This document shows, piece after piece, positions 1 through 64,000 of a stretch of 64,000 bases of DNA (positions are counted from its first letter, which is position 1; every line of letters starts with the position of its first letter). Made by a program: the position numbers and the translations under genes. Source of the stretch: Pseudomonadota bacterium (GTDB lineage Bacteria; Pseudomonadota; Gammaproteobacteria; Steroidobacterales; Steroidobacteraceae); contig JAFEDS010000010.1 of assembly GCA_018241505.1 (NCBI GenBank), forward strand, positions 248,001 to 312,000. The letters are read 5' to 3'. Under the pieces are notes generated by a model. It had not been told where the DNA came from, made no database searches, and saw only the letters and a list, made by a program, of their open reading frames with translations.

Positions 1-92
1 TGAGGCGTCGCCGCCGCGAATGAGCGCAGGGGTTTTGTAGCTGCTGCCGTGGTGACGGCGGATGTGATCAGAAACTCACGGCGGGTGGTCAT
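1..92 (-). CDS. Tat-exported protein, N-terminus only (runs off window edge)
   Basis: Reading leftward from an ATG at 92, the first 30 codons are open to the window edge. They encode MTTRREFLITSAVTTAAA and then an Ala-rich stretch. The RREFL motif followed by a short hydrophobic segment is a twin-arginine signal peptide, so the product is probably exported folded to the periplasm. Only the signal region lies in the window, so the enzyme itself cannot be named. It is divergent from the cupin gene at 140, and the 47 bases between the two starts must hold both promoters. Confidence 0.6.
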   Translation of the reverse strand, partial: MTTRREFLITSAVTTAAATKPLRSFAAATP

Positions 93-139
93 TCCAGTTT
101 CTCGTGCCACTTTCGGACGAAAAACATTAATCTACAACC

Positions 140-598
140 ATGAAAAAGATCAATCTTGCCGCGATAGCGGTCGACCATACCTCGGGTTATCCGGCACCGT
201 TCAATGAGCCCTGCAAGGACCAGACTTGCCGGCGACTGGGCCGTGCGCAGGGTCTCACCCAATTTGGCGTCAATCTGACAGTGATTCCACCCGGCGGCTG
301 GTCCAGCCAGCGCCACTGGCACAGCCATGAGGACGAATTCGTCTGGGTGCTCGAGGGCGAACTGACCCTGGTAACCAACTCGGGCGAAGAAGTCCTGCGT
401 CCAGGCGATTGTGCCGCCTTCAAGGCCGGTGACCCGGATGGCCATCACCTGATCAACCGATCCGACCGCCCCGCCAAGGTCCTCGAAATCGGCAATTCAG
501 ACGCAAGCGATCGCTGCGTCTACTCGGATATAGACATGGTTGCCGGACCCGGAACAGCCGGCTACCGCCACCGCGATGGCACGCCGTACCCGGTTTAG
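140..598 (+). CDS. Cupin-domain protein
   Basis: A 152-residue single-domain cupin. Motif 1 is at residues 59-73 (H59, H61, H63, E66 and the closing G73), and motif 2 is around P88-G89-D90 with H102. These residues normally bind one metal ion in a small beta-barrel. The protein has no signal peptide, so it should be cytoplasmic. It resembles the stand-alone cupins often annotated as COG3837-like, whose substrates are mostly unknown; some are sugar isomerases or small-molecule dioxygenases. No operon partner is evident, and no specific reaction can be assigned. Confidence 0.85.
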   Translation: MKKINLAAIAVDHTSGYPAPFNEPCKDQTCRRLGRAQGLTQFGVNLTVIPPGGWSSQRHWHSHEDEFVWVLEGELTLVTNSGEEVLRPGDCAAFKAGDPDGHHLINRSDRPAKVLEIGNSDASDRCVYSDIDMVAGPGTAGYRHRDGTPYPV

Positions 599-683
599 CC
601 ACGTAGTTCGAACCGGCTCCCGAAAAATGCTGTTACTCGGTATTTTCTGCCCGCCGCAGGTATGCTAGTCACGGAGGGTGCCC

Positions 684-1553
684 ATGAAGAGAACAGTATT
701 CATCCTGTTTCAGCCGGCAACGCTCATCGTGATTGTGGCGCTATGGGCCATGGTGCCCGCCCCATGGCTGAAAAACCCCTGGTTGCCGACCGCGACGAGC
801 ATTGTCACTTTGCTCATGGTACAGGCTCTCGAGTTGGTCAATGAGCGGCATGCCGGCTGGCGCCTGAATCCGCGCGAAACTCTGACCGACCTGTTCTACC
901 TGATTTTGTACTATACGGTCATCCTGAAGCTCGAATCGATGTTGGTTGAAGAGCCGTTCGGTGCGGCGAAGAGCGCGTTGGGCATCACCACCGCCTGGGT
1001 CATGCATCTGCCCTTTGTGGCGCAAGTGGCTTTGACAGTGTTTCTGATCGAGCTCGGGCAATACTGGCTGCACCGGCTCATGCACAACTCCTTCCTGTGG
1101 TGGACACACGCACCGCACCACCATATAACTCAGTTGAATGCACTGAAAGGCCTGGTCGGCAACCCGCTCGAATTGTTATTGGTCTCGATCGGAGTGACGG
1201 CGTTTTTTGACATTCCATTGAATGCCATGTTCTGCGGATTCAACATTCTCGTCGCGGTGTCGTCGTTTGCTCACGCCAACGTGCGCTTCGATCCACCTCG
1301 TTGGTATTCGTACGTCTTCACTACCATCGAGACGCACAGCCTGCATCATAGAGTTGGCTTCAAGGAAACTCGCTGCAACTACGCGAATGTGCTGATTCTG
1401 CTGGATCACCTGTTCGGTACGTACCGCCAGGGGGAAGCGGAAGTCGTCGGCCAGGACGACCGCAAGAGACTAACAATCTCGGAACAGTTCATGTTTCCGC
1501 TGCGGCCTTTGATGACATGGATCAAAGGCCGGATGGCTTCCGCCCCCCGTTGA
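684..1553 (+). CDS. Sterol desaturase / fatty acid hydroxylase family membrane protein
   Basis: A 289-residue membrane protein with the histidine clusters of the di-iron fatty acid hydroxylase superfamily: HRLMH at 130-134, HAPHHH at 142-147, H197, and HSLHH at 218-222. Hydrophobic stretches near residues 8-25, 38-52, 70-83, 107-125 and 163-195 should form membrane spans, with the histidines on the cytoplasmic face holding two irons. Family members hydroxylate or desaturate lipids with O2. The ATG at 684 is chosen over a GTG at 678 because a GGAGG at 673-677 sits six bases upstream. The lipid substrate (sterol, fatty acid or carotenoid) is unknown. Confidence 0.85.
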   Translation: MKRTVFILFQPATLIVIVALWAMVPAPWLKNPWLPTATSIVTLLMVQALELVNERHAGWRLNPRETLTDLFYLILYYTVILKLESMLVEEPFGAAKSALGITTAWVMHLPFVAQVALTVFLIELGQYWLHRLMHNSFLWWTHAPHHHITQLNALKGLVGNPLELLLVSIGVTAFFDIPLNAMFCGFNILVAVSSFAHANVRFDPPRWYSYVFTTIETHSLHHRVGFKETRCNYANVLILLDHLFGTYRQGEAEVVGQDDRKRLTISEQFMFPLRPLMTWIKGRMASAPR

Positions 1554-1709
1554 GCACGCGCGCTCTGCTGCGACGCACCAATTACCGCCTGACCTCGCCT
1601 TCCCACTGGACTTGCCCCAGAAACTAGTCTAAACAGGCTAGAAAGGTTCGTGAAAGGTTCAGACCGGCGCACATCCAGCTCAAATAAAAAGTAACGGGGG
1701 CAAAGGCTC

Positions 1710-2300
1710 ATGAATGTGTTCGTACTATGCACAGGTCGGTGCGGCTCGCAGACGTTCATCAAAGCGTGCAGTCATTTTTCCAACTATTCCTCGGCTCATG
1801 AATCGCGAATGGCACTGATCGGCCCGGAGCGCCTGCGCTATCCCGCCAATCACATTGAAGCGGACAATCGACTCTCCTGGCTTCTCGGACGATTGGACGA
1901 GGTTTACGGAGATGCCGCGTTCTACGTTCATTTGCGGCGAGATGTTGCGGCCGTCGCCGCAAGCTACGCCCGGCGCTACAACTTCGGAATCATGCAGGCC
2001 TACCGCGACCCCGGAATCATCATGGGTCTACCCAAGGGGACCGATCCGATAGCCGTCGCCGCGGACTACTGCAATACCGTCGATCGCAACATCGAGCTGT
2101 TTCTGAAAGATAAATCCAAACAGATGAAATTTTGGCTCGAGTCCGCCTCGCAGGACTTCCCGGTGTTCTGCGATCGGATCGGCGCAGAAGGCGACCTGGC
2201 GGCCGCCCTGTCAGAGTTCAGCATTCGTCACGATGACACGCCGCGCCGCAAACGGTTTTCACTGTGGCGAACGCCCGTTGGAGCGTCGGGCGCCGGCTAA
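1710..2300 (+). CDS. Sulfotransferase-like protein
   Basis: A 196-residue protein starting with a P-loop-like CTGRCGSQTF (residues 7-16), the usual 5'-phosphosulfate-binding loop of small bacterial sulfotransferases. It has a second candidate cofactor segment around YVHLRRD at residues 72-78. The start has a G-rich Shine-Dalgarno region about nine bases upstream. The last 25 or so residues (after about 172) are Arg-rich and unlike the family, and lie against the decayed acetyltransferase that follows. The native C-terminus may therefore have been replaced when that gene eroded. Substrate unknown. Confidence 0.6.
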   Translation: MNVFVLCTGRCGSQTFIKACSHFSNYSSAHESRMALIGPERLRYPANHIEADNRLSWLLGRLDEVYGDAAFYVHLRRDVAAVAASYARRYNFGIMQAYRDPGIIMGLPKGTDPIAVAADYCNTVDRNIELFLKDKSKQMKFWLESASQDFPVFCDRIGAEGDLAAALSEFSIRHDDTPRRKRFSLWRTPVGASGAG

Positions 2301-2963
2301 CGCGGCTCCACATAACCTTATCCTTGCGAAGAGGCAATCCGGCCGACGGCCCGGCCGTTGGGATATTTGTTACCGAGCATTCAAAGCCATCTCGGACCAG
2401 CATGGCTTCTCGCCTGATTTCCCAGACACGGAAAGCGCCGCCGGCCTTCTCAGCATGCTGATCGGTCACAATGGATTCTTTGACATCGTGGCGGAAGTCG
2501 ATGGAAAAATCGTCGGCAGCAACTTCCTCGACGCGCGCAATCTGATTGCCCGCGTGGGGCCACTCACGGTCGATCCTGCACTGCAGAACGACAGTGTTGG
2601 TCGCGCCCTGATGCAACTCGCCATGGAACATTCCGCCGAGCGCCGCTTTGCTGGCATCCGCCTCGTCCAAGCCGCTCATCATCGGCGCAGTCTCGCCCTC
2701 TATGTAAGACTGGGATTCGAGGTCCGTGAATTGTTAGCTTGCCTGAGAGCGAGGGGGCGAACTCGCCGACGCCATTGCTCGAGGTGTAGCGCGTGTCGTG
2801 GTGCGCAACGGACGAATTACGGGCTATGCCACCCCTATCGCCTTTTTCGGCCATGCGGTCGCCGAAACCAACGATGACTTGCAAGGACTCATTGGCGCGG
2901 CGGAGTCTTTCCCGGGAGCTGGCCTCCTCGTCCCCACCAGCAACGGAGAATTGCTGCACCTGA
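2264..2963 (+). pseudogene. Decayed GNAT acetyltransferase
   Basis: Acetyltransferase sequence is spread over three frames. The frame beginning near 2264 gives the N-terminal strand (TLSLRRGNPADGPAVG). At about 2350 it shifts to a frame reading ICYRAFKAISDQHGF and on through IVGSNFLD, GPLTVDPAL, GRALMQLAM and SLALYVRLGFEVRE. At about 2748 it shifts again, with roughly 40 expected codons missing, into GGELADAIARG, GRITGYATPIAFFGH and SNGELLHL. After about 2963 family similarity stops. The order matches two-part GNAT proteins. Two frameshifts, an internal deletion and a lost C-terminus make this a pseudogene. Confidence 0.75.
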
Positions 2964-3102
2964 ATTCGCGCCGAGCCGTGCTTCTCCGCAGCATGCATCA
3001 GAGTGGAATGAAAGCGCTTATTGATCTAAATTGGGCGGACGGTTCGCCACGACAGCCTCTAACAATAAACTGCCGCGTGGCGCGGCGCGAAGGATCAGCC
3101 CC

Positions 3103-3816
3103 GTGGAGTACATTCCGGACAACCTCCTAGAGTGGTTCATTGTTCCACTCTTGCTGTACATGTTCATTTTCTGGCTTCGCGACAAGCTGAACATCCTGCA
3201 CATGCCGCTTGCAGACCTGATAGCGCTCATAGTGATAGCGAATATAGCGATGGCGATTCACTTCGAAGATCTTCGAGGGATCTTCGCTCACATCCACTTG
3301 GCGGCGCCCGAATCCCGATCGGACTGCATAAGACTTGCCGTGATTGGAGTCGTTGTCATTTTCTGGTTGGTCAACTGCATCGAGCGGCGGATCCTCCGTG
3401 TGACACTGCATCACATCTCTGTCGGGCTCGTCCACCATCCTTGGCCGCACTACGAGTCGGCCATCGAAACCTTCAAATCGCCGCGATTCCGGCGGTTCAC
3501 ATTCCGCTGGGCGCTGGGTTTCGCAGTCACCGCTGCAGTTCTCGCCCTGCATGCTCTGGCTCTCTCCTTGCCGCCGCTTGGTTTTGTGGGCAAGCTGATC
3601 CAAATCCAGGCCATCAATCCGCAGTTTCAGGCGGTGTTGCTCACGGTCGGAACCTTCATTGTGTTCGTCGCAATCGCCGTGCTGCTCACCGCCGCCCGAG
3701 TGTTCCGCTACTCGGAGACTCCGATTGAGTGGACGTTCAAGGAAGACGAGCTGAATGGAAATCAAGAACCGTCCCACCTGGCGAGGCTTCTTGGCTGCTT
3801 CTGGAACAGATCGTAG
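3103..3816 (+). CDS. Multi-pass membrane protein of unknown function
   Basis: A protein of about 237 residues with around five hydrophobic segments, recognisable as LLEWFIVPLLLYMFIFWL near the N-terminus, ADLIALIVIANIAMAI, LAVIGVVVIFWLV, GFAVTAAVLALHALAL and VLLTVGTFIVFVAIAVLL near the C-terminus. The GTG at 3103 is preferred because AAGGA lies eight bases upstream; the frame also extends up to an alternative start at 3031. No family is recognised. It follows the decayed acetyltransferase and overlaps nothing essential, so it may belong to the same eroding accessory patch. Confidence 0.5.
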   Translation: MEYIPDNLLEWFIVPLLLYMFIFWLRDKLNILHMPLADLIALIVIANIAMAIHFEDLRGIFAHIHLAAPESRSDCIRLAVIGVVVIFWLVNCIERRILRVTLHHISVGLVHHPWPHYESAIETFKSPRFRRFTFRWALGFAVTAAVLALHALALSLPPLGFVGKLIQIQAINPQFQAVLLTVGTFIVFVAIAVLLTAARVFRYSETPIEWTFKEDELNGNQEPSHLARLLGCFWNRS

Positions 3817-3843
3817 CGACTGGACCTATAGCGATTTCATCGA

Positions 3844-3981
3844 ATGGAGGGCGGCCTCCCCGTTCAACGAGTCGGCTTCGACATTGCGGTAACCGTATCG
3901 GAAAAGACAGGCACCAAGGGCACTGTTGGAATCGTCATGGGGGCCATCGGACGGGAGGAGAGCGACTGCGATTCGGGCTGA
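3844..3981 (+). pseudogene. Trypco2-like domain fragment
   Basis: A 45-codon reading from ATG 3844 contains RVGFDIAVTVSEKTGTKG followed by a Val/Gly-rich strand and then stops. As I recall the family, that core resembles the small trypsin-co-occurring domain (trypco2) found beside serine proteases in predicted conflict systems. The usual helical N-terminus and a final strand before the stop are missing. After 3960 another frame continues with an RLRFGLKNLLDLL segment, which could be the displaced C-terminus. No protease gene is nearby. Weak, recognition-based call; chance similarity is possible. Confidence 0.35.
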
Positions 3982-4061
3982 AAAATCTACTCGATCTTCT
4001 GCGCGCACTGGATGACGGCGTCTATTACCCGGACGAGGAGTAGGCTACAGCGGCAGCGAGC

Positions 4062-5675
4062 TCACTCCCACTCAATCGTCGCCGGCGGCTTCCCCGAGAT
4101 GTCGTAGACCACGCGGGAAATCCCGGCGACTTCGTTCACGATGCGCCGTGACACGTGCTCGAGAAACTCATAGGGCAGCCGCGCCCAATGCGCCGTCATG
4201 AAATCAACAGTCTCGACGGCGCGCAACGCAATGACATAGTCATAACGCCGCGCATCCCCCAACACACCCACTGACCGAACCGGCAGAAACACGGCAAACG
4301 CCTGGCTCGTCTTGTCGTACAAGTCGTGCTTGCGCAGCTCATCAATGAAGATGTCATCCGCACGGCGCAACAGGTCGGCAAACTCCTTCTTGATTTCGCC
4401 GAGAATGCGTACGCCCAATCCCGGGCCCGGAAAAGGATGACGGTGGACCATCTCGGCGGGCAGGCCGAGCTCAATCCCCATGCGCCGCACTTCGTCCTTG
4501 AACAACTCACGCAAGGGCTCGACGAGCTTGAGCTTCATGCGCTCGGGCAAGCCTCCCACGTTGTGGTGCGACTTGATGACGTGCGCCTTGCCGGTGCGCG
4601 CACCGGCGGACTCGATCACATCCGGGTAGATCGTGCCCTGCGCGAGGAAGTCCACACCTGTCAGTTTGTGTGCTTCCTCGTCGAACACTTCAATGAAGGT
4701 ACGGCCAATGATCTTGCGCTTCTGCTCCGGATCGGTCACACCGGCCAGACCCGCCAGGAACCTCTGTTCCGCGTTCACCCGGATGACTTGCACCCCCAGA
4801 TGCCTGCCGAACGTCTCCATCACCTGGTCGCCTTCACCGAGGCGCAGCAGACCGGTATCGACAAACACACAGACGAGTTGGTCGCCGATGGCACGGTGCA
4901 GAAGCGCCGCCACGACGGAGGAATCGACTCCGCCGGAAAGACCCAACAGGACCTTACCCTTGCCTACCTGCGCATGAACACGTTCAATTGCGTCCGCAAT
5001 AATATTGCCAACGCTCCACAAAGCATCGCTACCGCAGATCTCGCGAACAAATCGCTCCAATACCCGCGTACCCTGCTTCGTGTGGGTCACTTCGGGATGG
5101 AACTGAACTCCGTAAAAGCGGCGCTTCTCATCAGCCATGGCCGCGTACGGAATGGAGTGAGTCGAAGCTGTCACCTCAAACCCGGCGGGCAGTGCGGCAA
5201 CGCGGTCGCCATGACTCATCCACACATCCAACACCGCACAGCCACTGGTGTCACGACGGTCTTGAATGTCGTCGAGCAGGCGCGAATCGGCCTTGACGGT
5301 CACTTCCGCGTAGCCGAATTCCCGTTCGGTCGATGCGGCGACCTGCCCACCCAACTGCTGGGCCATTGTCTGCATGCCATAGCAGATACCCAGCACGGGC
5401 ACGCCCAGTGTGAAAACAGACTCAGGTGCCTTTGGAGGCTTGGCGTCGGTGACCGATTCCGGGCCGCCCGACAATATGATTCCCCGCGGGCCGAAGGCCC
5501 GAACTTCCTCGTCAGAAATGTCCCAGGGGTGGATCTCGCAGTACACGCCGAATTCGCGCACGCGGCGGGCAATCAACTGGGTGTATTGCGCACCGAAGTC
5601 GAGAATCAGAATGCGGTGGGCGTGAATGTCCGCGTGGGAGGTTGAAGAAACAGAGGATCGGGCAACACTGGACAT
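4062..5675 (-). CDS. guaA: GMP synthase (glutamine-hydrolysing)
   Basis: Converts XMP to GMP using glutamine and ATP, in the cytoplasm. The class I glutamine amidotransferase domain covers about residues 20-210, with nucleophile C98 in GICYGM and partners H193 and E195 in FHPEV. The ATP pyrophosphatase domain follows, with the GLSGGVDSS loop at 245-253, and then the dimerisation domain ending in PPATIEWE. The length of 537 is slightly above the usual 525 because of about 12 extra N-terminal Ser-rich residues. It lies 56 bases downstream of guaB on the same strand, giving the classic guaBA operon. Confidence 0.98.
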
Positions 5676-5731
5676 TGGCGCGCTTGTGCCTCTTGCCGGG
5701 CGCAGCGCGGCTGAGCCCGGGGGTTTGTGAG

Positions 5732-7198
5732 TTACGAGACCCGGTAATTCGGGGCCTCTTTGGTGATGCTGACGTCGTGCACGTGACTTTCACGTACACC
5801 AGCGTTGGTGATACGAACAAACACGGGCCGTGTCCGCATCTCGTGGATATCCTTGCTGCCGGTATATCCCATTGCCGCTCGCAGTCCGCCCGCAAGCTGA
5901 TGCAGGATCTGCACGACGCTTCCCTTGTACGGGACGCGCCCTTCGACCCCTTCCGGAACCAGCTTCTCGAGCTCGCTGGAGGCATCCTGGAAATACCGAT
6001 CGGCGGAGCCGTGGCGTTCGCCCATGGCACCGAGGGAACCCATGCCGCGATACGACTTGTAGGAAGCGCCCTGGTACAACTCGACTTCGCCCGGCGACTC
6101 TTCCGTACCGGCAAACAAACTGCCGATCATCACGGCGTGCGCGCCGGCAACGAGTGCCTTGGCAATGTCGCCGGAGAACCGGATACCGCCGTCGGAAATG
6201 ACCGGCACGTCGGTATCACGCAAAGCTTCGGCTACATTCGACACCGCGGAAATCTGCGGCACACCGACGCCTGCAACAATACGGGTCGTGCAGATCGATC
6301 CCGGACCGATTCCCACCTTCACGGCATCGGCGCCTGCATCAACGAGCGCGCGAGCAGCTTCGGCCGTAGCAATGTTCCCTGCAATGACCTGTTGGTCAGG
6401 CCAGCGGGCCTTGATCTTGCTGACCATGCCGATGACGCCTTTCGAATGCCCGTGAGCCGTGTCGACCACAACCAGGTCGACTCCAGCTTCGCGCAACGCA
6501 GCGACACGGTCGATTGTATCGGGCGTGGTGCCGACTGCAGCGCCCACGCGCAAACGACCGCCGTCATCCTTACAGGCGCGCGGAAAGTCCGTCGCCTTCT
6601 GGAAGTCCTTCACTGTGATCATGCCGACCAGCTCATGGTCGCCATTCACCACCAACACCTTTTCGATGCGGTTCTTGTGCAGGAGAGCGAGGACGTCCTC
6701 TTTCGGCGCATTTTCACGCACAGTGATCAGGCGTTCCTTCGGTGTCATCACCGAAGAAACCGGCGCATCGAGCTTGTCCTCGAAACGCAGGTCGCGGTGA
6801 GTGACGATACCGACTGCCTTCTTGCCGATAACCACCGGCACACCTGAAATACCGCGCGCGCGCGTGAGGTTGATCACCTCACGGATCGACATGTTGGGAG
6901 AAACCGTGATGGGGTCCTTAATGACTCCGCTCTCGAATTTCTTCACTCGGCCGACTTCCTGCGCCTGGGCCTCGATCGTCATGCTTTTGTGAATGACGCC
7001 GATGCCGCCTTCCTGGGCAATTGTGATAGCCAGGCGCGCCTCGGTCACGGTGTCCATGGCTGCTGATAACAGCGGCACATTGAGCCGGATTCGGCGCGTT
7101 ACGCGCGTGGAGAGGTCGACCTCACGTGGCAGAATTTCCGAGTAAGCCGGAACCAGGAGGACATCATCGAAGGTCAGAGCTTCTTCGAGGATACGCAT
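5732..7198 (-). CDS. guaB: Inosine-5'-monophosphate dehydrogenase
   Basis: Oxidises IMP to XMP with NAD+, the step before guaA. The 488 residues form a TIM barrel interrupted by two CBS domains at about residues 94-205. The catalytic loop is GPGSICTTR with C303. The late [10 protein letters not shown] segment is the IMP-binding region and the flap follows. All key residues are present and the length is normal. It is the first gene of the guaBA operon and is divergent from xseA, with a candidate promoter in the 82-base gap. Confidence 0.98.
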
Positions 7199-7228
7199 GG
7201 ACCGCCGGGGTCGAAGATAAAGCGCGCC

Positions 7229-7257
7229 AGTGTACGCTCGAACCGCTCGCTGGTAAA
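7229..7257 (-). promoter_or_regulatory. Candidate sigma70 promoter of guaBA
   Basis: On the minus strand, TTTACC (7257-7252) and TACACT (7234-7229) are separated by 17 bases, close to the -35/-10 consensus. They sit about 30 bases before the guaB ATG. This is seen by eye only; no operator for a purine repressor was recognised. Confidence 0.35.
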
Positions 7258-7280
7258 CCCATGTGCTATGGTTTCAACCC

Positions 7281-8771
7281 ATGCCACCCCCTCCCTCCGC
7301 CGAGACCGAGCGCAACGTCTATAGCGTCTCCCGCCTGAATCGCGAGGTCCGAATCCTAATCGAGCGCGGCCTGGGCGTCGTCTGGGTTGAGGGAGAGCTG
7401 TCGAACCTCTCCGTGCCGTCATCCGGGCACTGGTATTTCTCGATGAAAGATCGGGACGCGCAATTACGTTGCGCGATGTTTCGCCAGAAAAATATGAGTG
7501 TCGGCTTCACGCCGAAATCCGGACAGCAGATCCTTGCGCGCGGACGCGTCAGTCTTTACGAGCCGCGTGGCGACTACCAGTTCATCGTCGAGCATCTCGA
7601 AGAAGCCGGCGTAGGCGCCCTCAAGCGTGAGTTCGAACGCCTCAAGGCGAAATTGGCAGCCGAAGGTCTATTCGCGCTCGAGCGCAAGCGCAGCCTGCCC
7701 CGATTTCCGCGACGGATTGGCGTCGTAACCTCGCCGACGGGCGCAGCGCTACGGGACATATTGCACATTCTGGGCCGTCGATTTCCGCCCGCGGCCGTTC
7801 TGATTTATCCGACGCCCGTCCAGGGCGATGCGGCCATCCCGTGCATCGTCGAAGCCATTGAGACAGCGTCCGCACGCGCGGAGTGCGACGTAGTAATTGT
7901 GGCGCGCGGCGGTGGTTCAATAGAGGATCTTTGGGCGTTTAATGACGAGCGCGTCGCCCGGGCGATACACGCTTCAGCAATTCCCATCGTATCCGGCGTC
8001 GGCCACGAGATTGATTTCACCATCGCGGACTTTGTTGCGGATGCACGAGCGCCCACGCCGTCTGGTGCAGCAGAACTCGTAGCACCAGACAGGAGCGCTT
8101 GCCTCGAGGCGCTGTCACGAACGCTCGAGCGGCTCGGGGTGGGGATGCGGCGTGAATTGCGGGCCCTCGGCACGCGATTCAGCGCCGCTGGCGCCCGATT
8201 GAGGCTCTCGCATCCCGGCGTGCGGTTGAATCAGCAGGCCCAGCGGCTGGATGAGCTGGAGCAGCGGCTCGGTGCGTGCGTTCAGCGTGAGCTTCGAGCT
8301 ATTGGGTCTCGTTTCGATTCCCTGAACCAGCGCTTGAACCTCGCGCATCCAGGATTGCGACTCGCGCAGCAGAAACAGCGGCTCGATGACCTGGAGCAGC
8401 GCCTCGCGGGTGCAGTGCGCGGTGAGCTTCACAGTGACCGTACGCGCATCACTGAGATGTACACGCGACTCATTCATCAGTCACCTGAGCACCGTGTCAG
8501 GGAACTCCGAGTTAAACACGGGGCACTGAGCGGTCGTCTGGAACACGCGATGAAACAGCGCCTTACTCGCGCGGATCATCGACTCGGATTGGCCGCGCGC
8601 ACGTTAAACACGGTGAGCCCGTTGGCAACACTTGGTCGCGGTTTCGCGCTCGTGAAGCGCGTCTCGGACGGAAAGTTGGTCACTGATTCAAATTCGGTGG
8701 CGGTCGGCGATGATATCCAGGCGCAACTGGCAAACGGTTCAGTCACTGCACGCGTCACCCGCAAGGAGTAA
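7281..8771 (+). CDS. xseA: Exodeoxyribonuclease VII large subunit
   Basis: Catalytic subunit of exonuclease VII, which degrades single-stranded DNA to short oligonucleotides. The N-terminal OB fold (NVYSVSRLN to about residue 110) is followed by the nuclease core, including [15 protein letters not shown] and [23 protein letters not shown]. The C-terminal helical region contains long, roughly 45-residue repeats (see findings), ending with the family's [13 protein letters not shown] motif. ATG 7281 gives [16 protein letters not shown]; a GTG at 7263 is an in-frame alternative. It is divergent from guaB. The small subunit xseB is not in the window. Confidence 0.96.
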
Positions 8772-8778
8772 GTGTTCA

Positions 8779-9648
8779 ATGCGCATGCTGAGTTTTTTGG
8801 TTACGGCGGTATCCGCACAGGTTGCCTTTGCCCAACCACCTTTGGACCTGCCCAAAGCGAGCATCGTCCCCGGCGGCGTATTCATCACACGACTGGCAGA
8901 TGAAGGAAACGAGCCGCCGGAGGTGACATTTGACGGGAAGCGCGTCATGGTCCTGCGGTCGGATGACCGTTGGCTAGCCGTCGTAGGCATTCCCCTGTCG
9001 ACGAAGCTGGGGCCCGCCAGTGTTTTGGTCAAGGATGGAAGCGCGACCGGCGTCCCTGTTAGTTTCAATGTCGTCGACAAGCAATACCCGACGCAGTCTC
9101 TGAAGGTGGCGCCCGGCAAAGTGGACCTGTCGCCCGAGGATGAGAAGCGCACTGCGGATGAATCAGCTCGCATCCGCGCCGCGCTTGCAACGTATTCGCC
9201 CACTGCGCCGTCTACGCTGCGTTTGCTGCAGCCGGTTCCGGGTGTGCGATCGAGCTCCTACGGTTCGCGCCGCATATTCAACAATGAACCGCGCAATCCG
9301 CACACCGCGATGGACATTGCTTCGCCAACAGGCACGCCCGTCAAAGCAGCCGCGGACGGCAAGGTGATCGAAACGGGAGATTTCTTCCTGCCGGGCAACA
9401 CGGTGATTGTTGATCACGGTGAGGGGCTGGTGACGATGTATTGCCACCTGAGCAAGATTGATGTGAAGGTGGGAGACGAGTTGAAACGCGGAGAGGTGTT
9501 GGGCAAGGTAGGCGCGACGGGGCGGGTGACCGGGCCACACTTGCATTGGGCGGTGGCGCTCAATCAGACGTTCGTTGACCCGGCGTTGTTTCTCGCCATG
9601 CCCGCACGGCATGGAAAGCCAATTCCGCGGCGGAACAAGCCGACATAA
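8779..9648 (+). CDS. M23 family metallopeptidase (peptidoglycan endopeptidase-like)
   Basis: A 289-residue protein with a signal peptide (residues 1-18, cleavage after AFA). Its N-terminal beta-rich domain is about residues 25-105, followed by a linker and a C-terminal LytM/M23 domain. The zinc and catalytic residues are visible: H175 and D179 in HTAMD, and H254 and H256 in HLHW, with the conserved [13 protein letters not shown] strand between them. It should act on peptidoglycan in the periplasm. It begins seven bases after the xseA stop behind a GGAG, so it is probably cotranscribed with xseA. Confidence 0.9.
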
Positions 9649-9675
9649 GGTCGACGCGCGCGACGGGCCGCGAGG

Positions 9676-11187
9676 CTACTCGCTATCGGCCGACGGCCGC
9701 GGCGGCCTGGGCCTCGACCCCTTCCGCTTGGCGGCGCCCTTCCCCTTCTTCTTCGTCCTGAACCGTGCCGGCGCGCCCGACGGATTGGCGCGAGTGCCGT
9801 TACCACGCCCTTGGGGACCTCGGCGTGTCGGCTTGTCGCCCGGCGTCCCTGGATGCGGCTTGTCCGCCGTGTCCTTGGTGTACGGATTCGTGTCTGTCCG
9901 GTACTCCATAGCCACAGGCGTCGCGAACAGATCAAACTTCTTGCGGAACACGTTCGCCAGATACCGACTGTATGCGTCAGGCACCTGAGCAGTCTGGTTA
10001 CCGTGAACTATGATACGAGGCGGGTTGCGACCACCCTGGTGTGCGTAACGTAGCTTGATTCGCCGTCCGCGAATCATCGGAGGCTGATGCACAGTCAATG
10101 CCTTCTCGAGCGTACGTGTCAGCTCGCGCGTGGGCATTTCACGCATGGCCGCTTCGTAGGCGCGGACCGTTAGTTGCATCAACTCACCGACACCCGTCCC
10201 GTGACGGGCGGAAATGAACTGCAGTGGCGCAAACGGCACGAAATCGAGCTTCAGTGACAACTGTCGCTGAATCTCTTCCCGCTGCTCCATAGGAATTCCG
10301 TCCCACTTGTTAATTGCAATGATGATGGCACGTCCGCGCTGTAACGCGATTCCGAGCACGCTGGCATCCTGCTCGGACACCGTATCGTGCGCATCCAACA
10401 CCAACACGACGACGTGGGCCTCCGCGATGGCCTGGAGCGTCTTTACGACACTCGCCTTTTCCACCACATCTTCGACTCTGGAACGGCGACGCAGTCCGGC
10501 AGTGTCAATCAGCAGAAAGTCGCGGTCGTCGCGATTGAACGGTACGAGAATGCTGTCGCGCGTGGTGCCTGGAATATCGCTCGCAATTACCCGCTCTTCA
10601 CCGAGCAGGCGGTTGACCAGTGTTGATTTACCGACGTTGGGTCGGCCAATGATCGCGATGCGGATCGCGTCGGGTTCAGCATCCTCAGGAGGTGGCGGCT
10701 CGATCCCTGCGAGCACGTGCTCCATGAGGTCTTCGCAGCCCTGTCCGTGGCTCGCGGAAATCGTCAGAGGTACGCCGAGGCCGAGAGAATGGAAATCCAC
10801 GGAGACAGTGTCGGGATCGAGTCCCTCAGCCTTGTTGAGCACGAGCGTCACTGGCTTTCCCGACCGCCTCAACTCCCGAACTACAAAGTGATCCTGGGGT
10901 GTGAGACCAGCGCGCGCGTCGCAGAGGAAGACAACCCGGTCCGCTTCTTCGACCGCCCTCTCCGTCTGCTCTCGCATCTGCGCTTCGATTCCCGTGGGGT
11001 TCTCGACGAGCCCGCCGGTGTCGATAACGACGTAGGGAATTGGACCCAGTCGACCATAACCATACTGACGGTCGCGGGTCAGGCCCGGCATATCCGCGAC
11101 GATGGCGTCGCGGGTACCGGTTAGAACATTGAAGAGTGTTGACTTGCCGACGTTGGGGCGACCGACAAGTGCGATAGCGGGAAGCAT
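9676..11187 (-). CDS. der: Ribosome biogenesis GTPase Der (EngA)
   Basis: Double-GTPase needed for 50S subunit assembly. The first G domain starts with GRPNVGKST at residue 8, with DTGG and NKAE motifs. The second repeats GRPNVGKST at about residue 180, with DTAGLRRR and NKWD. A KH-like RNA-binding domain follows around residues 355-440. The last 60 or so residues are a basic Lys/Arg/Pro tail; such tails are common in Der but this one is long. It is 17 bases downstream of bamB, and the der-bamB-yfgM-hisS order is the standard gammaproteobacterial cluster. Confidence 0.97.
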   Translation of the reverse strand: MLPAIALVGRPNVGKSTLFNVLTGTRDAIVADMPGLTRDRQYGYGRLGPIPYVVIDTGGLVENPTGIEAQMREQTERAVEEADRVVFLCDARAGLTPQDHFVVRELRRSGKPVTLVLNKAEGLDPDTVSVDFHSLGLGVPLTISASHGQGCEDLMEHVLAGIEPPPPEDAEPDAIRIAIIGRPNVGKSTLVNRLLGEERVIASDIPGTTRDSILVPFNRDDRDFLLIDTAGLRRRSRVEDVVEKASVVKTLQAIAEAHVVVLVLDAHDTVSEQDASVLGIALQRGRAIIIAINKWDGIPMEQREEIQRQLSLKLDFVPFAPLQFISARHGTGVGELMQLTVRAYEAAMREMPTRELTRTLEKALTVHQPPMIRGRRIKLRYAHQGGRNPPRIIVHGNQTAQVPDAYSRYLANVFRKKFDLFATPVAMEYRTDTNPYTKDTADKPHPGTPGDKPTRRGPQGRGNGTRANPSGAPARFRTKKKGKGAAKRKGSRPRPPRPSADSE

Positions 11188-11204
11188 AGGATGGCCACCA
11201 CCAC

Positions 11205-12746
11205 TTATGTCGGTGGCGGCTGAGGCTGGGTCTGCGGTTTCGGCGGCAGAGGATCCGGCGTCTGCTGTGTCGGCGGTGGCGGCTGCTCGGTGCCCGGCAA
11301 CGGAGGCTTCGATTCTGAATCCGGCGGCGCAGATGCGGGCGCTGCCTCCGGCGTTGGGGCCGCAGGGGCCGCCTCGGGAGCAGGGGCTGCCTCGGGAGCA
11401 GGAGCCGCAGGGGCCGCGGGGGCCGCGGGCGCAGCTTCTTCCGGCGCCGGAGCAGTCGGCGCGGCTGAGCCAGATGACGTCGGAGCCGTCTCGGTTGCAA
11501 CACCCTGCGCTGCCGCGTCCGCAGGCGCGGTAGTTGACGGTTCGCTCGGGCTGGCAGCAGTACCCGCTTCCGCTGGTGTGGCAGCCCGCTTGGCGCCGCC
11601 AATCGGCGTCACACGAAACGCGGTGATCTTGCCTACATCATTGACGACCAACACCAGCTTCCCGGCGACGACAGGGGAATTGCTGATCCGAACCTTTCCA
11701 GTCGACGCACGAGCGGCGAGCGCGCCCGTCGCCTTGTCCAGCCAGTGCACATATCCCTGATAGTCGGCCGTGACAATCGCAGAGTCCGTTTCAACAGCAG
11801 CGGACAATCGCCGATGCAACAGCGCCTTCTGCCGCCAAATCTCCGTTCCCGTTCGGCGACGAAGCGCTATCACCTCACCATCGGACGTTGAGACATAAAT
11901 GGCATTGTCATCGAGCCCGAGGGCACGGAAGCTCGACGCATCGTGTGACCACCAGGTTTGCCCAGTGTCCAACGCAAGCATGGAAATACGGCCCTGGAAA
12001 CCTATGGCGTAGACATCGGAGCCGGAGACGCGAACAGTCGCATCGACGTCGTCCATGCGTTCCAGCTCGGTCTTGCCGTGAGCCGGCGAAATCGTGGTTT
12101 CCCAGGCAACGGAACCGTCGCTGACATTGACTGCTTCGACCTTGCCGTTATCGAAGCCCGACAGCACCAGGTCGCCCGTCAACACCGGCGAGGCGGTACC
12201 CCGCAAAGAAAGCCGGGGCACCTGCTGTTCAGTGGACCACAGCTCCTGCCCGTCTTTCGGCGCGAGCCCATGCAGCTTGCCGTCAACGGTGCGGATGGCA
12301 ACCAGCCGCTCGGTGATGGCAGGGGCCGACAATACTTCGCCATTGAGGCGTACTTTCCAGACAACGGCGCCCGTTGTTGGATTCAGGGCGATGAGATCAC
12401 CGAACGTCGAGCCAACCACAACCAGACCGGCTCCTGAGCCGGGGCCACCCGACAGAGCCAGCTTCGTTTTGGTACGCCACAGCGTACGGCCGGACTCGAG
12501 GTCAAACGCGGCAACCTCACCCTTACGGCCCGCCGCATACACGCGGTTGCCATCAATCGACAGTCCAAGACCCAGACGCAGTGGCTTTGCACCCTTGTCA
12601 GCGACCGAGGCTGTCCAGACCTTCTGAGCTTTGAGTGTCGCGTTGATATCAGTCAGCTTCGTCGGCTGATCGACGTCTTTGTCCTTCGAGCACGCTGCCA
12701 GAACGAGCAGCGCACACGCAGCCAGCCAACGTCGTGAACTTCGCAT
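11205..12746 (-). CDS. bamB: Outer membrane assembly lipoprotein BamB with long Ala/Pro tail
   Basis: Scaffold lipoprotein of the BAM complex that inserts beta-barrel proteins into the outer membrane. From the ATG at 12746 the signal peptide ends in a lipobox LAAC with lipidated C19. About 360 residues of PQQ-like beta-propeller repeats follow (ALDTGQTWW, SGGPGSGAGLVVVGS). The last 130 or so residues are almost only Ala, Pro, Glu and Thr and have no counterpart in typical 390-residue BamB. They could span toward peptidoglycan or partners, or simply be repeat expansion. A further in-frame start at 12782 is possible. The yfgM gene ends 39 bases upstream. Confidence 0.93.
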   Translation of the reverse strand: MRSSRRWLAACALLVLAACSKDKDVDQPTKLTDINATLKAQKVWTASVADKGAKPLRLGLGLSIDGNRVYAAGRKGEVAAFDLESGRTLWRTKTKLALSGGPGSGAGLVVVGSTFGDLIALNPTTGAVVWKVRLNGEVLSAPAITERLVAIRTVDGKLHGLAPKDGQELWSTEQQVPRLSLRGTASPVLTGDLVLSGFDNGKVEAVNVSDGSVAWETTISPAHGKTELERMDDVDATVRVSGSDVYAIGFQGRISMLALDTGQTWWSHDASSFRALGLDDNAIYVSTSDGEVIALRRRTGTEIWRQKALLHRRLSAAVETDSAIVTADYQGYVHWLDKATGALAARASTGKVRISNSPVVAGKLVLVVNDVGKITAFRVTPIGGAKRAATPAEAGTAASPSEPSTTAPADAAAQGVATETAPTSSGSAAPTAPAPEEAAPAAPAAPAAPAPEAAPAPEAAPAAPTPEAAPASAPPDSESKPPLPGTEQPPPPTQQTPDPLPPKPQTQPQPPPT

Positions 12747-12785
12747 CGAATTCCAACCCCTCAACGCCGTAGCGTCTTGCATGTT

Positions 12786-13484
12786 CTATTTGGCCGCTGT
12801 GGAGGCAGCGGGAGGCATTTTCGCCTGAGCGACCGGATGCGGATTCTCCGCAGTCAGATCGTCGATCTTCAGCTCCAACGATTGCGCGTCGAGCGACTGA
12901 GCAACAATGTCACTCACTTTCGCGCTCGTATACTCTTTCAGGGCGTTGGTCTTATCGCCCTTGGCGTAGTACGCGTCCCCCAATATCTCGTGCATGCGAG
13001 GCTCGAACGCGCCTGCCTTCAGCCCATTGAGCGTCGCCAACGCGGCATCGGGCTTCTTCTGCGCAATCTGCACGCGCGCAAGACGTAGTCTCGCTATCAG
13101 CCCCAGCTCTGAATCCTTAGAGTGCTCCGCGACCGCCTGTAGTTCCGCAGCCGCCTTGTCGAGAGAGTTGTCTTCGACATAGACGCGCGCAGCAATCAGC
13201 TTCGCCTGGTCGACGTATGGAGACGAGGGAAAATCGCGCTCCAGCTCCCCGACGGCTACAAACCCACCCGTTCGGTCGGTACCCCCAAACGCCTGTACAA
13301 CCTGTGCGTACTTGGCACCAGCCTGTGCTCCAAGCGAATCCTCGTGATCCTGGTACCAGTGCCAGCCCCACAGACCGGCCGCTCCGACCGCGACTCCAGC
13401 GATGATCCACAGGCCGTTCTCACGGAGCCACCCCGTAACCTGTTCCCACTGTTCTTTTTCCGACAGATACTCTTCCACGATCAT
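12786..13484 (-). CDS. yfgM: YfgM family TPR protein (ancillary SecYEG translocon subunit)
   Basis: A 232-residue inner-membrane protein: short cytoplasmic N-terminus, one membrane span (LWIIAGVAVGAAGLWGW, about residues 25-41), and a periplasmic TPR-like domain. In E. coli YfgM associates with PpiD at the SecYEG translocon and assists periplasmic folding. The start MIVEEYLSEKEQ at 13484 matches the family better than a longer reading from 13547, which would overlap hisS. It sits seven bases after hisS and just before bamB, the conserved location. Confidence 0.9.
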   Translation of the reverse strand: MIVEEYLSEKEQWEQVTGWLRENGLWIIAGVAVGAAGLWGWHWYQDHEDSLGAQAGAKYAQVVQAFGGTDRTGGFVAVGELERDFPSSPYVDQAKLIAARVYVEDNSLDKAAAELQAVAEHSKDSELGLIARLRLARVQIAQKKPDAALATLNGLKAGAFEPRMHEILGDAYYAKGDKTNALKEYTSAKVSDIVAQSLDAQSLELKIDDLTAENPHPVAQAKMPPAASTAAK

Positions 13485-13491
13485 CCCCCGA

Positions 13492-14778
13492 TTACGCGCA
13501 GCCCAAAGATGCCAGCGCTGCTTCGATCCCCTGAGCAAGCCGTTCAATCGGGCATTCCGTCTGACCCGTCTCCTGCCGCAAAGGTTTCATTCCCACTACC
13601 CCTCGCGCGAGCTCGTCGTCACCGACTATCAACGCCAAGGGGGCGGCACTGCGGTCCGCCCGTCGAAACTGTGTCTTGAAATTACCGCCGCCCAGATTGA
13701 TCTCGAACCGGCGCCGGGGCAGCTCATTGCGCAAACGCTCCACGAGCCCAAGGCCCATCGAGGTCGCACGCTCGCCGTTCAGCACGATAAAGACATCAGC
13801 CTTGGTGGCCGCGGGTACCTGCCCCGCCTGCATCAGCAGCGCCACAACGCGCTCCATACCCATGGCGAAGCCAATCGCGGGGGTCGGCTCGCCTCCCAAC
13901 TGCGCAATCAGCCCGTCGTAACGGCCGCCGGAGCATACGGCATTCTGCGCGCCCGAGGATTCATTAATCCATTCGAAGACGGTCCGGCTGTAGTAGTCGA
14001 GGCCACGCACCAGCCGCGGGTTGACCTCGTAGGGGACCCCTATGTCGCGCAGCATCGCGCACAGAGCATCGAAATGCTCCCGAGACTCCTGGTCGAGGTG
14101 ATCGGTCAGCAGAGGCGCACCCGCCACCAGCTCCTGCATCTCTGGATTCTTACTGTCGAGAATGCGCAGGGGATTGCCCTCGAGGCGTCGACGGCTATCC
14201 GCGTCGAGCCGGCTCTCGTAGCCGCGGAAATAACTGACCAGCAGCTCTCGATACGCCTTACGGGATTCCGATGAGCCCAGCGAATTGATCTGCAGGCGTA
14301 CCCGCTGAATGCCGAGATTGCGCCACAGGCGCGCCGTGAGGGCGATCAGCTCTGCATCAACGTCCGGACCCGCGTAACCAACTGCTTCCAGATCGAGCTG
14401 GTGGAACTGACGGTACCGGCCCGCCTGAGGCGTCTCGTAGCGGAACATGGGACCAACACACCAGAGTTTGTGGCGTTGGCCGCGCAACATGCGATTTGAG
14501 ATGACACCCCGAACCATCCCGGCCGTTGCCTCCGGGCGCAGCGTCAGGCTCTCGCCACCCTGCGACTCGAAGCTGTACATCTCCTTGCCGACGACATCAG
14601 TGAACTCACCAATGGAACGCTTGAACAGCGCAGTCTGCTCAACAATGGGGACGCGCATTTCTTCGTAGCCGTAGGCGGTCACCAGCTCGCGAACCTCGCG
14701 CTCGAGGTACTGCCAGGCGCCTATTTCCGTGGGCAGGATGTCATTCATGCCCCGGATGGGCTGGATCTGCTCAGCCAA
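13492..14778 (-). CDS. hisS: Histidine--tRNA ligase
   Basis: Charges tRNA-His. It is a class II synthetase of about 428 residues, with the conserved N-terminus IQPIRGMNDILP, motif 2 (FRYETPQAGRYRQFHQ), the histidine-specific RGLDYYSRTVFEW, and motif 3 (AIGFAMGMERV). A C-terminal anticodon-binding domain ends the protein. The best start is a TTG at 14778, six bases after a GGAGG that lies inside the last codons of rodZ. Another TTG at 14784 has no room for a ribosome site. Initiation is thus probably coupled to rodZ termination. ispG, normally between rodZ and hisS, is absent. Confidence 0.96.
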   Translation of the reverse strand: MAEQIQPIRGMNDILPTEIGAWQYLEREVRELVTAYGYEEMRVPIVEQTALFKRSIGEFTDVVGKEMYSFESQGGESLTLRPEATAGMVRGVISNRMLRGQRHKLWCVGPMFRYETPQAGRYRQFHQLDLEAVGYAGPDVDAELIALTARLWRNLGIQRVRLQINSLGSSESRKAYRELLVSYFRGYESRLDADSRRRLEGNPLRILDSKNPEMQELVAGAPLLTDHLDQESREHFDALCAMLRDIGVPYEVNPRLVRGLDYYSRTVFEWINESSGAQNAVCSGGRYDGLIAQLGGEPTPAIGFAMGMERVVALLMQAGQVPAATKADVFIVLNGERATSMGLGLVERLRNELPRRRFEINLGGGNFKTQFRRADRSAAPLALIVGDDELARGVVGMKPLRQETGQTECPIERLAQGIEAALASLGCA

Positions 14779-14780
14779 AA

Positions 14781-16169
14781 TCAACCTCCGTCAGGAACGG
14801 GTTTCGCACGGACAACCTCGCCCGAACGAGTGATGGAAAATTGCACGCTGCCGTCCGGCCGCGACAATTTCGCGATTGGCTTGCCATGCCCGTTATATTC
14901 AACTGAGACACCGGACGCATTACCGAGAACAACCCGTAGCGGTGGCGTACCGACGACGGTTTTCACCGAGTTGGCTGTGCCGACGTCATAAAACAACCGC
15001 GCACCTGTTGAGTCGTACACTTCGGTCCAACTATCCGCGGAATAGCGAAGGGTGACTTGAGATTGGCTCTTCGAGCGCGGCGCCAAGCCGGTATCAACGG
15101 CGCTGGTTGCCGGAGCAGCCGAGGCCATTCGCGTAGGCGCTGGCACGGCTGGAGAGCTAACCGGCGGTGTCTGAGCCGCCGCCGTAGCGTGCGTTGGCTG
15201 AGCGGCGGCCGGCGTAACGTGCGTTGTCGGCGTTGCACCCGATCCCGCAGCGCGGGCACCAGCCGGCGCGGACGTCGTAGGCGCTCCAGTGGTACGCGGA
15301 GGCGATGTTGGGCTCGCCGTCGATGGCTTGGTGTGAGTCGGCACTGCGGCGGCCGGTCGTGACGTTCCACTCGGCGCGGCGCTCGACCCGCTGGCACCTG
15401 ATCGCGGCGGCGTCGACGCCGGGCCCGCACTACCAGTGCCACTTGTAGCCCCAAGCCGCGGCTCTGCCGCCGTCCAACGAGCCGCCGACGCACCGCCCTG
15501 CTGCGCACCTGTCCCAGAGCCAGCGTGCTGTGCACCCGCCACCGGCACACCGCCTTGCGCGCCTGTTGCCGACCCACCGCGCTCCGCATTAGCCGCGGCC
15601 CCACCGCCCTGCGTGCTCGGCGCCGACGCCCCAACAGGTGCCGGGGAACCAGCAGCCCCCTCCGCAGCGGCCCCCTCAGTGACAGGACCCTCAGGCGAAG
15701 CGGATGAATCCGCCGGCGAAGTCGACGCAGCGGACGAAGCCGGCGTCTCATCCGTCACCACATGCGTCTCCGACATCACCGGCTTCTTCTTGGAGAGCGC
15801 CGACACCCACCAGATGGCACCCGCGACAGCAAACACCACAATCACCACCAACGCAGGCGCAACCAGCTTATTGGAGTCAGGTCCCGCCGGCGCTTTGACG
15901 ATCCGTGTCAGGTCCGGCTGTTCGACCTTGCTGATGTTGGAATACATCTGGATCAACTCGTTGGCCGACTCGCCAACGAGATCAGCGTAGTGCCGGATGT
16001 GGCCACGGGCGTAGACCGGCGCGCCCAGCGCCTCGTAGCTTTCGGCCTCGATGGATTCGACGATCTTCGGGTCCGTGTGTATGCGCTCGGCCACTTGCAA
16101 CACGGTCAGCCCGAGTTTTTCGCGGCCCGCCCGCAGACGCGCGCCGATGCCACCCGCTTCGACTGCCAT
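14781..16169 (-). CDS. rodZ: Cytoskeleton protein RodZ
   Basis: Links MreB to the cell-wall elongation machinery. The 462 residues hold a Cro/XRE-type HTH domain (residues 8-75), one membrane span (VAPALVVIVVFAVAGAIWW, about 104-122), a periplasmic linker of about 240 residues rich in Ala, Gly, Ser, Thr and Pro, and the C-terminal RodZ beta domain (SWTEVYDSTGARLFYDVG to NGHGKPI). The linker is longer than in E. coli RodZ, which has 337 residues in total. The gene is five bases after pilW and runs into hisS, so it sits in one long operon. Confidence 0.93.
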   Translation of the reverse strand: MAVEAGGIGARLRAGREKLGLTVLQVAERIHTDPKIVESIEAESYEALGAPVYARGHIRHYADLVGESANELIQMYSNISKVEQPDLTRIVKAPAGPDSNKLVAPALVVIVVFAVAGAIWWVSALSKKKPVMSETHVVTDETPASSAASTSPADSSASPEGPVTEGAAAEGAAGSPAPVGASAPSTQGGGAAANAERGGSATGAQGGVPVAGAQHAGSGTGAQQGGASAARWTAAEPRLGATSGTGSAGPASTPPRSGASGSSAAPSGTSRPAAAVPTHTKPSTASPTSPPRTTGAPTTSAPAGARAAGSGATPTTHVTPAAAQPTHATAAAQTPPVSSPAVPAPTRMASAAPATSAVDTGLAPRSKSQSQVTLRYSADSWTEVYDSTGARLFYDVGTANSVKTVVGTPPLRVVLGNASGVSVEYNGHGKPIAKLSRPDGSVQFSITRSGEVVRAKPVPDGG

Positions 16170-16174
16170 GGGAA

Positions 16175-16936
16175 TCAGCCTGAGTTGTGATTGAGCTCGG
16201 CGAGTGCCCGAGTCTGATCGGATGACGGGAAGTCCATGCGCAGCTTGCGCGAGAATTTCTCTTCCGCCACCCGGTCGCCCTGCTTACGGGCAACCTGAAC
16301 CCCAATCAACAGCAGATCGGGCGTGGCCTCGAAGGATGAAACAAACTGATCGATGGTTTCGCGCGCCGACTGCACTTCGCCGCGGCGGAAGTCGAGGTCG
16401 GCGAGCTGATAGGCGGCCTCGGCGAAATTCGGTTTGATCCGCAGCGCGCGCTGGAAGCTCATGGCGGCCTGCGTATCGCGCTTGGCCCCACGCAGGCACA
16501 CGCCCGCGTTGGTATACGCAGCCTCCGGTGTTCGATACAGCGCGTTGTGTGCCGCTTCCTCGAAGGCTTTCACGCCTTCGTCCACGCGGCCGCTGCGGCA
16601 CAGGTAAACAGCGTAGTTGTTGAGAACATCCGGGCTGCGGGGCCCGAGATTCAACGCCGCCTTGAATTCCTTGTCGGCCTGGTCGGGGTGTCCGAGCCGG
16701 TCCTGCAACATGGCCATGGCGCTGTGGACATTGGGGTCGCCGGGATTTTCACGCACCGCCCGCTCGAGCTTTTCCTTGGCGAGACCGAGGTCGCCCTGAT
16801 TCAGGTAGGCCATGCCCAACTGCATGTTGTAGTTGGAGGCATCGTCCTTTTTCTTGGAGCGCTCGCTCGGACCGGCGCAGCCGGCGAGCGCCAGCAGCGT
16901 GACGGCCGAGATCACCATGGAAGTGAAGCGAATCAT
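16175..16936 (-). CDS. pilW: Type IV pilus biogenesis/stability lipoprotein PilW (PilF)
   Basis: An outer-membrane lipoprotein with TPR repeats that helps assemble and stabilise the type IV pilus secretin. The signal ends in lipobox LAGC, with C20 lipidated. About six TPR-like units follow from residue 36 to 240 (NYNMQLGMAYLNQGDLGLA and similar). Length 253 matches the family. Its ATG overlaps the rlmN stop as ATGA, so the two are translationally coupled. The place between rlmN and rodZ is the usual one in Pseudomonas-like genomes. Confidence 0.92.
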   Translation of the reverse strand: MIRFTSMVISAVTLLALAGCAGPSERSKKKDDASNYNMQLGMAYLNQGDLGLAKEKLERAVRENPGDPNVHSAMAMLQDRLGHPDQADKEFKAALNLGPRSPDVLNNYAVYLCRSGRVDEGVKAFEEAAHNALYRTPEAAYTNAGVCLRGAKRDTQAAMSFQRALRIKPNFAEAAYQLADLDFRRGEVQSARETIDQFVSSFEATPDLLLIGVQVARKQGDRVAEEKFSRKLRMDFPSSDQTRALAELNHNSG

Positions 16937-18066
16937 GATTGCACCGCTACACCAAACACTTTGTTGCCGAGCCGTGCGGTGGTCCGATCGATGACTCGGC
17001 CCGCGAGCTGACCGCAGGCGGCATCGATATCGTCACCGCGCGTGCGCCGTACCGTTGCCAACACTCCGCTTTTGATCAGCTCGTCGCGGAACCGCTGGAT
17101 CACCGGAGCCGGCGAACGCTTGTAGCGCGTACCGGGAAAGGGATTGAACGGAATCAGGTTCATTTTCGCCGGATGGCCGCGCAACAGCTTTACCAGCTCG
17201 CGCGCCTGTGCCGGACTGTCGTTGACACCATCCAACATCACATACTCGAACGTCACGCTGCGGCCGTTCTGCTCATCGATGTAGTGCCAGCAGGCTTCGA
17301 GCAATTCGGCGATCGGATGCTTGCGGTTGATCGGGACCAGCTCGTTGCGCAGCTCATCGTTGGGAGCATGCAGCGAGACCGCCAACGCCACGTTGGTTTC
17401 TTCCGCCAGCTTGTAGATCTGCGGCACCAGCCCCGAGGTCGACAGTGTCACACGGCGGCGCGACAGATCGAAACCAAAGTCATCCAGCAGAATGCGCAGC
17501 GCGGGCACCACATTGCGGAAGTTGGCCAGCGGTTCTCCCATCCCCATCAGCACCACGTTGGTGACGATGCGGCGGTCCCCCAGCGTGCCCGGCTGTTGCT
17601 TCGCTTCTTCAAACTCGGCCAGCTCGCGCTTGGCCAGCCAGACCTGCCCCACGATTTCGGCGGTGGTCAGGTTCCGGTTGAATCCCTGCTGCGCCGTGGA
17701 GCAGAACGAGCAATCCAACGCGCAACCCACCTGCGAAGAAATACACAGCGTCCCCCGGTCCGCCTCCGGAATAAACACCATCTCGAACGCCTGTGAGGCA
17801 TCGGCACGCAACACCCATTTGCAGGTGTCGTCGGCCGACTTGTGCATAGTCACGATTTCCGGCGTACGGACCACCGCGCGCTCCAGCAACTGCGCGCGGA
17901 AGTCCTTGGCCAGGTCAGTCATGTTCTCGAACGAGCCCTCGCCACGCTTGTAAACCCAGTTCATGAGCTGACGTGCGCGGAACGGCTTGCTGCCCATTTG
18001 CGCAACGAACGCTTCCAACTCGGGACGGGGTAGTCCCAGGAGGTTCGTTTGGGCGGATGAGTCCAT
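16933..18066 (-). CDS. rlmN: Dual-specificity 23S rRNA/tRNA adenine C2-methyltransferase
   Basis: A radical-SAM enzyme that makes 2-methyladenosine at 23S rRNA A2503 and tRNA A37. The Fe-S cluster motif CALDCSFC provides three cysteines eight residues apart in total, and the methyl-carrying cysteine late in the protein is in DDIDAACGQL. The Gly-rich GMGEPL and the SLHAPND segment are also seen. ATG 18066 gives 377 residues. A TTG at 18078 would add four and has no better ribosome site. It lies 24 bases after ndk, as in E. coli and Pseudomonas. Confidence 0.97.
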   Translation of the reverse strand: MDSSAQTNLLGLPRPELEAFVAQMGSKPFRARQLMNWVYKRGEGSFENMTDLAKDFRAQLLERAVVRTPEIVTMHKSADDTCKWVLRADASQAFEMVFIPEADRGTLCISSQVGCALDCSFCSTAQQGFNRNLTTAEIVGQVWLAKRELAEFEEAKQQPGTLGDRRIVTNVVLMGMGEPLANFRNVVPALRILLDDFGFDLSRRRVTLSTSGLVPQIYKLAEETNVALAVSLHAPNDELRNELVPINRKHPIAELLEACWHYIDEQNGRSVTFEYVMLDGVNDSPAQARELVKLLRGHPAKMNLIPFNPFPGTRYKRSPAPVIQRFRDELIKSGVLATVRRTRGDDIDAACGQLAGRVIDRTTARLGNKVFGVAVQS

Positions 18067-18090
18067 GACTTCAGGCAATACGCGCGGCGG

Positions 18091-18519
<429 letters not shown>

Positions 18520-18665
18520 CGCAAAAATCCTCACGAAACTGGGGGAAAATCTGCGGCCGATAAGACCGCAAACCAGCCGCGCAGTTTACCTTGTGATCCG
18601 CGTATGGAGCAATTTGGGAGATGCAGCCGCCACCCCCGGAAGTCCCGGTTCCTAAAGGGCTTTTG

Positions 18666-18695
18666 CTGGGCGGGCCCAGGCCGGGGCTGCCCGGC
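18666..18695 (-). terminator. Two adjacent GC hairpins after iscA
   Basis: GCCGGG/CCCGGC (18680-18695, loop GCTG) begins at the iscA stop codon and is followed by CTGGGC/GCCCAG (18666-18679, two-base loop). Both stems are perfect six-base pairings. On the minus strand no T-run follows, so they may slow or end iscS-iscA transcription before ndk only with help from Rho. Confidence 0.35.
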
Positions 18696-19018
18696 TAGAC
18701 CGAGAAGCTCTCCCCGCAGCCACACTCCCCCTTCACATTGGGGTTGAGGAAGCGGAAAGCCTCGTTGAGCCCTTGCTTAACGAAGTCCACGACGGTCCCG
18801 TCGATGAGCTTGATACTGCCCGGGTCGACGAACACTTTGACACCACGATCCTCGAACATGAGGTCGCCGGGGTTTACTTCATCGGCATAATTGATGACGT
18901 AAGCGAATCCGGAGCAGCCGGTCTTGCGCACGCCCAACCGCAGGCCCACGCCGTGGCCGCGATTGACGAGAAATGATTTGACCCGATTGGCAGCGGATTC
19001 AGTCAGGGAAATAGCCAT
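18695..19018 (-). CDS. iscA: A-type iron-sulfur carrier IscA
   Basis: Carries iron or an Fe-S cluster to client proteins. The 107 residues contain the three conserved cysteines, C35 (TGCSGF), C99 and C101 (GECGCGES). The length and [17 protein letters not shown] start fit IscA. It lies 36 bases downstream of the cysteine desulfurase gene. iscU, hscB, hscA and fdx, which usually surround it, are not present between iscS and ndk. Confidence 0.93.
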
Positions 19019-19054
19019 CGTTCCGGTGGGTCCTCCAGTGAGGTTTAGTCCATT

Positions 19055-20542
19055 CTACGCCCGTTCCGGCCAACGCCGGACACAAGCCTGTACAGCATCT
19101 TCGATTACCAGGAGCCGGCCCAGTTTCTCCACCGGTACACCGTGCTCAGCCGCCCATTCCGCAGGGGTGCCCGGCTGCAACGCTTCACGTCGCCTGCCCG
19201 GCAGCGCCTTCGCCATCCATGCGGCCACAGCCAGAGTATGGGGGCATCCGTAGGCTTGAAAACGGGCGTCCTTCACAACATCGCCCGCTACGGTCAAATG
19301 AAAGCGAATCCAGGTGTCCTGACCGGGCCCACCCCCCTCACCATGCAATGCTCCGTCGCCACCCGACGGCACTTCAGTGGACGCCGGTGACAACGAACGC
19401 AGACGCCGCACCTCGCGATTCACTGCAGCAATCGCGGTATCTACGTCTGCTTCACTGGTAAAACGCCCTAGGCTAAATCGCAGTGAACTCTGCGCCAATT
19501 GTGTATCCCGGCCCAATGCGCGCAGCACATAGGACGGTTCAGCGGAAGCCGAGTTACAAGCCGACCCTGTAGAGATGGCCAGCTCCGCCAGCCCCATCAC
19601 CAGGCTCTCGCCTTCAACACCCTCAAAGGAAACGTTGAGTACCGCGGGCAGCCGTGACGCGCCTTCTCCATTCAGGTGCACCCCGCCGAGACCCGCAATA
19701 CCAGCCCATAGCCGATCTCGAAACGCACCCAGACGGGGCGCCTCTGCGGGCAGAAGCTCACGCGCCAAAGCACACGCTTCACCCAGCCCCACGACCTGAT
19801 GCGTGGCCAATGTCCCGGGCCGGAGGCCCCGCTCCTGGCCGCCCCCGAACGTCACCGCATGCAGGCGTGGTCGAGCCGAATGGTTGACATACAGGGCGCC
19901 TGCCCCTTTGGGACCGTAAAGCTTATGTCCCGTGAACGAGAGGATATCTACGGGTAACGTGCTGACATCAATCGGGATTTTGCCGACTGCCTGGGCCGCG
20001 TCCGTATGGAAGGTGATGCCTCGCTTGCGGCAAATGGCCCCGATGCCGCCGACGTCCTGAATCACCCCAATCTCGTTGTTCGCAAACATAATGGAAACGA
20101 GAATCGTATCGGGCCGAACGGCGGCCTGGACCGCTTCCGGATCGATTCGGCCGGAGCGATCAGGCGTGAGGTACGTGACCGAAAACCCCTCTTTCTCCAG
20201 GCGCTTACACGGATCCAGCACTGCTTTGTGCTCGGTCCGCGAAGTCACTATGTGACGACCGCGATCGCCATTGGAGCGGGCAATGCCCAGCACGGCCAGG
20301 TTGTTCGACTCCGTCGCCCCGGAAGTAAAAATGATCTCGTCCGGCTGGGCGGACAAAAGCGCAGCCACTTGGGCGCGCGCCTCATCGACCCGAACAGCGG
20401 CGCGGCGTCCGAACACATGCGTCGCCGACCCCGAATTGCCGAAATCACCGTCGGGGCCCATGCAAGTGGTCATGGCCCGCACGACGGCCGGATCAACTGG
20501 CGTGGTGGCTGCGTAGTCGAGATAGATGACGTCACTTTGCAC
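19055..20542 (-). CDS. iscS: Cysteine desulfurase fused to an IscU-like domain
   Basis: Residues 1-380 are a cysteine desulfurase that takes sulfur from cysteine for Fe-S clusters. H105, D181, PLP-lysine K207 (TGHKLYG) and active-site C329 (GSACNSAS) are present. After a Ser/Gly-rich linker (residues 384-408), residues 410-490 resemble IscU: WIRFHLTVAG, DARFQAYGCPHTLA and a final VIEDAVQACV like the IscU LAEDAIKAA helix. Only C433 of the three IscU scaffold cysteines remains. The protein is about 495 residues against the usual 404. Its start overlaps the end of trmJ, and iscA follows. iscR is missing. Confidence 0.9.
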   Translation of the reverse strand: MQSDVIYLDYAATTPVDPAVVRAMTTCMGPDGDFGNSGSATHVFGRRAAVRVDEARAQVAALLSAQPDEIIFTSGATESNNLAVLGIARSNGDRGRHIVTSRTEHKAVLDPCKRLEKEGFSVTYLTPDRSGRIDPEAVQAAVRPDTILVSIMFANNEIGVIQDVGGIGAICRKRGITFHTDAAQAVGKIPIDVSTLPVDILSFTGHKLYGPKGAGALYVNHSARPRLHAVTFGGGQERGLRPGTLATHQVVGLGEACALARELLPAEAPRLGAFRDRLWAGIAGLGGVHLNGEGASRLPAVLNVSFEGVEGESLVMGLAELAISTGSACNSASAEPSYVLRALGRDTQLAQSSLRFSLGRFTSEADVDTAIAAVNREVRRLRSLSPASTEVPSGGDGALHGEGGGPGQDTWIRFHLTVAGDVVKDARFQAYGCPHTLAVAAWMAKALPGRRREALQPGTPAEWAAEHGVPVEKLGRLLVIEDAVQACVRRWPERA

Positions 20543-21278
20543 CGTCGTTTCCTCCCGCGCGCCGTCTACGGGCCTGAACAGCGGTCAGCAGCCCACGCAC
20601 AATATTGGCCTCGTTCTGATCGAGCTCCGCCCGCTGGAGAAAACGTCTGATGCGTGCCATCAAATTGGTACCGCTTTGAGTCCGGTCGCGGAATTCCACT
20701 TCCTCCATCACCTGCGCCAAATGCGCGTACAGATGCTCCATCTGCTCGGGAGTTGCCAACGGCACTTCAGTCGGCAGCGGCACGACCTTAGCTCCCCGAG
20801 CACGAAACAGCTCGTACGAAACGAGTTGCACCGCCATAGCGAGATTCAGCGATAAATAAGCCTGATTCGCGGGAATCCGGATCAGGACGTGCGCTGAATC
20901 AATGTCATCGTTCGTGAGACCCGTACGCTCCGCCCCGAATAGCACCGCAGCGGGCGAACGACGCGCTTCAGCAACGATGCGCTCCGCCGCGTCGCGCACA
21001 TCGACCACGCGGAAATTCTGGTCGCGATCACGCGAAGTGGTCGCGGCGACAAAACCGCAGCCATCGAGGCCCTGAGCGAGCGTGTCGACTACACGGGCAC
21101 GTTCGAGGATGTCATCTGCGCCTGATGCACGTGCGGTGGCTTCCGCGTGCGGAAACTGCTTCGGACGCACGAGGACCAGCTCTTCGAGTGCCATGTTCTT
21201 CATGGCACGCGCTACCGCCCCGATATTTCCCGGGTGCGAAGGTTCGACCAGAACGATACGAATGTTGGGCGACATCAA
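20532..21278 (-). CDS. trmJ: tRNA (cytidine/uridine-2'-O-)-methyltransferase TrmJ
   Basis: A SPOUT-family enzyme that 2'-O-methylates position 32 of tRNAs. The 248 residues begin IRIVLVEPSHPGNIGAVARA and include LFGAERTGL and the C-terminal IPANQAYLSLNLAMAVQL, which form the SAM-binding knot. A helical C-terminal extension ends Arg-rich. It overlaps the iscS start by 11 bases, so the two are coupled. It is divergent from suhB with 44 bases between starts, as in many gammaproteobacteria. Confidence 0.94.
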   Translation of the reverse strand: MMSPNIRIVLVEPSHPGNIGAVARAMKNMALEELVLVRPKQFPHAEATARASGADDILERARVVDTLAQGLDGCGFVAATTSRDRDQNFRVVDVRDAAERIVAEARRSPAAVLFGAERTGLTNDDIDSAHVLIRIPANQAYLSLNLAMAVQLVSYELFRARGAKVVPLPTEVPLATPEQMEHLYAHLAQVMEEVEFRDRTQSGTNLMARIRRFLQRAELDQNEANIVRGLLTAVQARRRRAGGNDGAK

Positions 21279-21322
21279 TCTGCTACGATTCGTTGATTGC
21301 TTTCCGCTGAGCTCATTTTACC

Positions 21323-22123
21323 GTGCATGCGCTTCTTAATATCGCCGTCAAGGCCGCCCGTGCCGCCGGCGAAGTCATTGTCCGTAGCCTCAACCGCCTC
21401 GAGTCCCTGACGATTACGTCGAAGGGACGCAACGACTTCGTCAGCGAGGTCGATCATGCGGCCGAGGCGGAGATCATCAAGGTTATCCGCAAGAACTACC
21501 CCAGCCACGCCTTTCTGGCCGAGGAAAGCGGCCGGACCGGCGAAAGCGACACGATCTGGATCATCGACCCGCTCGACGGAACAACGAACTTCCTGCACGG
21601 CTTTCCGACTTTCGCAGTGTCGATCGCGTGTCAGATTAAGGGCAAGCTGGAGCATGGCGTCGTATACGATCCCATGAGCCAGGAGCTTTTCACGGCCTCG
21701 CGTGGCGGTGGCGCGCACCTCGACAACCGACGCATTCGCGTCAGCAAGCAACGCGGCCTCGAAGGTGCCCTCATCGGCACCGGTTTTCCATATCGCGCCA
21801 ACGCGAAATATCTCGACTCGTATCTCCTGATGCTTCGTGCAGTGATGGAGCATACCGCGGGCGTCCGTCGTCCCGGTTCCGCCGCGCTCGACTTGGCTTA
21901 TGTCGCAGCGGGAAGAACTGATGCGTTCTGGGAGATTGGACTGGCACCTTGGGATACAGCGGCCGGAACTTTGCTGATTCAAGAAGCGGGCGGACGCATT
22001 GGTACACTCACGGGCGGTGAATATACGCAGGGAGGGAACGTACTCGCGGGCTCTCCCAAAGTTTACGCAGCTCTGGTCGAGTTATTGAACCCGCACATTC
22101 CACAGGAGTTGCGCGAAGGCTGA
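21323..22123 (+). CDS. suhB: Inositol-1-monophosphatase SuhB
   Basis: A magnesium-dependent phosphatase that also serves as a transcription antitermination factor for rRNA operons in E. coli. The 266 residues show metal ligands in AEESG (about 66-70), IDPLDGTTNFLHGFP (81-95) and WDTAAGTLLIQEAGG. The only sensible start is GTG at 21323, giving MHALLNIAVKAARAAG, which matches E. coli SuhB. It is divergent from trmJ. Confidence 0.96.
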   Translation: MHALLNIAVKAARAAGEVIVRSLNRLESLTITSKGRNDFVSEVDHAAEAEIIKVIRKNYPSHAFLAEESGRTGESDTIWIIDPLDGTTNFLHGFPTFAVSIACQIKGKLEHGVVYDPMSQELFTASRGGGAHLDNRRIRVSKQRGLEGALIGTGFPYRANAKYLDSYLLMLRAVMEHTAGVRRPGSAALDLAYVAAGRTDAFWEIGLAPWDTAAGTLLIQEAGGRIGTLTGGEYTQGGNVLAGSPKVYAALVELLNPHIPQELREG

Positions 22124-22169
22124 AGTTCCTCCAGAGTCCGGCCAACGAATTTTTGGGGGTTTCAGGTTA

Positions 22170-23648
22170 ATGGCTAACCAGCTTTTTGCCACCAAATCAC
22201 TTTCCGATCTGCACGCCGACGACTCGAGTGGTCCGAAGCTCAAACGGGTCCTTTCAGCAACAGCGCTGACCGCGCTCGGCATCGGCGGCATCATCGGAAC
22301 GGGAATCTTCGTTCTGACCGGTGTCGCGGCCGCCAACCACGCCGGTCCCGCGCTTGCTCTCGCCTTCATCATCGCCGGTTTCGGTTGCACGCTCGCGGGA
22401 CTGTGCTACGCGGAGTTTGCCGCGATGATTCCCGTGTCCGGCAGCGCGTATTCCTACTCATATGCAACTCTCGGCGAAGGTATAGCCTGGTTCATTGGCT
22501 GGAACCTGGTGCTCGAGTATCTGTTTGCCGTGGCCACCGTGTCGGTCGGGTGGTCGGGCTATCTGGTCAGTCTGCTCGATCATGCGGGATTGCATCTGCC
22601 GACCGCGTTCACCTCGGCTCCGTTTGCCAAGGGTGCAGGCGATCTCGACATCGTACGCACCGGTGCCATCATCAACGTTCCCGCGATGGCGATTGTGTCG
22701 GCCCTGACGGTGATCTGTTATGTCGGCATCCGCCAGTCCTCCGGATTCAACACGGTCATCGTCGCCATCAAGGTGACAGTGGTCCTGTTGTTCATCGCCT
22801 TCGGCGTGGGTTACATCAACACCGCCAACTGGCATCCGTTCATTCCGGAGAATGTTGCTCCCGGCAAGTACGGCTGGAGCGGCCTGCTGAAAGCCTCCGG
22901 CGTCATCTTCTTTGCCTACATCGGCTTTGATGCCATCTCCACGGCGGCGCAGGAGACGAAAAATCCACAACGCGACATGCCGATCGGCATCCTCAGCAGC
23001 CTGGTCATCTGCACGATTCTGTACGTAGTCACGGCCCTGGTATTGACCGGAATGGTCAACTACACGCAGCTCAACGTTTCCGCACCTGTGGCGCTGGCCG
23101 TGGATACCTATCCCGCCCTGTCCTGGTTGGGTTTCTGGATCAAGCTCGGAGCCCTGGCCGGCATGACCTCGGTCATGTTGGTCATGACCCTCGCGCAGGC
23201 GCGTATTTTCCTGGCCATGGCCCGCGATGGCCTGATCTGGAAGTCGTTCGCGAAAGTCCACCCGAAGTTCCATACCCCGAGCACCGGCACGGTCGTGACC
23301 GGCATCGCCGCAGCTCTCATCGGCGGTTTGTTTCCGGTGGGCATCCTGGGCGAGATGGTGTCGATCGGCACGCTGGCCGCGTTTGTCACCGTGTGCATCG
23401 GAGTGTTGGTGCTTCGGCGCACGCGACCGGACCTCCAGCGGCCGTTCAAGACGCCCTACCCGTGGTTCACCTGCATCGTCGGCGCAATCGTTTGTTTCGC
23501 GATGATGGTAGGACTGGGTGTGGGTACGTGGATCCGACTGGTCGTCTGGACCATCATCGGCTTCATCATCTACGCGCTGTACGGCTACAAGAACAGCCGC
23601 CTGCATCGCGCGAACGGCGAACGCAGCCCGGCCAGCGCCACGCGCTAG
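22170..23648 (+). CDS. APC-family amino acid permease (cationic amino acid transporter type)
   Basis: A 492-residue inner-membrane transporter with about 12 spans. The family signatures GIGGIIGTGIFVLTG (residues 36-50), a proline/Ser-rich IPVSGSAYSY in span 3, and FFAYIGFDAISTAAQETKNPQRD are visible. This is the pattern of CAT/YfnA-like permeases that carry a broad set of amino acids. A weak AGG ribosome site precedes ATG 22170. It is alone in its direction, between suhB and terC. The substrate cannot be told from sequence. Confidence 0.9.
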   Translation: MANQLFATKSLSDLHADDSSGPKLKRVLSATALTALGIGGIIGTGIFVLTGVAAANHAGPALALAFIIAGFGCTLAGLCYAEFAAMIPVSGSAYSYSYATLGEGIAWFIGWNLVLEYLFAVATVSVGWSGYLVSLLDHAGLHLPTAFTSAPFAKGAGDLDIVRTGAIINVPAMAIVSALTVICYVGIRQSSGFNTVIVAIKVTVVLLFIAFGVGYINTANWHPFIPENVAPGKYGWSGLLKASGVIFFAYIGFDAISTAAQETKNPQRDMPIGILSSLVICTILYVVTALVLTGMVNYTQLNVSAPVALAVDTYPALSWLGFWIKLGALAGMTSVMLVMTLAQARIFLAMARDGLIWKSFAKVHPKFHTPSTGTVVTGIAAALIGGLFPVGILGEMVSIGTLAAFVTVCIGVLVLRRTRPDLQRPFKTPYPWFTCIVGAIVCFAMMVGLGVGTWIRLVVWTIIGFIIYALYGYKNSRLHRANGERSPASATR

Positions 23649-23666
23649 GCGCTAGGCGCGCCGAAG

Positions 23667-24416
23667 CTAACCGCCGTCGGCCTCGTCGACCTTCTTTTTG
23701 GAATCGAGCAAGCGGCGCAGTCGGATGTTGACCATCTCGACTGCGACCGCGAAGGCCATGGCGAAGTACAGGTAACCCTTCGGAATATCAAAGTGCACGG
23801 CTTCCGCTATCAGCGCGACGCCGATGAGAATCAGGAACGACAGCGCCAGCACCTTGATGGTCGGGTGGCGTTCAATGAATGCCCCGACCGCCTTCGATAC
23901 CCACATCATCACCAGGATTGCCGCAATGATGGCGGCAATCATGATTGAGATGTCCTTCGCCAGGCCCACCGCCGTAAATACCGAATCGAGCGAGAACACG
24001 ATGTCAATGACGGCGATCTGAATCACCGTCATTACAAAGCCCGAATACGCCCGCCCAGACTGGTTGTGGCTCTTGCCCGCCCCCTCCATGGCCTGGTGAA
24101 TCTCGAGCACGCTCTTCATGAGCAGAAACAGGCCACCGATAAAAAGAATCAGATCCCGGCCGGTGACTGCCTGCTCGCCAACATGGAACCAGGGCGTCGT
24201 CAGCCTCGTCAGCCAGACGATCGAATACAACAGTGCGATACGCGTAGCCATGGCCAGCGTGAGGCCCGTGATACGGGCCGTCTCCTGGCGCGCCGGCGGC
24301 AGCCGCCCCACCAGGATCGCAATGAAGATCAGGTTGTCGATGCCGAGAACGATCTCGAGCAGCGCGAGCGTAATAAACGCCAACCAGGTCTGGGGATCGG
24401 CGAGGAACTCCATCAT
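23667..24416 (-). CDS. TerC family integral membrane protein
   Basis: A 249-residue protein with about seven membrane spans and the TerC signature acids: LEIVLGIDNLIF near residue 20 and IDIVFSLDSVFTAVG near residue 133. Members are implicated in tellurite resistance or in manganese export that supplies metal to exported enzymes; which one applies here is not visible. It ends 18 bases from the convergent permease gene and starts just after secF. Confidence 0.88.
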   Translation of the reverse strand: MMEFLADPQTWLAFITLALLEIVLGIDNLIFIAILVGRLPPARQETARITGLTLAMATRIALLYSIVWLTRLTTPWFHVGEQAVTGRDLILFIGGLFLLMKSVLEIHQAMEGAGKSHNQSGRAYSGFVMTVIQIAVIDIVFSLDSVFTAVGLAKDISIMIAAIIAAILVMMWVSKAVGAFIERHPTIKVLALSFLILIGVALIAEAVHFDIPKGYLYFAMAFAVAVEMVNIRLRRLLDSKKKVDEADGG

Positions 24417-24440
24417 GACCGTCAGCGCGACCGGCCGCGG

Positions 24441-25376
24441 TTAGGGCAGGTGATCAACAGCCGCCTTTTTCTCGGATGGGAACACGTGTTCTGCGGTCAA
24501 CCCGCAGTCGAGCGCAATGGCACTCGAGATGTAAATGGACGAGTACGTGCCGGCCACGATACCGATCATCAACGCTTCGGAAAAACCGCGCAGCACCGGG
24601 CCACCCAGGAACAGCAACGCCACCACCACAATCGACGTCACGACCTTCGTCATGATCGTTCGCGACAGAGTCTGGTTGATTGACAGGTCCAGCACGACAT
24701 CGGAAGCCATGCGCCGATTGGTTTCCAACCGCTCACGAATTCGATCAAACACGACGACGGTGTCATTCAGTGAGTAACCGATGACGGCCAGGATCGCCGC
24801 GACCACCGCCAGATCGAATGACGTCTGCGTAATGGAGAAAATGCCCAGGACGAGGACGGGGTCGTGTATGACGGCCAGGATGGCGCCCAACGACAGCCGC
24901 CACGTGTGGAACCGGAAGGCGATGTAGAAGCCGATGAGCAACAAAGTGAAGAACAACGCCCAGGTGGCGCTGTTTCTCAACTCGTTACCGACCTGTGGAC
25001 CTACCACCTCGACCTGCTTCACCTGGACGCTCGGGTCGACAGCCTTCAGCGCGCCCTCGATCTTGTCCCGGATCACTTTTGAGCTCTGACCGGCATCGGG
25101 CGGCAGGCGAACGGTGACATCGCGCGACGAACCGAAGGTGGTCACTTGCGGCTCCTTGAAGCCGGCATCAGTGAGCTTGGTGCGCACCGCATCCACGTTC
25201 GCCGCCTGGGCAAACGAGGCCGTCGCGCTGATACCACCCGTAAAGTCGATGCCGAGATTCAAGCCCCGGGTCGCAAACGACACCACGGAACCGATCATCA
25301 GGATGGCCGACAGCGTGTACCACACCTTGCGTGTGGCCATGAAAGGGAACTTGGTTTCGCCTTTGAAAAATTCCAC
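24441..25376 (-). CDS. secF: Protein translocase subunit SecF
   Basis: Inner-membrane partner of SecD that uses the proton gradient to finish protein export. The 311 residues have six spans. They include the first periplasmic domain after GLNLGIDFTGG and the conserved VIGYSLNDTVVVFDRIRE in span 4-5, followed by SINQTLSRTIMTKVVT. It begins 11 bases after secD on the same strand, in a secD-secF pair downstream of yajC. Confidence 0.97.
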   Translation of the reverse strand: MEFFKGETKFPFMATRKVWYTLSAILMIGSVVSFATRGLNLGIDFTGGISATASFAQAANVDAVRTKLTDAGFKEPQVTTFGSSRDVTVRLPPDAGQSSKVIRDKIEGALKAVDPSVQVKQVEVVGPQVGNELRNSATWALFFTLLLIGFYIAFRFHTWRLSLGAILAVIHDPVLVLGIFSITQTSFDLAVVAAILAVIGYSLNDTVVVFDRIRERLETNRRMASDVVLDLSINQTLSRTIMTKVVTSIVVVALLFLGGPVLRGFSEALMIGIVAGTYSSIYISSAIALDCGLTAEHVFPSEKKAAVDHLP

Positions 25377-25387
25377 GCGTGCCTACC

Positions 25388-27256
25388 TCAGATCGATAGG
25401 CGGGTCAGCTTGCGCTTGCCGCCGTACAACAATGTAATCAGGGCACGGCTTCCCATGAGCGCCGTGAACAGGGACGTTGCAATTCCCAAGGTCAACACAA
25501 TGGCAAAGCCGCGGATCGGGCCCGTGCCGAACACCCACAGAACGACACCCGCGATCAACGTGGTGACGTTGGAGTCGGCGATGGCGGAAAATGCCTTTTC
25601 GAAGCCTGCGCGGATCGCGGCCTGAGGTGACACACCTTTGCGCACCTCTTCACGAATGCGCTCATAGATCAGCACGTTCGCATCGACCGCCATACCGACA
25701 GTCAGGATGATGCCCGCGATACCCGGCAACGACAGCGAGGCGCGCATCATCGACAGCAATGCCGTGAGCAACACCACGTTGGCGAGCAACACGAGGTCGG
25801 CCACGAGCCCGAAGGCGCGATAGTAGATGGCCATGAACACAAACACGCCGGCCATGCCGATAATCAGCGCGTTGATGCCCTTGTCGATATTTTCCTTACC
25901 CACGCTCGGACCGACGACCCGCTCTTCGACAGGATAGATCGGTGTCGACAGCGATCCGGAACGCAACAGCAGCGCGAGCTCACGGGCCTCGCCGGCCTGC
26001 AGTCCCGTAATCTGGAACTGGTTGCTGAAAATACCCTGGATGGTCGCGTCGTTGATCACCTGTTCGTCGGTGACGTCCTTCGTGACTTCCTTGCCGTTGA
26101 CCGTGGAGGTCTCGCGGCGCTTCTCAATCAACACCACGGCCATGCGCTTCTTGAGGTTGGCCCGGGTCGTCTTCAACATCGCGTCGCCGGCACGCGAATC
26201 CAGGCGCAGTGACACCGCAGGACCTTCCTGAGTCTGGGTGCTGGTTGCGTTGGTCAATTGGTCGCCGGTCGCGATGATTTCGCGCTTGAGCAGGATCGGG
26301 CGGCCCATGCGCGTGTGCGTGTACAGTTTCGAGCCCAGCGGCGCGTGACCGCTGGCCGCCGCCTCAAATGCGCTGTTGGTCATGTCTTCGAGGCGGAACT
26401 CGAGACTGGCGACCTTGCCCAGGATGGCAACCACCTCGGCTGAATTCTGCACGCCCGGCAACTGCACGTTGATGCGATCCACGCCCTGGCGCTGCACGAT
26501 CGGCTCGGACACGCCCAGCTCGTTCACGCGATTGCGCATGGTCGTAATGACCTGCTGAATGGCGTAGTCCTGTCGCTCCTTGATTTGCGCGGCGCTCAGA
26601 GTTGCAACAATGGCGGAGCCGCTGGGCAGCGACTCGACCGACTGGCTGACGCCCTGCAGCGGCTGAGTGAGGGCGGTGCGAGCCGCACCCACATCCGACT
26701 CGGCCGGCAGCACGATGCGGATTGCATTCGGTTGATCGCCACTGTTGGTGACGACACTGACATCCTTGAACTGGATGTTGGCGGTCGAAAGTGCCCGGCG
26801 GGCGTCCTGCGCATAGCCTTCGAGGTACTGGCTGACCGAGCCTTTGACATCAACCTGGTACAACAGATAGAGGCCACCCCGCAAATCCAGGCCCAGCGGC
26901 ATCGGCCGCAAACCCAGCTTGCGGAAGAACTCCGGCGCACGGGACGCGAACGACATCGCCGTGTTGTAGTCCTGGTAGTGCTCCTTGATGGCGTCGCGCG
27001 CCTTCAACTGCTCACCGACGCTATCGAAACGAAGCATCAGGTTTTCGCCGTCGACATAGCCTTTTTCGACGTTGACCTTCTGATCCTTCAGATAGCTGGA
27101 AATCGGCGCGAGATCAGCGTCCTTCAAAGCGACGTGATCCTTGCGAGCAATCTGCAGCGCCGGATCGTCGCCGAACACATTTGGCAACGCGAACAGAAGG
27201 CTCAGCAGCAGGACCACTGCAACGAGGATGTATTTCCAACGGGCGTATTCGAGCAT
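25388..27256 (-). CDS. secD: Protein translocase subunit SecD
   Basis: Export motor subunit paired with SecF. The 622 residues contain an N-terminal span, the large periplasmic P1 domain (LGLDLRGGLYLLYQVD is at its start), and the C-terminal six-span RND-like core. That core has IAGIILTVGMAVDANVLIYERIREE and GFEKAFSAIADSNVTTLI, the proton-relay and export motifs. It starts three bases after yajC. The tgt-yajC-secD-secF order is standard. Confidence 0.97.
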   Translation of the reverse strand: MLEYARWKYILVAVVLLLSLLFALPNVFGDDPALQIARKDHVALKDADLAPISSYLKDQKVNVEKGYVDGENLMLRFDSVGEQLKARDAIKEHYQDYNTAMSFASRAPEFFRKLGLRPMPLGLDLRGGLYLLYQVDVKGSVSQYLEGYAQDARRALSTANIQFKDVSVVTNSGDQPNAIRIVLPAESDVGAARTALTQPLQGVSQSVESLPSGSAIVATLSAAQIKERQDYAIQQVITTMRNRVNELGVSEPIVQRQGVDRINVQLPGVQNSAEVVAILGKVASLEFRLEDMTNSAFEAAASGHAPLGSKLYTHTRMGRPILLKREIIATGDQLTNATSTQTQEGPAVSLRLDSRAGDAMLKTTRANLKKRMAVVLIEKRRETSTVNGKEVTKDVTDEQVINDATIQGIFSNQFQITGLQAGEARELALLLRSGSLSTPIYPVEERVVGPSVGKENIDKGINALIIGMAGVFVFMAIYYRAFGLVADLVLLANVVLLTALLSMMRASLSLPGIAGIILTVGMAVDANVLIYERIREEVRKGVSPQAAIRAGFEKAFSAIADSNVTTLIAGVVLWVFGTGPIRGFAIVLTLGIATSLFTALMGSRALITLLYGGKRKLTRLSI

Positions 27257-27259
27257 GGT

Positions 27260-27592
27260 TCAAGCGCTTTTCAGCGTACCCTTGGGCATCAGCGAGGCAA
27301 TCTGGAACTTTTGCACCTTCACCCGGACGCCATCGGCAATCTCGAGCGTGAGAAAGGTGTCGCCAACTTCGACGACCTTACCGAGCAGACCTCCAGTCGT
27401 AACGACCTCGTCACCGGCTGCGAGTTTCTGCAGCAGCGCCTGATGTTCTTTCGCCTTCTTCTGCTGCGGGCGAATCAGGAGGAAGTAGAAGATGACGATG
27501 AAGACCACCATCATCAGCAGCGGCGCTATGCCGCCACCAGGTCCGGGCGCGCCACCAGCCTGTGCCCAGGCATCAGGAATCAATGCATTCAT
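27260..27592 (-). CDS. yajC: Preprotein translocase subunit YajC
   Basis: A small single-span protein found in the SecDF-YajC complex. Of 110 residues, residues 22-42 form the membrane span (IAPLLMMVVFIVIFYFLLI), followed by the family's RPQQKKAKEHQALLQKL and the C-terminal GDEVVTTGGLLGKV and EIADGVRVKVQK segments. It lies 63 bases from tgt and just before secD. Confidence 0.95.
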   Translation of the reverse strand: MNALIPDAWAQAGGAPGPGGGIAPLLMMVVFIVIFYFLLIRPQQKKAKEHQALLQKLAAGDEVVTTGGLLGKVVEVGDTFLTLEIADGVRVKVQKFQIASLMPKGTLKSA

Positions 27593-27655
27593 GCACTCAC
27601 CTTGGTCGGAAAAGCTTCGCCCAGCGAGGGGGCCCGGGGAAGCGAAGGGGCGGCA

Positions 27656-30117
<2,462 letters not shown>

Positions 30118-30454
30118 GGTATTGGAATCGCCGGGCGAGTGCTGGCCGCCTGCCCAATGCCACCTGGCCGGTGGTTGCCCAACCCGCGCTCGGCCGGCAT
30201 CGTTCGGTGGCGCTGCACCTGCCCGTTAGCGCAGCGCTACCCGGTCATACGGTACTGCCGGCCCGCACGAGTAGTGCCCGGCCGCGCGCTGCTGTGCAGC
30301 CGCGCGATGCTTACCGGCCATCTCAGCCTAGCCGATGGTGCTACTCCGGACTGCGGTGTGACCGGCGAACCAGTGCGGCACGCGGCCGGCCTCGACGCCC
30401 TCGGACGGCGCGGGGAATCTCGCCGCACCAGAACTGCGGCGGTTGGCGGCGACG
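30118..30454. other. Intergenic region between the PDZ gene and queA
   Basis: 337 bases with no convincing gene. It must hold the queA promoter, but none stands out. A perfect eight-base stem GCGGCGAC/GTCGCCGC at 30446-30453 and 30459-30466 encloses the stop codon of the PDZ gene in its loop and may mark the end of that transcript. No T-run follows on the minus strand. Confidence 0.4.
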
Positions 30455-31528
30455 TCAGGTCGCCGCTTCGGGACGCCCCTCCCGATGCTCCATTCGCACC
30501 CTGCCATCCGGCCGTGCACGCCTCGGCCCTGGCCCTTGCGACGCCCGCTCCGGCAACGCGGTCTCCACGTTCACCGTCTTCTGCTGCCTCATCAGCTTGA
30601 TCGCAATTTTCTCACCCGGTTGATAAGACCCCAGGATACGCGTGGCATGAGACCCGCTCATCGGCTCACGCCCATCAATCGAGAGAATCACATCGCCATC
30701 TTCCAGCTTGAAGTCCTTCGGCGCCCTCACCACCAGCACGCCCTTATCAGTCCCGAAATACCGCCCGAGTTGTGGAGTGAGCGACACCAACTCCATCTCT
30801 CCCAGCGGACCGTGAATAAACACCGGCCCAAAAGTCACTCCACCTCCGCGACCCGGTTCCATCGGCGGGATCGGAGGGATTGGCGGAATGGGCGGCATCG
30901 GTTGTGTCTGGATGTTGAACATCCTCATACCCGGCCGCGCCGTCACCACAAACTCCTGAGATTTTCCCTCTCGCAACACCCGTAATTTGACCTTGCTCTC
31001 CGGCTCAATATCCCGAATCGCATGCATAACCTGTCGGGCGGCATGACTACCTTTGACATCCGTCCCGTTGACGGAGGTGATCACATCGCCTGCGCGCAGC
31101 CCTGCCTCGGCTGCAGGACCGCCAGGACTGACCTCCTGTATGCGCGCGCCATCTCTTTCGCCGCGGTCCTCGAGCTGCACACCCAACACAGAGCGCGGCG
31201 GACGTCCGTCGTAGAACGACATCATGTTATCCATCACCGGGCCGCTCATCTGGCTGGAAAGCTCCGCAACTTCATGCGCAGCTTCCTCCAGGCGTGCACG
31301 CGCATCGGCAAGCTGTGTATCGAGATCCTTGGACTGCGCGTCCAGGTCTTTGGACTGAGCCTCGAGATCCTTGGCTTGCGCATCAATGTCGGCGGAATCG
31401 ACATTAGTTAAAACGTACATCACGTTGGGCCTTTCCGGCGCCGCTATCGCTGAGACAGGGGTCAGAATGCTCGTACCGGCGATGATCAACCCGGTTAGTT
31501 TGGTGTTCACGGTATCCTCGAAAGTCAT
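30455..31528 (-). CDS. Exported PDZ-domain protein with coiled coil
   Basis: 357 residues. A signal peptide (residues 1-30) is followed by a coiled coil with heptad-like AKDL/SKDL repeats (about 50-95). The first PDZ domain (SVLGVQLEDRG to about 200) has the GLRAGDVITSVNG loop. A proline linker of PPIPPIP type lies near 212-228. A second PDZ-like domain covers about 235-330 (LEDGDVILSIDGREP), and the tail is Arg-rich. PDZ domains of this kind bind C-terminal peptides, often to guide periplasmic proteolysis, but no protease domain is present. It is the last gene of a sigma-factor operon, so it may take part in signal sensing. Confidence 0.75.
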   Translation of the reverse strand: MTFEDTVNTKLTGLIIAGTSILTPVSAIAAPERPNVMYVLTNVDSADIDAQAKDLEAQSKDLDAQSKDLDTQLADARARLEEAAHEVAELSSQMSGPVMDNMMSFYDGRPPRSVLGVQLEDRGERDGARIQEVSPGGPAAEAGLRAGDVITSVNGTDVKGSHAARQVMHAIRDIEPESKVKLRVLREGKSQEFVVTARPGMRMFNIQTQPMPPIPPIPPIPPMEPGRGGGVTFGPVFIHGPLGEMELVSLTPQLGRYFGTDKGVLVVRAPKDFKLEDGDVILSIDGREPMSGSHATRILGSYQPGEKIAIKLMRQQKTVNVETALPERASQGPGPRRARPDGRVRMEHREGRPEAAT

Positions 31529-31532
31529 GAAT

Positions 31533-32231
31533 TCAGGGCGACGTGGAAGCGACCACTTCCGCGTAGCGCACCTGTGCTAACGAACCAACCAGACGAAGCC
31601 TCTCCCGCTGCAGAGCTGCCACACGATCAGACGGCGTGCCGCTGATACGCATGGAAGTCATGAGGTCGTCGACCTGTGCGATGCGATCTTCCAAAGTTGC
31701 GACTGCCGCGCGCGTGCCAACACGTACGACAGCCGGCTCGCGGGGAAGCGATGCCAGCCATGACTCGATTGCTCGCGAGCGTTTGACAGCGATGTTTGAG
31801 TCACCGGCGATTTGACCAGCGTCGTTTGTAGACGCCGCGCCCGCGAGCCACCGATCGTCGTCCGCCGCTGGTACCGCGTCCGAGGACCATCGGTCAATGC
31901 CCGCTGCCGGTCCAGCGGTCCGACGCCATCGATCCGCTTCAATTGTTGGTCCCGCGCCCTGGCTCCGAGCCGGCACGTTGTCCTCAAGAGCCGAGGATTC
32001 GACCACCACGTGCCGACCGCCGTCGCCGAATCGACCCCACACAGCAATCGCGCAAACGAACAACAGCAAAGCAGCGGCAACCGCCAGCGGGCGCCAATTC
32101 GTAATCGCCCGCGATGTGGTCGCGACTGCCGAGCGACGCCGAAACTCCTGCCAGTTATAGGGAGGCACCACCTCGGTCGGCAGCGTCCTCAGATGCTGGA
32201 TGCAATTCGACGGTTCTATAGAGTTGTGCAT
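31533..32231 (-). CDS. Single-span membrane protein, candidate anti-sigma factor
   Basis: 232 residues: a cytoplasmic N-terminus of about 45 residues, one span (RPLAVAAALLLFVCAIAVWG, about 47-66), and a periplasmic region with a low-complexity middle and a helical C-terminal part (ATLEDRIAQVDDLMTSMRI). No zinc-finger anti-sigma motif is seen. The call rests on context: it overlaps the sigma factor gene by 16 bases and is four bases from the PDZ gene. That position and topology are typical of anti-sigma factors. The family is not recognised. Confidence 0.55.
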   Translation of the reverse strand: MHNSIEPSNCIQHLRTLPTEVVPPYNWQEFRRRSAVATTSRAITNWRPLAVAAALLLFVCAIAVWGRFGDGGRHVVVESSALEDNVPARSQGAGPTIEADRWRRTAGPAAGIDRWSSDAVPAADDDRWLAGAASTNDAGQIAGDSNIAVKRSRAIESWLASLPREPAVVRVGTRAAVATLEDRIAQVDDLMTSMRISGTPSDRVAALQRERLRLVGSLAQVRYAEVVASTSP

Positions 32232-32803
32232 GTCTGGCTGTCCACAGGCGGCTCAAACCACTGGCGTAGCTTCGCGTGCGCCCGTGCTAGCTGCGATTTC
32301 GAGAAACTGACGGAACGCCCGAAGTGCTGCGCGATCTCCTCGTGCGAGTACCCTTCGACTTCGAAGAGCCACACCACCGCTCGCGCAGTCGGCGCCAAGC
32401 TCGCGAGCGCCCGCTCAAGATCGACGCTTTCGGCCCGCGGTGCCGGCGTGGCCGGCAGCAGCGACTCGACCCAATCGCCCTCGGAATCCCCGCCGCCACT
32501 CAGCCGCATTCGCGCCCGATGCCAAGGAGACCGTAGGTACATCAAGCACTTAGAAACAGCGATCTGCCTCACCCAAGCCCCCAGCGGTGCCTCACCGCGG
32601 AACGACTCGAGGCTCTGAAAGACGGCCATCATCGTTTCCTGGAAAAGGTCCTCCGCCAGCGCGCGACTGCCTGCGAGGCGCCGTACCAGCCCGAAGGCCG
32701 CAGGCGCCACGGCCGCATAAATCGCCGCGCGAGCACATTCATTGCCGTCTCTCGCGCTTGCGAGGACTTCCCGGGAGACGTCGATGTCGGTGAGGCGGGC
32801 CAC
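32216..32803 (-). CDS. ECF-type RNA polymerase sigma factor
   Basis: 195 residues with region 2 (AAFGLVRRLAGSRALAEDLFQETMMAVFQSLESFRG, about 33-70) and region 4 (LASLAPTARAVVWLFEVEGYSHEEIAQHFGRS, about 133-165) of extracytoplasmic-function sigma factors. Region 4 keeps the helix-turn-helix. It is first in a three-gene operon with a membrane protein and a PDZ protein, so it probably responds to an envelope signal and drives its own operon. Its target promoters cannot be read from this window. Confidence 0.88.
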   Translation of the reverse strand: MARLTDIDVSREVLASARDGNECARAAIYAAVAPAAFGLVRRLAGSRALAEDLFQETMMAVFQSLESFRGEAPLGAWVRQIAVSKCLMYLRSPWHRARMRLSGGGDSEGDWVESLLPATPAPRAESVDLERALASLAPTARAVVWLFEVEGYSHEEIAQHFGRSVSFSKSQLARAHAKLRQWFEPPVDSQTCTTL

Positions 32804-32872
32804 GACTGCTTAGATGCAGCAGAGTCCTGAAAGGTCGCAATCGGTTCGGCTATACTTCGCGCCCCCCTCGGC

Positions 32873-32959
32873 GCCCGAGTGGCGGAACTGGTAGACGCAG
32901 CGGACTCAAAATCCGCCGCCCTTAAAAGCGTGTCGGTTCGACTCCGACCTCGGGCACCA
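32873..32959 (+). tRNA. tRNA-Leu (anticodon CAA)
   Basis: An 87-base cloverleaf with encoded CCA. The acceptor stem gcccgag pairs with ctcgggc. The anticodon stem gcgga/tccgc closes the loop ctcaaaa, giving anticodon CAA at 32906-32908. There is a long class II variable arm, as expected for leucine, and a T arm gtcgg/ccgac. A 40-base internal copy of this tRNA lies at 35325. Confidence 0.95.
32900..32939 (+). repeat. tRNA-Leu segment duplicated at 35325 (left copy)
   Basis: This 40-base part of the tRNA, from the anticodon stem to the start of the T loop, recurs at 35325-35364 with one mismatch. A second direct repeat, gacgcagcggacttt at 33015-33029, recurs at 35410-35424 with one mismatch. 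The pair of repeats brackets the ATPase and membrane protein genes and may be the remains of attachment sites. Confidence 0.75.
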
Positions 32960-33139
32960 ATTGAATTCTCGGAATTACCTGCGCTCACCGACGTTTACGG
33001 TCACCAGCTCGCTCGACGCAGCGGACTTTATGTCCGTGAGTTAAAGATTTTGCTCGGCCAGATCCAGAAATTCCCTTGCACAGTCTTTGCACACAAAGTG
33101 CGCTTCGCAAGTTTTCACACTTCGCCTTCGTCCCCGTCC

Positions 33140-33227
33140 AATCCGAATTGGACGTCGCTTGATTCCGGAATCGACGAGCCTATAATCCGGATTGGACGAA
33201 GGTCAAATCCGGAATGGACGAGCGCGA
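33140..33227 (+). repeat. Four 22-bp tandem repeats at the ATPase gene start
   Basis: Units start at 33140, 33162, 33184 and 33206, exactly 22 bases apart, with consensus AATCCGGAATTGGACGA-like cores (aatccgaattggacg, attccggaatcgacg, aatccggattggacg, aatccggaatggacg). Each unit contains a palindromic TCCGGA-type centre. The fourth unit covers the ATG at 33214. The 22-base period is close to two helical turns, so proteins would line up on one face; an operator or iteron-like binding array is likely. Confidence 0.75.
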
Positions 33228-34458
33228 TAACGGCATAATCAAGCGATTTTCCGCGGCAAGTGTCATCTCTGCCCTAAAGGACACTCCTGCGGTAATGGTA
33301 ATCGGCCCGCGCCAGTGCGGTAAGACGACATTGGCACGCGAACTGATACATGGCGAGCGTCCTTATCTCACCTTGGACAATCAGACTACTCGCCTCGCCG
33401 CCCAAACCGATCCCACCGGCATGATCCGCGACTTGGACCGCGCAATCATTGACGAGGTACAACTCGCTCCCGATCTGCTTCGGGCTATCAAGGAGTCGAT
33501 TGATAACGATCGACGCCCAGGAAGATTCTTGCTCACCGGATCGGCCAACATTCTGACGCTCCCGAAAATCTCCGAGAGTCTCGCAGGCCGCATGGAAATT
33601 GTGACCTTGCTGCCGCTCTCGCGTGCGGAAATTCGCGGGCAGCGTCCTGCCTTCCTGCAACATGCACTGGCAGGACAACTAGCGAAGCCTGCCGAAAAAA
33701 TGATTGGTGTAGATCTTGTACGAGCGGTTCTAACCGGCGGCTATCCTGAAATGCTGGACCGAGAGCGGGCGGACCGTCGAAGCGCATGGGCGCGCTCTTA
33801 CATACAAGCTATCGTGCAACGGGATGTGCGTGAAATTGTTGATGTCGAGAAGCTCGACCATGTTCCCCGACTACTCCGGGTTTTGGCCCATTACTCAGCG
33901 AAGCTGACTAACTTCTCCGAGATGGGAAGTGCGGTAGGTCTAGACGACAAGACCACGCGCGCTTACCTGAACATTATGGAGCAAGTTTTTTTGATCAAGC
34001 GCATCGAGCCATGGTTCAACAATCGATTGAGCCGGCTTGTGAAAACACCCAAGTTACATTTTCTGGATTCCGGCTTGCTAGCCGCACTCCTGGGCGCGAC
34101 AGCCCAACGTATCTCAGCCGACCGGTCAATTTTTGGTCCACTGCTGGAAACCTTCGTCATGTCGGAAATCATGAAGCAATTCGGCTGGCTCGACGATAGT
34201 TGCGCGCTCACTCACTACCGCGATAAAGACAAGAACGAAGTAGATTTTGTGATTGAGAACGCGGCAGGCGATTTGGTCGGGATCGAAGTCAAATCCGCCG
34301 CTTCAGTCAGCGGCAGTGATTTCAAGGGTCTGAGAAGACTAGCGGATGCCACCGGCACAGCGTTCAAACTCGGAGTGGTGCTGTACGATGGCGAACTGTC
34401 GTTGCCATTTGGAGAGCGAATGTTCGCCGCACCGATCTCGTGTCTGTGGGGCAAATGA
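33214..34458 (+). CDS. AAA ATPase with DUF4143 domain
   Basis: 414 residues. Walker A is GPRQCGKTTLA at 31-41 and Walker B is IIDEVQ at 78-83, in an AAA domain to about residue 200. A winged-helix segment follows at about 225-260. The C-terminal DUF4143 domain has ENEVDF-like NEVDFVI and GIEVKSAAS (E340, D342, E356, K358), which has the spacing of a PD-(D/E)xK nuclease fold. Function of the family is not established. ATG 33214 lies inside the fourth 22-base repeat. It overlaps the next gene as ATGA. The DNA looks AT-richer than its neighbours, and it lies between the tRNA-Leu and its partial copy, so it was probably acquired. Confidence 0.85.
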   Translation: MDERDNGIIKRFSAASVISALKDTPAVMVIGPRQCGKTTLARELIHGERPYLTLDNQTTRLAAQTDPTGMIRDLDRAIIDEVQLAPDLLRAIKESIDNDRRPGRFLLTGSANILTLPKISESLAGRMEIVTLLPLSRAEIRGQRPAFLQHALAGQLAKPAEKMIGVDLVRAVLTGGYPEMLDRERADRRSAWARSYIQAIVQRDVREIVDVEKLDHVPRLLRVLAHYSAKLTNFSEMGSAVGLDDKTTRAYLNIMEQVFLIKRIEPWFNNRLSRLVKTPKLHFLDSGLLAALLGATAQRISADRSIFGPLLETFVMSEIMKQFGWLDDSCALTHYRDKDKNEVDFVIENAAGDLVGIEVKSAASVSGSDFKGLRRLADATGTAFKLGVVLYDGELSLPFGERMFAAPISCLWGK

Positions 34459-35171
34459 GTTCAGAAAATCCGGCGACCAACGAAACCCGCCGCTCGAGCA
34501 CTCTTGCCCGCGTGTGGATCGCAATCGCCGTCATCTTCGGTCTCGGCGCTTTGTATGTTGCGCTTTACTATTGGTCTGCGGCCAATATCGGCCACGGCGC
34601 CGCTGCATCTATACCTTCATTACTCGGCTTCGTGCTCGATGAACTTCTCCTAGTGTGGATCATTCTGCCCGTCGCGTTGTTCATCGTTCTGGTAATAGTC
34701 GCGGTCATCGGGTGGCGAAGAACTTTTGATACCCGGTCCAGGGTGCAAGGCAGCAAACACGGGCGATTGATCTTGGTGGGCACTGTTTTCGCCTCCGTCT
34801 GCGCGACTGGCCTCGCGTTGCTGAAACTGCCGTCACTGCTCAATTCAGCATTCCGCGCAACAATTTGTGAGACGACAACCTACGCGGAGGCGATATCGCC
34901 TGATGGGCGATACAAAGCCGCCGTCATCCAAATAAATTGTGGGGCAATGTCGAGTTCAAACCGCCAAGTCATCTTGACGCGCGTTCCATTTGACTCGGCC
35001 TGGGAATCGATCCTCTATTTCAACAAACAACCTGGTGTTCACCTTGCATGGAAGAAACGCGAATTGACGATCGTCGGCGAGAAATCCCGTGCGTCCCTCG
35101 CTCATTCTCCACCGGATCCGCTCCTGTGGGGTGGCATTCTGGTCCGCTATTTGGGTCCGGGGGACGAGTAG
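34455..35171 (+). CDS. Membrane protein of unknown function coupled to the ATPase
   Basis: 238 residues with three hydrophobic segments (VWIAIAVIFGLGALYVALYY, LLLVWIILPVALFIVLVIVAVI, LILVGTVFASVCATGLAL). A C-terminal soluble domain has a SPDGRYKAAVIQINCGAMSS motif and a late beta-rich part. It resembles DUF5412-type proteins only loosely. Its ATG overlaps the stop of the DUF4143 ATPase as ATGA, so the two are translated together. No function can be given. Confidence 0.6.
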   Translation: MSSENPATNETRRSSTLARVWIAIAVIFGLGALYVALYYWSAANIGHGAAASIPSLLGFVLDELLLVWIILPVALFIVLVIVAVIGWRRTFDTRSRVQGSKHGRLILVGTVFASVCATGLALLKLPSLLNSAFRATICETTTYAEAISPDGRYKAAVIQINCGAMSSSNRQVILTRVPFDSAWESILYFNKQPGVHLAWKKRELTIVGEKSRASLAHSPPDPLLWGGILVRYLGPGDE

Positions 35172-35898
35172 ATGAACCCGAACCGTATTTCCTCGCGTAC
35201 TTTCGTGAGACTGTCGAATCGAGCTTTAGACCATGCAACCAACATTCTCTCACACAGTTTTTTACACATAAGACCCGAGTCGGACTAAAATACGCGCGGA
35301 ACCAAACCCTTAGGGTACCCCCTTGCGGACTCAAAATCCTCCGCCCTTAAAAGCGTGTCGGTTCTCGTGTTATGCGTTCAGTCCGCCCCTTACGTGCACC
35401 AGCGCAGTGGACGCATCGGACTTTCGCCGCGCAACATGCTGATTGCCCAAGCCAGAACACTTACACATAAGATCCGCTGCAGATGAACCGGAAGTTGCCG
35501 TTCGATCCGGTTACGAAGTGCTACCGTTGCTTCTGACGAAATCGGACAATTCGCCCGGTTTGAACGCGCGTTTCGGAATATTTAGGTACAGTTGACGAGA
35601 GATGGAAAGCAACGCGGGGGCACGACATTCTCACTCCCGCGCCACTTGATAGAATCCGACCAGGGGTGCGTGAATAACCATTGTCAGTTGTCAGCGTGAA
35701 CGCCTCCTCGTCCCAAGAGATTTCTGTTGATTTGTGCTTTCGTTCCTGAAACAGCATCCAAGCTCTCGAGGAGAGCATAGGCGGATCACGAGATTGCGGT
35801 CATATTCAACTACGCTACCGACTAGAATAGTGGAAAAACACTGCACCATGCCCAGTCGCACTGGGGCTCCTTAGCGATAGGCTGACCCGCGCCACCGC
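35172..35898. other. Non-coding stretch with repeats and tRNA fragment
   Basis: 727 bases with no convincing gene. It holds the right-hand tRNA-Leu copy (35325-35364), the second flanking repeat (35410-35424), and a 15-base repeat ttacacataaga(c/t)cc at 35262-35276 and 35461-35475. It appears AT-richer than the surrounding genes. The remainder shows no recognised feature. Confidence 0.6.
35325..35364 (+). repeat. Partial tRNA-Leu copy (right end of putative island)
   Basis: Matches bases 32900-32939 of the tRNA-Leu at 39 of 40 positions, then diverges. It lacks the acceptor stem and D arm, so it cannot be a functional tRNA. It lies about 2.4 kb downstream of the intact tRNA. Confidence 0.8.
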
Positions 35899-36906
35899 CT
35901 ACTGTGTCGCCAACGCCACGGGCATTGCGCGACTGAGCGCAGCGGGTACGACCGAGACATGATGCTCACCATCGAACACGACGAGAGGGGCCGTTACGCC
36001 CGCCGCCACCAGTTTGGTGTCCAGTTCGCGAACATTTTCGACCATACGAGCGCGCTTCCATTCTGCGGCGATCATCGTTTCGATCTCAGCCGCAGTCTTC
36101 CCCGCAAACGGCGGTCGTTTTGAAGCGGCCAGCTCCGTGGCCGAGGCCTTGATGGACAGGGGTGCGCTCTGCTCGAGGCTGCCGACCTCGAGCAGGATCC
36201 GCGGGTCTGCCCCGCGCTCGCGACGCGTCAGCCAAGCGTCCATCTCTTGATACACGGCCGGCTTGTTCCACCAGATCGAGGGGCTCGCAGCGATGAAGGC
36301 ATTGAACGAATCCGGTTGCGTGAACAACGCGTGCAGCACGAACAGGCCGGCCAGGGAGTGACCGAAGATCGCCTGGTGTTTGTCGTTAATGGGATAGCGC
36401 CGCGCGATGTCGTTGCGGAGGGTCGTGCGTAGGAATCTGAGAAACGCATCCTGGCGCGACACGAAGTTCGGCGTCCGGTCCTCGGGCTCCGCCGGAACGG
36501 GCGTCAAGTCCGACATTCGGCGAGTCGAAGCGAGCGTGGGTTCACCGGGATAACCGACCCCGATCACGACCATCGGTCCGTGTTCCAACTCAGCTATGCG
36601 CGCAATCTCGGCCGCGACGCCAAACCAGGCGTTTCCATCGAGGACGTAGAGCACCGGGAACCCTCCGGTCGGCACCGGAACTTCAGGGGTGGACGCAAAG
36701 ATGCGGTAGGCCTGAGCGTCGTCGCCCCGCAGCAGCCATTCGCTGGCGTGCCTATCAGACGGGAGCGGTGATGCGTGAGCCGCTTCTGCGTGAATGGCTG
36801 CCACTGTGCCAAGGGCCACGAGCGTGAGAAGCGTTATAGCGCTCGCATTTGCTGCGCATCCAACCCAACTCCGCCTCCACCCTCGCCGAAGCTGCGTGAC
36901 AGTCAC
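35899..36906 (-). CDS. Exported esterase of the Fes/IroE-like alpha/beta hydrolase family
   Basis: 335 residues with an N-terminal signal-like segment (ASAITLLTLVALGTVAAIHA). The putative esterase D fold follows, with nucleophile motif GHSLAG, the family's SPSIWW segment, and a late DGEHH carrying the catalytic histidine. Relatives hydrolyse ferric enterobactin-type trilactone siderophores or related esters. It starts with GTG 97 bases downstream of the TonB receptor on the same strand, supporting a role in processing an imported iron chelate; other esters remain possible. Confidence 0.8.
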   Translation of the reverse strand: MTVTQLRRGWRRSWVGCAANASAITLLTLVALGTVAAIHAEAAHASPLPSDRHASEWLLRGDDAQAYRIFASTPEVPVPTGGFPVLYVLDGNAWFGVAAEIARIAELEHGPMVVIGVGYPGEPTLASTRRMSDLTPVPAEPEDRTPNFVSRQDAFLRFLRTTLRNDIARRYPINDKHQAIFGHSLAGLFVLHALFTQPDSFNAFIAASPSIWWNKPAVYQEMDAWLTRRERGADPRILLEVGSLEQSAPLSIKASATELAASKRPPFAGKTAAEIETMIAAEWKRARMVENVRELDTKLVAAGVTAPLVVFDGEHHVSVVPAALSRAMPVALATQ

Positions 36907-37003
36907 TGGGCTTACCTCTTCTTCCGCAAATGTAGGGCTTGCTTCGACCTCCAGGCCGAGGCTGTCGGAAGGCGCGGTAGCGGCTTCCGGACGCTGCCAA
37001 AAC

Positions 37004-39541
37004 TCAGAACTTCACGTCTAGCGCCAAGCCAATGGTGCGCGGCGTCATCTGGACCCCATTGGACTCACCCATCCACACGACGGTGTTGTCTCCTCCAAGG
37101 TTCTTGACGTAGCCGCGGAGCGTCCATCGGTCGTTAGAAACCGCGGCGTTTAGGTCCACTACGCTATACCCGTCGAGCCGTCTGGAAAGTGGGTCGTGGA
37201 TGAACCGCGAATCAGTATGGCTGGCCATCCGCACCCCAGCGCCAACGCGCAAATCCCAGTTGCTGATGATCGGGACGGTGTAATCGGCCGAGACGGATCC
37301 GGTCCAGGCGGGGCTGGTGGGCGTGCGATCGCCGTCGAGCGCGCCCAGCGTGGGTAGGTCTTCGCGGACCTTCAGGCCGGTAAAGGCCGCCGTGGCTGTC
37401 AGTGTCAGGCGACGAACAGGCCGAAGCGTGCCGGTGAACTCCACGCCAGGGCCGGCAACCTTGCCGCCATTGACCTGATACGCCATCGGAAACAGATCTT
37501 TCGTATAGGCGGTGATGAACAGGTCCTTCCAATCGAGGTAGTAGACTGTTAGGTCGACGCTTGCTTTGTGAGACAGGAAGTCGGCGCGGAAGCCCGCCTC
37601 GTAGCTGACCAGGCTGTCGGGATTGTAGCTTTTTTGTACGCCCGGCCAGGTGTAGTTGATACCCCCGGCCCGGAACCCATTGGCCGCCCGGACAAACACC
37701 ATCAAGTCGTCACTGGCGATGTAGCGGCTACCCAGCGACCACGTCGTCGCGTCGTTCTCACTCTTGATGTTGTCGATCACAGGAGCTGTTGGGCTTCCCG
37801 ACAGAAACGTGCCGGTACCTCGTTCGTGGTAGGAATCGGTGATCCGCGACTGACGAACACCGCCCGAGATTTCCCACTTGTCTGTGATCTTGAACGTCGC
37901 GTTAGCGAACGCCGACAGATCCGTATACCGAGCTGTAAGCTTGTCATCGTAGAGTTCGAGCAGCGGCGTGATGACCGTCGCATCAGCGTAAAAGGGAACG
38001 ATCCTCGAGGAAGCGTCCGCATTCTCCACGCTGTAGTAGGCGCCGAGCAGCCAAGTCAGCCGCTGGTCCTGGACCGAGGCCAGCCGCAGTTCCTGCGTGA
38101 ATTTATTGTTTTTTATCGGAGCGTCGAACGTTCCGAGGGCGTCGTTCACCGTTCCGCCGGTTAGCATGTCGACCCAAGCGCGGACGGTGGAGGTGATATA
38201 GGACGTGGAAGTGTCGCGGTTGTCTTTTGAATACCCGGTCGCCGACGTCAGGGTGACGGGCCCCAAGTCGTAGCGCACCGTCGCTGAGAGGAGATCGAAC
38301 TTTTGTGACGAGGGCTGAGGAAGGGGATAGGCGTCCTTGTAGTCGCCATAGAGCGGGCGAGTCGTTCCGGGCGCCATCGCTGTATAGACGAGGTTGTCAG
38401 CCTCGTACTCGTTATGCAGCCACTGCGCATCGACCGAAAGCGCTTCCGTCGGCGTCAGCCGCGCAGCAATGCGTACGCCACGTTGCCGGACTTCGTTGGT
38501 GTCCTTCTCACCGGTCTGCACATTGCCCATGTAGCCAGGCGTCTCTTGATAGAAGGCGCTCAGCCGAACACCGAATACTCCCTGCATGATCGGCGCGTTG
38601 ACCATCGCACGCGCGCCGCGGCCGATCTTATCGCCGCCCGAAATGGCCACCCCTTCCACGCCGGCCGCGCCCGAAAAGTCATTGACGTTGGCGGTCTTGG
38701 TGACGTACTTGATCAGTCCACCGATGGTGCTGTCACCATACAGGGTGCCCTGAGGGCCACGTAGCACCTCGACCCGCTCCAAGTCATAGGGAAACAGGTC
38801 TACCGGCCTGGAGCCGTTCGAGGCGAATGTACCGTGCGTTGTCGTCGGCACGTCGTCAACATAGATGGCGGTCGCGGCAGTCGGGCTGGTAGCAGTCGTG
38901 ACGCCGCGCAAGGTAACGGTTCCCTCACCCGGGACGCCGCTCTGCGAATATGTCAGGCTCGGAACATAACCCGCGAAGTCCGAGAGCCGGGTTGCGCCCT
39001 GCCGCTGCAATTGATCGCCGGTCACCGCGCTAATTGAAATCGGGACCTCCCGCAGAGGTTCCGCACGCTTCTGGGCCGTGACGATGATTTCCTCCAGCTT
39101 CGTCCTCTCAGCTTCTGAGGAAGCTGTGCCGTCACTTTCCTCAGCAGGTCTGGAGTCACGAATGGCATTCGGACTGATCCGTTCATCCGGCCGCGCTATT
39201 CCAGAAATAGGGTGTGCGCTCGAAATCCTGACCGTGTGCTCGTTGACGAACTCGTATTTGAGCCCTGTATTTGTCAGCAGACGATCCAGTGCCTCGCGGA
39301 CTGAGAGTTCGCCGACGACGCGCGGGGTAGTCAAGCCCTCGACCGATACACTTTCAGAGCGGAAAAGCACCTGGATGCCCGTCTGCTTGCCGAAGGCCTG
39401 CAGCGCTCCTCGAATTGGCTGCGCCTCGATATTCACCGCCACCTTCACTGGCGCCACCTCCGTCGATGCCGTGTCCTGAGAATGAACGGTAGTACAAGCC
39501 AGAATCGCCGCCGTCATCGCCATCCACCGCACAGTCTTCAT
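37004..39541 (-). CDS. TonB-dependent receptor with STN signalling domain
   Basis: 845 residues from ATG 39541. It has a signal peptide, an STN (secretin/TonB short N-terminal) domain at about 30-100 (IRGALQAFGKQTGIQVLF), a linker, a plug beginning KLEEIIVTAQKR with ATAIYVDDVPT and RVEVLRGPQGTLYG, and a 22-strand barrel ending in LALDVKF. The STN domain normally contacts a FecR-type regulator, and fecI/fecR genes lie divergently upstream. It imports an unknown chelate or large molecule across the outer membrane. The esterase gene follows. Confidence 0.93.
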   Translation of the reverse strand: MKTVRWMAMTAAILACTTVHSQDTASTEVAPVKVAVNIEAQPIRGALQAFGKQTGIQVLFRSESVSVEGLTTPRVVGELSVREALDRLLTNTGLKYEFVNEHTVRISSAHPISGIARPDERISPNAIRDSRPAEESDGTASSEAERTKLEEIIVTAQKRAEPLREVPISISAVTGDQLQRQGATRLSDFAGYVPSLTYSQSGVPGEGTVTLRGVTTATSPTAATAIYVDDVPTTTHGTFASNGSRPVDLFPYDLERVEVLRGPQGTLYGDSTIGGLIKYVTKTANVNDFSGAAGVEGVAISGGDKIGRGARAMVNAPIMQGVFGVRLSAFYQETPGYMGNVQTGEKDTNEVRQRGVRIAARLTPTEALSVDAQWLHNEYEADNLVYTAMAPGTTRPLYGDYKDAYPLPQPSSQKFDLLSATVRYDLGPVTLTSATGYSKDNRDTSTSYITSTVRAWVDMLTGGTVNDALGTFDAPIKNNKFTQELRLASVQDQRLTWLLGAYYSVENADASSRIVPFYADATVITPLLELYDDKLTARYTDLSAFANATFKITDKWEISGGVRQSRITDSYHERGTGTFLSGSPTAPVIDNIKSENDATTWSLGSRYIASDDLMVFVRAANGFRAGGINYTWPGVQKSYNPDSLVSYEAGFRADFLSHKASVDLTVYYLDWKDLFITAYTKDLFPMAYQVNGGKVAGPGVEFTGTLRPVRRLTLTATAAFTGLKVREDLPTLGALDGDRTPTSPAWTGSVSADYTVPIISNWDLRVGAGVRMASHTDSRFIHDPLSRRLDGYSVVDLNAAVSNDRWTLRGYVKNLGGDNTVVWMGESNGVQMTPRTIGLALDVKF

Positions 39542-39709
39542 TGAGACGCACCCCCGTATAATCCGCTTGTATTTTGTTTTGGACGCCAATCACTGTCACC
39601 GTGTAGTCATAGTGTGATTTCGATGGCAAAAGGTTAGTACCGACTCAGAAAAAACTGACAAAAGGGGTCGGAAAAGACACTAAGGGGATAGGAGAGCTGG
39701 ATAACACCT

Positions 39710-40249
39710 ATGTCGGAGCGCCACCTCAAGATCGGTCACGCGGCAACGCGGCTAGCAGCGCTGGCGTTCCGAAAGTACGCCCCCGCGCTGCACCGGTATA
39801 TCGAGCGACGCATGCGCCGCCCCGAGGTTGCGCAGGACCTGACCCAGGACATTTTCGAGCGCTTCCTTCAAATCGAAGACACCGACGTGGTGCGCAACCC
39901 CCAAGCCTATCTCTTCGGCATCGCCTCGCACGTCGTGCGTGAAGCGTTGTTTCGCGAGGACCAGAGTCTCGTGATGTTTGACTCCGAGGCAGTGGAGGAA
40001 GGCGCGCAGCAATTGGACAACGCTCTCCCGGATAATGTAGCCGAGCGCCTGTCCCTGCAGCAGGACTTGAAGCGCGCGCTGGCGGAACTGCCGACCATGC
40101 ACCGTACGGTGTTGTTGCTGGTGAAGCGTGATGGTCTCTCCTATGAAGAGACGTCACGCAAGACTCGGTTAAACGTGAATACAGTAAAGACTTACGTGTT
40201 CGAAGCGCGCGCGAGGGTAAAGCTGATTTTGAAGGATCGTCAGGAATGA
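39710..40249 (+). CDS. FecI-like ECF sigma factor
   Basis: 179 residues with region 2 (VAQDLTQDIFERFLQIED) and region 4 (LPTMHRTVLLLVKRDGLSYEETSRKTRLNVNTVKTYV). This is the pattern of iron-starvation-type sigma factors controlled by FecR. It is 13 bases upstream of the FecR gene and divergent from the STN-type receptor, with 168 bases between the starts where its target promoter should lie. Confidence 0.93.
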   Translation: MSERHLKIGHAATRLAALAFRKYAPALHRYIERRMRRPEVAQDLTQDIFERFLQIEDTDVVRNPQAYLFGIASHVVREALFREDQSLVMFDSEAVEEGAQQLDNALPDNVAERLSLQQDLKRALAELPTMHRTVLLLVKRDGLSYEETSRKTRLNVNTVKTYVFEARARVKLILKDRQE

Positions 40250-40262
40250 CGAGGACTGTAGT

Positions 40263-41330
40263 ATGAAATTGCAACGTCAAATCGATCGATTGCTCGCGCA
40301 ACGCGCCTCCGAGTGGCACGAGATCCTGAAAGACGCCACCGATTCGCAGCGCGCGGCGTTTGTTGCCTGGTTGAAGCAATCCCCACTTCATGTACAGGAG
40401 TATCTGGAAACGGTTTACACGGACCAGGTGCTGAAGCACGTGGATCAAGAGCGGCTCGAAGACGTGGACGCCCTGATCGCGCAGATTGCGCCCTCCGTCG
40501 TGGCGCTAGATCAAGAACCTCTCATGCCTTCCCGTCAATCAAAGCGAGAGGGGACGCATTGGAAGCGATGGAGGGTGGGCCTTGGAGCAGCTGCGGGATT
40601 GGCACTGTGTGTTTTGGGGCTGCCGCTCATCGTCAAACACTTCGAAGCAAAGCAGGAATACGCGACGGCGCTCGGCGAGCAACGTACCATCCAGCTTGCT
40701 GATTCCTCCATCGTCACACTGAACGCTGACTCGCGAATTGAGCTGCATGTAAATCACGCTCATCGAGACATTCACCTAGTGCGCGGCGAGGCGCTCTTCA
40801 GGGTTGCACACGATTCCCGCCGACCCTTCACCGTATCGACAAAAACTGCTGTCGTGACGGCCGTGGGCACGCAATTTAATGTTTATGAAAGACCCAACGG
40901 GACCCAAGTGTCGGTACTAGAGGGACGGGTCAAAATCACCCCTATCGCCAACGGCAGCAACGGCGCCAAGAGCGGCGCCGGGACCCCGAAAATTGTCCCG
41001 GCCACCGAAGATCTTAGCGCCGGTCAAGAGGCCCAGGTGACGCCAGATGGCGTAATTAAGCGCAACGCGAAGCCGGACGTGACGAAAACAGTCGCGTGGC
41101 GCGAGCGGCGGCTCATTTTCGACAACGCGCCGCTCGAGGATATGGTTTACGAATTCAACCGTTATAACCAGAGCCCCCGATTACTGCTCGATGGCGTTCC
41201 CCCTGGTAGCCATCACTACAACGGCATCTTTGACGCGGCGGATCCCGACTCTCTGGCCGCGTTGTTATCCAAGGAACCCGACTTGATCGTGGAGAGGCGC
41301 GATGGCGAGATCACCATTCGAAAGCGATAG
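40263..41330 (+). CDS. FecR-type anti-sigma/signal transducer
   Basis: 355 residues: an N-terminal cytoplasmic domain that binds the sigma factor (residues 1-75), one membrane span (GLGAAAGLALCVLGLPLIV, near 105), the periplasmic FecR domain (GEQRTIQLADSSIVTLNADSR to FNVY and VLEGRVKI), and a C-terminal domain ending NGIFDAADPDSLAALL. It would receive the signal from the STN domain of the divergent receptor and release or activate the sigma factor. Confidence 0.92.
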   Translation: MKLQRQIDRLLAQRASEWHEILKDATDSQRAAFVAWLKQSPLHVQEYLETVYTDQVLKHVDQERLEDVDALIAQIAPSVVALDQEPLMPSRQSKREGTHWKRWRVGLGAAAGLALCVLGLPLIVKHFEAKQEYATALGEQRTIQLADSSIVTLNADSRIELHVNHAHRDIHLVRGEALFRVAHDSRRPFTVSTKTAVVTAVGTQFNVYERPNGTQVSVLEGRVKITPIANGSNGAKSGAGTPKIVPATEDLSAGQEAQVTPDGVIKRNAKPDVTKTVAWRERRLIFDNAPLEDMVYEFNRYNQSPRLLLDGVPPGSHHYNGIFDAADPDSLAALLSKEPDLIVERRDGEITIRKR

Positions 41331-41543
41331 AGACGAACATTAAACGTTGATACCTAACACTATGCCGCGTCGCTCCTTTTGTGTTCTGCCGCCAAGCGTG
41401 CCCGGACCTGGGGAGCGTTCGACTCCGTAGTTTTTCTTGGGCCGACCAGGCGAGCGTATGGCCGCGGTTCATAGCGATGCCTCCCAGCCCGTGGAAAACA
41501 TTTTTCTGAATGCATGAGATATCGAGTCGTCGGGAGCACGCAC

Positions 41544-44012
41544 ATGAAGATTTGCCGGAGAGCGGTAGCAGCGCTGTTGAGTGCGGGTTCGTTGGGATGT
41601 GGACACGGCGTGGCCATGGCCATCGCGCATACCCCAGTGTTGGCCGATGGTGCGAGCGGGCTGACGGCAGCGCCTGCGCCGATTCAACAGAGCGCGGCGG
41701 TGGAGGGTTTGGCTCGACCCGCGAAGATCATCATCGATCACTGGGGCATTCCCCACATCTTCGCTGCCAGCGTGCGAGACGCATTCTTCCTGCAGGGGTA
41801 TAACGCCGCTCGCGATCGACTCTGGCAGATCGACCTGTGGCGTAAACGCGGACTGGGACTACTAGCGAAGAGTTTTGGTCCTGCTTATGTGGATCAGGAC
41901 CGTGCCGCGCGATTGTTCCTCTATCGAGGAGATATGGGCAAGGAGTGGGCGTCCTACGCACCTGGTGCTCGCGAATCGGCTGAGGCGTTCGTTGCGGGTA
42001 TCAATGCCTATGTAGCCGAGGTTCGCAGCGGCCAGAAGCCGCTGCCCCCCGAGTTCAAACTCACGGGGTCAGTACCCGATGAGTGGCAGACCGCGGATGT
42101 GGTACGCATCCGTTCTCACAGCCTGGTATCCAATCTCGAGTCCGAGGTCGAACGGGCACGGGTCGCGTGTCGGGCTGGGCTACCTGCGGATCGATTGCGC
42201 GTGAAGCTCGAGCCGGCGCATACCACCACTATCCCCCAGGGCCTCGATCCCTGCGCGATTCCTCCAGATGTACTGAAGGACTATCTACTTGGGACGGCGG
42301 GCGTCCGGTTCACAAAAGAAACCGCGAGCTCATTGGCGTACTTGCGGCCGGACAACGTCGCCGAAGGCTCGAACAGCTGGGTCATCGCGCCGACACATAC
42401 GACGACAGGGCGGCCGATTCTGGCGAATGATCCCCATCGCAGGTTGAGCATTCCGAGCTTGCGCTACATCGTCCACCTGAATGCACCGGGCCTCGCGGTC
42501 ATTGGCGGTGGCGAGCCGGCTCTTCCCGGCGTCTCCTTTGGCCACAACGAGCAGGTCGGTTTTGGTTTGACGATCTTCAATGTGGATCAGGAAGATCTGT
42601 ACGTCTATTCGCTCAATCCGGCCGATGCCGATAGCTACCGCTATCGGCAGAGTTGGGAGCGGATGCGAGTGATTCACGAAATCATTGAAGTCAAAGGGGG
42701 TCCGGCGCGTCAGGTAGAGCTCCGATTCACGCGACATGGTCCCGTGCTGGCGTTGGATGCTGCCTCGGGTCGCGCGTTCGCGGTGCGTTCCGTGTGGAGC
42801 GAGCCGGGAACCAGCGCCTATTTCGCCAGCACCTGGCTGTTGCAGGCACGGAATTGGCGGCAGTTTCGGGCTGCGCGCGAGGCCTGGGGCACACCGCCGC
42901 TGAATCTCATCTATGCCGATGTGGCTGGCAACATCGGCTGGGCTCCCGGTGCCCGTACTCCGGTGCGGCCGAACTGGGACGGCCTGCTACCGGTGCCCGG
43001 AGACGGGCGCTATGAGTGGCGAGGCTTTCTGGCCGGCCGCCAGCTACCGGCGAAATATAACCCGCCGGCGGGTTGGATTGCGACGGCCAACGAAATGAAC
43101 CTACCGGCGAACTACCCGGCGCAGGAGCGCAAGATCTCATTCGAATGGGCCAACCGTTCGCGAATCGACCGCATCAACACCGTGCTCGGCTCGCGGGCAA
43201 AGCTGAGCGTGGAGGATTCGATGGCACTGCAGACAGACAGTCACGACGAGCTGTCCGCCTCCCTGATTGCCTTGCTCCGCCCGCTTTCGTCACCCGATCC
43301 GCTGCTGTCGAAAGCTCTCGACACGCTGAAATCATGGGACCAGGACGAACTGACTTCAAGCGTTGCGGCCACGATCTATCAGGAGTGGACCCATAGACAT
43401 CTGGGCAAAATGACGGTAGCACGCGCGACCCCTGCCGGGGTGCACGAGATCATCGGGGACGGATCATTGAAAGCCGTGCTCGATTATCTAAAGCATCCGG
43501 ATGCAGCCCTGGGGCCGGATCCACTGCGGGCTCGCGACGAGCTGTTGCTGACGAGCCTGAGCAATGCAGTTCAGGGGTTGCAACGGCAACTCGGCCCCGA
43601 CATGTCCGCCTGGCGCTGGGGAAAGTTGCATCAGATGATTTTTGAACCGGCGGTGGCGGGTCTTGCGGACCCTGCGCTGCGCGCGCGAATGTCATTGGCT
43701 CCCGTCGAGCTTCCTGGCTCAGCCGACTCGCCTCGGGCTGCCGCCTTCGGCGACGAGAACTTCTCCGTCATCGCCGGTGCGTCGGTGCGCATCGTGTTGG
43801 ACGTGGGCGACTGGGATCGATCGATGGCCATCAACGCTCCAGGGCAATCTGGGGACCCTTCGAGCCGACACTACGGCGATCTATTGCCCCTTTGGGCTGG
43901 CGGAAGCTTCGTGCCTCTACTCTTCAGTCGTGCCGCCATAGAGCAGGCTGCGGAAGTGGTTCTAAACCTGACCCCTGGGTCCTCCTCGCCAAGAAGCCAC
44001 GACGCGCAGTAG
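41544..44012 (+). CDS. Penicillin acylase family N-terminal-nucleophile hydrolase
   Basis: About 822 residues from ATG 41544, which has GGGAG seven bases upstream (an ATG at 41514 is weaker). A signal peptide precedes the alpha chain (DHWGIPHIFAAS, AARDRLWQIDLWRKRGLGLLA). The expected autoprocessing site is Gly-Ser in EGSNSW; that serine (about residue 276) becomes the beta-chain nucleophile. NDPHRRLSIPS and the late NNR-type DENFSVIAGASVR follow the family pattern. Members cleave acyl amides such as penicillin G, acyl-homoserine lactones or acylated siderophore precursors. Next to FecI/FecR, a substrate imported by the receptor is a fair guess. Confidence 0.88.
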   Translation: MKICRRAVAALLSAGSLGCGHGVAMAIAHTPVLADGASGLTAAPAPIQQSAAVEGLARPAKIIIDHWGIPHIFAASVRDAFFLQGYNAARDRLWQIDLWRKRGLGLLAKSFGPAYVDQDRAARLFLYRGDMGKEWASYAPGARESAEAFVAGINAYVAEVRSGQKPLPPEFKLTGSVPDEWQTADVVRIRSHSLVSNLESEVERARVACRAGLPADRLRVKLEPAHTTTIPQGLDPCAIPPDVLKDYLLGTAGVRFTKETASSLAYLRPDNVAEGSNSWVIAPTHTTTGRPILANDPHRRLSIPSLRYIVHLNAPGLAVIGGGEPALPGVSFGHNEQVGFGLTIFNVDQEDLYVYSLNPADADSYRYRQSWERMRVIHEIIEVKGGPARQVELRFTRHGPVLALDAASGRAFAVRSVWSEPGTSAYFASTWLLQARNWRQFRAAREAWGTPPLNLIYADVAGNIGWAPGARTPVRPNWDGLLPVPGDGRYEWRGFLAGRQLPAKYNPPAGWIATANEMNLPANYPAQERKISFEWANRSRIDRINTVLGSRAKLSVEDSMALQTDSHDELSASLIALLRPLSSPDPLLSKALDTLKSWDQDELTSSVAATIYQEWTHRHLGKMTVARATPAGVHEIIGDGSLKAVLDYLKHPDAALGPDPLRARDELLLTSLSNAVQGLQRQLGPDMSAWRWGKLHQMIFEPAVAGLADPALRARMSLAPVELPGSADSPRAAAFGDENFSVIAGASVRIVLDVGDWDRSMAINAPGQSGDPSSRHYGDLLPLWAGGSFVPLLFSRAAIEQAAEVVLNLTPGSSSPRSHDAQ

Positions 44013-44266
44013 AGTACGAGAGGTAGGCCTAACTGAGGAAGCTGATCTCACGCGCCAAGCAGCAATGTCGTTTGAACGATTCCCAATACCGGATCGAGGT
44101 GTACCGACTGGTGTTGCGGCCACCCGCAGCCTCTGGAGAAGTCTCGCAAAAAGAATTCGCGCGGGCCGAGCCGTTGGAATTCATTGCCGTGCAAGATCAA
44201 TTTTCCGGACCTCTCCGCCCGCCGCCTCAGAGGTATGATCGGACCCGACATCGCCCCCTCGCCGTT

Positions 44267-45409
44267 TCACGCCTTCGAGCTGACATTGAATGACAGATTC
44301 TCCAGCCAGCGTCCCAAGGGCAAGATCCTGGAGCCAGATTTCTCGAGCGGCCGTTCGAGATTTCGGACCAACTGAATTGACTCAGCGGGTTTCAGTTTTT
44401 CAGTGTAGTACTTCAAACCGCCGCTCAGGTCGGCATCCGAAGACTTGACTTCAATCAACCAGTGGACTCGCCGGTTGAGGGTCACGACAAAATCAACTTC
44501 TCGGTCTTCCTTATCCCTCAAGTAGAAGAGACCCCAAGTCTCTCCAAACGTATCCTGTCGGAACTGCGTGAACTTCAGCAGGCTACAGGCAACCAGGTTT
44601 TCGAGCTGCGATGCCCCCGTGTCATCGTAAGCGGCCGCGCAGTCGAAGAAATAGATCCTGCGATCCTTACGAATGCTGCGCGCCAGACTTTTGGAGTACG
44701 GTGGCAGCAGGAAGACGATGTATAACTTCTCGAGTAACTCCACCCAGGCCTTGGAAGTGGGCGGCGACACGCCGAGACTCTGCGCCAGGTTGTCGAAGTT
44801 CGTTGGCTTCGACACACGTTCGCGCAGCAGTTCAATCAAATCCGCCGGCCCCCGCCATGACGTGAGTCGCGACAGATCACGCAGATCCTCGCGAGTGACG
44901 AGCTCCATGCGATCATTTCGCAGGCGCATCGCCTCCTCGGGATTCAAGAAGGCTTCCGGGAAGCCGCCGGCCGTCAGCAGGCGGTCAATGCGGTGTTGAA
45001 TCGATTCGGCCGGCAGGAATTGGCGCGACTCAGCCAGGTCGATGGGATGGAGACGGTAGAAGTACGTTCGCCCCGTCAGCGCGTCCCCCGCCCTGCGAAA
45101 TGCATCTAGGCGGGCGCTACCCGTGACGAGCAATGGCGGACTATTCCCAAATTCGTCAACAACCCCCTTGAGCAGATTCTTCCATTTGGGGGCCTTATGG
45201 AGCTCATCGAGGACCACCAGGGACGAGTCTTTCGGCCACGCCAGATCCCGGATGACTTTTCGATCTCTTTGGATGTCCCAGTTTAGATACTCCCCACGCG
45301 GATCCAGCAGCGATTTTGCGAGCGTGGTTTTGCCGCACTGGCGCGGCCCGGCCAGGAGCACCATCTTTTTGCGCAGGTCGCGGGTGATTGCCGGGGTCAA
45401 ATATCTCAT
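44267..45409 (-). CDS. Second AAA ATPase with DUF4143 domain
   Basis: 380 residues: Walker A GPRQCGKTTLA at 21-31, Walker B VVLDEL at 65-70, a winged-helix part near 200-230, and a DUF4143 domain with EVDFVVT and LIEVKSS (E304, D306, E320, K322). It is clearly related to the ATPase at 33214 but diverged and shorter, of the other subgroup within the family. Two direct repeats lie 10-65 bases upstream of its ATG. It stands alone between the acylase gene and a damaged MFS gene. Role unknown. Confidence 0.85.
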   Translation of the reverse strand: MRYLTPAITRDLRKKMVLLAGPRQCGKTTLAKSLLDPRGEYLNWDIQRDRKVIRDLAWPKDSSLVVLDELHKAPKWKNLLKGVVDEFGNSPPLLVTGSARLDAFRRAGDALTGRTYFYRLHPIDLAESRQFLPAESIQHRIDRLLTAGGFPEAFLNPEEAMRLRNDRMELVTREDLRDLSRLTSWRGPADLIELLRERVSKPTNFDNLAQSLGVSPPTSKAWVELLEKLYIVFLLPPYSKSLARSIRKDRRIYFFDCAAAYDDTGASQLENLVACSLLKFTQFRQDTFGETWGLFYLRDKEDREVDFVVTLNRRVHWLIEVKSSDADLSGGLKYYTEKLKPAESIQLVRNLERPLEKSGSRILPLGRWLENLSFNVSSKA

Positions 45410-45710
45410 CCGACTATACTAAAGCAGACTTTATTTTGGTCAAGTCCATTCTAAAATCGACTTTAGTTTGGCCAGGCTGCGTCTCGGCCGCCTCAAACCT
45501 CACCTCCAGCCCTGGGTGGCCAACGCCTCCCATCGTGGCGGAGTGAATTCCAATGAAGCCGTGCGCCACGCCGCCCGAGGTCGCGATCGCCGCGCCGTTC
45601 CATTTAGTGACCGGCCGCGCAGCAAAACGCCCGCGGCGGCGGCGAGCTGTGGTTGTGACCCAAATGAACGGCACCGAAGGCAATGGCAAGCGAAGCAAGC
45701 TCGGCCCGAA
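45410..45710. other. Gap upstream of the second ATPase
   Basis: 301 bases. The first 65 hold the repeat pair described separately. In the rest I see no gene that I can support; a minus-strand reading of 94 codons over 45414-45698 runs through the repeats and resembles nothing I recognise. Confidence 0.4.
45419..45474 (-). repeat. Two direct repeats upstream of the second ATPase
   Basis: ctaaagcagactttattttggtca-type units lie at 45419-45442 and 45451-45474, 32 bases apart, with 19 of 24 positions equal. Each contains an imperfect palindrome CTAAA...TTTAG centred on TCGA or CAGA. They sit at the promoter position of the ATPase gene on the minus strand. Confidence 0.65.
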
Positions 45711-46915
45711 TCATACCGCCCTACCGTTTCCTCGCAGCCTCGCTTCGGGATCTACGCCCAGCCACAATGCAGCCGCGAGCACCGCGAACAATGTACCCGC
45801 CACGAAAGCGCCGTTCCAGGCGCCATTGCTGGCCAGATACGCGATGGCCGGCTGACAAACAATCCCGCCGAGGTTGCCTCCTGTGTTGAGCACCCCGGTA
45901 GCAGCGGCCGTGTCGCTCCGAGCGATCTGCATAGTCGCGGCCCAAAATGAGCCCTCTGTGATTTCCATCGCGAAAAACGCGAACGTCAAAGTCATCACGG
46001 CTGCGTCGTCACTAACGGCGCGTGTAGTGGCAAACAACACGGCCGCTCCCGCAGGCAACATTACTAGTGGAATGATACGATATCCCCAACGTGGACCGAC
46101 ACGGTGCGCAAGCCGGTCAGCCAGGTAGCCACCAGAACCCGCTCCCAGCGCCGCCCCCAACCAGGGCCACATACCCGCAAGCCCTCCGTCGATACCTTGG
46201 AAATGTCGCACCTGGATCAGATACAGATAGGCCCAGAAGCTGATCAGGTAATACACGAAATTCATGCACAAATAGGCCGCTGCGAGCCGCACCACGTTGG
46301 AGTCCATGAGAATCCACCGCATGCGCAGGGCGTTGAGTGATTTACGCGACTCGTCATTCGAAGCGGTTTCGAGCTCCGCCAGCTCTGCCGAGCTCACACG
46401 TCCATGTTGTTGAGGACAATCACGACCAAAGCGGTACCAGGCGATTGCGACCAGGATCGTGGGGACCGCGATCCAACGCAGCGCTCCCTGCCATCCCACA
46501 GAGCGGGACAGGAGCACGATCAATAGCGGCGTAATAGCGCCACCCACATTCATTGCCGCCGTCTGCAGACCGTTTGAGAGCGCCCACCGATTCTTGGGGA
46601 ACCAGGACTGCAGAGCCCCGGCGGATACGGGAAAGAGAGGTCCTTGGGATGAACCGAGCAGCACTTGAGCGCCCAGCAAGGCCATAAAGAGCGTCGTGCC
46701 GGTCAACCTTTCGGCCGCTGAAGGCGTCAGCAGCATCGCCACTGCCCCGAGCAACGCACCCGCACTCAATATAACACGCGCTGAGCCGTTGACCCAGGAC
46801 GCCGCCGGGTAGTTGACTGAGCGTGTATGAAGCAGTGAAGGCCGCATTGAGCCACCCAAGTTGAATCGGACTCAGGTGCAGCGCCGGCAGTATGTCTCCA
46901 GAGGCTACAGCGGTG
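45711..46915 (-). pseudogene. Frameshifted and truncated MFS transporter
   Basis: The open part (about 375 residues) reads as an anion:cation-symporter-type MFS protein from WVNGSARVILSAGALL to the C-terminus, with roughly ten spans. The N-terminal sequence continues in another frame: SGDILPALHLSPIQLGWLN then AAFTASYTLSQLPGG, so a frameshift lies near 46800. Similarity stops near 46915, leaving out the first span. A complete member has about 430 residues. The gene is therefore broken twice. Confidence 0.75.
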
Positions 46916-46920
46916 CTGGT

Positions 46921-47799
46921 TCGCTGAATTGGCCGGCGTTGTGGAGGCCTATCGCGGAGGAGACGGACACCTTGCTCGTTGACACGCCGCGTACTCAGAT
47001 CGTCACCTCAATCGCCGGGCGGGCTGGTCGCTGGCAAGCCGTTCACGGGACCTTTCGGGAAGGCGGACTCGTCCAGCATCTCTTGATCATGACGGACGTC
47101 CAACACGCACTGCGCGAGGAAGAACGTGCTGCCTGGAAACGGCTCATCCGAGTCATTGGCCACGAGGTAAACAACTCCCTTACACCGATCAAATCAATGG
47201 CTGAATCCCTTCAGAGTCTGCTTTCACAGACCCTGACGGACAGCGCCACGCGCGACGACACGCTGAGTGCGCTCAAAGTAATAGCTGAACGAACCGGCGG
47301 CCTGAGCCGTTTCCTGGCGCAATACAGTCGACTCGCCCGACTCCCGGCACCGCGCCCCCAGTGGCAGTCAGTCTCGAGCATACTCAAACGGGTTGTGGCA
47401 CTGGAGCCGCTCCAGTACGTCGAAATTGGAGCACCGGCAGGCCTCGAAGCATTCGTCGATTCCGATCAACTCGAACAGGCGTTGATCAACCTCGCCAAGA
47501 ACGCCGTTGAAGCATCAATCAGTCACAACTCTGCGGTGGAGATTTCAGCGCAGCCGCAGGGTAGCGATCTCGTTATTCTGGTTACGGACCAAGGCCAAGG
47601 AATCACCAATCCCGACAACCTCTTCGTGCCCTTTTTCACCACAAAGCCAGGCGGCAGCGGCGTAGGTCTCGTCCTCTCTCGACAGATCGCCGAAGCACAC
47701 GGCGGTACTTTGTCGCTAGAGAATCGAACCGCCTGTCCCGGTGCAATAGCAACACTTCGCATTCCAGGCGTCATCCGTCAGGGCTGTGCAACGGCCTGA
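46921..47799 (+). pseudogene. Truncated NtrY-like sensor histidine kinase
   Basis: The reading (open from a TTG at 46861) has family similarity from about 46921. It covers a PAS-like end (RAGRWQAVHGTFREGGLVQHLLIMTD), the dimerisation/phosphoacceptor box RVIGHEVNNSLTPIKS with the conserved His, N box NLAKNAVEA, and the ATP lid motifs DQGQGI and GGSGVGLVLSRQIAEAHGG. The membrane and sensor part of NtrY-type kinases is missing, and no response regulator is adjacent. It may be a silent fragment; the catalytic core itself looks intact. Confidence 0.7.
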
Positions 47800-47848
47800 A
47801 AACTTGCGGACGCCAGGTGTAAGCCGCAATCGCTGCGCAACTGTGTCG

Positions 47849-48373
47849 TCACTCCGGTTTCTTCAACCATTGAAAAACCTCCACCGGATAGCCACCCGGG
47901 TCCTCCATTTCGATGGCACGGATCGGAACTTGTGGATGGTCGTACGGCCCTTTGAGGATGTGGAACCGTGAGTTCCCGCGGATTCTCCCGTGCCAGGCCG
48001 AGATATCGTCCGTCACGATACTGAGCATCACCGCGGCGCGTTTGTTGGTCCCGGCGTTATCCGAGCCCGTCTTTACTAAGCCTAAAGTCGCACCACCGGC
48101 TGTGTGGAACAGGCTGACCCACTCTTGTTCGTAATAAGGCTTTACGCCGAGCAGCTCGCCATAGAACCGGCGCGGCTCCGTCAAATCGGGGTAGTAGAAG
48201 AAGGTGACCTGTCCCGTGACTCGTAGCGGGACAGTGGCGTTGTTCGGTGTCTTCATCGGTGACTGACTCGTCTGGGACTGTGCGCTGACGTGCAGGCTCA
48301 AAGCCATGATCAATGCCGCGCCCGCGGCAATTCCTACGTTAGCCGATTTGCAGTGTGTCACAAAACACCTCAT
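47849..48373 (-). CDS. Exported VOC (glyoxalase-fold) protein
   Basis: 174 residues with a signal peptide (AAGAALIMALSLHVSAQS) and one vicinal-oxygen-chelate domain: VTFFYYPDLTEPRRFYGELLG, a middle strand VSLFHTAGGATLGLV, and the closing EDPGGYPVEVFQW. VOC proteins bind metals and act on small compounds as lyases, dioxygenases or resistance proteins; which applies here is unknown. It is the last gene of the long minus-strand operon and overlaps the dipeptidase gene by four bases. Confidence 0.8.
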   Translation of the reverse strand: MRCFVTHCKSANVGIAAGAALIMALSLHVSAQSQTSQSPMKTPNNATVPLRVTGQVTFFYYPDLTEPRRFYGELLGVKPYYEQEWVSLFHTAGGATLGLVKTGSDNAGTNKRAAVMLSIVTDDISAWHGRIRGNSRFHILKGPYDHPQVPIRAIEMEDPGGYPVEVFQWLKKPE

Positions 48374-49524
48374 ATCCAGATCGCGCGCAGCGCGCGCAGT
48401 GCGTTACCACCGAGCATCAGACCAATGTCCGAATCGCCGTAGCCGCGGCGAATGAGTCCTTCCGTCAGATCGAACAACCGCTTGGGATGATCGAGACCTT
48501 CAATATCGTCTTTTTCGCGAAAGCCGTAGCTACCGGGTTTCAGCGTGGCCTTAGAGGCCGCTACCACGTCGCGAGGCAACGCGTCATATCCATACAACGC
48601 TAGATCGCTGCCCACGGCCACGTGCTCGACCCCAGCGATGCGAGCAACGTGATCGAAATGATCGAGGACGTGCTCGATTGTCGTCGGCTCTCGATCTCGC
48701 GCGAAGACGCGCAAGAAGGCGATTCCCATGACACCGCCACCCGCGGCGAGCTTGCGGATCGCCTCATCGGTTTTGGTGCGCGGATGCGAAGCATTTAGCG
48801 CACGCGCCGTTGCATGAGTGAACAGGACCGGCTTGCGAGAGGCTGAGATTGCATCCAGCGTCGTCCGCGCACCGCAGTGAGACAGATCGACAGCCATGCC
48901 AACGGCGTTCATTCTCTCGACAATTGCCGCTCCGTAATCGCTCAGTCCTCCGTCGACGCGCTCAGTCGATCCAGCACCGAGACGGTTCTGAGCATTGTAG
49001 GTCAACTGCGAGACTCGTTGACCCAGCGCGTAGAATCGATTGACGTCGTCGACGGAGTTGAAATGCTCAGAGTTCTCACAACCCAACATGATGCCGATAC
49101 GTCCATCCTTACGGCCCTCGAGCGCCGCAGGCGCATCAACGCGGAAGAATGTGTCAGAGTGCGCGGCTATAAAGCCGTTATGCCATGCGTAGTCGAGCAG
49201 CACATTGGGGTCGGTCTCCAAGGTGGTCTGTATGATCTTCAAACCAGTTCGCTGAAACCGCGCCCGCGCCTCGGCATCGAACGCGCCGACCTGCGTCAGC
49301 CAACGCTGCAATTCTCCCGGATTCAAAGACAGCGCGTGCTTCAAGTCGACGCATTGTGTCTCGTTGACCAACCGAATGGCGCGCGCCGAATATTTCCTGC
49401 TGGGGCTGCCGGCCACGGCATATCGGCCAACATTGATCATGGGCGCTGCAAGCACTGTTCCGCCAATCTGCAGCACGCGTCGCAGCACGGTGCGGCGCGT
49501 TGCAACTGGCGCAGGCGGCTTCAT
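48370..49524 (-). CDS. M19 family membrane dipeptidase-like hydrolase
   Basis: 384 residues. The N-terminus looks like a Tat or Sec signal (RRTVLRRVLQIGGTVLAAP). The renal-dipeptidase barrel is seen with metal ligands E150 (MLGCENS), H216 (DLSHCG), H237 (FTHATA) and the late VGSDLALYG aspartate. The usual N-terminal HxD pair (as in DGHNDLP) is replaced by QCVDLKH, so one metal site may be altered. Family members cleave dipeptides, including D-residue ones. It overlaps the amidohydrolase and VOC genes by four bases each. Confidence 0.85.
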   Translation of the reverse strand: MKPPAPVATRRTVLRRVLQIGGTVLAAPMINVGRYAVAGSPSRKYSARAIRLVNETQCVDLKHALSLNPGELQRWLTQVGAFDAEARARFQRTGLKIIQTTLETDPNVLLDYAWHNGFIAAHSDTFFRVDAPAALEGRKDGRIGIMLGCENSEHFNSVDDVNRFYALGQRVSQLTYNAQNRLGAGSTERVDGGLSDYGAAIVERMNAVGMAVDLSHCGARTTLDAISASRKPVLFTHATARALNASHPRTKTDEAIRKLAAGGGVMGIAFLRVFARDREPTTIEHVLDHFDHVARIAGVEHVAVGSDLALYGYDALPRDVVAASKATLKPGSYGFREKDDIEGLDHPKRLFDLTEGLIRRGYGDSDIGLMLGGNALRALRAIWI

Positions 49525-51545
49525 TGATAGGCCTCCCGCACCTGTAGCGGCGGGCGCGCGGCAAAAGGTGTTATGCCGACAGTCGAGTAGACCTCATCAG
49601 GAAAGAGAACAGTTCCTTTGCTGACAACCATGCGGACCTTGCGCAGTACATTCAGATCAACCGTGGGATCGCCATCGACGAGCAGGAGATCCGCTATCTT
49701 GCCCGGTTCGATCGACCCCACTTCGTGATCGCGATGCAGATAACGAGCGCAGCCCAATGTGGCTATCTGGAGCACCCGGGAAGCAGGAATCCCCGCGCGG
49801 CCGTAGACCTCCAGCTCGCTATGCAACATGAATCCCGGCACATCATCAGTGCCCGGTACGATCGGGATACCCGCGTCGTACACCAGTTTCAGCGCCTCGA
49901 GCAGCTTCGTCCAGGCCGCTTGATACAGTGATAGTTGCCCGGGCTTCATGTCCAGAACGGCGGTACGGCGCGCGCGCTGAACCGGACCCGGCATATGGCT
50001 CAGCCAGGCTTCGATGCTGGGAGGCGATTTCCCGGGCTGACTGAGCAGCATCCACTCGAGACCGGCCATGGTTACATCGAGCGTGGTACCGCGCTCCTTC
50101 ATCAGTCGAACCATGCGCTGCACGGGCTCACTTTGCAGATCGAGCTTGCCCATGCGTTCGCCCACGGCAGTAAAGCGCAACGGTGTGCGCGTATCCTCCT
50201 GTGGAGAGATAACGAAGCTCAACAGGAGCTGATTCATGTGGTTGATCTCGTCGTAACCGTCGCGGACGGCCCGCTCCGAGGTCATGAAGGCCGGCACATG
50301 CCCGCTGACACGAAGCCCCAGCCGATGCGCCTCTGCCGAAATCGGCGCCACCCAGTCCGGCGTGATCGAGCTATACAACTTGATCGCGGAGTACCCGTGA
50401 TCTGCATACCAACGAACCTTCTCCAAAGCGGCTGGCAATTGATCCACCACGAAGCCCATCTTCGCGGAGTACGGCGAGCGCCCTTCTATGAAACCGGACG
50501 GAATGATTTCAGGACCTGGGATCGTACCCGCGCGGACACGTGCCTCGAGGTCCAACAGGACATCGTTATGATTGCCAAGGTCACGAACGGTCGTTACACC
50601 ACCAGCCAGATAGAGAGGCATATCCCAGTCTTCAACATGCGAGTGCATGTCAGTCAGGCCAGGTAGCACCGTACCTCCCTGAGCGTCGACAACGGCATCT
50701 TCGGGCAGTGGGGTCGCATCAGCTCTCACACCAACTATCCGACCTCGATATACAACGACCGTAGTCGGTTGACCGAGCGTACCCGAGTGACTGTCGAAGA
50801 CGCGCGCGTTTTGAATATAGATTGGACGATCGAATCGATGAACGAGCCGGCGCGTGAGACGCTCCAGATATTCACGGTTGAGTGAGGCGGCGAGTTGCGA
50901 TAGTTGCGCAAACTCCAGTGCGTAGTCGTCGGGCATAACTACGAAACCGGGGGTGACGGTTCCGAAGAAGCCACCTTGATCGTCCGCCAGAACGAATAGT
51001 GGGTCAGTACGGATGCCCCAAAGCGCGTAAGCGGTGACTTGCCGCGACCTTGCACCGTGCCCCACAGTAATCTCACGAAGCTTCTCCGCTTTGAGAGTGC
51101 CGGTTGGCAGTGCGCTCAGTTGAAGATCGGGCCGGCCTAAGAGGGCACGCAGATACACTCCGTAAGCCCAAGGACTCGAATCCGTCGCAACATACACGCG
51201 ACCCGCATCGGCCCGCGCCTCCCCGGAATCATTGAGGCTGCGCCAACTTGCCTTGTGCCCAGCGCGACGGTAACTCTCCTTGGCAGGCGCGCCGATGGCA
51301 CCCGCCCCCTCGATCCGCCACTGCGACGGCAGTCCCTGCAGATCGAGCACCAGCGACTCGCGAAGCTTGGGCCCCCGCCCGTTGTCATCAATTCGGTAGT
51401 TGATGGACACACCGGTGCCGCTTTGCACGACATCGAGTGTGCCCACCACCTCGTTGTTGGAGAGGGCTACATACCGCTGAGTAGCCGCCTCAACCGCGCT
51501 CCAGAGGAACAGCGCGAGACCGAGTAGTAGCCGGGACTGACGCAT
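49521..51545 (-). CDS. Exported amidohydrolase family protein
   Basis: 674 residues from ATG 51545. It has a signal peptide (SRLLLGLALFLWSAVEA) and an N-terminal beta-rich domain of about 250 residues (RYVALSNNEVVGTLDV). The imidazolonepropionase/prolidase-like amidohydrolase follows: VLPGLTDMHSHVEDWD carries the HxH metal pair. VSGHVPAF and VPGTDDVPGF supply further ligands, and the composite domain closes with GSIEPGKIADLLLVDGDP. It should hydrolyse an amide or peptide-like compound in the periplasm. It is tightly packed between the 118-residue protein and the dipeptidase. Confidence 0.88.
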   Translation of the reverse strand: MRQSRLLLGLALFLWSAVEAATQRYVALSNNEVVGTLDVVQSGTGVSINYRIDDNGRGPKLRESLVLDLQGLPSQWRIEGAGAIGAPAKESYRRAGHKASWRSLNDSGEARADAGRVYVATDSSPWAYGVYLRALLGRPDLQLSALPTGTLKAEKLREITVGHGARSRQVTAYALWGIRTDPLFVLADDQGGFFGTVTPGFVVMPDDYALEFAQLSQLAASLNREYLERLTRRLVHRFDRPIYIQNARVFDSHSGTLGQPTTVVVYRGRIVGVRADATPLPEDAVVDAQGGTVLPGLTDMHSHVEDWDMPLYLAGGVTTVRDLGNHNDVLLDLEARVRAGTIPGPEIIPSGFIEGRSPYSAKMGFVVDQLPAALEKVRWYADHGYSAIKLYSSITPDWVAPISAEAHRLGLRVSGHVPAFMTSERAVRDGYDEINHMNQLLLSFVISPQEDTRTPLRFTAVGERMGKLDLQSEPVQRMVRLMKERGTTLDVTMAGLEWMLLSQPGKSPPSIEAWLSHMPGPVQRARRTAVLDMKPGQLSLYQAAWTKLLEALKLVYDAGIPIVPGTDDVPGFMLHSELEVYGRAGIPASRVLQIATLGCARYLHRDHEVGSIEPGKIADLLLVDGDPTVDLNVLRKVRMVVSKGTVLFPDEVYSTVGITPFAARPPLQVREAYQ

Positions 51546-51549
51546 GATG

Positions 51550-51906
51550 CTAGTCGATCCAAAGATCGCGCTCCTTGTCCTTCCAGAACTCGAGCCCCAT
51601 CGTTTCGTGGTTGAACACATTCTGGTAGTACGGGTCGTTCTTCTTGTACTCCTCGTACACGCCTTTGTACTCGCCGCGCTTCTTCTTGTAGGCCTCATAC
51701 GAAGCCAGATCCGCGTACTCCCACAGGATGAAGTGGCGCCCGGACTCCATCCCGGCCACGTGCTTCTCGAAGTAGCGAACGCTCTTCCATTCCTTGAACA
51801 GCTCGCGATGCTGACGCACCCAGGTCAGCCAGCGGCGCATCCACTCGTCGTGCTCCTTCTCCTTACCCTCGGACACGACCCAACTTTCCATCTCGAATAC
51901 TGACAT
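51550..51906 (-). CDS. 118-residue protein, dimeric alpha/beta-barrel-like
   Basis: A charged protein without a signal peptide (MSVFEMESWVVSEGKEKEHD). Its alternating strands and amphipathic helices (FILWEYADLASYEAYKKK) and a Trp/Tyr-rich end resemble NIPSNAP/ABM-type ferredoxin-fold proteins. Such small proteins bind or modify a ligand, but this one cannot be assigned. It sits four bases upstream of the amidohydrolase start, and its own ATG touches the stop of the small Tat protein, so it is part of the operon. Confidence 0.65.
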   Translation of the reverse strand: MSVFEMESWVVSEGKEKEHDEWMRRWLTWVRQHRELFKEWKSVRYFEKHVAGMESGRHFILWEYADLASYEAYKKKRGEYKGVYEEYKKNDPYYQNVFNHETMGLEFWKDKERDLWID

Positions 51907-52124
51907 TAGAATCTCTCCCGTCCGCCGACCTTGCTGCCCCCGAGCTCGCCGCCGTAGCGGAGCAGGACTGCCCGCTCATCCGAATCTGCAACGTCCGGTT
52001 GAATCGGCTGTTGGCCACGGGCGCTACCGGACACTACGGCAATCGCCTGCTGGCCCAGACCCAACGCCAGCCCGCCCGCAAGCGTTGCGCGCAACAAGTT
52101 TCTACGCTTGATCTCCACACTCAT
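51906..52124 (-). CDS. Small Tat-signal protein (72 aa)
   Basis: MSVEIKRRNLLRATLAGGLA is a twin-arginine signal, leaving only about 40 mature residues with a late RYGGELGGSKVGGRER. No catalytic motif is seen. Such a short Tat substrate suggests a cofactor-carrying or partner subunit, or a peptide that acts on its neighbours. It lies 19 bases after the TonB receptor and its stop overlaps the next start, so it was kept as part of the operon. Confidence 0.6.
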   Translation of the reverse strand: MSVEIKRRNLLRATLAGGLALGLGQQAIAVVSGSARGQQPIQPDVADSDERAVLLRYGGELGGSKVGGRERF

Positions 52125-52143
52125 GAACTACTCCTTGGCTCCG

Positions 52144-54852
52144 TTATCGCATGTTGAAGGAGACGCGCATGCCCCACGTTCTCGGGTTGGGCCGCACGCG
52201 AATACCCGCGAATCCAAAACCCGCGAGCCCGGTGTAGTACTTCTTGTCGAAGGCGTTCTCCAGATACCCTTCCACCATCCAGGCATCCGTTCGGGTGCCC
52301 AATCGGAAGTTCACGATCTGGAACGACGGGATGGTGTACGGGAACTCGTTGTGGGTAATCGACTCGACGTCGGGCTTGTTCTTCGACCGGTAGGAGTATT
52401 CCGCGCGCGCGTAGCCGGAAACATCCGCAGGCATCGCAGGCATGAGCTCACTCAACGGGAGCTCATACTGTGAGTTCGCGCTGATCGTCCAGCGCGGCGC
52501 CCGGATGATATCGGTACCCGACAGATCGACTTCCTGGCCGGAAACCAATGCGTTCGGGAATTTGTCGAACTTTGCGTTGAGATAACCGATACCGCTCTCG
52601 AGAGTCAGGTGCGCGATGGGACGTGCGGCGATCTCGAGCTCTACACCCTTACTGGAAGCGCTCGCTGCGTTGGTCGTAGCGTCGATGACTGTGATGACGT
52701 GCGTGTCCGGGTCAGTGACTGTCGCGCTCGACTCGACCTGCAAATCCTTCCACTTCATGTAAAAGACCGTAGCATTCACCATCAGGCGGCGATCGAACAG
52801 GTACGAACGTGTGCCGAGCTCGTAGTTCCAGAGATTTTCCTTGGCGAAGGACTGCGACGGTAGCGCCGCGTTGAACTGCAAGCCGCCCGCCTTGTAACCC
52901 TTGGAGGCCGTTACATAGGTAGTAACATCATCGGTGAAATCGTAGGAAACCGAGAATCGCGGCGAGAAGTCCGAAAAATCGGTGGCGCCACGGTTGTTCA
53001 GCTTCGGAGAGCCGAAGCTGATGCCGCCGGCGGTTTCCTTCACCTTGTCATGCGAGTAACGCCCGCCGGCCGTCAAGGCCAGTTTATCGAGCGCGTGCCA
53101 GGTGACCTGTCCGAATCCCGCCCAACTGTTAGTCCGCGTATTCTCCACCACGATATCGATGGGGAACTCGTTCGGCAGGTCGAAGAAGCCGCCGGTGCCC
53201 GCACGCACCTGGTGGAGGGTGCTTTTGATGTCCTCTGCATAGAGGGCGCCGACCGTCCAGACCCACGGTCCGCTGCCGCTCGACTGGATCCGGGCCTCCT
53301 GGCTCCAGCTCTGCGAGCTATCGTCGATCTTCTGCGTCAGGAGCGGATCGGGCGTGAAATCCAGATCGTCGAAGTACTTGCGCTGCGTGTCGAGATAGCC
53401 CGTGATCGAATGGATCTCGTAGCCATCGCCCTGATAGCGCAGGTGTGCAACACCGATGTTGTTATCGTTCTTCTGCGTCAGCGGCAGATCCTGATTCACC
53501 TGATGGATGTTCTGTGGATAGAACGGCAAGCCGCCGGAGACGGGCACCGGTGTCCCTGTGATCGACGCCGTATCCTCATTGAGCACCCCGGTAGGCACGA
53601 GCGGATTGAGGCCCGAGTCCTCGCGCGTCATGTATCCGGACAGATCGAGCGTCAAGCGATCATTGATCAACCAGCGAGTCGCCAGCTTCATGTTGATGAA
53701 CTGGAAGCCGCTCTGACCGCCGGCCGGGTTGATATTCTTGATAAAGCCGTCGCTTTGCTCGTAGTTGACCATCGCCCGGACAAAGAACTTGTCTTCCACC
53801 ACAGGCGCGTTGACGACACCCGTCATGCCCCAGGTCCTGAACGACCCGAAATGTGCGTTGAGCTCGCCCTCGAGCTTCGGACCGGGTTGCTTCGTCGTGA
53901 CGTTCAGTGCGCCACCGGTAGCATTGCGGCCGAAGAACGTGCCTTGCGGGCCGCGCAAAACCTCCACGCGCTCAATGTCCTGTAGCGCCGGGTTTACCGC
54001 GCCTTCCTGAGCGCCGTTGGCAATATTGAAGCCATCGACGTAGACACCGAAAGCATCTGTGCGGCCGCCGATGTTGCTGACGCCGCGAATTGCGATGTCC
54101 ACCGATCGCGGGCCGCTCTTGCCTTCGTCCTGGAAGGTCACGTTGGGAGTCTGTCGGAAGTACCCACGCAGGTCCTGTGCGTTGGCGGCCTGGAGCTTGT
54201 CGCCGCTGAACACGCTGATGCTGGCCGGAACCTTCTGCAAGGTCTCTACACGGCGCTCCGCAGTCACGACGACCTCTTGAAGTGCCGTGTCAGCAAGGAG
54301 CGGTGCCTGTGAGCTCTCGTTTTCCGCCCGCGCGCTGCGCGGCCCGGAGTTGTCTACGGCAGCAGGTCGTTGATCAGTTGGCCGAGGCGCTTGAGCCAGG
54401 AGAAACCGACCCAAGAACGACTGGCGCGCGTCCTTGCCTCCTTGAGCGCCATCGCGCCCGGTGTCATCAGAGATTGAATGCGCTTCTGAGCCTTGTGTCT
54501 GCGGATGACCGGAGCTGGCGCCTGTCTGCGGCGCGAGGTCATGAGGACTCACGATTGCGATCGTCGTACCGTTGACGATCCGGTACCCGAGGCCCTGCGG
54601 TGCGAGCAGCGTATCGAGGGCTTGCTCTGGTGTTTGATTGCCCTTGACCGGCCCGACCAGCGCGGGGCCGCCGAGCGTATCACTGAAGCCGGCGATCTGC
54701 AGGTGAGTTTGTTGTGCGAGATCTTTTAGAGCGGCGTCGAGCGGCTGACGCGGGATGTCGAGATCATAGCGCTGCATAGTTGCCAGCGCCTGTTCGGCGG
54801 CTCCGAGCCCACCTGCAGCAAGTAGCGCGGCCGTAACGACGGCAATCCGCAT
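52144..54852 (-). CDS. TonB-dependent receptor with STN signalling domain
   Basis: 902 residues from ATG 54852. A signal peptide is followed by the STN domain (DIPRQPLDAALKDLAQQTHLQIAGF, about 30-100), a low-complexity linker, the plug (ALQEVVVTAERR, FGVYVDGFNI, RVEVLRGPQGTFFGRNATGG) and the barrel, which ends in MRVSFNMR. It is the receptor controlled by the FecI/FecR pair upstream and the entry step of the hydrolase operon. A G-rich AAAGGGGGGTTACG element lies at 54930-54917, 65 bases before the start. Confidence 0.93.
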   Translation of the reverse strand: MRIAVVTAALLAAGGLGAAEQALATMQRYDLDIPRQPLDAALKDLAQQTHLQIAGFSDTLGGPALVGPVKGNQTPEQALDTLLAPQGLGYRIVNGTTIAIVSPHDLAPQTGASSGHPQTQGSEAHSISDDTGRDGAQGGKDARQSFLGRFLLAQAPRPTDQRPAAVDNSGPRSARAENESSQAPLLADTALQEVVVTAERRVETLQKVPASISVFSGDKLQAANAQDLRGYFRQTPNVTFQDEGKSGPRSVDIAIRGVSNIGGRTDAFGVYVDGFNIANGAQEGAVNPALQDIERVEVLRGPQGTFFGRNATGGALNVTTKQPGPKLEGELNAHFGSFRTWGMTGVVNAPVVEDKFFVRAMVNYEQSDGFIKNINPAGGQSGFQFINMKLATRWLINDRLTLDLSGYMTREDSGLNPLVPTGVLNEDTASITGTPVPVSGGLPFYPQNIHQVNQDLPLTQKNDNNIGVAHLRYQGDGYEIHSITGYLDTQRKYFDDLDFTPDPLLTQKIDDSSQSWSQEARIQSSGSGPWVWTVGALYAEDIKSTLHQVRAGTGGFFDLPNEFPIDIVVENTRTNSWAGFGQVTWHALDKLALTAGGRYSHDKVKETAGGISFGSPKLNNRGATDFSDFSPRFSVSYDFTDDVTTYVTASKGYKAGGLQFNAALPSQSFAKENLWNYELGTRSYLFDRRLMVNATVFYMKWKDLQVESSATVTDPDTHVITVIDATTNAASASSKGVELEIAARPIAHLTLESGIGYLNAKFDKFPNALVSGQEVDLSGTDIIRAPRWTISANSQYELPLSELMPAMPADVSGYARAEYSYRSKNKPDVESITHNEFPYTIPSFQIVNFRLGTRTDAWMVEGYLENAFDKKYYTGLAGFGFAGIRVRPNPRTWGMRVSFNMR

Positions 54853-54938
54853 GAGTAGTCCCCCCGTCCGATCATAAGTGTGTTTGGACGGAGAAGAGAC
54901 CGGGCTTGCCGCGAAACGTAACCCCCCTTTGACCAACT

Positions 54939-56102
54939 TTATTTGCCCGTTTGTGCCGCTGGCGCGATAGTGATGGCGGTTTCTCCTGTATGAATGATCT
55001 CCACCGGCGCGACAGTTTGGAGGAATGCGATGAATGCTTCCGGCTCCGATGCATTGAATACACCGCTCACGGAACGGTTCGCCAGCTTGTCGTCGGCTAC
55101 GCTCAACTGTACGCGGTTGTAGCGGTTGAATTCGGCGATCACGTGAGTAACGGGATCGTTGCGGAAGATCAAGCGCCCTTCGGCCCAGGCCAACTCGCGG
55201 TGACTGTCCACAGCCTTGACAGGCTGCGCTGAGCCGCTTTCACCCACGGTCACCTGTTGATTGGCCGTCAACATGGCGATCTGCGCAGACTCATCGTCAA
55301 CGGCCGCAGGATGCGCTGGCCGGGAGCCTGCCGTACGTACCCCCGTTGGCCGCGCACTGGAATCAACTGGCACCAGCGTCGACTGCGGGTCAGCGGCCGC
55401 TGCCTCTCTTCTATGCTCGGATGAGACGGCCACCTTGCCCTCTGCAACGGTGACAATCGTGGCGCTGCCGTGTTGCTCCACACCGAATGCCGTCCCGACC
55501 GCCCGAACGACGGTGTCCTCCGAATGCACATAAAACGGCCGCCGCGCATTCTTGGCAACGCGAAACAACGCGCGGCCGTGCTCCAGGTGGACATCGCGGG
55601 AGCTTTCGGAAAATTTGATCCGCAGCCGCGTTTCCGGATCGACCTGCACGACGCTGCCATCGCGCAACACGACTTCGCGACGCTCCGCCCGTTCGGTGGC
55701 AATGAGCTTGCCGAAGACTCGCTCCTGCAGGAATGATGCACCGACCAGTACTAAGGCCACACTGGCCGCAACGGCCATCGCCCGCGCCGTGCGCTGCCAG
55801 CGGCTCGGGATTGTTGCTCGCGGTGAAACATCATCAGTCTGGCGACCCGGCCGTAGCGGGATGACTTCAGCGGTGCGTTCGGTGGCCGGTGGCGTCAGGG
55901 AGATCCGTGTCCAGTGCTGGAATTGGTCCAAGGCCGCATGAACTTGCGCAATTCGCAGCATCTCCGCGACGTGCACCGGCGACTCGCGCAGCCAGTCGAC
56001 AAACTCGCCGCGCTGCGTGCCCGACAGCTCTGTCGACTGCATACGGACCCACCACTCGGCCGCATCGGCCGCGGCTTGCCTACGGCGCTCATTCGCGTCC
56101 AT
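54939..56102 (-). CDS. FecR-type anti-sigma/signal transducer
   Basis: 387 residues from ATG 56102 (MDANERRRQAAADAAEWWVRMQS). The N-terminal sigma-binding domain is about 1-75, and a membrane span lies near 125-142 (MAVAASVALVLVGASFL). The FecR domain follows (REVVLRDGSVVQVDPETRLRI to VRAVGTAFGVEQH). The C-terminal domain has RYNRVQLSVADDKLANRSVSG and VFNASEPEAFIAFL. It contains an extra Ala/Arg/Pro-rich insert of about 60 residues in the periplasmic part. The start lies within the end of the sigma factor gene. Confidence 0.92.
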   Translation of the reverse strand: MDANERRRQAAADAAEWWVRMQSTELSGTQRGEFVDWLRESPVHVAEMLRIAQVHAALDQFQHWTRISLTPPATERTAEVIPLRPGRQTDDVSPRATIPSRWQRTARAMAVAASVALVLVGASFLQERVFGKLIATERAERREVVLRDGSVVQVDPETRLRIKFSESSRDVHLEHGRALFRVAKNARRPFYVHSEDTVVRAVGTAFGVEQHGSATIVTVAEGKVAVSSEHRREAAAADPQSTLVPVDSSARPTGVRTAGSRPAHPAAVDDESAQIAMLTANQQVTVGESGSAQPVKAVDSHRELAWAEGRLIFRNDPVTHVIAEFNRYNRVQLSVADDKLANRSVSGVFNASEPEAFIAFLQTVAPVEIIHTGETAITIAPAAQTGK

Positions 56103-56628
56103 GTGTGATTGCTCCCAACAGCTCCGGATCCAGCTCGTGGCGGAGCTTTTCGTAACCTTTGGTGAAATGGCGACGGACACTGCGCAGCGACTCGCCAAGC
56201 TCCGCAGCGATCGCCGCGTGTCCCAGTCCCTCGGCGAAGTACAGTCGCAAGGCTGCCTGTTGCTGCGGTGACAGTGTTTTCAGTGCCCGCTCCACTTCCT
56301 CCTGGGATTGGGCCAGCAGCACCGACAGCTCGGGTCGATCCTCATGAGTTAGCCCATCGAGCCATTTCGACTCATGCGGGCGGCTGTGGCGGGCGCGGAT
56401 GCTCCATTCGGCGGCCACATTGGCGGCTACCTTGAAAAGATAGGCCTGCGGATGCTCGACCACCTCGCCCCGGTCGTAGCGCATGAGGCGCAGAAAAACC
56501 TCTTGCGCCATGTCATCCACGTCCGCGGCCGGCATGCGGCCGGACTTGCTGAGGAGGAAGCGGCGCACAGGCGTACGCCACTCACGGAACCAGTCCGCAA
56601 TCCGACGCTTTGCAGCAGCAGAGGTCAT
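56089..56628 (-). CDS. FecI-like ECF sigma factor
   Basis: 179 residues with region 2 (DVDDMAQEVFLRLMRYDRG) and region 4 (LSPQQQAALRLYFAEGLGHAAIAAELGESLRSVRRH). It is the first gene of the operon that continues with FecR, the STN-type receptor, the Tat protein, the 118-residue protein and three hydrolase/VOC genes. It overlaps the FecR start by 14 bases. It probably responds to the compound bound by that receptor. Confidence 0.92.
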   Translation of the reverse strand: MTSAAAKRRIADWFREWRTPVRRFLLSKSGRMPAADVDDMAQEVFLRLMRYDRGEVVEHPQAYLFKVAANVAAEWSIRARHSRPHESKWLDGLTHEDRPELSVLLAQSQEEVERALKTLSPQQQAALRLYFAEGLGHAAIAAELGESLRSVRRHFTKGYEKLRHELDPELLGAITHGRE

Positions 56629-57061
56629 CGCCTCGCCGTAGCCCCTTGAGACAGTACTATGGTGTCTATGAGACCGGCTGAGGTGTAGAGCATATCCCCC
56701 CTCTCAAATCCTTTTTTTAGGCCGGCCCGCCGAATGTCAGCTCCCCACCGCCAGCACCTCGCCAGCGGCTGCCGATGGAGGCGTTGGGCAAGTATGCGCG
56801 CCCCCGCTAGATGACTCGGCGGACGATCGCCGCATTCAGGGAATTCCTGACCCCGGCTGAAAGAAAAGTGAACTGTGCCAGGGGCCGGCTCGATCGGGCA
56901 CGGCTATCGCCGCCAACGCGCCGCAGGCACCGTTGACTCAATAAAATCATTGAGTTAGCAGCGATTGAGCCTTCGGCAACGTACTCTTCGGTGATCCCAG
57001 CCCGAGCTCACTGGCGCACGCGTCTGACGGCGGTCGAGAAGCAGATTCACGTAACCGACGC
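56629..57061. other. Regulatory gap before the second FecI gene
   Basis: 433 bases with no supported gene. A G-run (gaggggggata on the minus strand, near 56690-56705) is upstream of the FecI start. An AT-rich perfect inverted repeat, actcaat/attgagt, lies at 56936-56942 and 56949-56955 with a six-base loop. It may be an operator or a transcript end for the receptor gene at 57062; no T-run follows. Confidence 0.4.
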
Positions 57062-59518
57062 TCAGTCGAACTGCCTCCTCACCTCGATGCCAACGGTCCG
57101 CGGCTGGTTGACGAACAGGCGCGGGCGACCGGGGATTTCGGCCGCAATGGAGCGGCTGTCACCCAGGTTCGCAGCCTCGTTGGTGAGATTCTTGGCCACC
57201 ACGGCCAGCTCGAGCGGACCGTGCTCCGCGGCGAGCCGTAGATTGACCAACTGGTAGGGGAGCCGCTCGCGCGGCTCGGCCGCGTTGTTGTTACCGCTGA
57301 AGCTCCTGCCGACATAGGAGTAATCCAGAGTGCTGAGGAGCCGCCAATGCCCGCCCGGCAGCGGCCACCGATAGGCCAGCGAGCTGTTAGCCGTCCAGTC
57401 GGGGACCTGGAAGACAGGCGACCCCGCCGGCTGCGGTGAAGCAGCGCTCGCGGCGCTGATCTTCGCATCCTGGTAGCCGAGACCGAGGGAGAAGTCGAGT
57501 CCGTCGAGCACTCGCACCGACAGCTCGAGCTCACCGCCTTTGCTGGTGGCCGCGCCCGCATTCGTAATGAACTGAAATCCGCAGGACAACAGGACGGCCT
57601 GTTGGATGTCCTTCCATCGCACGTAAAAGCCGGCGGCGTTGAGAGTCAGTTTGTGGTTCAGCCAGCTCGTCTTCGTACCGAGCTCGTAGTTCCACAGTGA
57701 ATCGGACTTATAACTACGGGTGTTGGCGAGAGAGACGCCGGGGTTCTGCTGTGCCAGCGCGGCGACACAATCCGTCGCGGTGTTCGGCGCCCCGGCAGGA
57801 ACGGCCGGGACCAGGCCTCCGGGACGGAATCCCTTCGAAGCCACTGCATACAACATGTGATCCGGCGTCAGGTGGTAATCGACGGCGATCTTGGGATTCG
57901 TGCCGCTTTCCTTCGTGGTCGCGAATGGGCTGATCAGCGCGGGACCGCCGCCGACCACCAGCCCCTCTTCGTATCCATACGATGAGATCTTCACCTGGTA
58001 CCAGCGTAGTCCCAATGTGATCTTGAGCGGATCGATCGGAGTGTAGGCCACCTCCCCAAAGATCGCCGGCTCGCGAATCGTCGTATGAAAGTCCTGGGCG
58101 AACACCAGGTTGGCATAGTCCGGGTTGTTGGGCCCGCCGGTAGCGGCGTCGAGACCCGGAATGGTCGAAGGAGGAAAATAAGCGGAATAAGGCAACCTGC
58201 CGTGCAGATCCGAGTAGAACCCACCGGCGACGAGTTGCACGGGACCGGCGAAGTCGGAGGCAAAGCGAACTTCCTGCACGAAGCGCTGGTAGTCCTTGAG
58301 CTCACTCACCGGTCCTGGTCCAGGTGTAGCGCCCGGGATGGCAGAGGTAATGGCCGCCCAGATGAGGTCGCCTTGATCCTCGGTCTCAAACACTTCGCGT
58401 GAGAAGTACGCGGTCGAGGAGACGAGCTCCCCGTACGAGGGACGCCATTTGAGTGTCAGGCTGGCAAGATCCCACGAATCGTGGCCGCCCTCGGGAACGT
58501 TGAACAGATGAGCCTGGGTGAAATCGCGCGGCAGCAGCGGTGTCGGTAGCTGGTAGGGCCCAGACGGGACGGGATACCCATAACCATTGTTGGGATCGCT
58601 ATACAACGGCGCCGTAGGAAAGCCGTTGTAGACAGTTCGTTGTCGCATGAAACGCGGAGTGATCGTCAGATCATCGAACTTGAGAGTCAGGCTGGCCGCG
58701 CCACCGTAGCTAGCGACCGCGGCGATGTTGCGCAGGGTCGTGATCCCGGTGCCGGACAAGGGTGTGCACGCAATCCCTGCTGTGGCGGGATCGGTGCAGA
58801 AGCTGCGTTTGAAGTAACCTGCCTCGCTGTCATAGAAGCCGGACAGCCGCAGCGCCACATGCTCGGGGATTAGGGGCAGGTTGACGACCCCATCGCCGCT
58901 CCAGTTGCCGTGAACGGTCCGATCGGTGCTCGAAGCCCCTGCGTGAACAGTGCCTTCGAAGTCGTTCAGGTTCGCGGCCCGGGTGATGATACGGACCGTG
59001 CCCCCCATGGAGCGGGCGCCGTACAAGGTGCCCTGCGGGCCGCGCAGCACCTCGATATGGTCGACGTCCAGCACCCGCGGATCGAGGGAGTCCGGCAGCG
59101 GCACATCGTCGATGTAGAAACCGGTAACGTTGTCACCTGCAATGCCTCGGATCGAAATGGTGCGCGCTGTACTAACACCATCGCCGGTCGGCGCGAACGC
59201 AAGGTTGGGAACCTTGGTGGCGTAGTCGAAGATATTCGTGATGGCTTTCTGTTCCAACGCCGCTGCGCCAAAGGTCGTTATGGACAAGGGAACCGATTGC
59301 ACGTTTTCGGAACGCTTCTGGGCCGTAACGAGAACTTCCTCGAGCGCATCTGTCCCCGCCGCGTCGGTCTCTGCGGCGGAGGCCAGGACCGGAAGGACCA
59401 GGGCCACGGCTACGAATAGCACAACCAGCAGGCATCTCATTGCCGAGCGGCCGGCTAGCGCCGCGTCTCGCAAGCAGGCGATGCGGTCAATGTTGTGGCG
59501 TTGATCAACGGGGACCAT
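57062..59518 (-). CDS. TonB-dependent receptor (no STN domain)
   Basis: 818 residues from ATG 59518, or 792 from ATG 59440 (MRCLLVVLFVAVALVLP), which begins the signal peptide; the upstream start has the better ribosome site (GAGG). The plug begins ALEEVLVTAQKRSENVQSVP and has VTGFYIDDVPLPDS and HIEVLRGPQGTLYGARSMGG. The barrel ends in GIEVRRQFD. There is no signalling domain, so it should be regulated from outside, possibly by the AraC protein nearby. Its start overlaps the aminotransferase gene by 14 bases, a strong hint of linked function. Confidence 0.92.
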   Translation of the reverse strand: MVPVDQRHNIDRIACLRDAALAGRSAMRCLLVVLFVAVALVLPVLASAAETDAAGTDALEEVLVTAQKRSENVQSVPLSITTFGAAALEQKAITNIFDYATKVPNLAFAPTGDGVSTARTISIRGIAGDNVTGFYIDDVPLPDSLDPRVLDVDHIEVLRGPQGTLYGARSMGGTVRIITRAANLNDFEGTVHAGASSTDRTVHGNWSGDGVVNLPLIPEHVALRLSGFYDSEAGYFKRSFCTDPATAGIACTPLSGTGITTLRNIAAVASYGGAASLTLKFDDLTITPRFMRQRTVYNGFPTAPLYSDPNNGYGYPVPSGPYQLPTPLLPRDFTQAHLFNVPEGGHDSWDLASLTLKWRPSYGELVSSTAYFSREVFETEDQGDLIWAAITSAIPGATPGPGPVSELKDYQRFVQEVRFASDFAGPVQLVAGGFYSDLHGRLPYSAYFPPSTIPGLDAATGGPNNPDYANLVFAQDFHTTIREPAIFGEVAYTPIDPLKITLGLRWYQVKISSYGYEEGLVVGGGPALISPFATTKESGTNPKIAVDYHLTPDHMLYAVASKGFRPGGLVPAVPAGAPNTATDCVAALAQQNPGVSLANTRSYKSDSLWNYELGTKTSWLNHKLTLNAAGFYVRWKDIQQAVLLSCGFQFITNAGAATSKGGELELSVRVLDGLDFSLGLGYQDAKISAASAASPQPAGSPVFQVPDWTANSSLAYRWPLPGGHWRLLSTLDYSYVGRSFSGNNNAAEPRERLPYQLVNLRLAAEHGPLELAVVAKNLTNEAANLGDSRSIAAEIPGRPRLFVNQPRTVGIEVRRQFD

Positions 59519-60926
59519 GAGTGCCTCGCTCGAGTTGCCGCGCCGTGGCGTCGAGCGCCTCGCGCGTGATGTCGAATACGGTATCGATCTCCTCCTCAGT
59601 GATCACGAGTGGCGGCATCAGCGCCATCGTGTCGCCGATTGAGCGCAACGCCAGGCCACGCGCGAGCGCTTCGCGACTGCACCGATCACCCGCACGGATC
59701 GAGGAATCGAACATCTGCCGGGCGCGCTTGTCGGCAACGAGTTGGATACCAGCGAACAGTCCGCAGGAGCGGACGTCGCCCACAAGTGGATGATCCGCAA
59801 GCGCGGCAACTCGCGCCGCGAAATGGGGTTCGATGGCGGCGACGTGCTCGACGATCCGTTCCTCGCGCAGAATGCGGATATTCTCCAGAGCGACGGCGCA
59901 AGCAACCGGGTGCCCAGAGTGAGTGAAGCCGTGGTAGAACTCGCCACCGCGGTCAATCAACACAGCGGCGACCCGGTTGCTGACCAAGGCGGCCGACAAC
60001 GGTATGTATGCCGAAGTGATGCCCTTGGCGACGGCCATCAAATCGGGCTGCTGAATGCCGAACCGATGACTACCGAACCAGTGTCCCGTACGTCCGAAGC
60101 CACAAACCACCTCATCCACCGAGAGCAGCACTTCGTACTTGGTGCAGATCCGCTGGATCTCGGGCCAATACGTGGCGGGCGGAATGATTGCGCCGCCCGC
60201 CCCTTGTATCGGCTCGGCGAAGAATGCCGCGACATTGTCAGCACCGAGATCGAGGATCCGCGCCTCCAGCCAGCCCGCGGCACGCATGCCGAATTCCTCT
60301 GGTGACAGATCAGCGCCTTCCAGGTACCAATACGGCGCGCCGATCCTGGCGATCCCCGCGATCGGCATGTCCCCACCGCTGTCGTATAGATCCGGCAGCC
60401 CAGACAGGCTGGACGTGGCGATCGTGCTGCCGTGGTATGCGTTGGCGCGCGCGATTACGATTTTCTTCTGGGGCCGGCCGGCCAGTTGCCAGTAGCGGCG
60501 CGCCAGCTTGAAGCATGTTTCGTTGGCTTCCGATCCGGAGCTCGCGTAGAACACGTGTGTCAGGCCAGCCGGAGCAAGTTGGGTGAGTTGCTCGGCGAGC
60601 TCGATGGCCGGCTGATTTGAGGTGCGGAAGAACGACTGGCAGAACGACAATTGACTCATCTGCTCGGCCGCCACCCGGGCCAACTCCTGGCGCCCGTAGC
60701 CAATATTCACACAACCCAGTCCGGCGAGCCCATCGATGATGCGGTTCCCTTGGGTGTCCCACATGTAGATGCCCTCGGCGCGCACCTGGATGCGGGCGCC
60801 CTCGGCATGCAGCTCCTTGTAGTCGCTGAAGGGGTGCAAGTAGTGGCCGTTGTCGGCCGCTTGCCAGTCGGCTGTACTACGATTGCCCGGGCGGCCTGTG
60901 CGGCACGAGGGTGTTAATCGGGGCAT
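59505..60926 (-). CDS. Class III aminotransferase (omega-amino or amine type)
   Basis: 473 residues. It is a PLP-dependent fold-type I enzyme with YASSGSEANETCFKLAR, YHGSTIATSSLSG and AEPIQGAGGAI. The dyad LLSVDEVVCGFGRTG precedes the PLP lysine in MAVAKGITSAY. It resembles putrescine-pyruvate/omega-amino-acid aminotransferases (SpuC type), which move the amino group of an amine or omega-amino acid to pyruvate. It is coupled to the receptor gene downstream, so the imported compound may carry the amine that it removes. Confidence 0.9.
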   Translation of the reverse strand: MPRLTPSCRTGRPGNRSTADWQAADNGHYLHPFSDYKELHAEGARIQVRAEGIYMWDTQGNRIIDGLAGLGCVNIGYGRQELARVAAEQMSQLSFCQSFFRTSNQPAIELAEQLTQLAPAGLTHVFYASSGSEANETCFKLARRYWQLAGRPQKKIVIARANAYHGSTIATSSLSGLPDLYDSGGDMPIAGIARIGAPYWYLEGADLSPEEFGMRAAGWLEARILDLGADNVAAFFAEPIQGAGGAIIPPATYWPEIQRICTKYEVLLSVDEVVCGFGRTGHWFGSHRFGIQQPDLMAVAKGITSAYIPLSAALVSNRVAAVLIDRGGEFYHGFTHSGHPVACAVALENIRILREERIVEHVAAIEPHFAARVAALADHPLVGDVRSCGLFAGIQLVADKRARQMFDSSIRAGDRCSREALARGLALRSIGDTMALMPPLVITEEEIDTVFDITREALDATARQLERGTHGPR

Positions 60927-61090
60927 CTGCAGCTCCGTACGGCGAATGTTGGGTCACTTTCGATCGCCGGGGTTCGATGCTAAGCAGGAGCGCGGGGGCT
61001 GTCTTGCCCCCGAGTGCACACCTCTGGTCCAAGGGCGCACACAGCGGAAGTGCGCCGAGGCAAGATGGAGGCGGGCCGTGTGAGTTGGGA

Positions 61091-62035
61091 TCAGGGATCT
61101 GACGGGCGGCAGGTGCGCGGAGAATACCCAAAGCGGCGCTTGAAGACCCGACTGAAGTGGGCCGCGTCGCGGAAGCCCCAGCGATGCGCAATCTCGCAGA
61201 TCGAGCGATGCCCCTGTGCCGGGTCCGTCAGATCCGAGCGACAGCGCTCCAGGCGCTCCGCCTGGAGCCATTTCACCGGCGTGCTGTTGATGGCGCGGAA
61301 GATCGAGTGCAGGTGGCGCAGCGAGATATGCTGCGCCGCCGCGATAGCGGCAGGTGTCAGGTCCGGCTCATCGAGCCGCTCGCGCAAATAGCACTTCACT
61401 CGCTCGAGCGCGCGCCGCCGTCCCCTTCTCGGGGGAGCACAGGACGAATTGAGGCTCGTCAGGACAGTCACCAACAGCTCGCAGGCGTGCTGCTGCAGGC
61501 GTAGAGCCAGCGCCAGGTTAACTGGATCCTCGTCAGAGGCCAGCGAGCGCACAAATTCGAACAGGAATCGTCCGGTGCCGCAATTCCCGTCGATCGGGCG
61601 CGCCATCCATGTAGCGAGATCTTCGATGTCGCTTTCGACTGCGCTGCGCGGCAGCTCCAGGGAAAGTTGCCGGAACGGACCAGCAAACCGCATCTCATAC
61701 GAACGAGCACTGTCGTACATGATGAATTGCCCCGGGCGGGTGACCGCGGTGCGACCATCCTGGTCCAACCAGCCTTGGCCCTCGAGTTGGAAATTGAGCT
61801 GCAGTAATCGCTCGTGATCCGAGCGCGCCAGGTGGTCTGTGCGCACCAAGCGTTGGGCGACCGACTCGATGCGCGAAACCCGCGTCACACCTACATCGCG
61901 CCAGGCAACACGACCAGAGAAGCCCTCGTACTCCGCGGTGACGAGGTCGATCGTCGGATAAAGGAGGTTGACGTGATCGCGCCAGGAAGTGACGCGCGCA
62001 CGGTTCGGAAAGGCGTCGGTGGTGAAATAGCGCAT
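61091..62035 (-). CDS. AraC family transcriptional regulator
   Basis: 314 residues. Residues 1-200 look like the N-terminal AraC-binding-like domain (LQLNFQLEGQGWLDQDGRTAV, PGQFIMYDSARSYEMRF). The C-terminus has two helix-turn-helix motifs: AIAAAQHISLRHLHSIFRA and ICEIAHRWGFRDAAHFSRVFKRRFG. This arrangement is common for activators of aromatic or amine catabolism (FeaR-like). It lies between the aminotransferase and the permease genes in the same direction, with about 165 bases on one side and 31 on the other, and probably controls them. Confidence 0.9.
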   Translation of the reverse strand: MRYFTTDAFPNRARVTSWRDHVNLLYPTIDLVTAEYEGFSGRVAWRDVGVTRVSRIESVAQRLVRTDHLARSDHERLLQLNFQLEGQGWLDQDGRTAVTRPGQFIMYDSARSYEMRFAGPFRQLSLELPRSAVESDIEDLATWMARPIDGNCGTGRFLFEFVRSLASDEDPVNLALALRLQQHACELLVTVLTSLNSSCAPPRRGRRRALERVKCYLRERLDEPDLTPAAIAAAQHISLRHLHSIFRAINSTPVKWLQAERLERCRSDLTDPAQGHRSICEIAHRWGFRDAAHFSRVFKRRFGYSPRTCRPSDP

Positions 62036-62065
62036 GGCGAGTGCTCTCGAGTTTGAGACGACATC

Positions 62066-63409
62066 CTACGTATGTGGGGCGCCGTGATGGCTGAGCCAAC
62101 GGGCAACAACCGCGACCGCAATCACTGCGATTCCTACGCATGACCACTTCCAGTCAGCGAGGAAGCAGGCAGTGAAGATGGCTACCGCAAGACCCAAGCC
62201 AAGGGCCGGTATGGCGAGAGTGCCGGGGGTGCGGTACGGCCGCACCAGTTGCGGCTCGCGTCGCCGCAGGGTCATGTGAGCGACTAGAAAGAACAGATAT
62301 GAGAGCGTTGCTCCAAAGACCAGGAGGACTACGAGCGGGTCCGCAAGTTTGGTCACCGCAAGTGCCAGCCCTGCAACCGCCGTAGCGAGTGTCGCAACCG
62401 AGGGCGCGCCGCGTGCGTTGACCCGGCTGAAAATAGACGGCAATACTCCTTCGCGCGCCAACGTATAAAGCATGCGCGACCCCGCATACATGGCACCGAA
62501 GAAGCTTGCGAGCAGGCCCACTAATGCGGCGATCGAAACGAGCAGCCGAACGGCTGCGGCCGCGGAGCCTGTATGGTGTGCAAGCGCGGCCGCCATCGGG
62601 TCAGTCGAATCGACCAGCACGGCTGTGCCGACGCTTCCCGGTCCTGCCAGCAGAACACCACAGGCCAACACCACTCCAATGATCAGCGAAGTGAACATCG
62701 CTGTCGGAATTGTGCGCCCCGGCTCGACCGCCTCTTCGGCTGCCAGAGGGACCCCTTCGATACTGATCAGGAAGGTTACCGCAAAAGGCAATGCTGCCCA
62801 TACGCCATGCCAACCGAACGGCAACCAGGCACCGTACGGACGCGCGGGAACAACATCAAACAAGTGCTCCGCGTGGAAGCCGGGCGCCAGGGTGAAAATA
62901 AATACCAACACTCCCGCTGCCGAGACTGCGGCAAGCAACAATGTGGCAGACAGCGCCTCGCCGACGCCTCTCACGTGCGCAATCACGACCAGAAGATACA
63001 GGACAACGACCGGTGTTGTGCCCTCCAGGCCCGTCAGGGATTGCAGATAACTGCCGGCGAAAAGTGACAGGACGGCGCCGCTGCACACATATTCGAGCGC
63101 TATCGCGATACCCGCCACGAAGCCCAGCCATGGGCCGAAGGCACGGCGCGCGAAGGCATAACCGCCGCCGGCAACCGGCAGAGCCGTTGAGAGCTCCGCG
63201 AGGCACGCGACCAGGCAGGCATAGAACACCGCAACGGCCAGGAATGCGACCAACAGGCCGCCCCAGCCGCCGCGTCCGAGCCCGAAGCCCCAGGCCGCAT
63301 AGTTCCCGGCAACGATGTATGAAAGGCCCAGGCCTGTCAGCAACACCTTACCGAGGACGCCGGCGCGCAGTCCCGACTGCGCGCCAGGCGCCGTTTCGTT
63401 TTCAACCAC
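62066..63409 (-). CDS. APC-family permease, ethanolamine permease-like
   Basis: About 447 residues with 12 spans. The N-terminal motif LSYIVAGNYAAWGFGLGRGGWGG and the later AELSTALPVAGGGYAFARRAFGPW closely match ethanolamine/amine-type permeases of the APC superfamily. A GTG at 63409 follows the dioxygenase subunit stop by ten bases; in-frame starts at 63442 and 63463 would overlap that gene, so the start is unsure. It likely imports an amine or amino acid, in keeping with the aminotransferase nearby. Confidence 0.85.
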   Translation of the reverse strand: MVENETAPGAQSGLRAGVLGKVLLTGLGLSYIVAGNYAAWGFGLGRGGWGGLLVAFLAVAVFYACLVACLAELSTALPVAGGGYAFARRAFGPWLGFVAGIAIALEYVCSGAVLSLFAGSYLQSLTGLEGTTPVVVLYLLVVIAHVRGVGEALSATLLLAAVSAAGVLVFIFTLAPGFHAEHLFDVVPARPYGAWLPFGWHGVWAALPFAVTFLISIEGVPLAAEEAVEPGRTIPTAMFTSLIIGVVLACGVLLAGPGSVGTAVLVDSTDPMAAALAHHTGSAAAAVRLLVSIAALVGLLASFFGAMYAGSRMLYTLAREGVLPSIFSRVNARGAPSVATLATAVAGLALAVTKLADPLVVLLVFGATLSYLFFLVAHMTLRRREPQLVRPYRTPGTLAIPALGLGLAVAIFTACFLADWKWSCVGIAVIAVAVVARWLSHHGAPHT

Positions 63410-63419
63410 CCCTCGACTA

Positions 63420-63905
63420 TCAGACCCAGATCTGCAGGACATAGTCAAACGGAGCCTGTCCATTCAGCAGCTCCACACGCTGCAGCTTGATTTTGAAATC
63501 GTCACCGTGACGCACGAGCGTGTGCCGATAGGTACCGGCGAACTGGCGCAGCGTATCGCGGCGCAGCTCTGACATGTGAAAGCGCGAACGTACGACGACC
63601 ATATCAGCGTTCACGGATTCGATAACAACATTGCCCACGAGATGGCTCGTGCCCCACTGCGGCGCCTGTGACCACGCATTGGGGTGTGTCACACGGCCCA
63701 TCCGAACTTCCATCAGTCGCCGGTCTTCGGCGAAGATGGACGGCGAGTCCAGCCATTCTGTCTGGTCCGCGCTTACCGGCATCCAATAGACCCCGTCCTG
63801 CGCAAACAGATCGATATACTGACTCCAGCATTTCTGATCGAGCAGCTCGGACTGATGAAACAGGAACTGCTCGACCTGCTGCTGAAGCGAGCCGGCCTGG
63901 GTCAC
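63420..63905 (-). CDS. Ring-hydroxylating dioxygenase beta subunit (start may lie beyond window)
   Basis: 161 residues from GTG 63905: a small alpha+beta subunit with EQFLFHQSELLDQKCWSQYIDLFAQDGVYWMPVS and the closing YRHTLVRHGDDFKIKLQRVELLN of dioxygenase beta subunits. The partner alpha subunit with the Rieske centre should lie to the right. The same frame stays open to base 64000 (AKTGAQTLAPDH and on), so a longer N-terminus is possible. The permease gene follows ten bases later, linking aromatic-ring hydroxylation with amine import. Confidence 0.85.
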   Translation of the reverse strand: MTQAGSLQQQVEQFLFHQSELLDQKCWSQYIDLFAQDGVYWMPVSADQTEWLDSPSIFAEDRRLMEVRMGRVTHPNAWSQAPQWGTSHLVGNVVIESVNADMVVVRSRFHMSELRRDTLRQFAGTYRHTLVRHGDDFKIKLQRVELLNGQAPFDYVLQIWV

Positions 63906-64000
63906 CGTTTCCGGTGCGGCGCGCGCGACGAGGTTACCGCCGCGGGCCGCCTCGCGAGGTGAATGATCCGGTGCCAGCGTCTGGGCGCCGGTCTTCGCCT

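Follow-up and report, generated by a model that had tools for sequence, protein, structure and literature searches.

Organization of the locus

The window, meaning the whole stretch of 64,000 nucleotides analyzed here, contains an open reading frame encoding a single protein in which an IscS-type desulfurase is followed by a short linker and a domain of the IscU fold (Table 1). With its GTG start, this gene overlaps the stop codon of trmJ by 11 nt. It belongs to a row of minus-strand genes running trmJ, iscS fusion, iscA, ndk, rlmN, a TPR gene, rodZ, and hisS. In E. coli, suhB and trmJ adjoin the iscRSUA-hscBA-fdx-iscX cluster, and by analogy the window locus looks like an E. coli-like isc locus devoid of iscR, hscB, hscA, and fdx.

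Table 1. Features of the fusion gene and its surroundings, in window positions
Feature	Position	Strand	Basis
ndk, downstream neighbor in most relatives	18091..18534	-	
iscA, A-type carrier, GCSGF and ECGCG cysteines present	18695..19018	-	TIGR02011 IscA 152.9 bits, cut-off 150.6
iscS-IscU-like fusion gene, 495 aa, GTG start	19055..20542	-	ORF calling, Pfam, NCBIfam
IscS desulfurase core, residues 1-386	19385..20542	-	
K207 codon of IscS core	19922-19924	-	
C329 codon of IscS core	19556-19558	-	
Linker, residues 387-397, at the place of the IscU N-terminal part	19352..19384	-	Model secondary structure, alignment
IscU-like domain, residues 398-495	19058..19351	-	NifU_N match, fold comparisons
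Q408, position of IscU Cys37	19319..19321	-	Alignment to E. coli IscU
C433, position of IscU Cys63, then P434 and H435	19244..19246	-	Alignment
K473, position of IscU Lys103	19124..19126	-	Alignment
R476, position of IscU Cys106; G475 at His105	19115..19117	-	Alignment
trmJ, tRNA 2'-O-methyltransferase, upstream in operon	20532..21278	-	Pfam, NCBIfam
Inositol monophosphatase family gene (suhB-like), divergent from trmJ	21323..22123	+	PF00459

The tail is IscU by fold and place

The desulfurase core has the aminotransferase class V fold, including the PLP lysine and the mobile-loop cysteine. It scored below the cut-offs of the equivalog TIGR02006 (517.7 bits versus 643.2) and of PRK14012 (538 bits versus 548), which nevertheless were its best-matching families. 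The tail displayed both a NifU_N domain and the IscU fold, NifU_N being the sole match at an E value of up to 1; the TusA domain PF01206 was not found in it. Its scores remained below the equivalog cut-offs for IscU (TIGR01999, 26.3 bits versus 192.4) and for SufU (TIGR01994, 19.8 bits versus 92.5). An AF2 model of the fusion reached a pLDDT of 92.4 and a pTM of 0.90, values that would fit a defined position of the domain, pTM alone being no proof of the pose; when the whole model was submitted to a fold search, the match list was filled by the IscS part. The first-pass annotation had read the gene as a desulfurase with K207 and C329 fused to an IscU-like domain and had proposed a profile search of the C-terminal part and a structure prediction, and the NifU_N match, the predicted IscU fold, and the single frame of 495 aa all bear this reading out.

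We then compared the tail with the sequence marks of its candidate families. At the positions of the three cluster cysteines, Asp39, and His105 of IscU, the window protein has Q408, T410, C433, G475, and R476. Only one of the three cysteines that bind zinc in SufU is thus present, and LPPVK, the HscA-binding motif of IscU, reads VPVEK. The domain is therefore IscU by fold and place and fails the tested sequence marks of the IscU scaffold, SufU, and TusA; its most likely mode of action is that of an IscU docked on IscS without cluster assembly. C433 is indeed the only scaffold cysteine left, as first noted, and replacement of the ligands C37, D39, H105, and C106 upholds the view that the domain cannot be a normal scaffold. 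The accompanying idea that the domain begins after the first cysteine has to be dropped; Q408 occupies the Cys37 position.

Fused and separate forms among relatives

Among 100 genomes of the same family, the source genome included, 95 matched the 111-aa tail. Besides the window's own, 94 family loci were read, and one (L136), read as SufS-SufU, was left out, giving 93 loci. In every one of them, the domain directly follows iscS; it is fused in 39, so that the fusion recurs in related genomes as the first-pass annotation had suggested looking for, and encoded by a separate gene in 54. The order trmJ-iscS-domain-iscA-ndk is found in 78 of the 93, while in 15 trmJ, iscA, or ndk is missing within the sequence stretch read, any cases truncated by contig ends included. 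In the separate pairs, a candidate start overlaps the iscS stop by 4 nt in 37 of 54, 5 show another overlap, and 12 have a candidate start within 15 nt.

A scan of named genomes found 112 stretches encoding a relative, and the best 80 of these 112 comprised 53 fused and 27 separate forms. Apart from single exceptions, the titles were those of Gammaproteobacteria, Proteobacteria/Pseudomonadota, or Steroidobacteraceae. Two isolates, Steroidobacter agaridevorans (L214) and Peristeroidobacter agariperforans (L216), carry the separate form. The IscU-like sequence of genome G101 of this order recurs identically (L195 and L235) on a contig whose title, Rhodospirillales, is that of an alphaproteobacterial group; this is probably a mislabelled MAG.

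Across the order, the domain profile matched 287 of 296 genomes, including 204 of 204 high-quality ones, at an E value of up to 0.001, some of the weak matches probably being SufU. Among 19 order loci read outside the family, one (L243) is fused, C37 is present in none, and C106 is present in 2. In family f16 of the same order, L244 and L251 are separate genes that have kept the third cysteine (WHC) and lost the first, an intermediate state of decay. Seven genomes from other orders of the class scored 58 to 85 bits; together with three at 52 to 53 bits, they made up 10 loci that were read, lower-scoring matches lying outside this count. Two of the latter three (L232 and L234) encode three-cysteine IscU and the third (L233, genome G351) is disarmed. 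Eight of the 10 lack C37 and C106, and one of these eight (L225) is fused.

Ligand loss and residue conservation

C37 and C106 were found in 0 of the 93 family loci, and Asp39 and His105 were absent from all 93. Cys63 is retained in 91 loci and Pro64 in 92; His stands at position 65 in 72, Lys103 is found in 84, Gly at 105 in 83, and Arg at 106 in 86. The equivalent of LPPVK is mostly V/A-P-V/A-E-K. Cys63 is lost in one separate (L110) and one fused (L114) family locus, and among the 8 disarmed loci of other orders, 3 (L229, L231, and L233) have lost the middle cysteine as well; they have D, G, or N in its place and thus none of the three cysteines, but the gene still follows trmJ and iscS. 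Since all 54 separate family genes also lack C37 and C106, the ligand loss does not result from the fusion.

According to PMC2854127, E. coli IscU touches IscS through residues 38, 40, 42, 59 to 64, and 103. These IscS-facing positions are better conserved among the 93 loci than the other 80 positions (mean entropy of 1.18 versus 2.13 bits; Mann-Whitney P value of 0.002), although part of this contrast reflects the active site, as the IscS-facing set includes C63 and P64. Lys103, one of these contacts, is K473 in the window. Much of the domain sequence is variable across the 93 loci. In 17 hand-chosen close pairs, in one of which (L124-L127) dS is saturated, dN/dS ranged from 0.07 to 0.49 for the domain and from 0.04 to 0.22 for the IscS core, the domain value being the higher one in 13 of 17. 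The domain is thus under purifying selection in the pairs tested.

History of the fusion

A tree of 118 IscS cores was built by a quick method without bootstrap, leaving out six loci that were too short or had no usable IscS (L058, L062, L065, L133, L232, and L235). It required 11 changes between fused and separate states, 8 of them forced by strongly supported branches, compared to a mean of 34 after shuffling; such a count gives no direction. Outside the family, separate genes dominate and many have an IscU-like N terminus, so that repeated fusion of an already disarmed gene is the natural reading. Recurrent fusion and the conserved IscS-facing residues are also in line with the initial proposal that the fusion replaces the contact between separate IscS and IscU proteins, a contact that it would make permanent.

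In genus g16, the upstream trmJ is part of the fusion as well, so that one chain combines tRNA methyltransferase, desulfurase, and degenerate scaffold. In three of the four genomes, this TrmJ-IscS-IscU-like triple fusion is a single frame, with lengths of 799, 809, and 809 aa (L258 [G015:C1], L259 [G035:C49], and L260 [G052:C11]; L135, nt 2020-4419), with GCPH kept. In the fourth genome (completeness of 75), the region is present as two pieces on two contigs.

Cluster assembly and sulfur transfer genes in the genomes

The source genome (G000) comprises 7.88 Mb in 46 contigs, with a completeness of 93.9 and a contamination of 5.67. The 22 other genomes of the genus measure 2.7 to 6.6 Mb, and part of G000 may consist of foreign contigs. 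The first-pass annotation had suggested looking for iscU or suf elsewhere in the genome, and only the latter was found: a PF01592 search of this 93.9-complete assembly returned the fusion domain and the SufU of a suf operon, and no separate true IscU. The SufU keeps its three cysteines, and its gene lies near two SufB/D-core proteins. We read the row as sufB, sufC, sufD, sufS, sufU, a possible sufT, and a Rieske-type ferredoxin gene, the names sufC, sufS, sufT, and ferredoxin coming from sequence reading and not from family searches. The source genome thus has a second cluster-building system with its own desulfurase pair. It also encodes a second, unfused IscS-like desulfurase (L006, G000:C46:598869-599975), 42% identical and with the loop cysteine present; selenocysteine in this gene was considered and rejected, its single TGA being the end stop.

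HscB did not exceed the profile cut-off in any of the 100 family genomes, which makes the normal ISC handoff unlikely; it exceeded the cut-off in 1 of 14 controls. Matches below the cut-off, all within profile positions 4 to 56 of 156, occurred in 71 of the 100 and are probably other J-domain proteins.

Of 60 family genomes, no more than 6 had TusA over its cut-off (10 with any match) and the source genome had none, although MnmA exceeded its cut-off in 56 of 60; the usual sulfur relay for s2U therefore seems to be replaced or skipped in the family. Within a class set of 276 genomes, 12 carriers of the IscU-like protein were identified among the matches listed. Six of them have TusA over the cut-off (G105, G391, G450, G491, G508, and G549, where the flag for G491 follows from a tally of 217 of 219), and six do not (G000, G003, G015, G351, G365, and G460); TusA is over the cut-off in 211 of the other 264 genomes. 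As carriers outside the family often have TusA, a tRNA role through the domain is not needed there, and replacement of TusA as a general function is weakened. That the domain replaces TusA is thus possible, if weakly supported.

Possible functions of the domain

We consider with moderate confidence that the locus is a leftover ISC locus, in which IscU would persist as a single-cysteine, nonscaffold partner of IscS, docked in cis, taking or gating the persulfide at C433 while IscS feeds sulfur users other than clusters. We infer that SUF would have taken over Fe-S assembly and the ISC operon would have been reduced to a remnant. In this remnant, IscU has kept its place between iscS and iscA but is without its cluster ligands and most of its HscA-binding motif. 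We propose that the domain would sit in cis on the normal IscU site, the C-terminal helix of IscS, near the mobile Cys329 loop; that C433, with R476 at the Cys106 place and H435 nearby, would accept or gate the persulfide; and that IscS would supply, rather than a scaffold, users such as tRNA thiolation.

According to PMC2854127, IscU binds the C-terminal helix of IscS (residues 379 to 391), deletion of residues 376 to 404 abolishes binding, sulfur is expected to reach each IscU from the IscS subunit that it occupies, and C37 and C63 lie nearer than C106 to the modelled Cys328. The window domain is attached at this end of IscS and is thus well placed for docking. The preferred reading also draws on the conserved IscS-facing residues, the repeated changes between fused and separate states, the possible 4-nt overlaps of separate pairs, and the scores of the AF2 model, whereas the weaker constraint on the domain than on the IscS core in 13 of the 17 pairs speaks against it. 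Absence from the fusion of the IscU N terminus, whose Tyr3 and Tyr11 also touch IscS in E. coli, counts against docking. The nearly fixed C63, P64, and R106 count for a relay of sulfur. A tRNA outlet is favored by the frequent MnmA and rare TusA of the family and by the triple fusion, though trmJ is simply the next gene. Retention of C433 in 91 of 93 family loci favors an acceptor, while its losses (in two family loci and in 3 of the 8 disarmed loci from other orders) favor a role dispensing with it and mean that sulfur transfer through C433 is not universal.

These losses, with the gene still beside iscS, lead to the explanation we rank next, namely, that by occupying the IscU site the domain, as a built-in element, would plug IscS or regulate it allosterically, keeping other acceptors away or changing turnover without passing sulfur through C433. 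The conservation of IscS-facing residues above the rest agrees with it. In E. coli, IscU displaces TusA from IscS (PMC2854127), and active molybdoenzymes become less abundant when IscU is overexpressed (PMC11446229), so that permanent occupancy by IscU could work as a switch. However, C63, Pro64, and Arg at 106 are among the best-kept residues, which is more than pure binding seems to need, and we regard this explanation as possible but less likely than not.

A narrower version of sulfur transfer, a built-in relay for tRNA thiolation in which persulfide would pass from IscS to C433 of a rewired domain (Cys63 with Arg at 106) and on to MnmA, in place of TusA in a family mostly without it and with TrmJ on the same polypeptide in one genus, strikes us as doubtful.

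There is little to recommend a domain that still holds a metal or cluster through C433 and the mobile IscS Cys329 or through new ligands. According to the title of PDB entry 5wlw, the cysteine loop of a desulfurase can extend as far as the active site of IscU, and a histidine stands two residues after C433 in 72 of 93 loci. But His435 is not invariant, Asp39, His105, and two of the three cysteines are gone throughout the family, HscB is missing over the cut-off, and the source genome has a SUF operon.

A decaying, functionless relic fused by chance is very improbable: the variability of the domain, the 13 of 17 pairs in which it evolves faster than the IscS core, and a locus devoid of the other ISC genes would agree with decay, but dN/dS stays below 0.5 in all 17 chosen pairs, C63, P64, K103, and R106 are kept in 84 to 92 of 93 loci, and the profile, even allowing for weak matches that are probably SufU, reaches nearly the whole order. 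Finally, a sequencing or assembly frameshift joining two genes, which the first-pass annotation had named as a risk and which might be suspected in a 46-contig draft assembly with a contamination of 5.67, is ruled out by the 39 fused relatives, L137 from another MAG being 83% identical to the window fusion along the alignment.

Descriptions of IscU usually present it as a highly conserved scaffold. A disarmed IscU kept beside IscS, and often joined to it, suggests that it now steers sulfur rather than building clusters. The lineage kept IscU beside IscS together with many IscS-facing residues and gave up the cluster ligands, and the stages are visible: three-cysteine IscU (L234, from another order), forms with C63 and C106 (L244 and L251), separate genes with one ligand, fusions with one ligand, and forms with none (L229, L231, and L233). 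Two questions thereby become directly testable: how the features of IscU divide between docking to IscS and chemistry, and what role an IscU-like protein plays for a desulfurase if it does not serve to make a cluster.

Comparison with known systems

No published description of an IscS-IscU fusion, a degenerate IscU, or the ISC locus of this lineage appeared among the matches listed (titles and abstract starts) or in the excerpts of PMC2854127, PMC2682760, PMC11446229, and PMC4440780. The closest known system is E. coli IscS-IscU (3LVL; PMC2854127), with the same two families, the same folds, and iscS placed before the IscU gene and iscA. In contrast to E. coli IscU, the window domain has one of three cysteines, neither Asp39 nor His105, and a degraded LPPVK; it is about 23 N-terminal residues shorter and covalently joined to IscS, in a family without HscB over the cut-off. 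Compared to SufS-SufU, the SufU of the source genome keeps three cysteines, whereas the IscU-like domain keeps one and is paired with IscS, not SufS. The arrangement resembles the IscS-TusA relay in that a protein binding IscS, presumably by docking, offers a candidate single-cysteine sulfur acceptor, but the tail contains no TusA domain, and the footprint of TusA on IscS is a different one (PMC2854127). Finally, like the desulfurase-rhodanese chimeras of PMC8931425, the fusion joins a desulfurase to a sulfur-handling partner, which here is a degenerate scaffold and not a rhodanese.

What the first reader, a model, noticed from the sequence alone, without database searches (positions are those of the whole stretch)
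19055..20542. Cysteine desulfurase fused to a cysteine-poor IscU-like domain
The desulfurase (K207, C329 present) continues after a Gly/Ser linker into a segment like IscU (WIRFHLTVAG, FQAYGCPHT, IEDAVQACV). Of the three IscU scaffold cysteines only C433 is present: the domain begins after the first cysteine, and the last is replaced (LGRLL). A fused domain that cannot be a normal scaffold could act as a built-in sulfur acceptor or a regulator of the desulfurase. Established: IscS-IscU pair up as separate proteins. Inference: the fusion replaces that contact.
Basis: partly seen in the sequence, partly recalled or inferred. Interest (0 to 1): 0.7.

Follow-up and report, generated by a model that had tools for sequence, protein, structure and literature searches.

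The report
Desulfurase fused to disarmed IscU domain
A sulfur-releasing bacterial enzyme carries, permanently attached, a copy of its old iron-sulfur scaffold partner that has lost the parts needed to build clusters but kept residues that face the enzyme, and relatives appear to have made the same join more than once.

The parts
19055..20542 (-). iscS::pseudo-iscU fusion gene, 495 aa, GTG start
19388..20542 (-). desulfurase part, residues 1-385 (IscS type; alignment with 1p3w runs to residue 387)
19343..19387 (-). linker, residues 386-400; stands where the IscS C-terminal tail and the IscU N-terminal helix would be
19058..19342 (-). pseudo-IscU domain, residues 401-495
19556..19558 (-). catalytic persulfide cysteine C329
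   Evidence: 53 of 53
19922..19924 (-). PLP lysine K207
   Evidence: 53 of 53
19244..19246 (-). C433 (= IscU C63) in the motif C-P-H
19319..19321 (-). Q408, at the position of scaffold Cys37
19313..19315 (-). T410, at the position of scaffold Asp39
19115..19120 (-). G475-R476, at the positions of His105-Cys106
19124..19126 (-). K473 (= IscU K103, whose charge reversal abolishes IscS binding in E. coli)
19082..19084 (-). C487, added cysteine in the last helix, 45 of 53
20405..20407 (-). R46, at the position of IscS Trp45 (TusA/ThiI docking residue)
18695..19018 (-). iscA, next gene downstream
   Evidence: TIGR02011 152.9 bits, cut-off 150.6
20532..21278 (-). trmJ-type RNA methyltransferase gene, overlaps the fusion start by 11 bases

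Best explanation
The C-terminal domain is a pseudo-IscU: an IscU fold that has given up cluster assembly (left to SUF) but still sits over the C329 loop of the housekeeping IscS. In this genus it is held there by a covalent linker instead of by IscU's N-terminal helix and IscS's C-terminal tail. The persulfide formed on C329 is passed to, or held and protected by, the single remaining assembly-site cysteine, C433 in the motif C-P-H, and from there reaches a thiolation client such as MnmA. Shown by computation: the fusion, the fold, the loss of C37/D39/H105/C106, joint retention of C63 and a basic residue 103, purifying selection, and the genomic setting (SUF present; no separate IscU, TusA, ThiI or TusE found and no HscA over its cut-off; MnmA present). 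Inferred: docking in cis, sulfur on C433, and the client.
Against: In human ISCU2 the acceptor is Cys138 (= C106, lost here), Asp71 (= D39, lost) is also needed, and a C138S variant showed no persulfide on any ISCU2 cysteine (PMC11021402, abstract and passages; residue offset of 32). PMC2854127 itself prefers Cys37 (lost here) as first acceptor, with Cys63 next, and cites a Cys328-Cys37 disulfide in Azotobacter. So transfer to C433 would be an altered reaction. Two lineages keep the protein without C63 (f12 and f14). Genome G029 of the genus, 97% complete, shows neither the fusion nor a strong pseudo-IscU match. The placing of the domain in the full model was not seen (no coordinates), and the C329 loop and linker are of low confidence.
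Confidence: 0.45

Rival explanations
1. Structural or regulatory dock: the domain does no sulfur chemistry. It occupies the IscU site of IscS, orders or shields the C329 loop, sets the rate, and keeps SufU or other proteins off.
For: Of the three ISCU2 residues found essential for sulfur transfer (Asp71, Cys95, Cys138) only the Cys95 equivalent is left. K103 is kept in 119 of 120 fused proteins, with R in the other. Pseudo-IscU genes without C63 persist in two lineages.
Against: C63 is present in 267 of 272 and has gained a P-H context; a mere dock should not need it. The 5 rows without C63 also lack the basic residue 103, so they look like loss of the shared function rather than proof that C63 is idle; but these are only two lineages.
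Confidence: 0.33
2. Reduced metal site: C433 with H435, C487 or the IscS cysteine binds one Fe or Zn, as a sensor or an iron donor.
For: In (Zn-NIAU)2 the metal is held by Cys95, Asp71 and His137 of ISCU2 with NFS1 Cys381 (passages); H435 is invariant and C487 present in 45 of 53 fusion genes.
Against: D39 and H105 equivalents are lost; the C487 position holds C in only 57 of 120 separate homologues. Metal binding was not tested.
Confidence: 0.1
3. Relic: an old iscU drifting towards loss, kept by its place in the operon and without function.
For: Ligands are lost to different degrees across the order; further decay in f12 and f14; not found in congener G029.
Against: pN/pS 0.435 against 0.887 in the linker; a profile match in 198 of 198 genomes sampled in the order, though SufU matches that profile too and some genomes show a single match; recurrent fusion.
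Confidence: 0.07
4. Still a scaffold, with ligands supplied by C329, C487, H435 or a second molecule.
For: One assembly-site cysteine remains.
Against: C37 in 0 of 272 and D39 in 2 of 272 (both f12); HscA over the cut-off in 0 of 99 genomes, SufB in 93 of 99.
Confidence: 0.04

Closest known systems
E. coli IscS-IscU heterotetramer (PDB 3lvl)
   Same: Same two folds; equivalents of IscS C328 and K206 and of IscU C63 and K103 kept; the IscU contacts Lys59-Gly64 include the kept Tyr61-Gly62-Cys63.
   Different: Here one chain; IscU N-terminal helix and IscS C-terminal tail absent; C37, D39, H105 and C106 lost; HscA over its cut-off in 0 of 99 genomes.
SufU (B. subtilis type), named a zinc-dependent sulfurtransferase by the depositors of 5xt5
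   Same: An IscU fold used to take sulfur from a desulfurase rather than to hold a cluster; the closest analogy in mode of use.
   Different: Partner is SufS, another desulfurase class; of its zinc and acceptor residues (recalled) only the equivalent of C63 is kept here; the own genome has a separate SufU with three cysteines at those places (by eye).
TusA, sulfur acceptor of IscS for tRNA thiolation
   Same: Single-cysteine persulfide relay from IscS, the role proposed here.
   Different: Different fold and different site on IscS (PMC2854127 section 7); no TusA match in the own genome.
IscS of Mycobacterium tuberculosis
   Same: An IscS without the other ISC components beside a suf operon (PMC8300815 passages).
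   Different: No IscU-type partner or domain is mentioned there; it is said not to bind SufU.
SufDSU of oxymonads
   Same: A desulfurase and an IscU-type domain in one chain (its make-up is recalled; the one passage seen only names it).
   Different: SufS class, eukaryotic, with SufD; here IscS class with a ligand-poor IscU domain.

Membership tests
IscU scaffold | IscU/NifU_N fold and sequence family | tested here: met
IscU scaffold | assembly-site residues C37, D39, C63, H105, C106 | tested here: not met
   only C63 kept, in 120 of 120 fused proteins examined; all five in 23 of 23 canonical IscU (those 23 were picked by a motif holding C37 and D39, so for these two the control is circular)
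IscU scaffold | NCBI equivalog TIGR01999 cut-off | tested here: not met
   22.5 bits against 192.4
IscU scaffold | HscA chaperone partner in the genome | tested here: not met
   HscA over cut-off in 0 of 99 genomes (97 have weaker, DnaK-like matches); E. coli control over the cut-off
IscU scaffold | binds a [2Fe-2S] cluster | not testable with these tools
   needs reconstitution
IscS cysteine desulfurase (group I) | class-V aminotransferase fold, PLP lysine and persulfide cysteine on the long loop | tested here: met
   PF00266 263.7 bits; 1p3w_A TM-score 0.95 by target length; K207 and C329 aligned
IscS cysteine desulfurase (group I) | NCBI equivalog cut-offs NF010611 and TIGR02006 | tested here: not met
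   537.9 against 548 and 517.7 against 643.2 bits; they are nevertheless the two best families
IscS cysteine desulfurase (group I) | C-terminal tail after residue 386 of E. coli IscS, part of the IscU site | tested here: not met
   alignment ends at residue 386 of 404; the linker follows
TusA-like persulfide relay (a function, not a family) | persulfide on the acceptor cysteine | not testable with these tools
   inference only

The most novel reading that the evidence does not exclude
A whole bacterial order has turned its IscU into a one-cysteine (C-P-H) persulfide relay or gate for IscS after SUF took over cluster assembly, and has repeatedly made it an inbuilt domain of the desulfurase, standing in for missing TusA/ThiI relays.
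Probability: 0.35. Interest if true: 0.75.

Novelty: new variant of a known kind. Interest (0 to 1): 0.6.

Why it matters
It separates two jobs of IscU that go together in the model systems: gripping the desulfurase and building the cluster. A natural protein that seems to keep the first and not the second makes it testable which IscU residues matter for docking, loop control and persulfide transfer, and shows what can become of an ISC system after SUF replaces it. Some separate members carry the public name 'iron-sulfur cluster assembly scaffold protein' (for example P0127 and P0133), which the ligand loss makes doubtful.

Tried and rejected
Frameshift or assembly artefact: rejected. The own locus and 19 congeneric loci are open through the junction; 62 of the 80 loci have one open frame from the desulfurase into the domain, stops in the last 8 residues being allowed. 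Chance match: rejected by Pfam, PDB sequence and fold matches.

Domain N-terminus: the fused rows were cut to their last 100 residues, so their gaps at Tyr3-Asn16 say nothing (a notebook entry, says otherwise and is wrong). The absence of the N-terminal helix rests.

Two genomes (G073, G086) first counted as lacking the gene: wrong. Searches show a 117-118 aa pseudo-IscU without C63. In one search they stand as 'none' but are separate; the fused rows are not touched.

Canonical control: the 23 IscU controls were taken by the motif GAPACGD, so they hold C37 and D39 by choice. Of the 30 loci fetched, 23 are canonical and 7 are not (L146-L149, L156, L157, L161); 4 of the 7 lie outside the order (L148, L149, L156, L157).

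Sulfur relay as a general role: weakened by f12 and f14 and by the ISCU2 work, hence 0.45 only. Coevolution between the two parts and docking geometry were not tested; no coordinates were available. The viral fold library was not searched. Matches beyond the listed rows were not seen.

Literature: searches gave no description of an IscS-IscU fusion with lost ligands. Only five papers were opened, four of them by passages or abstract and one (PMC2854127) by passages and section 7; the rest were seen as listings.

Full report

What is lost and kept. The fused domains keep only C63 of the five assembly-site residues in 120 of 120 (these are the listed best of 475 hits, the window's own protein included). 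Separate homologues, 120 listed of 1545: C63 in 120, C106 in 15. Order loci, 28 separate proteins: C63 in 26, C106 in 3; four fused ones from families f12 and f15: C63 in 1. Together C37 is absent in 272 of 272. Controls: 23 canonical IscU from other orders of the class have all five, but were picked by a motif that holds C37 and D39, so only C63, H105 and C106 are a free test. The window has Q408, T410, C433, G475 and R476 at these places. The residues after C63 are P-H where canonical IscU has G-S. K103, whose reversal abolishes IscS binding in E. coli (PMC2854127, section 7), is kept: over the 272, C63 and a basic residue 103 are both present (267) or both absent (5, in two lineages). Other IscS-facing residues are less well kept: K42 is R in 119 of 120 fused proteins but varies in the separate ones, and K59 is mostly Q in the fused ones. 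The sets are chosen by similarity and related by descent, so these are counts, not probabilities.

The junction. E. coli IscU without residues 1-12 and IscS without residues 376-404 do not bind (PMC2854127). The fusion has neither the IscS tail beyond residue 386 nor room for the IscU N-terminal helix: from P386 to G401 there are 11 to 45 residues, median 17, in 60 fused proteins. Two fusions from other genera of the family, L026 and L197, still show an N-helix-like segment, as does the distant fusion L148. This suggests fusion first and loss of the helix later, the linker taking over the helix's work; that is inference.

Spread and history. Of 58 genomes of the genus (own included), 52 have the two parts in one frame, one (G009) has them on two contigs, and five show no such locus. 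Four of these five are 70-81% complete; the fifth, G029, is 97% complete, its best hit is another desulfurase without the domain, and it has a single weak match to the IscU-type profile. Records of equal contig length place MAG 13_2_20CM_66_19 and Steroidobacteraceae MAGs in the genus. In 39 loci read from the genus, family and order, 28 have the pseudo-IscU separate and 11 fused. The order trmJ-iscS-pseudo-iscU-iscA-ndk-rlmN-pilW is largely kept, with gaps: no trmJ match in L024, L025, L029 and L057, no iscA match in L038, no pilW match in L050, L051, L056 and L059. On a tree of 45 desulfurases the fused state needs three gains or losses, of which well-supported branches force two; the bootstrap range is 3-3. 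I read this as repeated fusion; one gain with two losses is not excluded. Another fusion lies outside the order (G318, L148), with 8 proteins like it in the large database. In 198 genomes sampled in the order, 198 match the pseudo-IscU profile, but SufU matches it too; in the 29 new loci read, some from genomes already counted, 29 had C63.

Selection. Over 53 distinct fusion genes (1377 pairs), median pN/pS is 0.37 for the desulfurase, 0.887 for the linker and 0.435 for the domain; for the 151 closer pairs 0.311, 0.801 and 0.359. Synonymous sites are strongly changed (median pS 0.56-0.62), so only the contrast within genes is used.

Setting. The own genome has SufB and, on the same contig, sufS, a sufU with three cysteines at the ligand places and a SufT-like gene (by eye). 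In 99 genomes, own included, SufB is over its cut-off in 93 and HscA in 0, 97 having weaker matches. PMC10631705 (passages) reports mutual exclusion of ISC and SUF, especially in Gammaproteobacteria. TusA has no match in the own genome and is over its cut-off in 17 of 99; ThiI and TusE/DsrC have no match in the own genome; MnmA is over its cut-off. The own genome is 93.9% complete, so absence is not proof. The IscS residue Trp45, whose change to Arg cuts mnm5s2U and s4U to about 5% in E. coli (PMC2854127 passages), is Arg here (R46, invariant in 16 of 16). So this IscS seems to have lost Tus and ThiI partners too. Another group I-like desulfurase of the genome lies beside a large FtsK/HerA-like ORF, a setting I recall from DNA phosphorothioation islands.

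How it most likely works. The domain stays over the C329 loop, tethered in cis, and C433 takes or guards the persulfide on its way to a thiolation client; cluster assembly is SUF's. For: C63 is the one kept ligand, a disulfide of it with IscS C328 is cited for E. coli, and it keeps company with residue 103. Against: in ISCU2 the acceptor is Cys138 and Asp71 is needed (PMC11021402, abstract and passages), both lost here; PMC2854127 prefers Cys37, also lost; and two lineages keep the protein without C63. A dock without sulfur chemistry is therefore a close rival.

Known or new. Desulfurase-IscU pairs and SufU transferases are known, and the Aminotran_5 + NifU_N architecture is visible in the precomputed domains of many of these proteins. 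A ligand-poor IscU kept across an order and fused to IscS was not found in the paper searches named under Tried and rejected. I file the first part as IscS-type (below NCBI's equivalog cut-offs) and the second as an IscU homologue, not an IscU scaffold.

Noticed in passing
L049:6049-6405 (+) and L042:3717-4070 (-): Family f14 genomes keep a separate pseudo-IscU between iscS and iscA in which even C63 is gone (YGNPYAIA, YGSPYAIA); the L049 protein has no cysteine at all.
   Followed up: partly
L024, L025, L057 (family f12): Another fused lineage with GPPIL in place of GCPHT and no basic residue 103, but with cysteines near and in the last helix.
   Followed up: partly
L148:1459-3063 (-): IscS::pseudo-IscU fusion outside the order, IscU N-terminal helix kept, GCPAT motif, no iscA directly downstream; the same genome has further IscU-type matches, not read.
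   Followed up: partly
L149, L156, L157: Separate IscU-like proteins with lost ligands outside the order; L157 keeps C63, H105 and C106 but not C37 and D39.
   Followed up: partly
L036, L052, L194: Separate pseudo-IscUs of the order that still have C106 (HC or NC) but not C37 and D39: possibly intermediate stages of ligand loss.
   Followed up: no
L205:3346-4476 (+) in G000:C46: A second desulfurase of this type in the own genome beside a 1171-aa FtsK/HerA-like ORF and an 848-aa ORF, as in DNA phosphorothioation islands (recalled, not tested).
   Followed up: partly
window 20405-20407: IscS Trp45 equivalent is Arg46, invariant in 16 of 16, in a genus most of whose genomes lack a TusA match.
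   Followed up: partly
G000: The own assembly is 7.88 Mb with 5.67% contamination, against 1.8-6.9 Mb for congeners; it may hold foreign contigs, though the window locus is matched in congeners.
   Followed up: no
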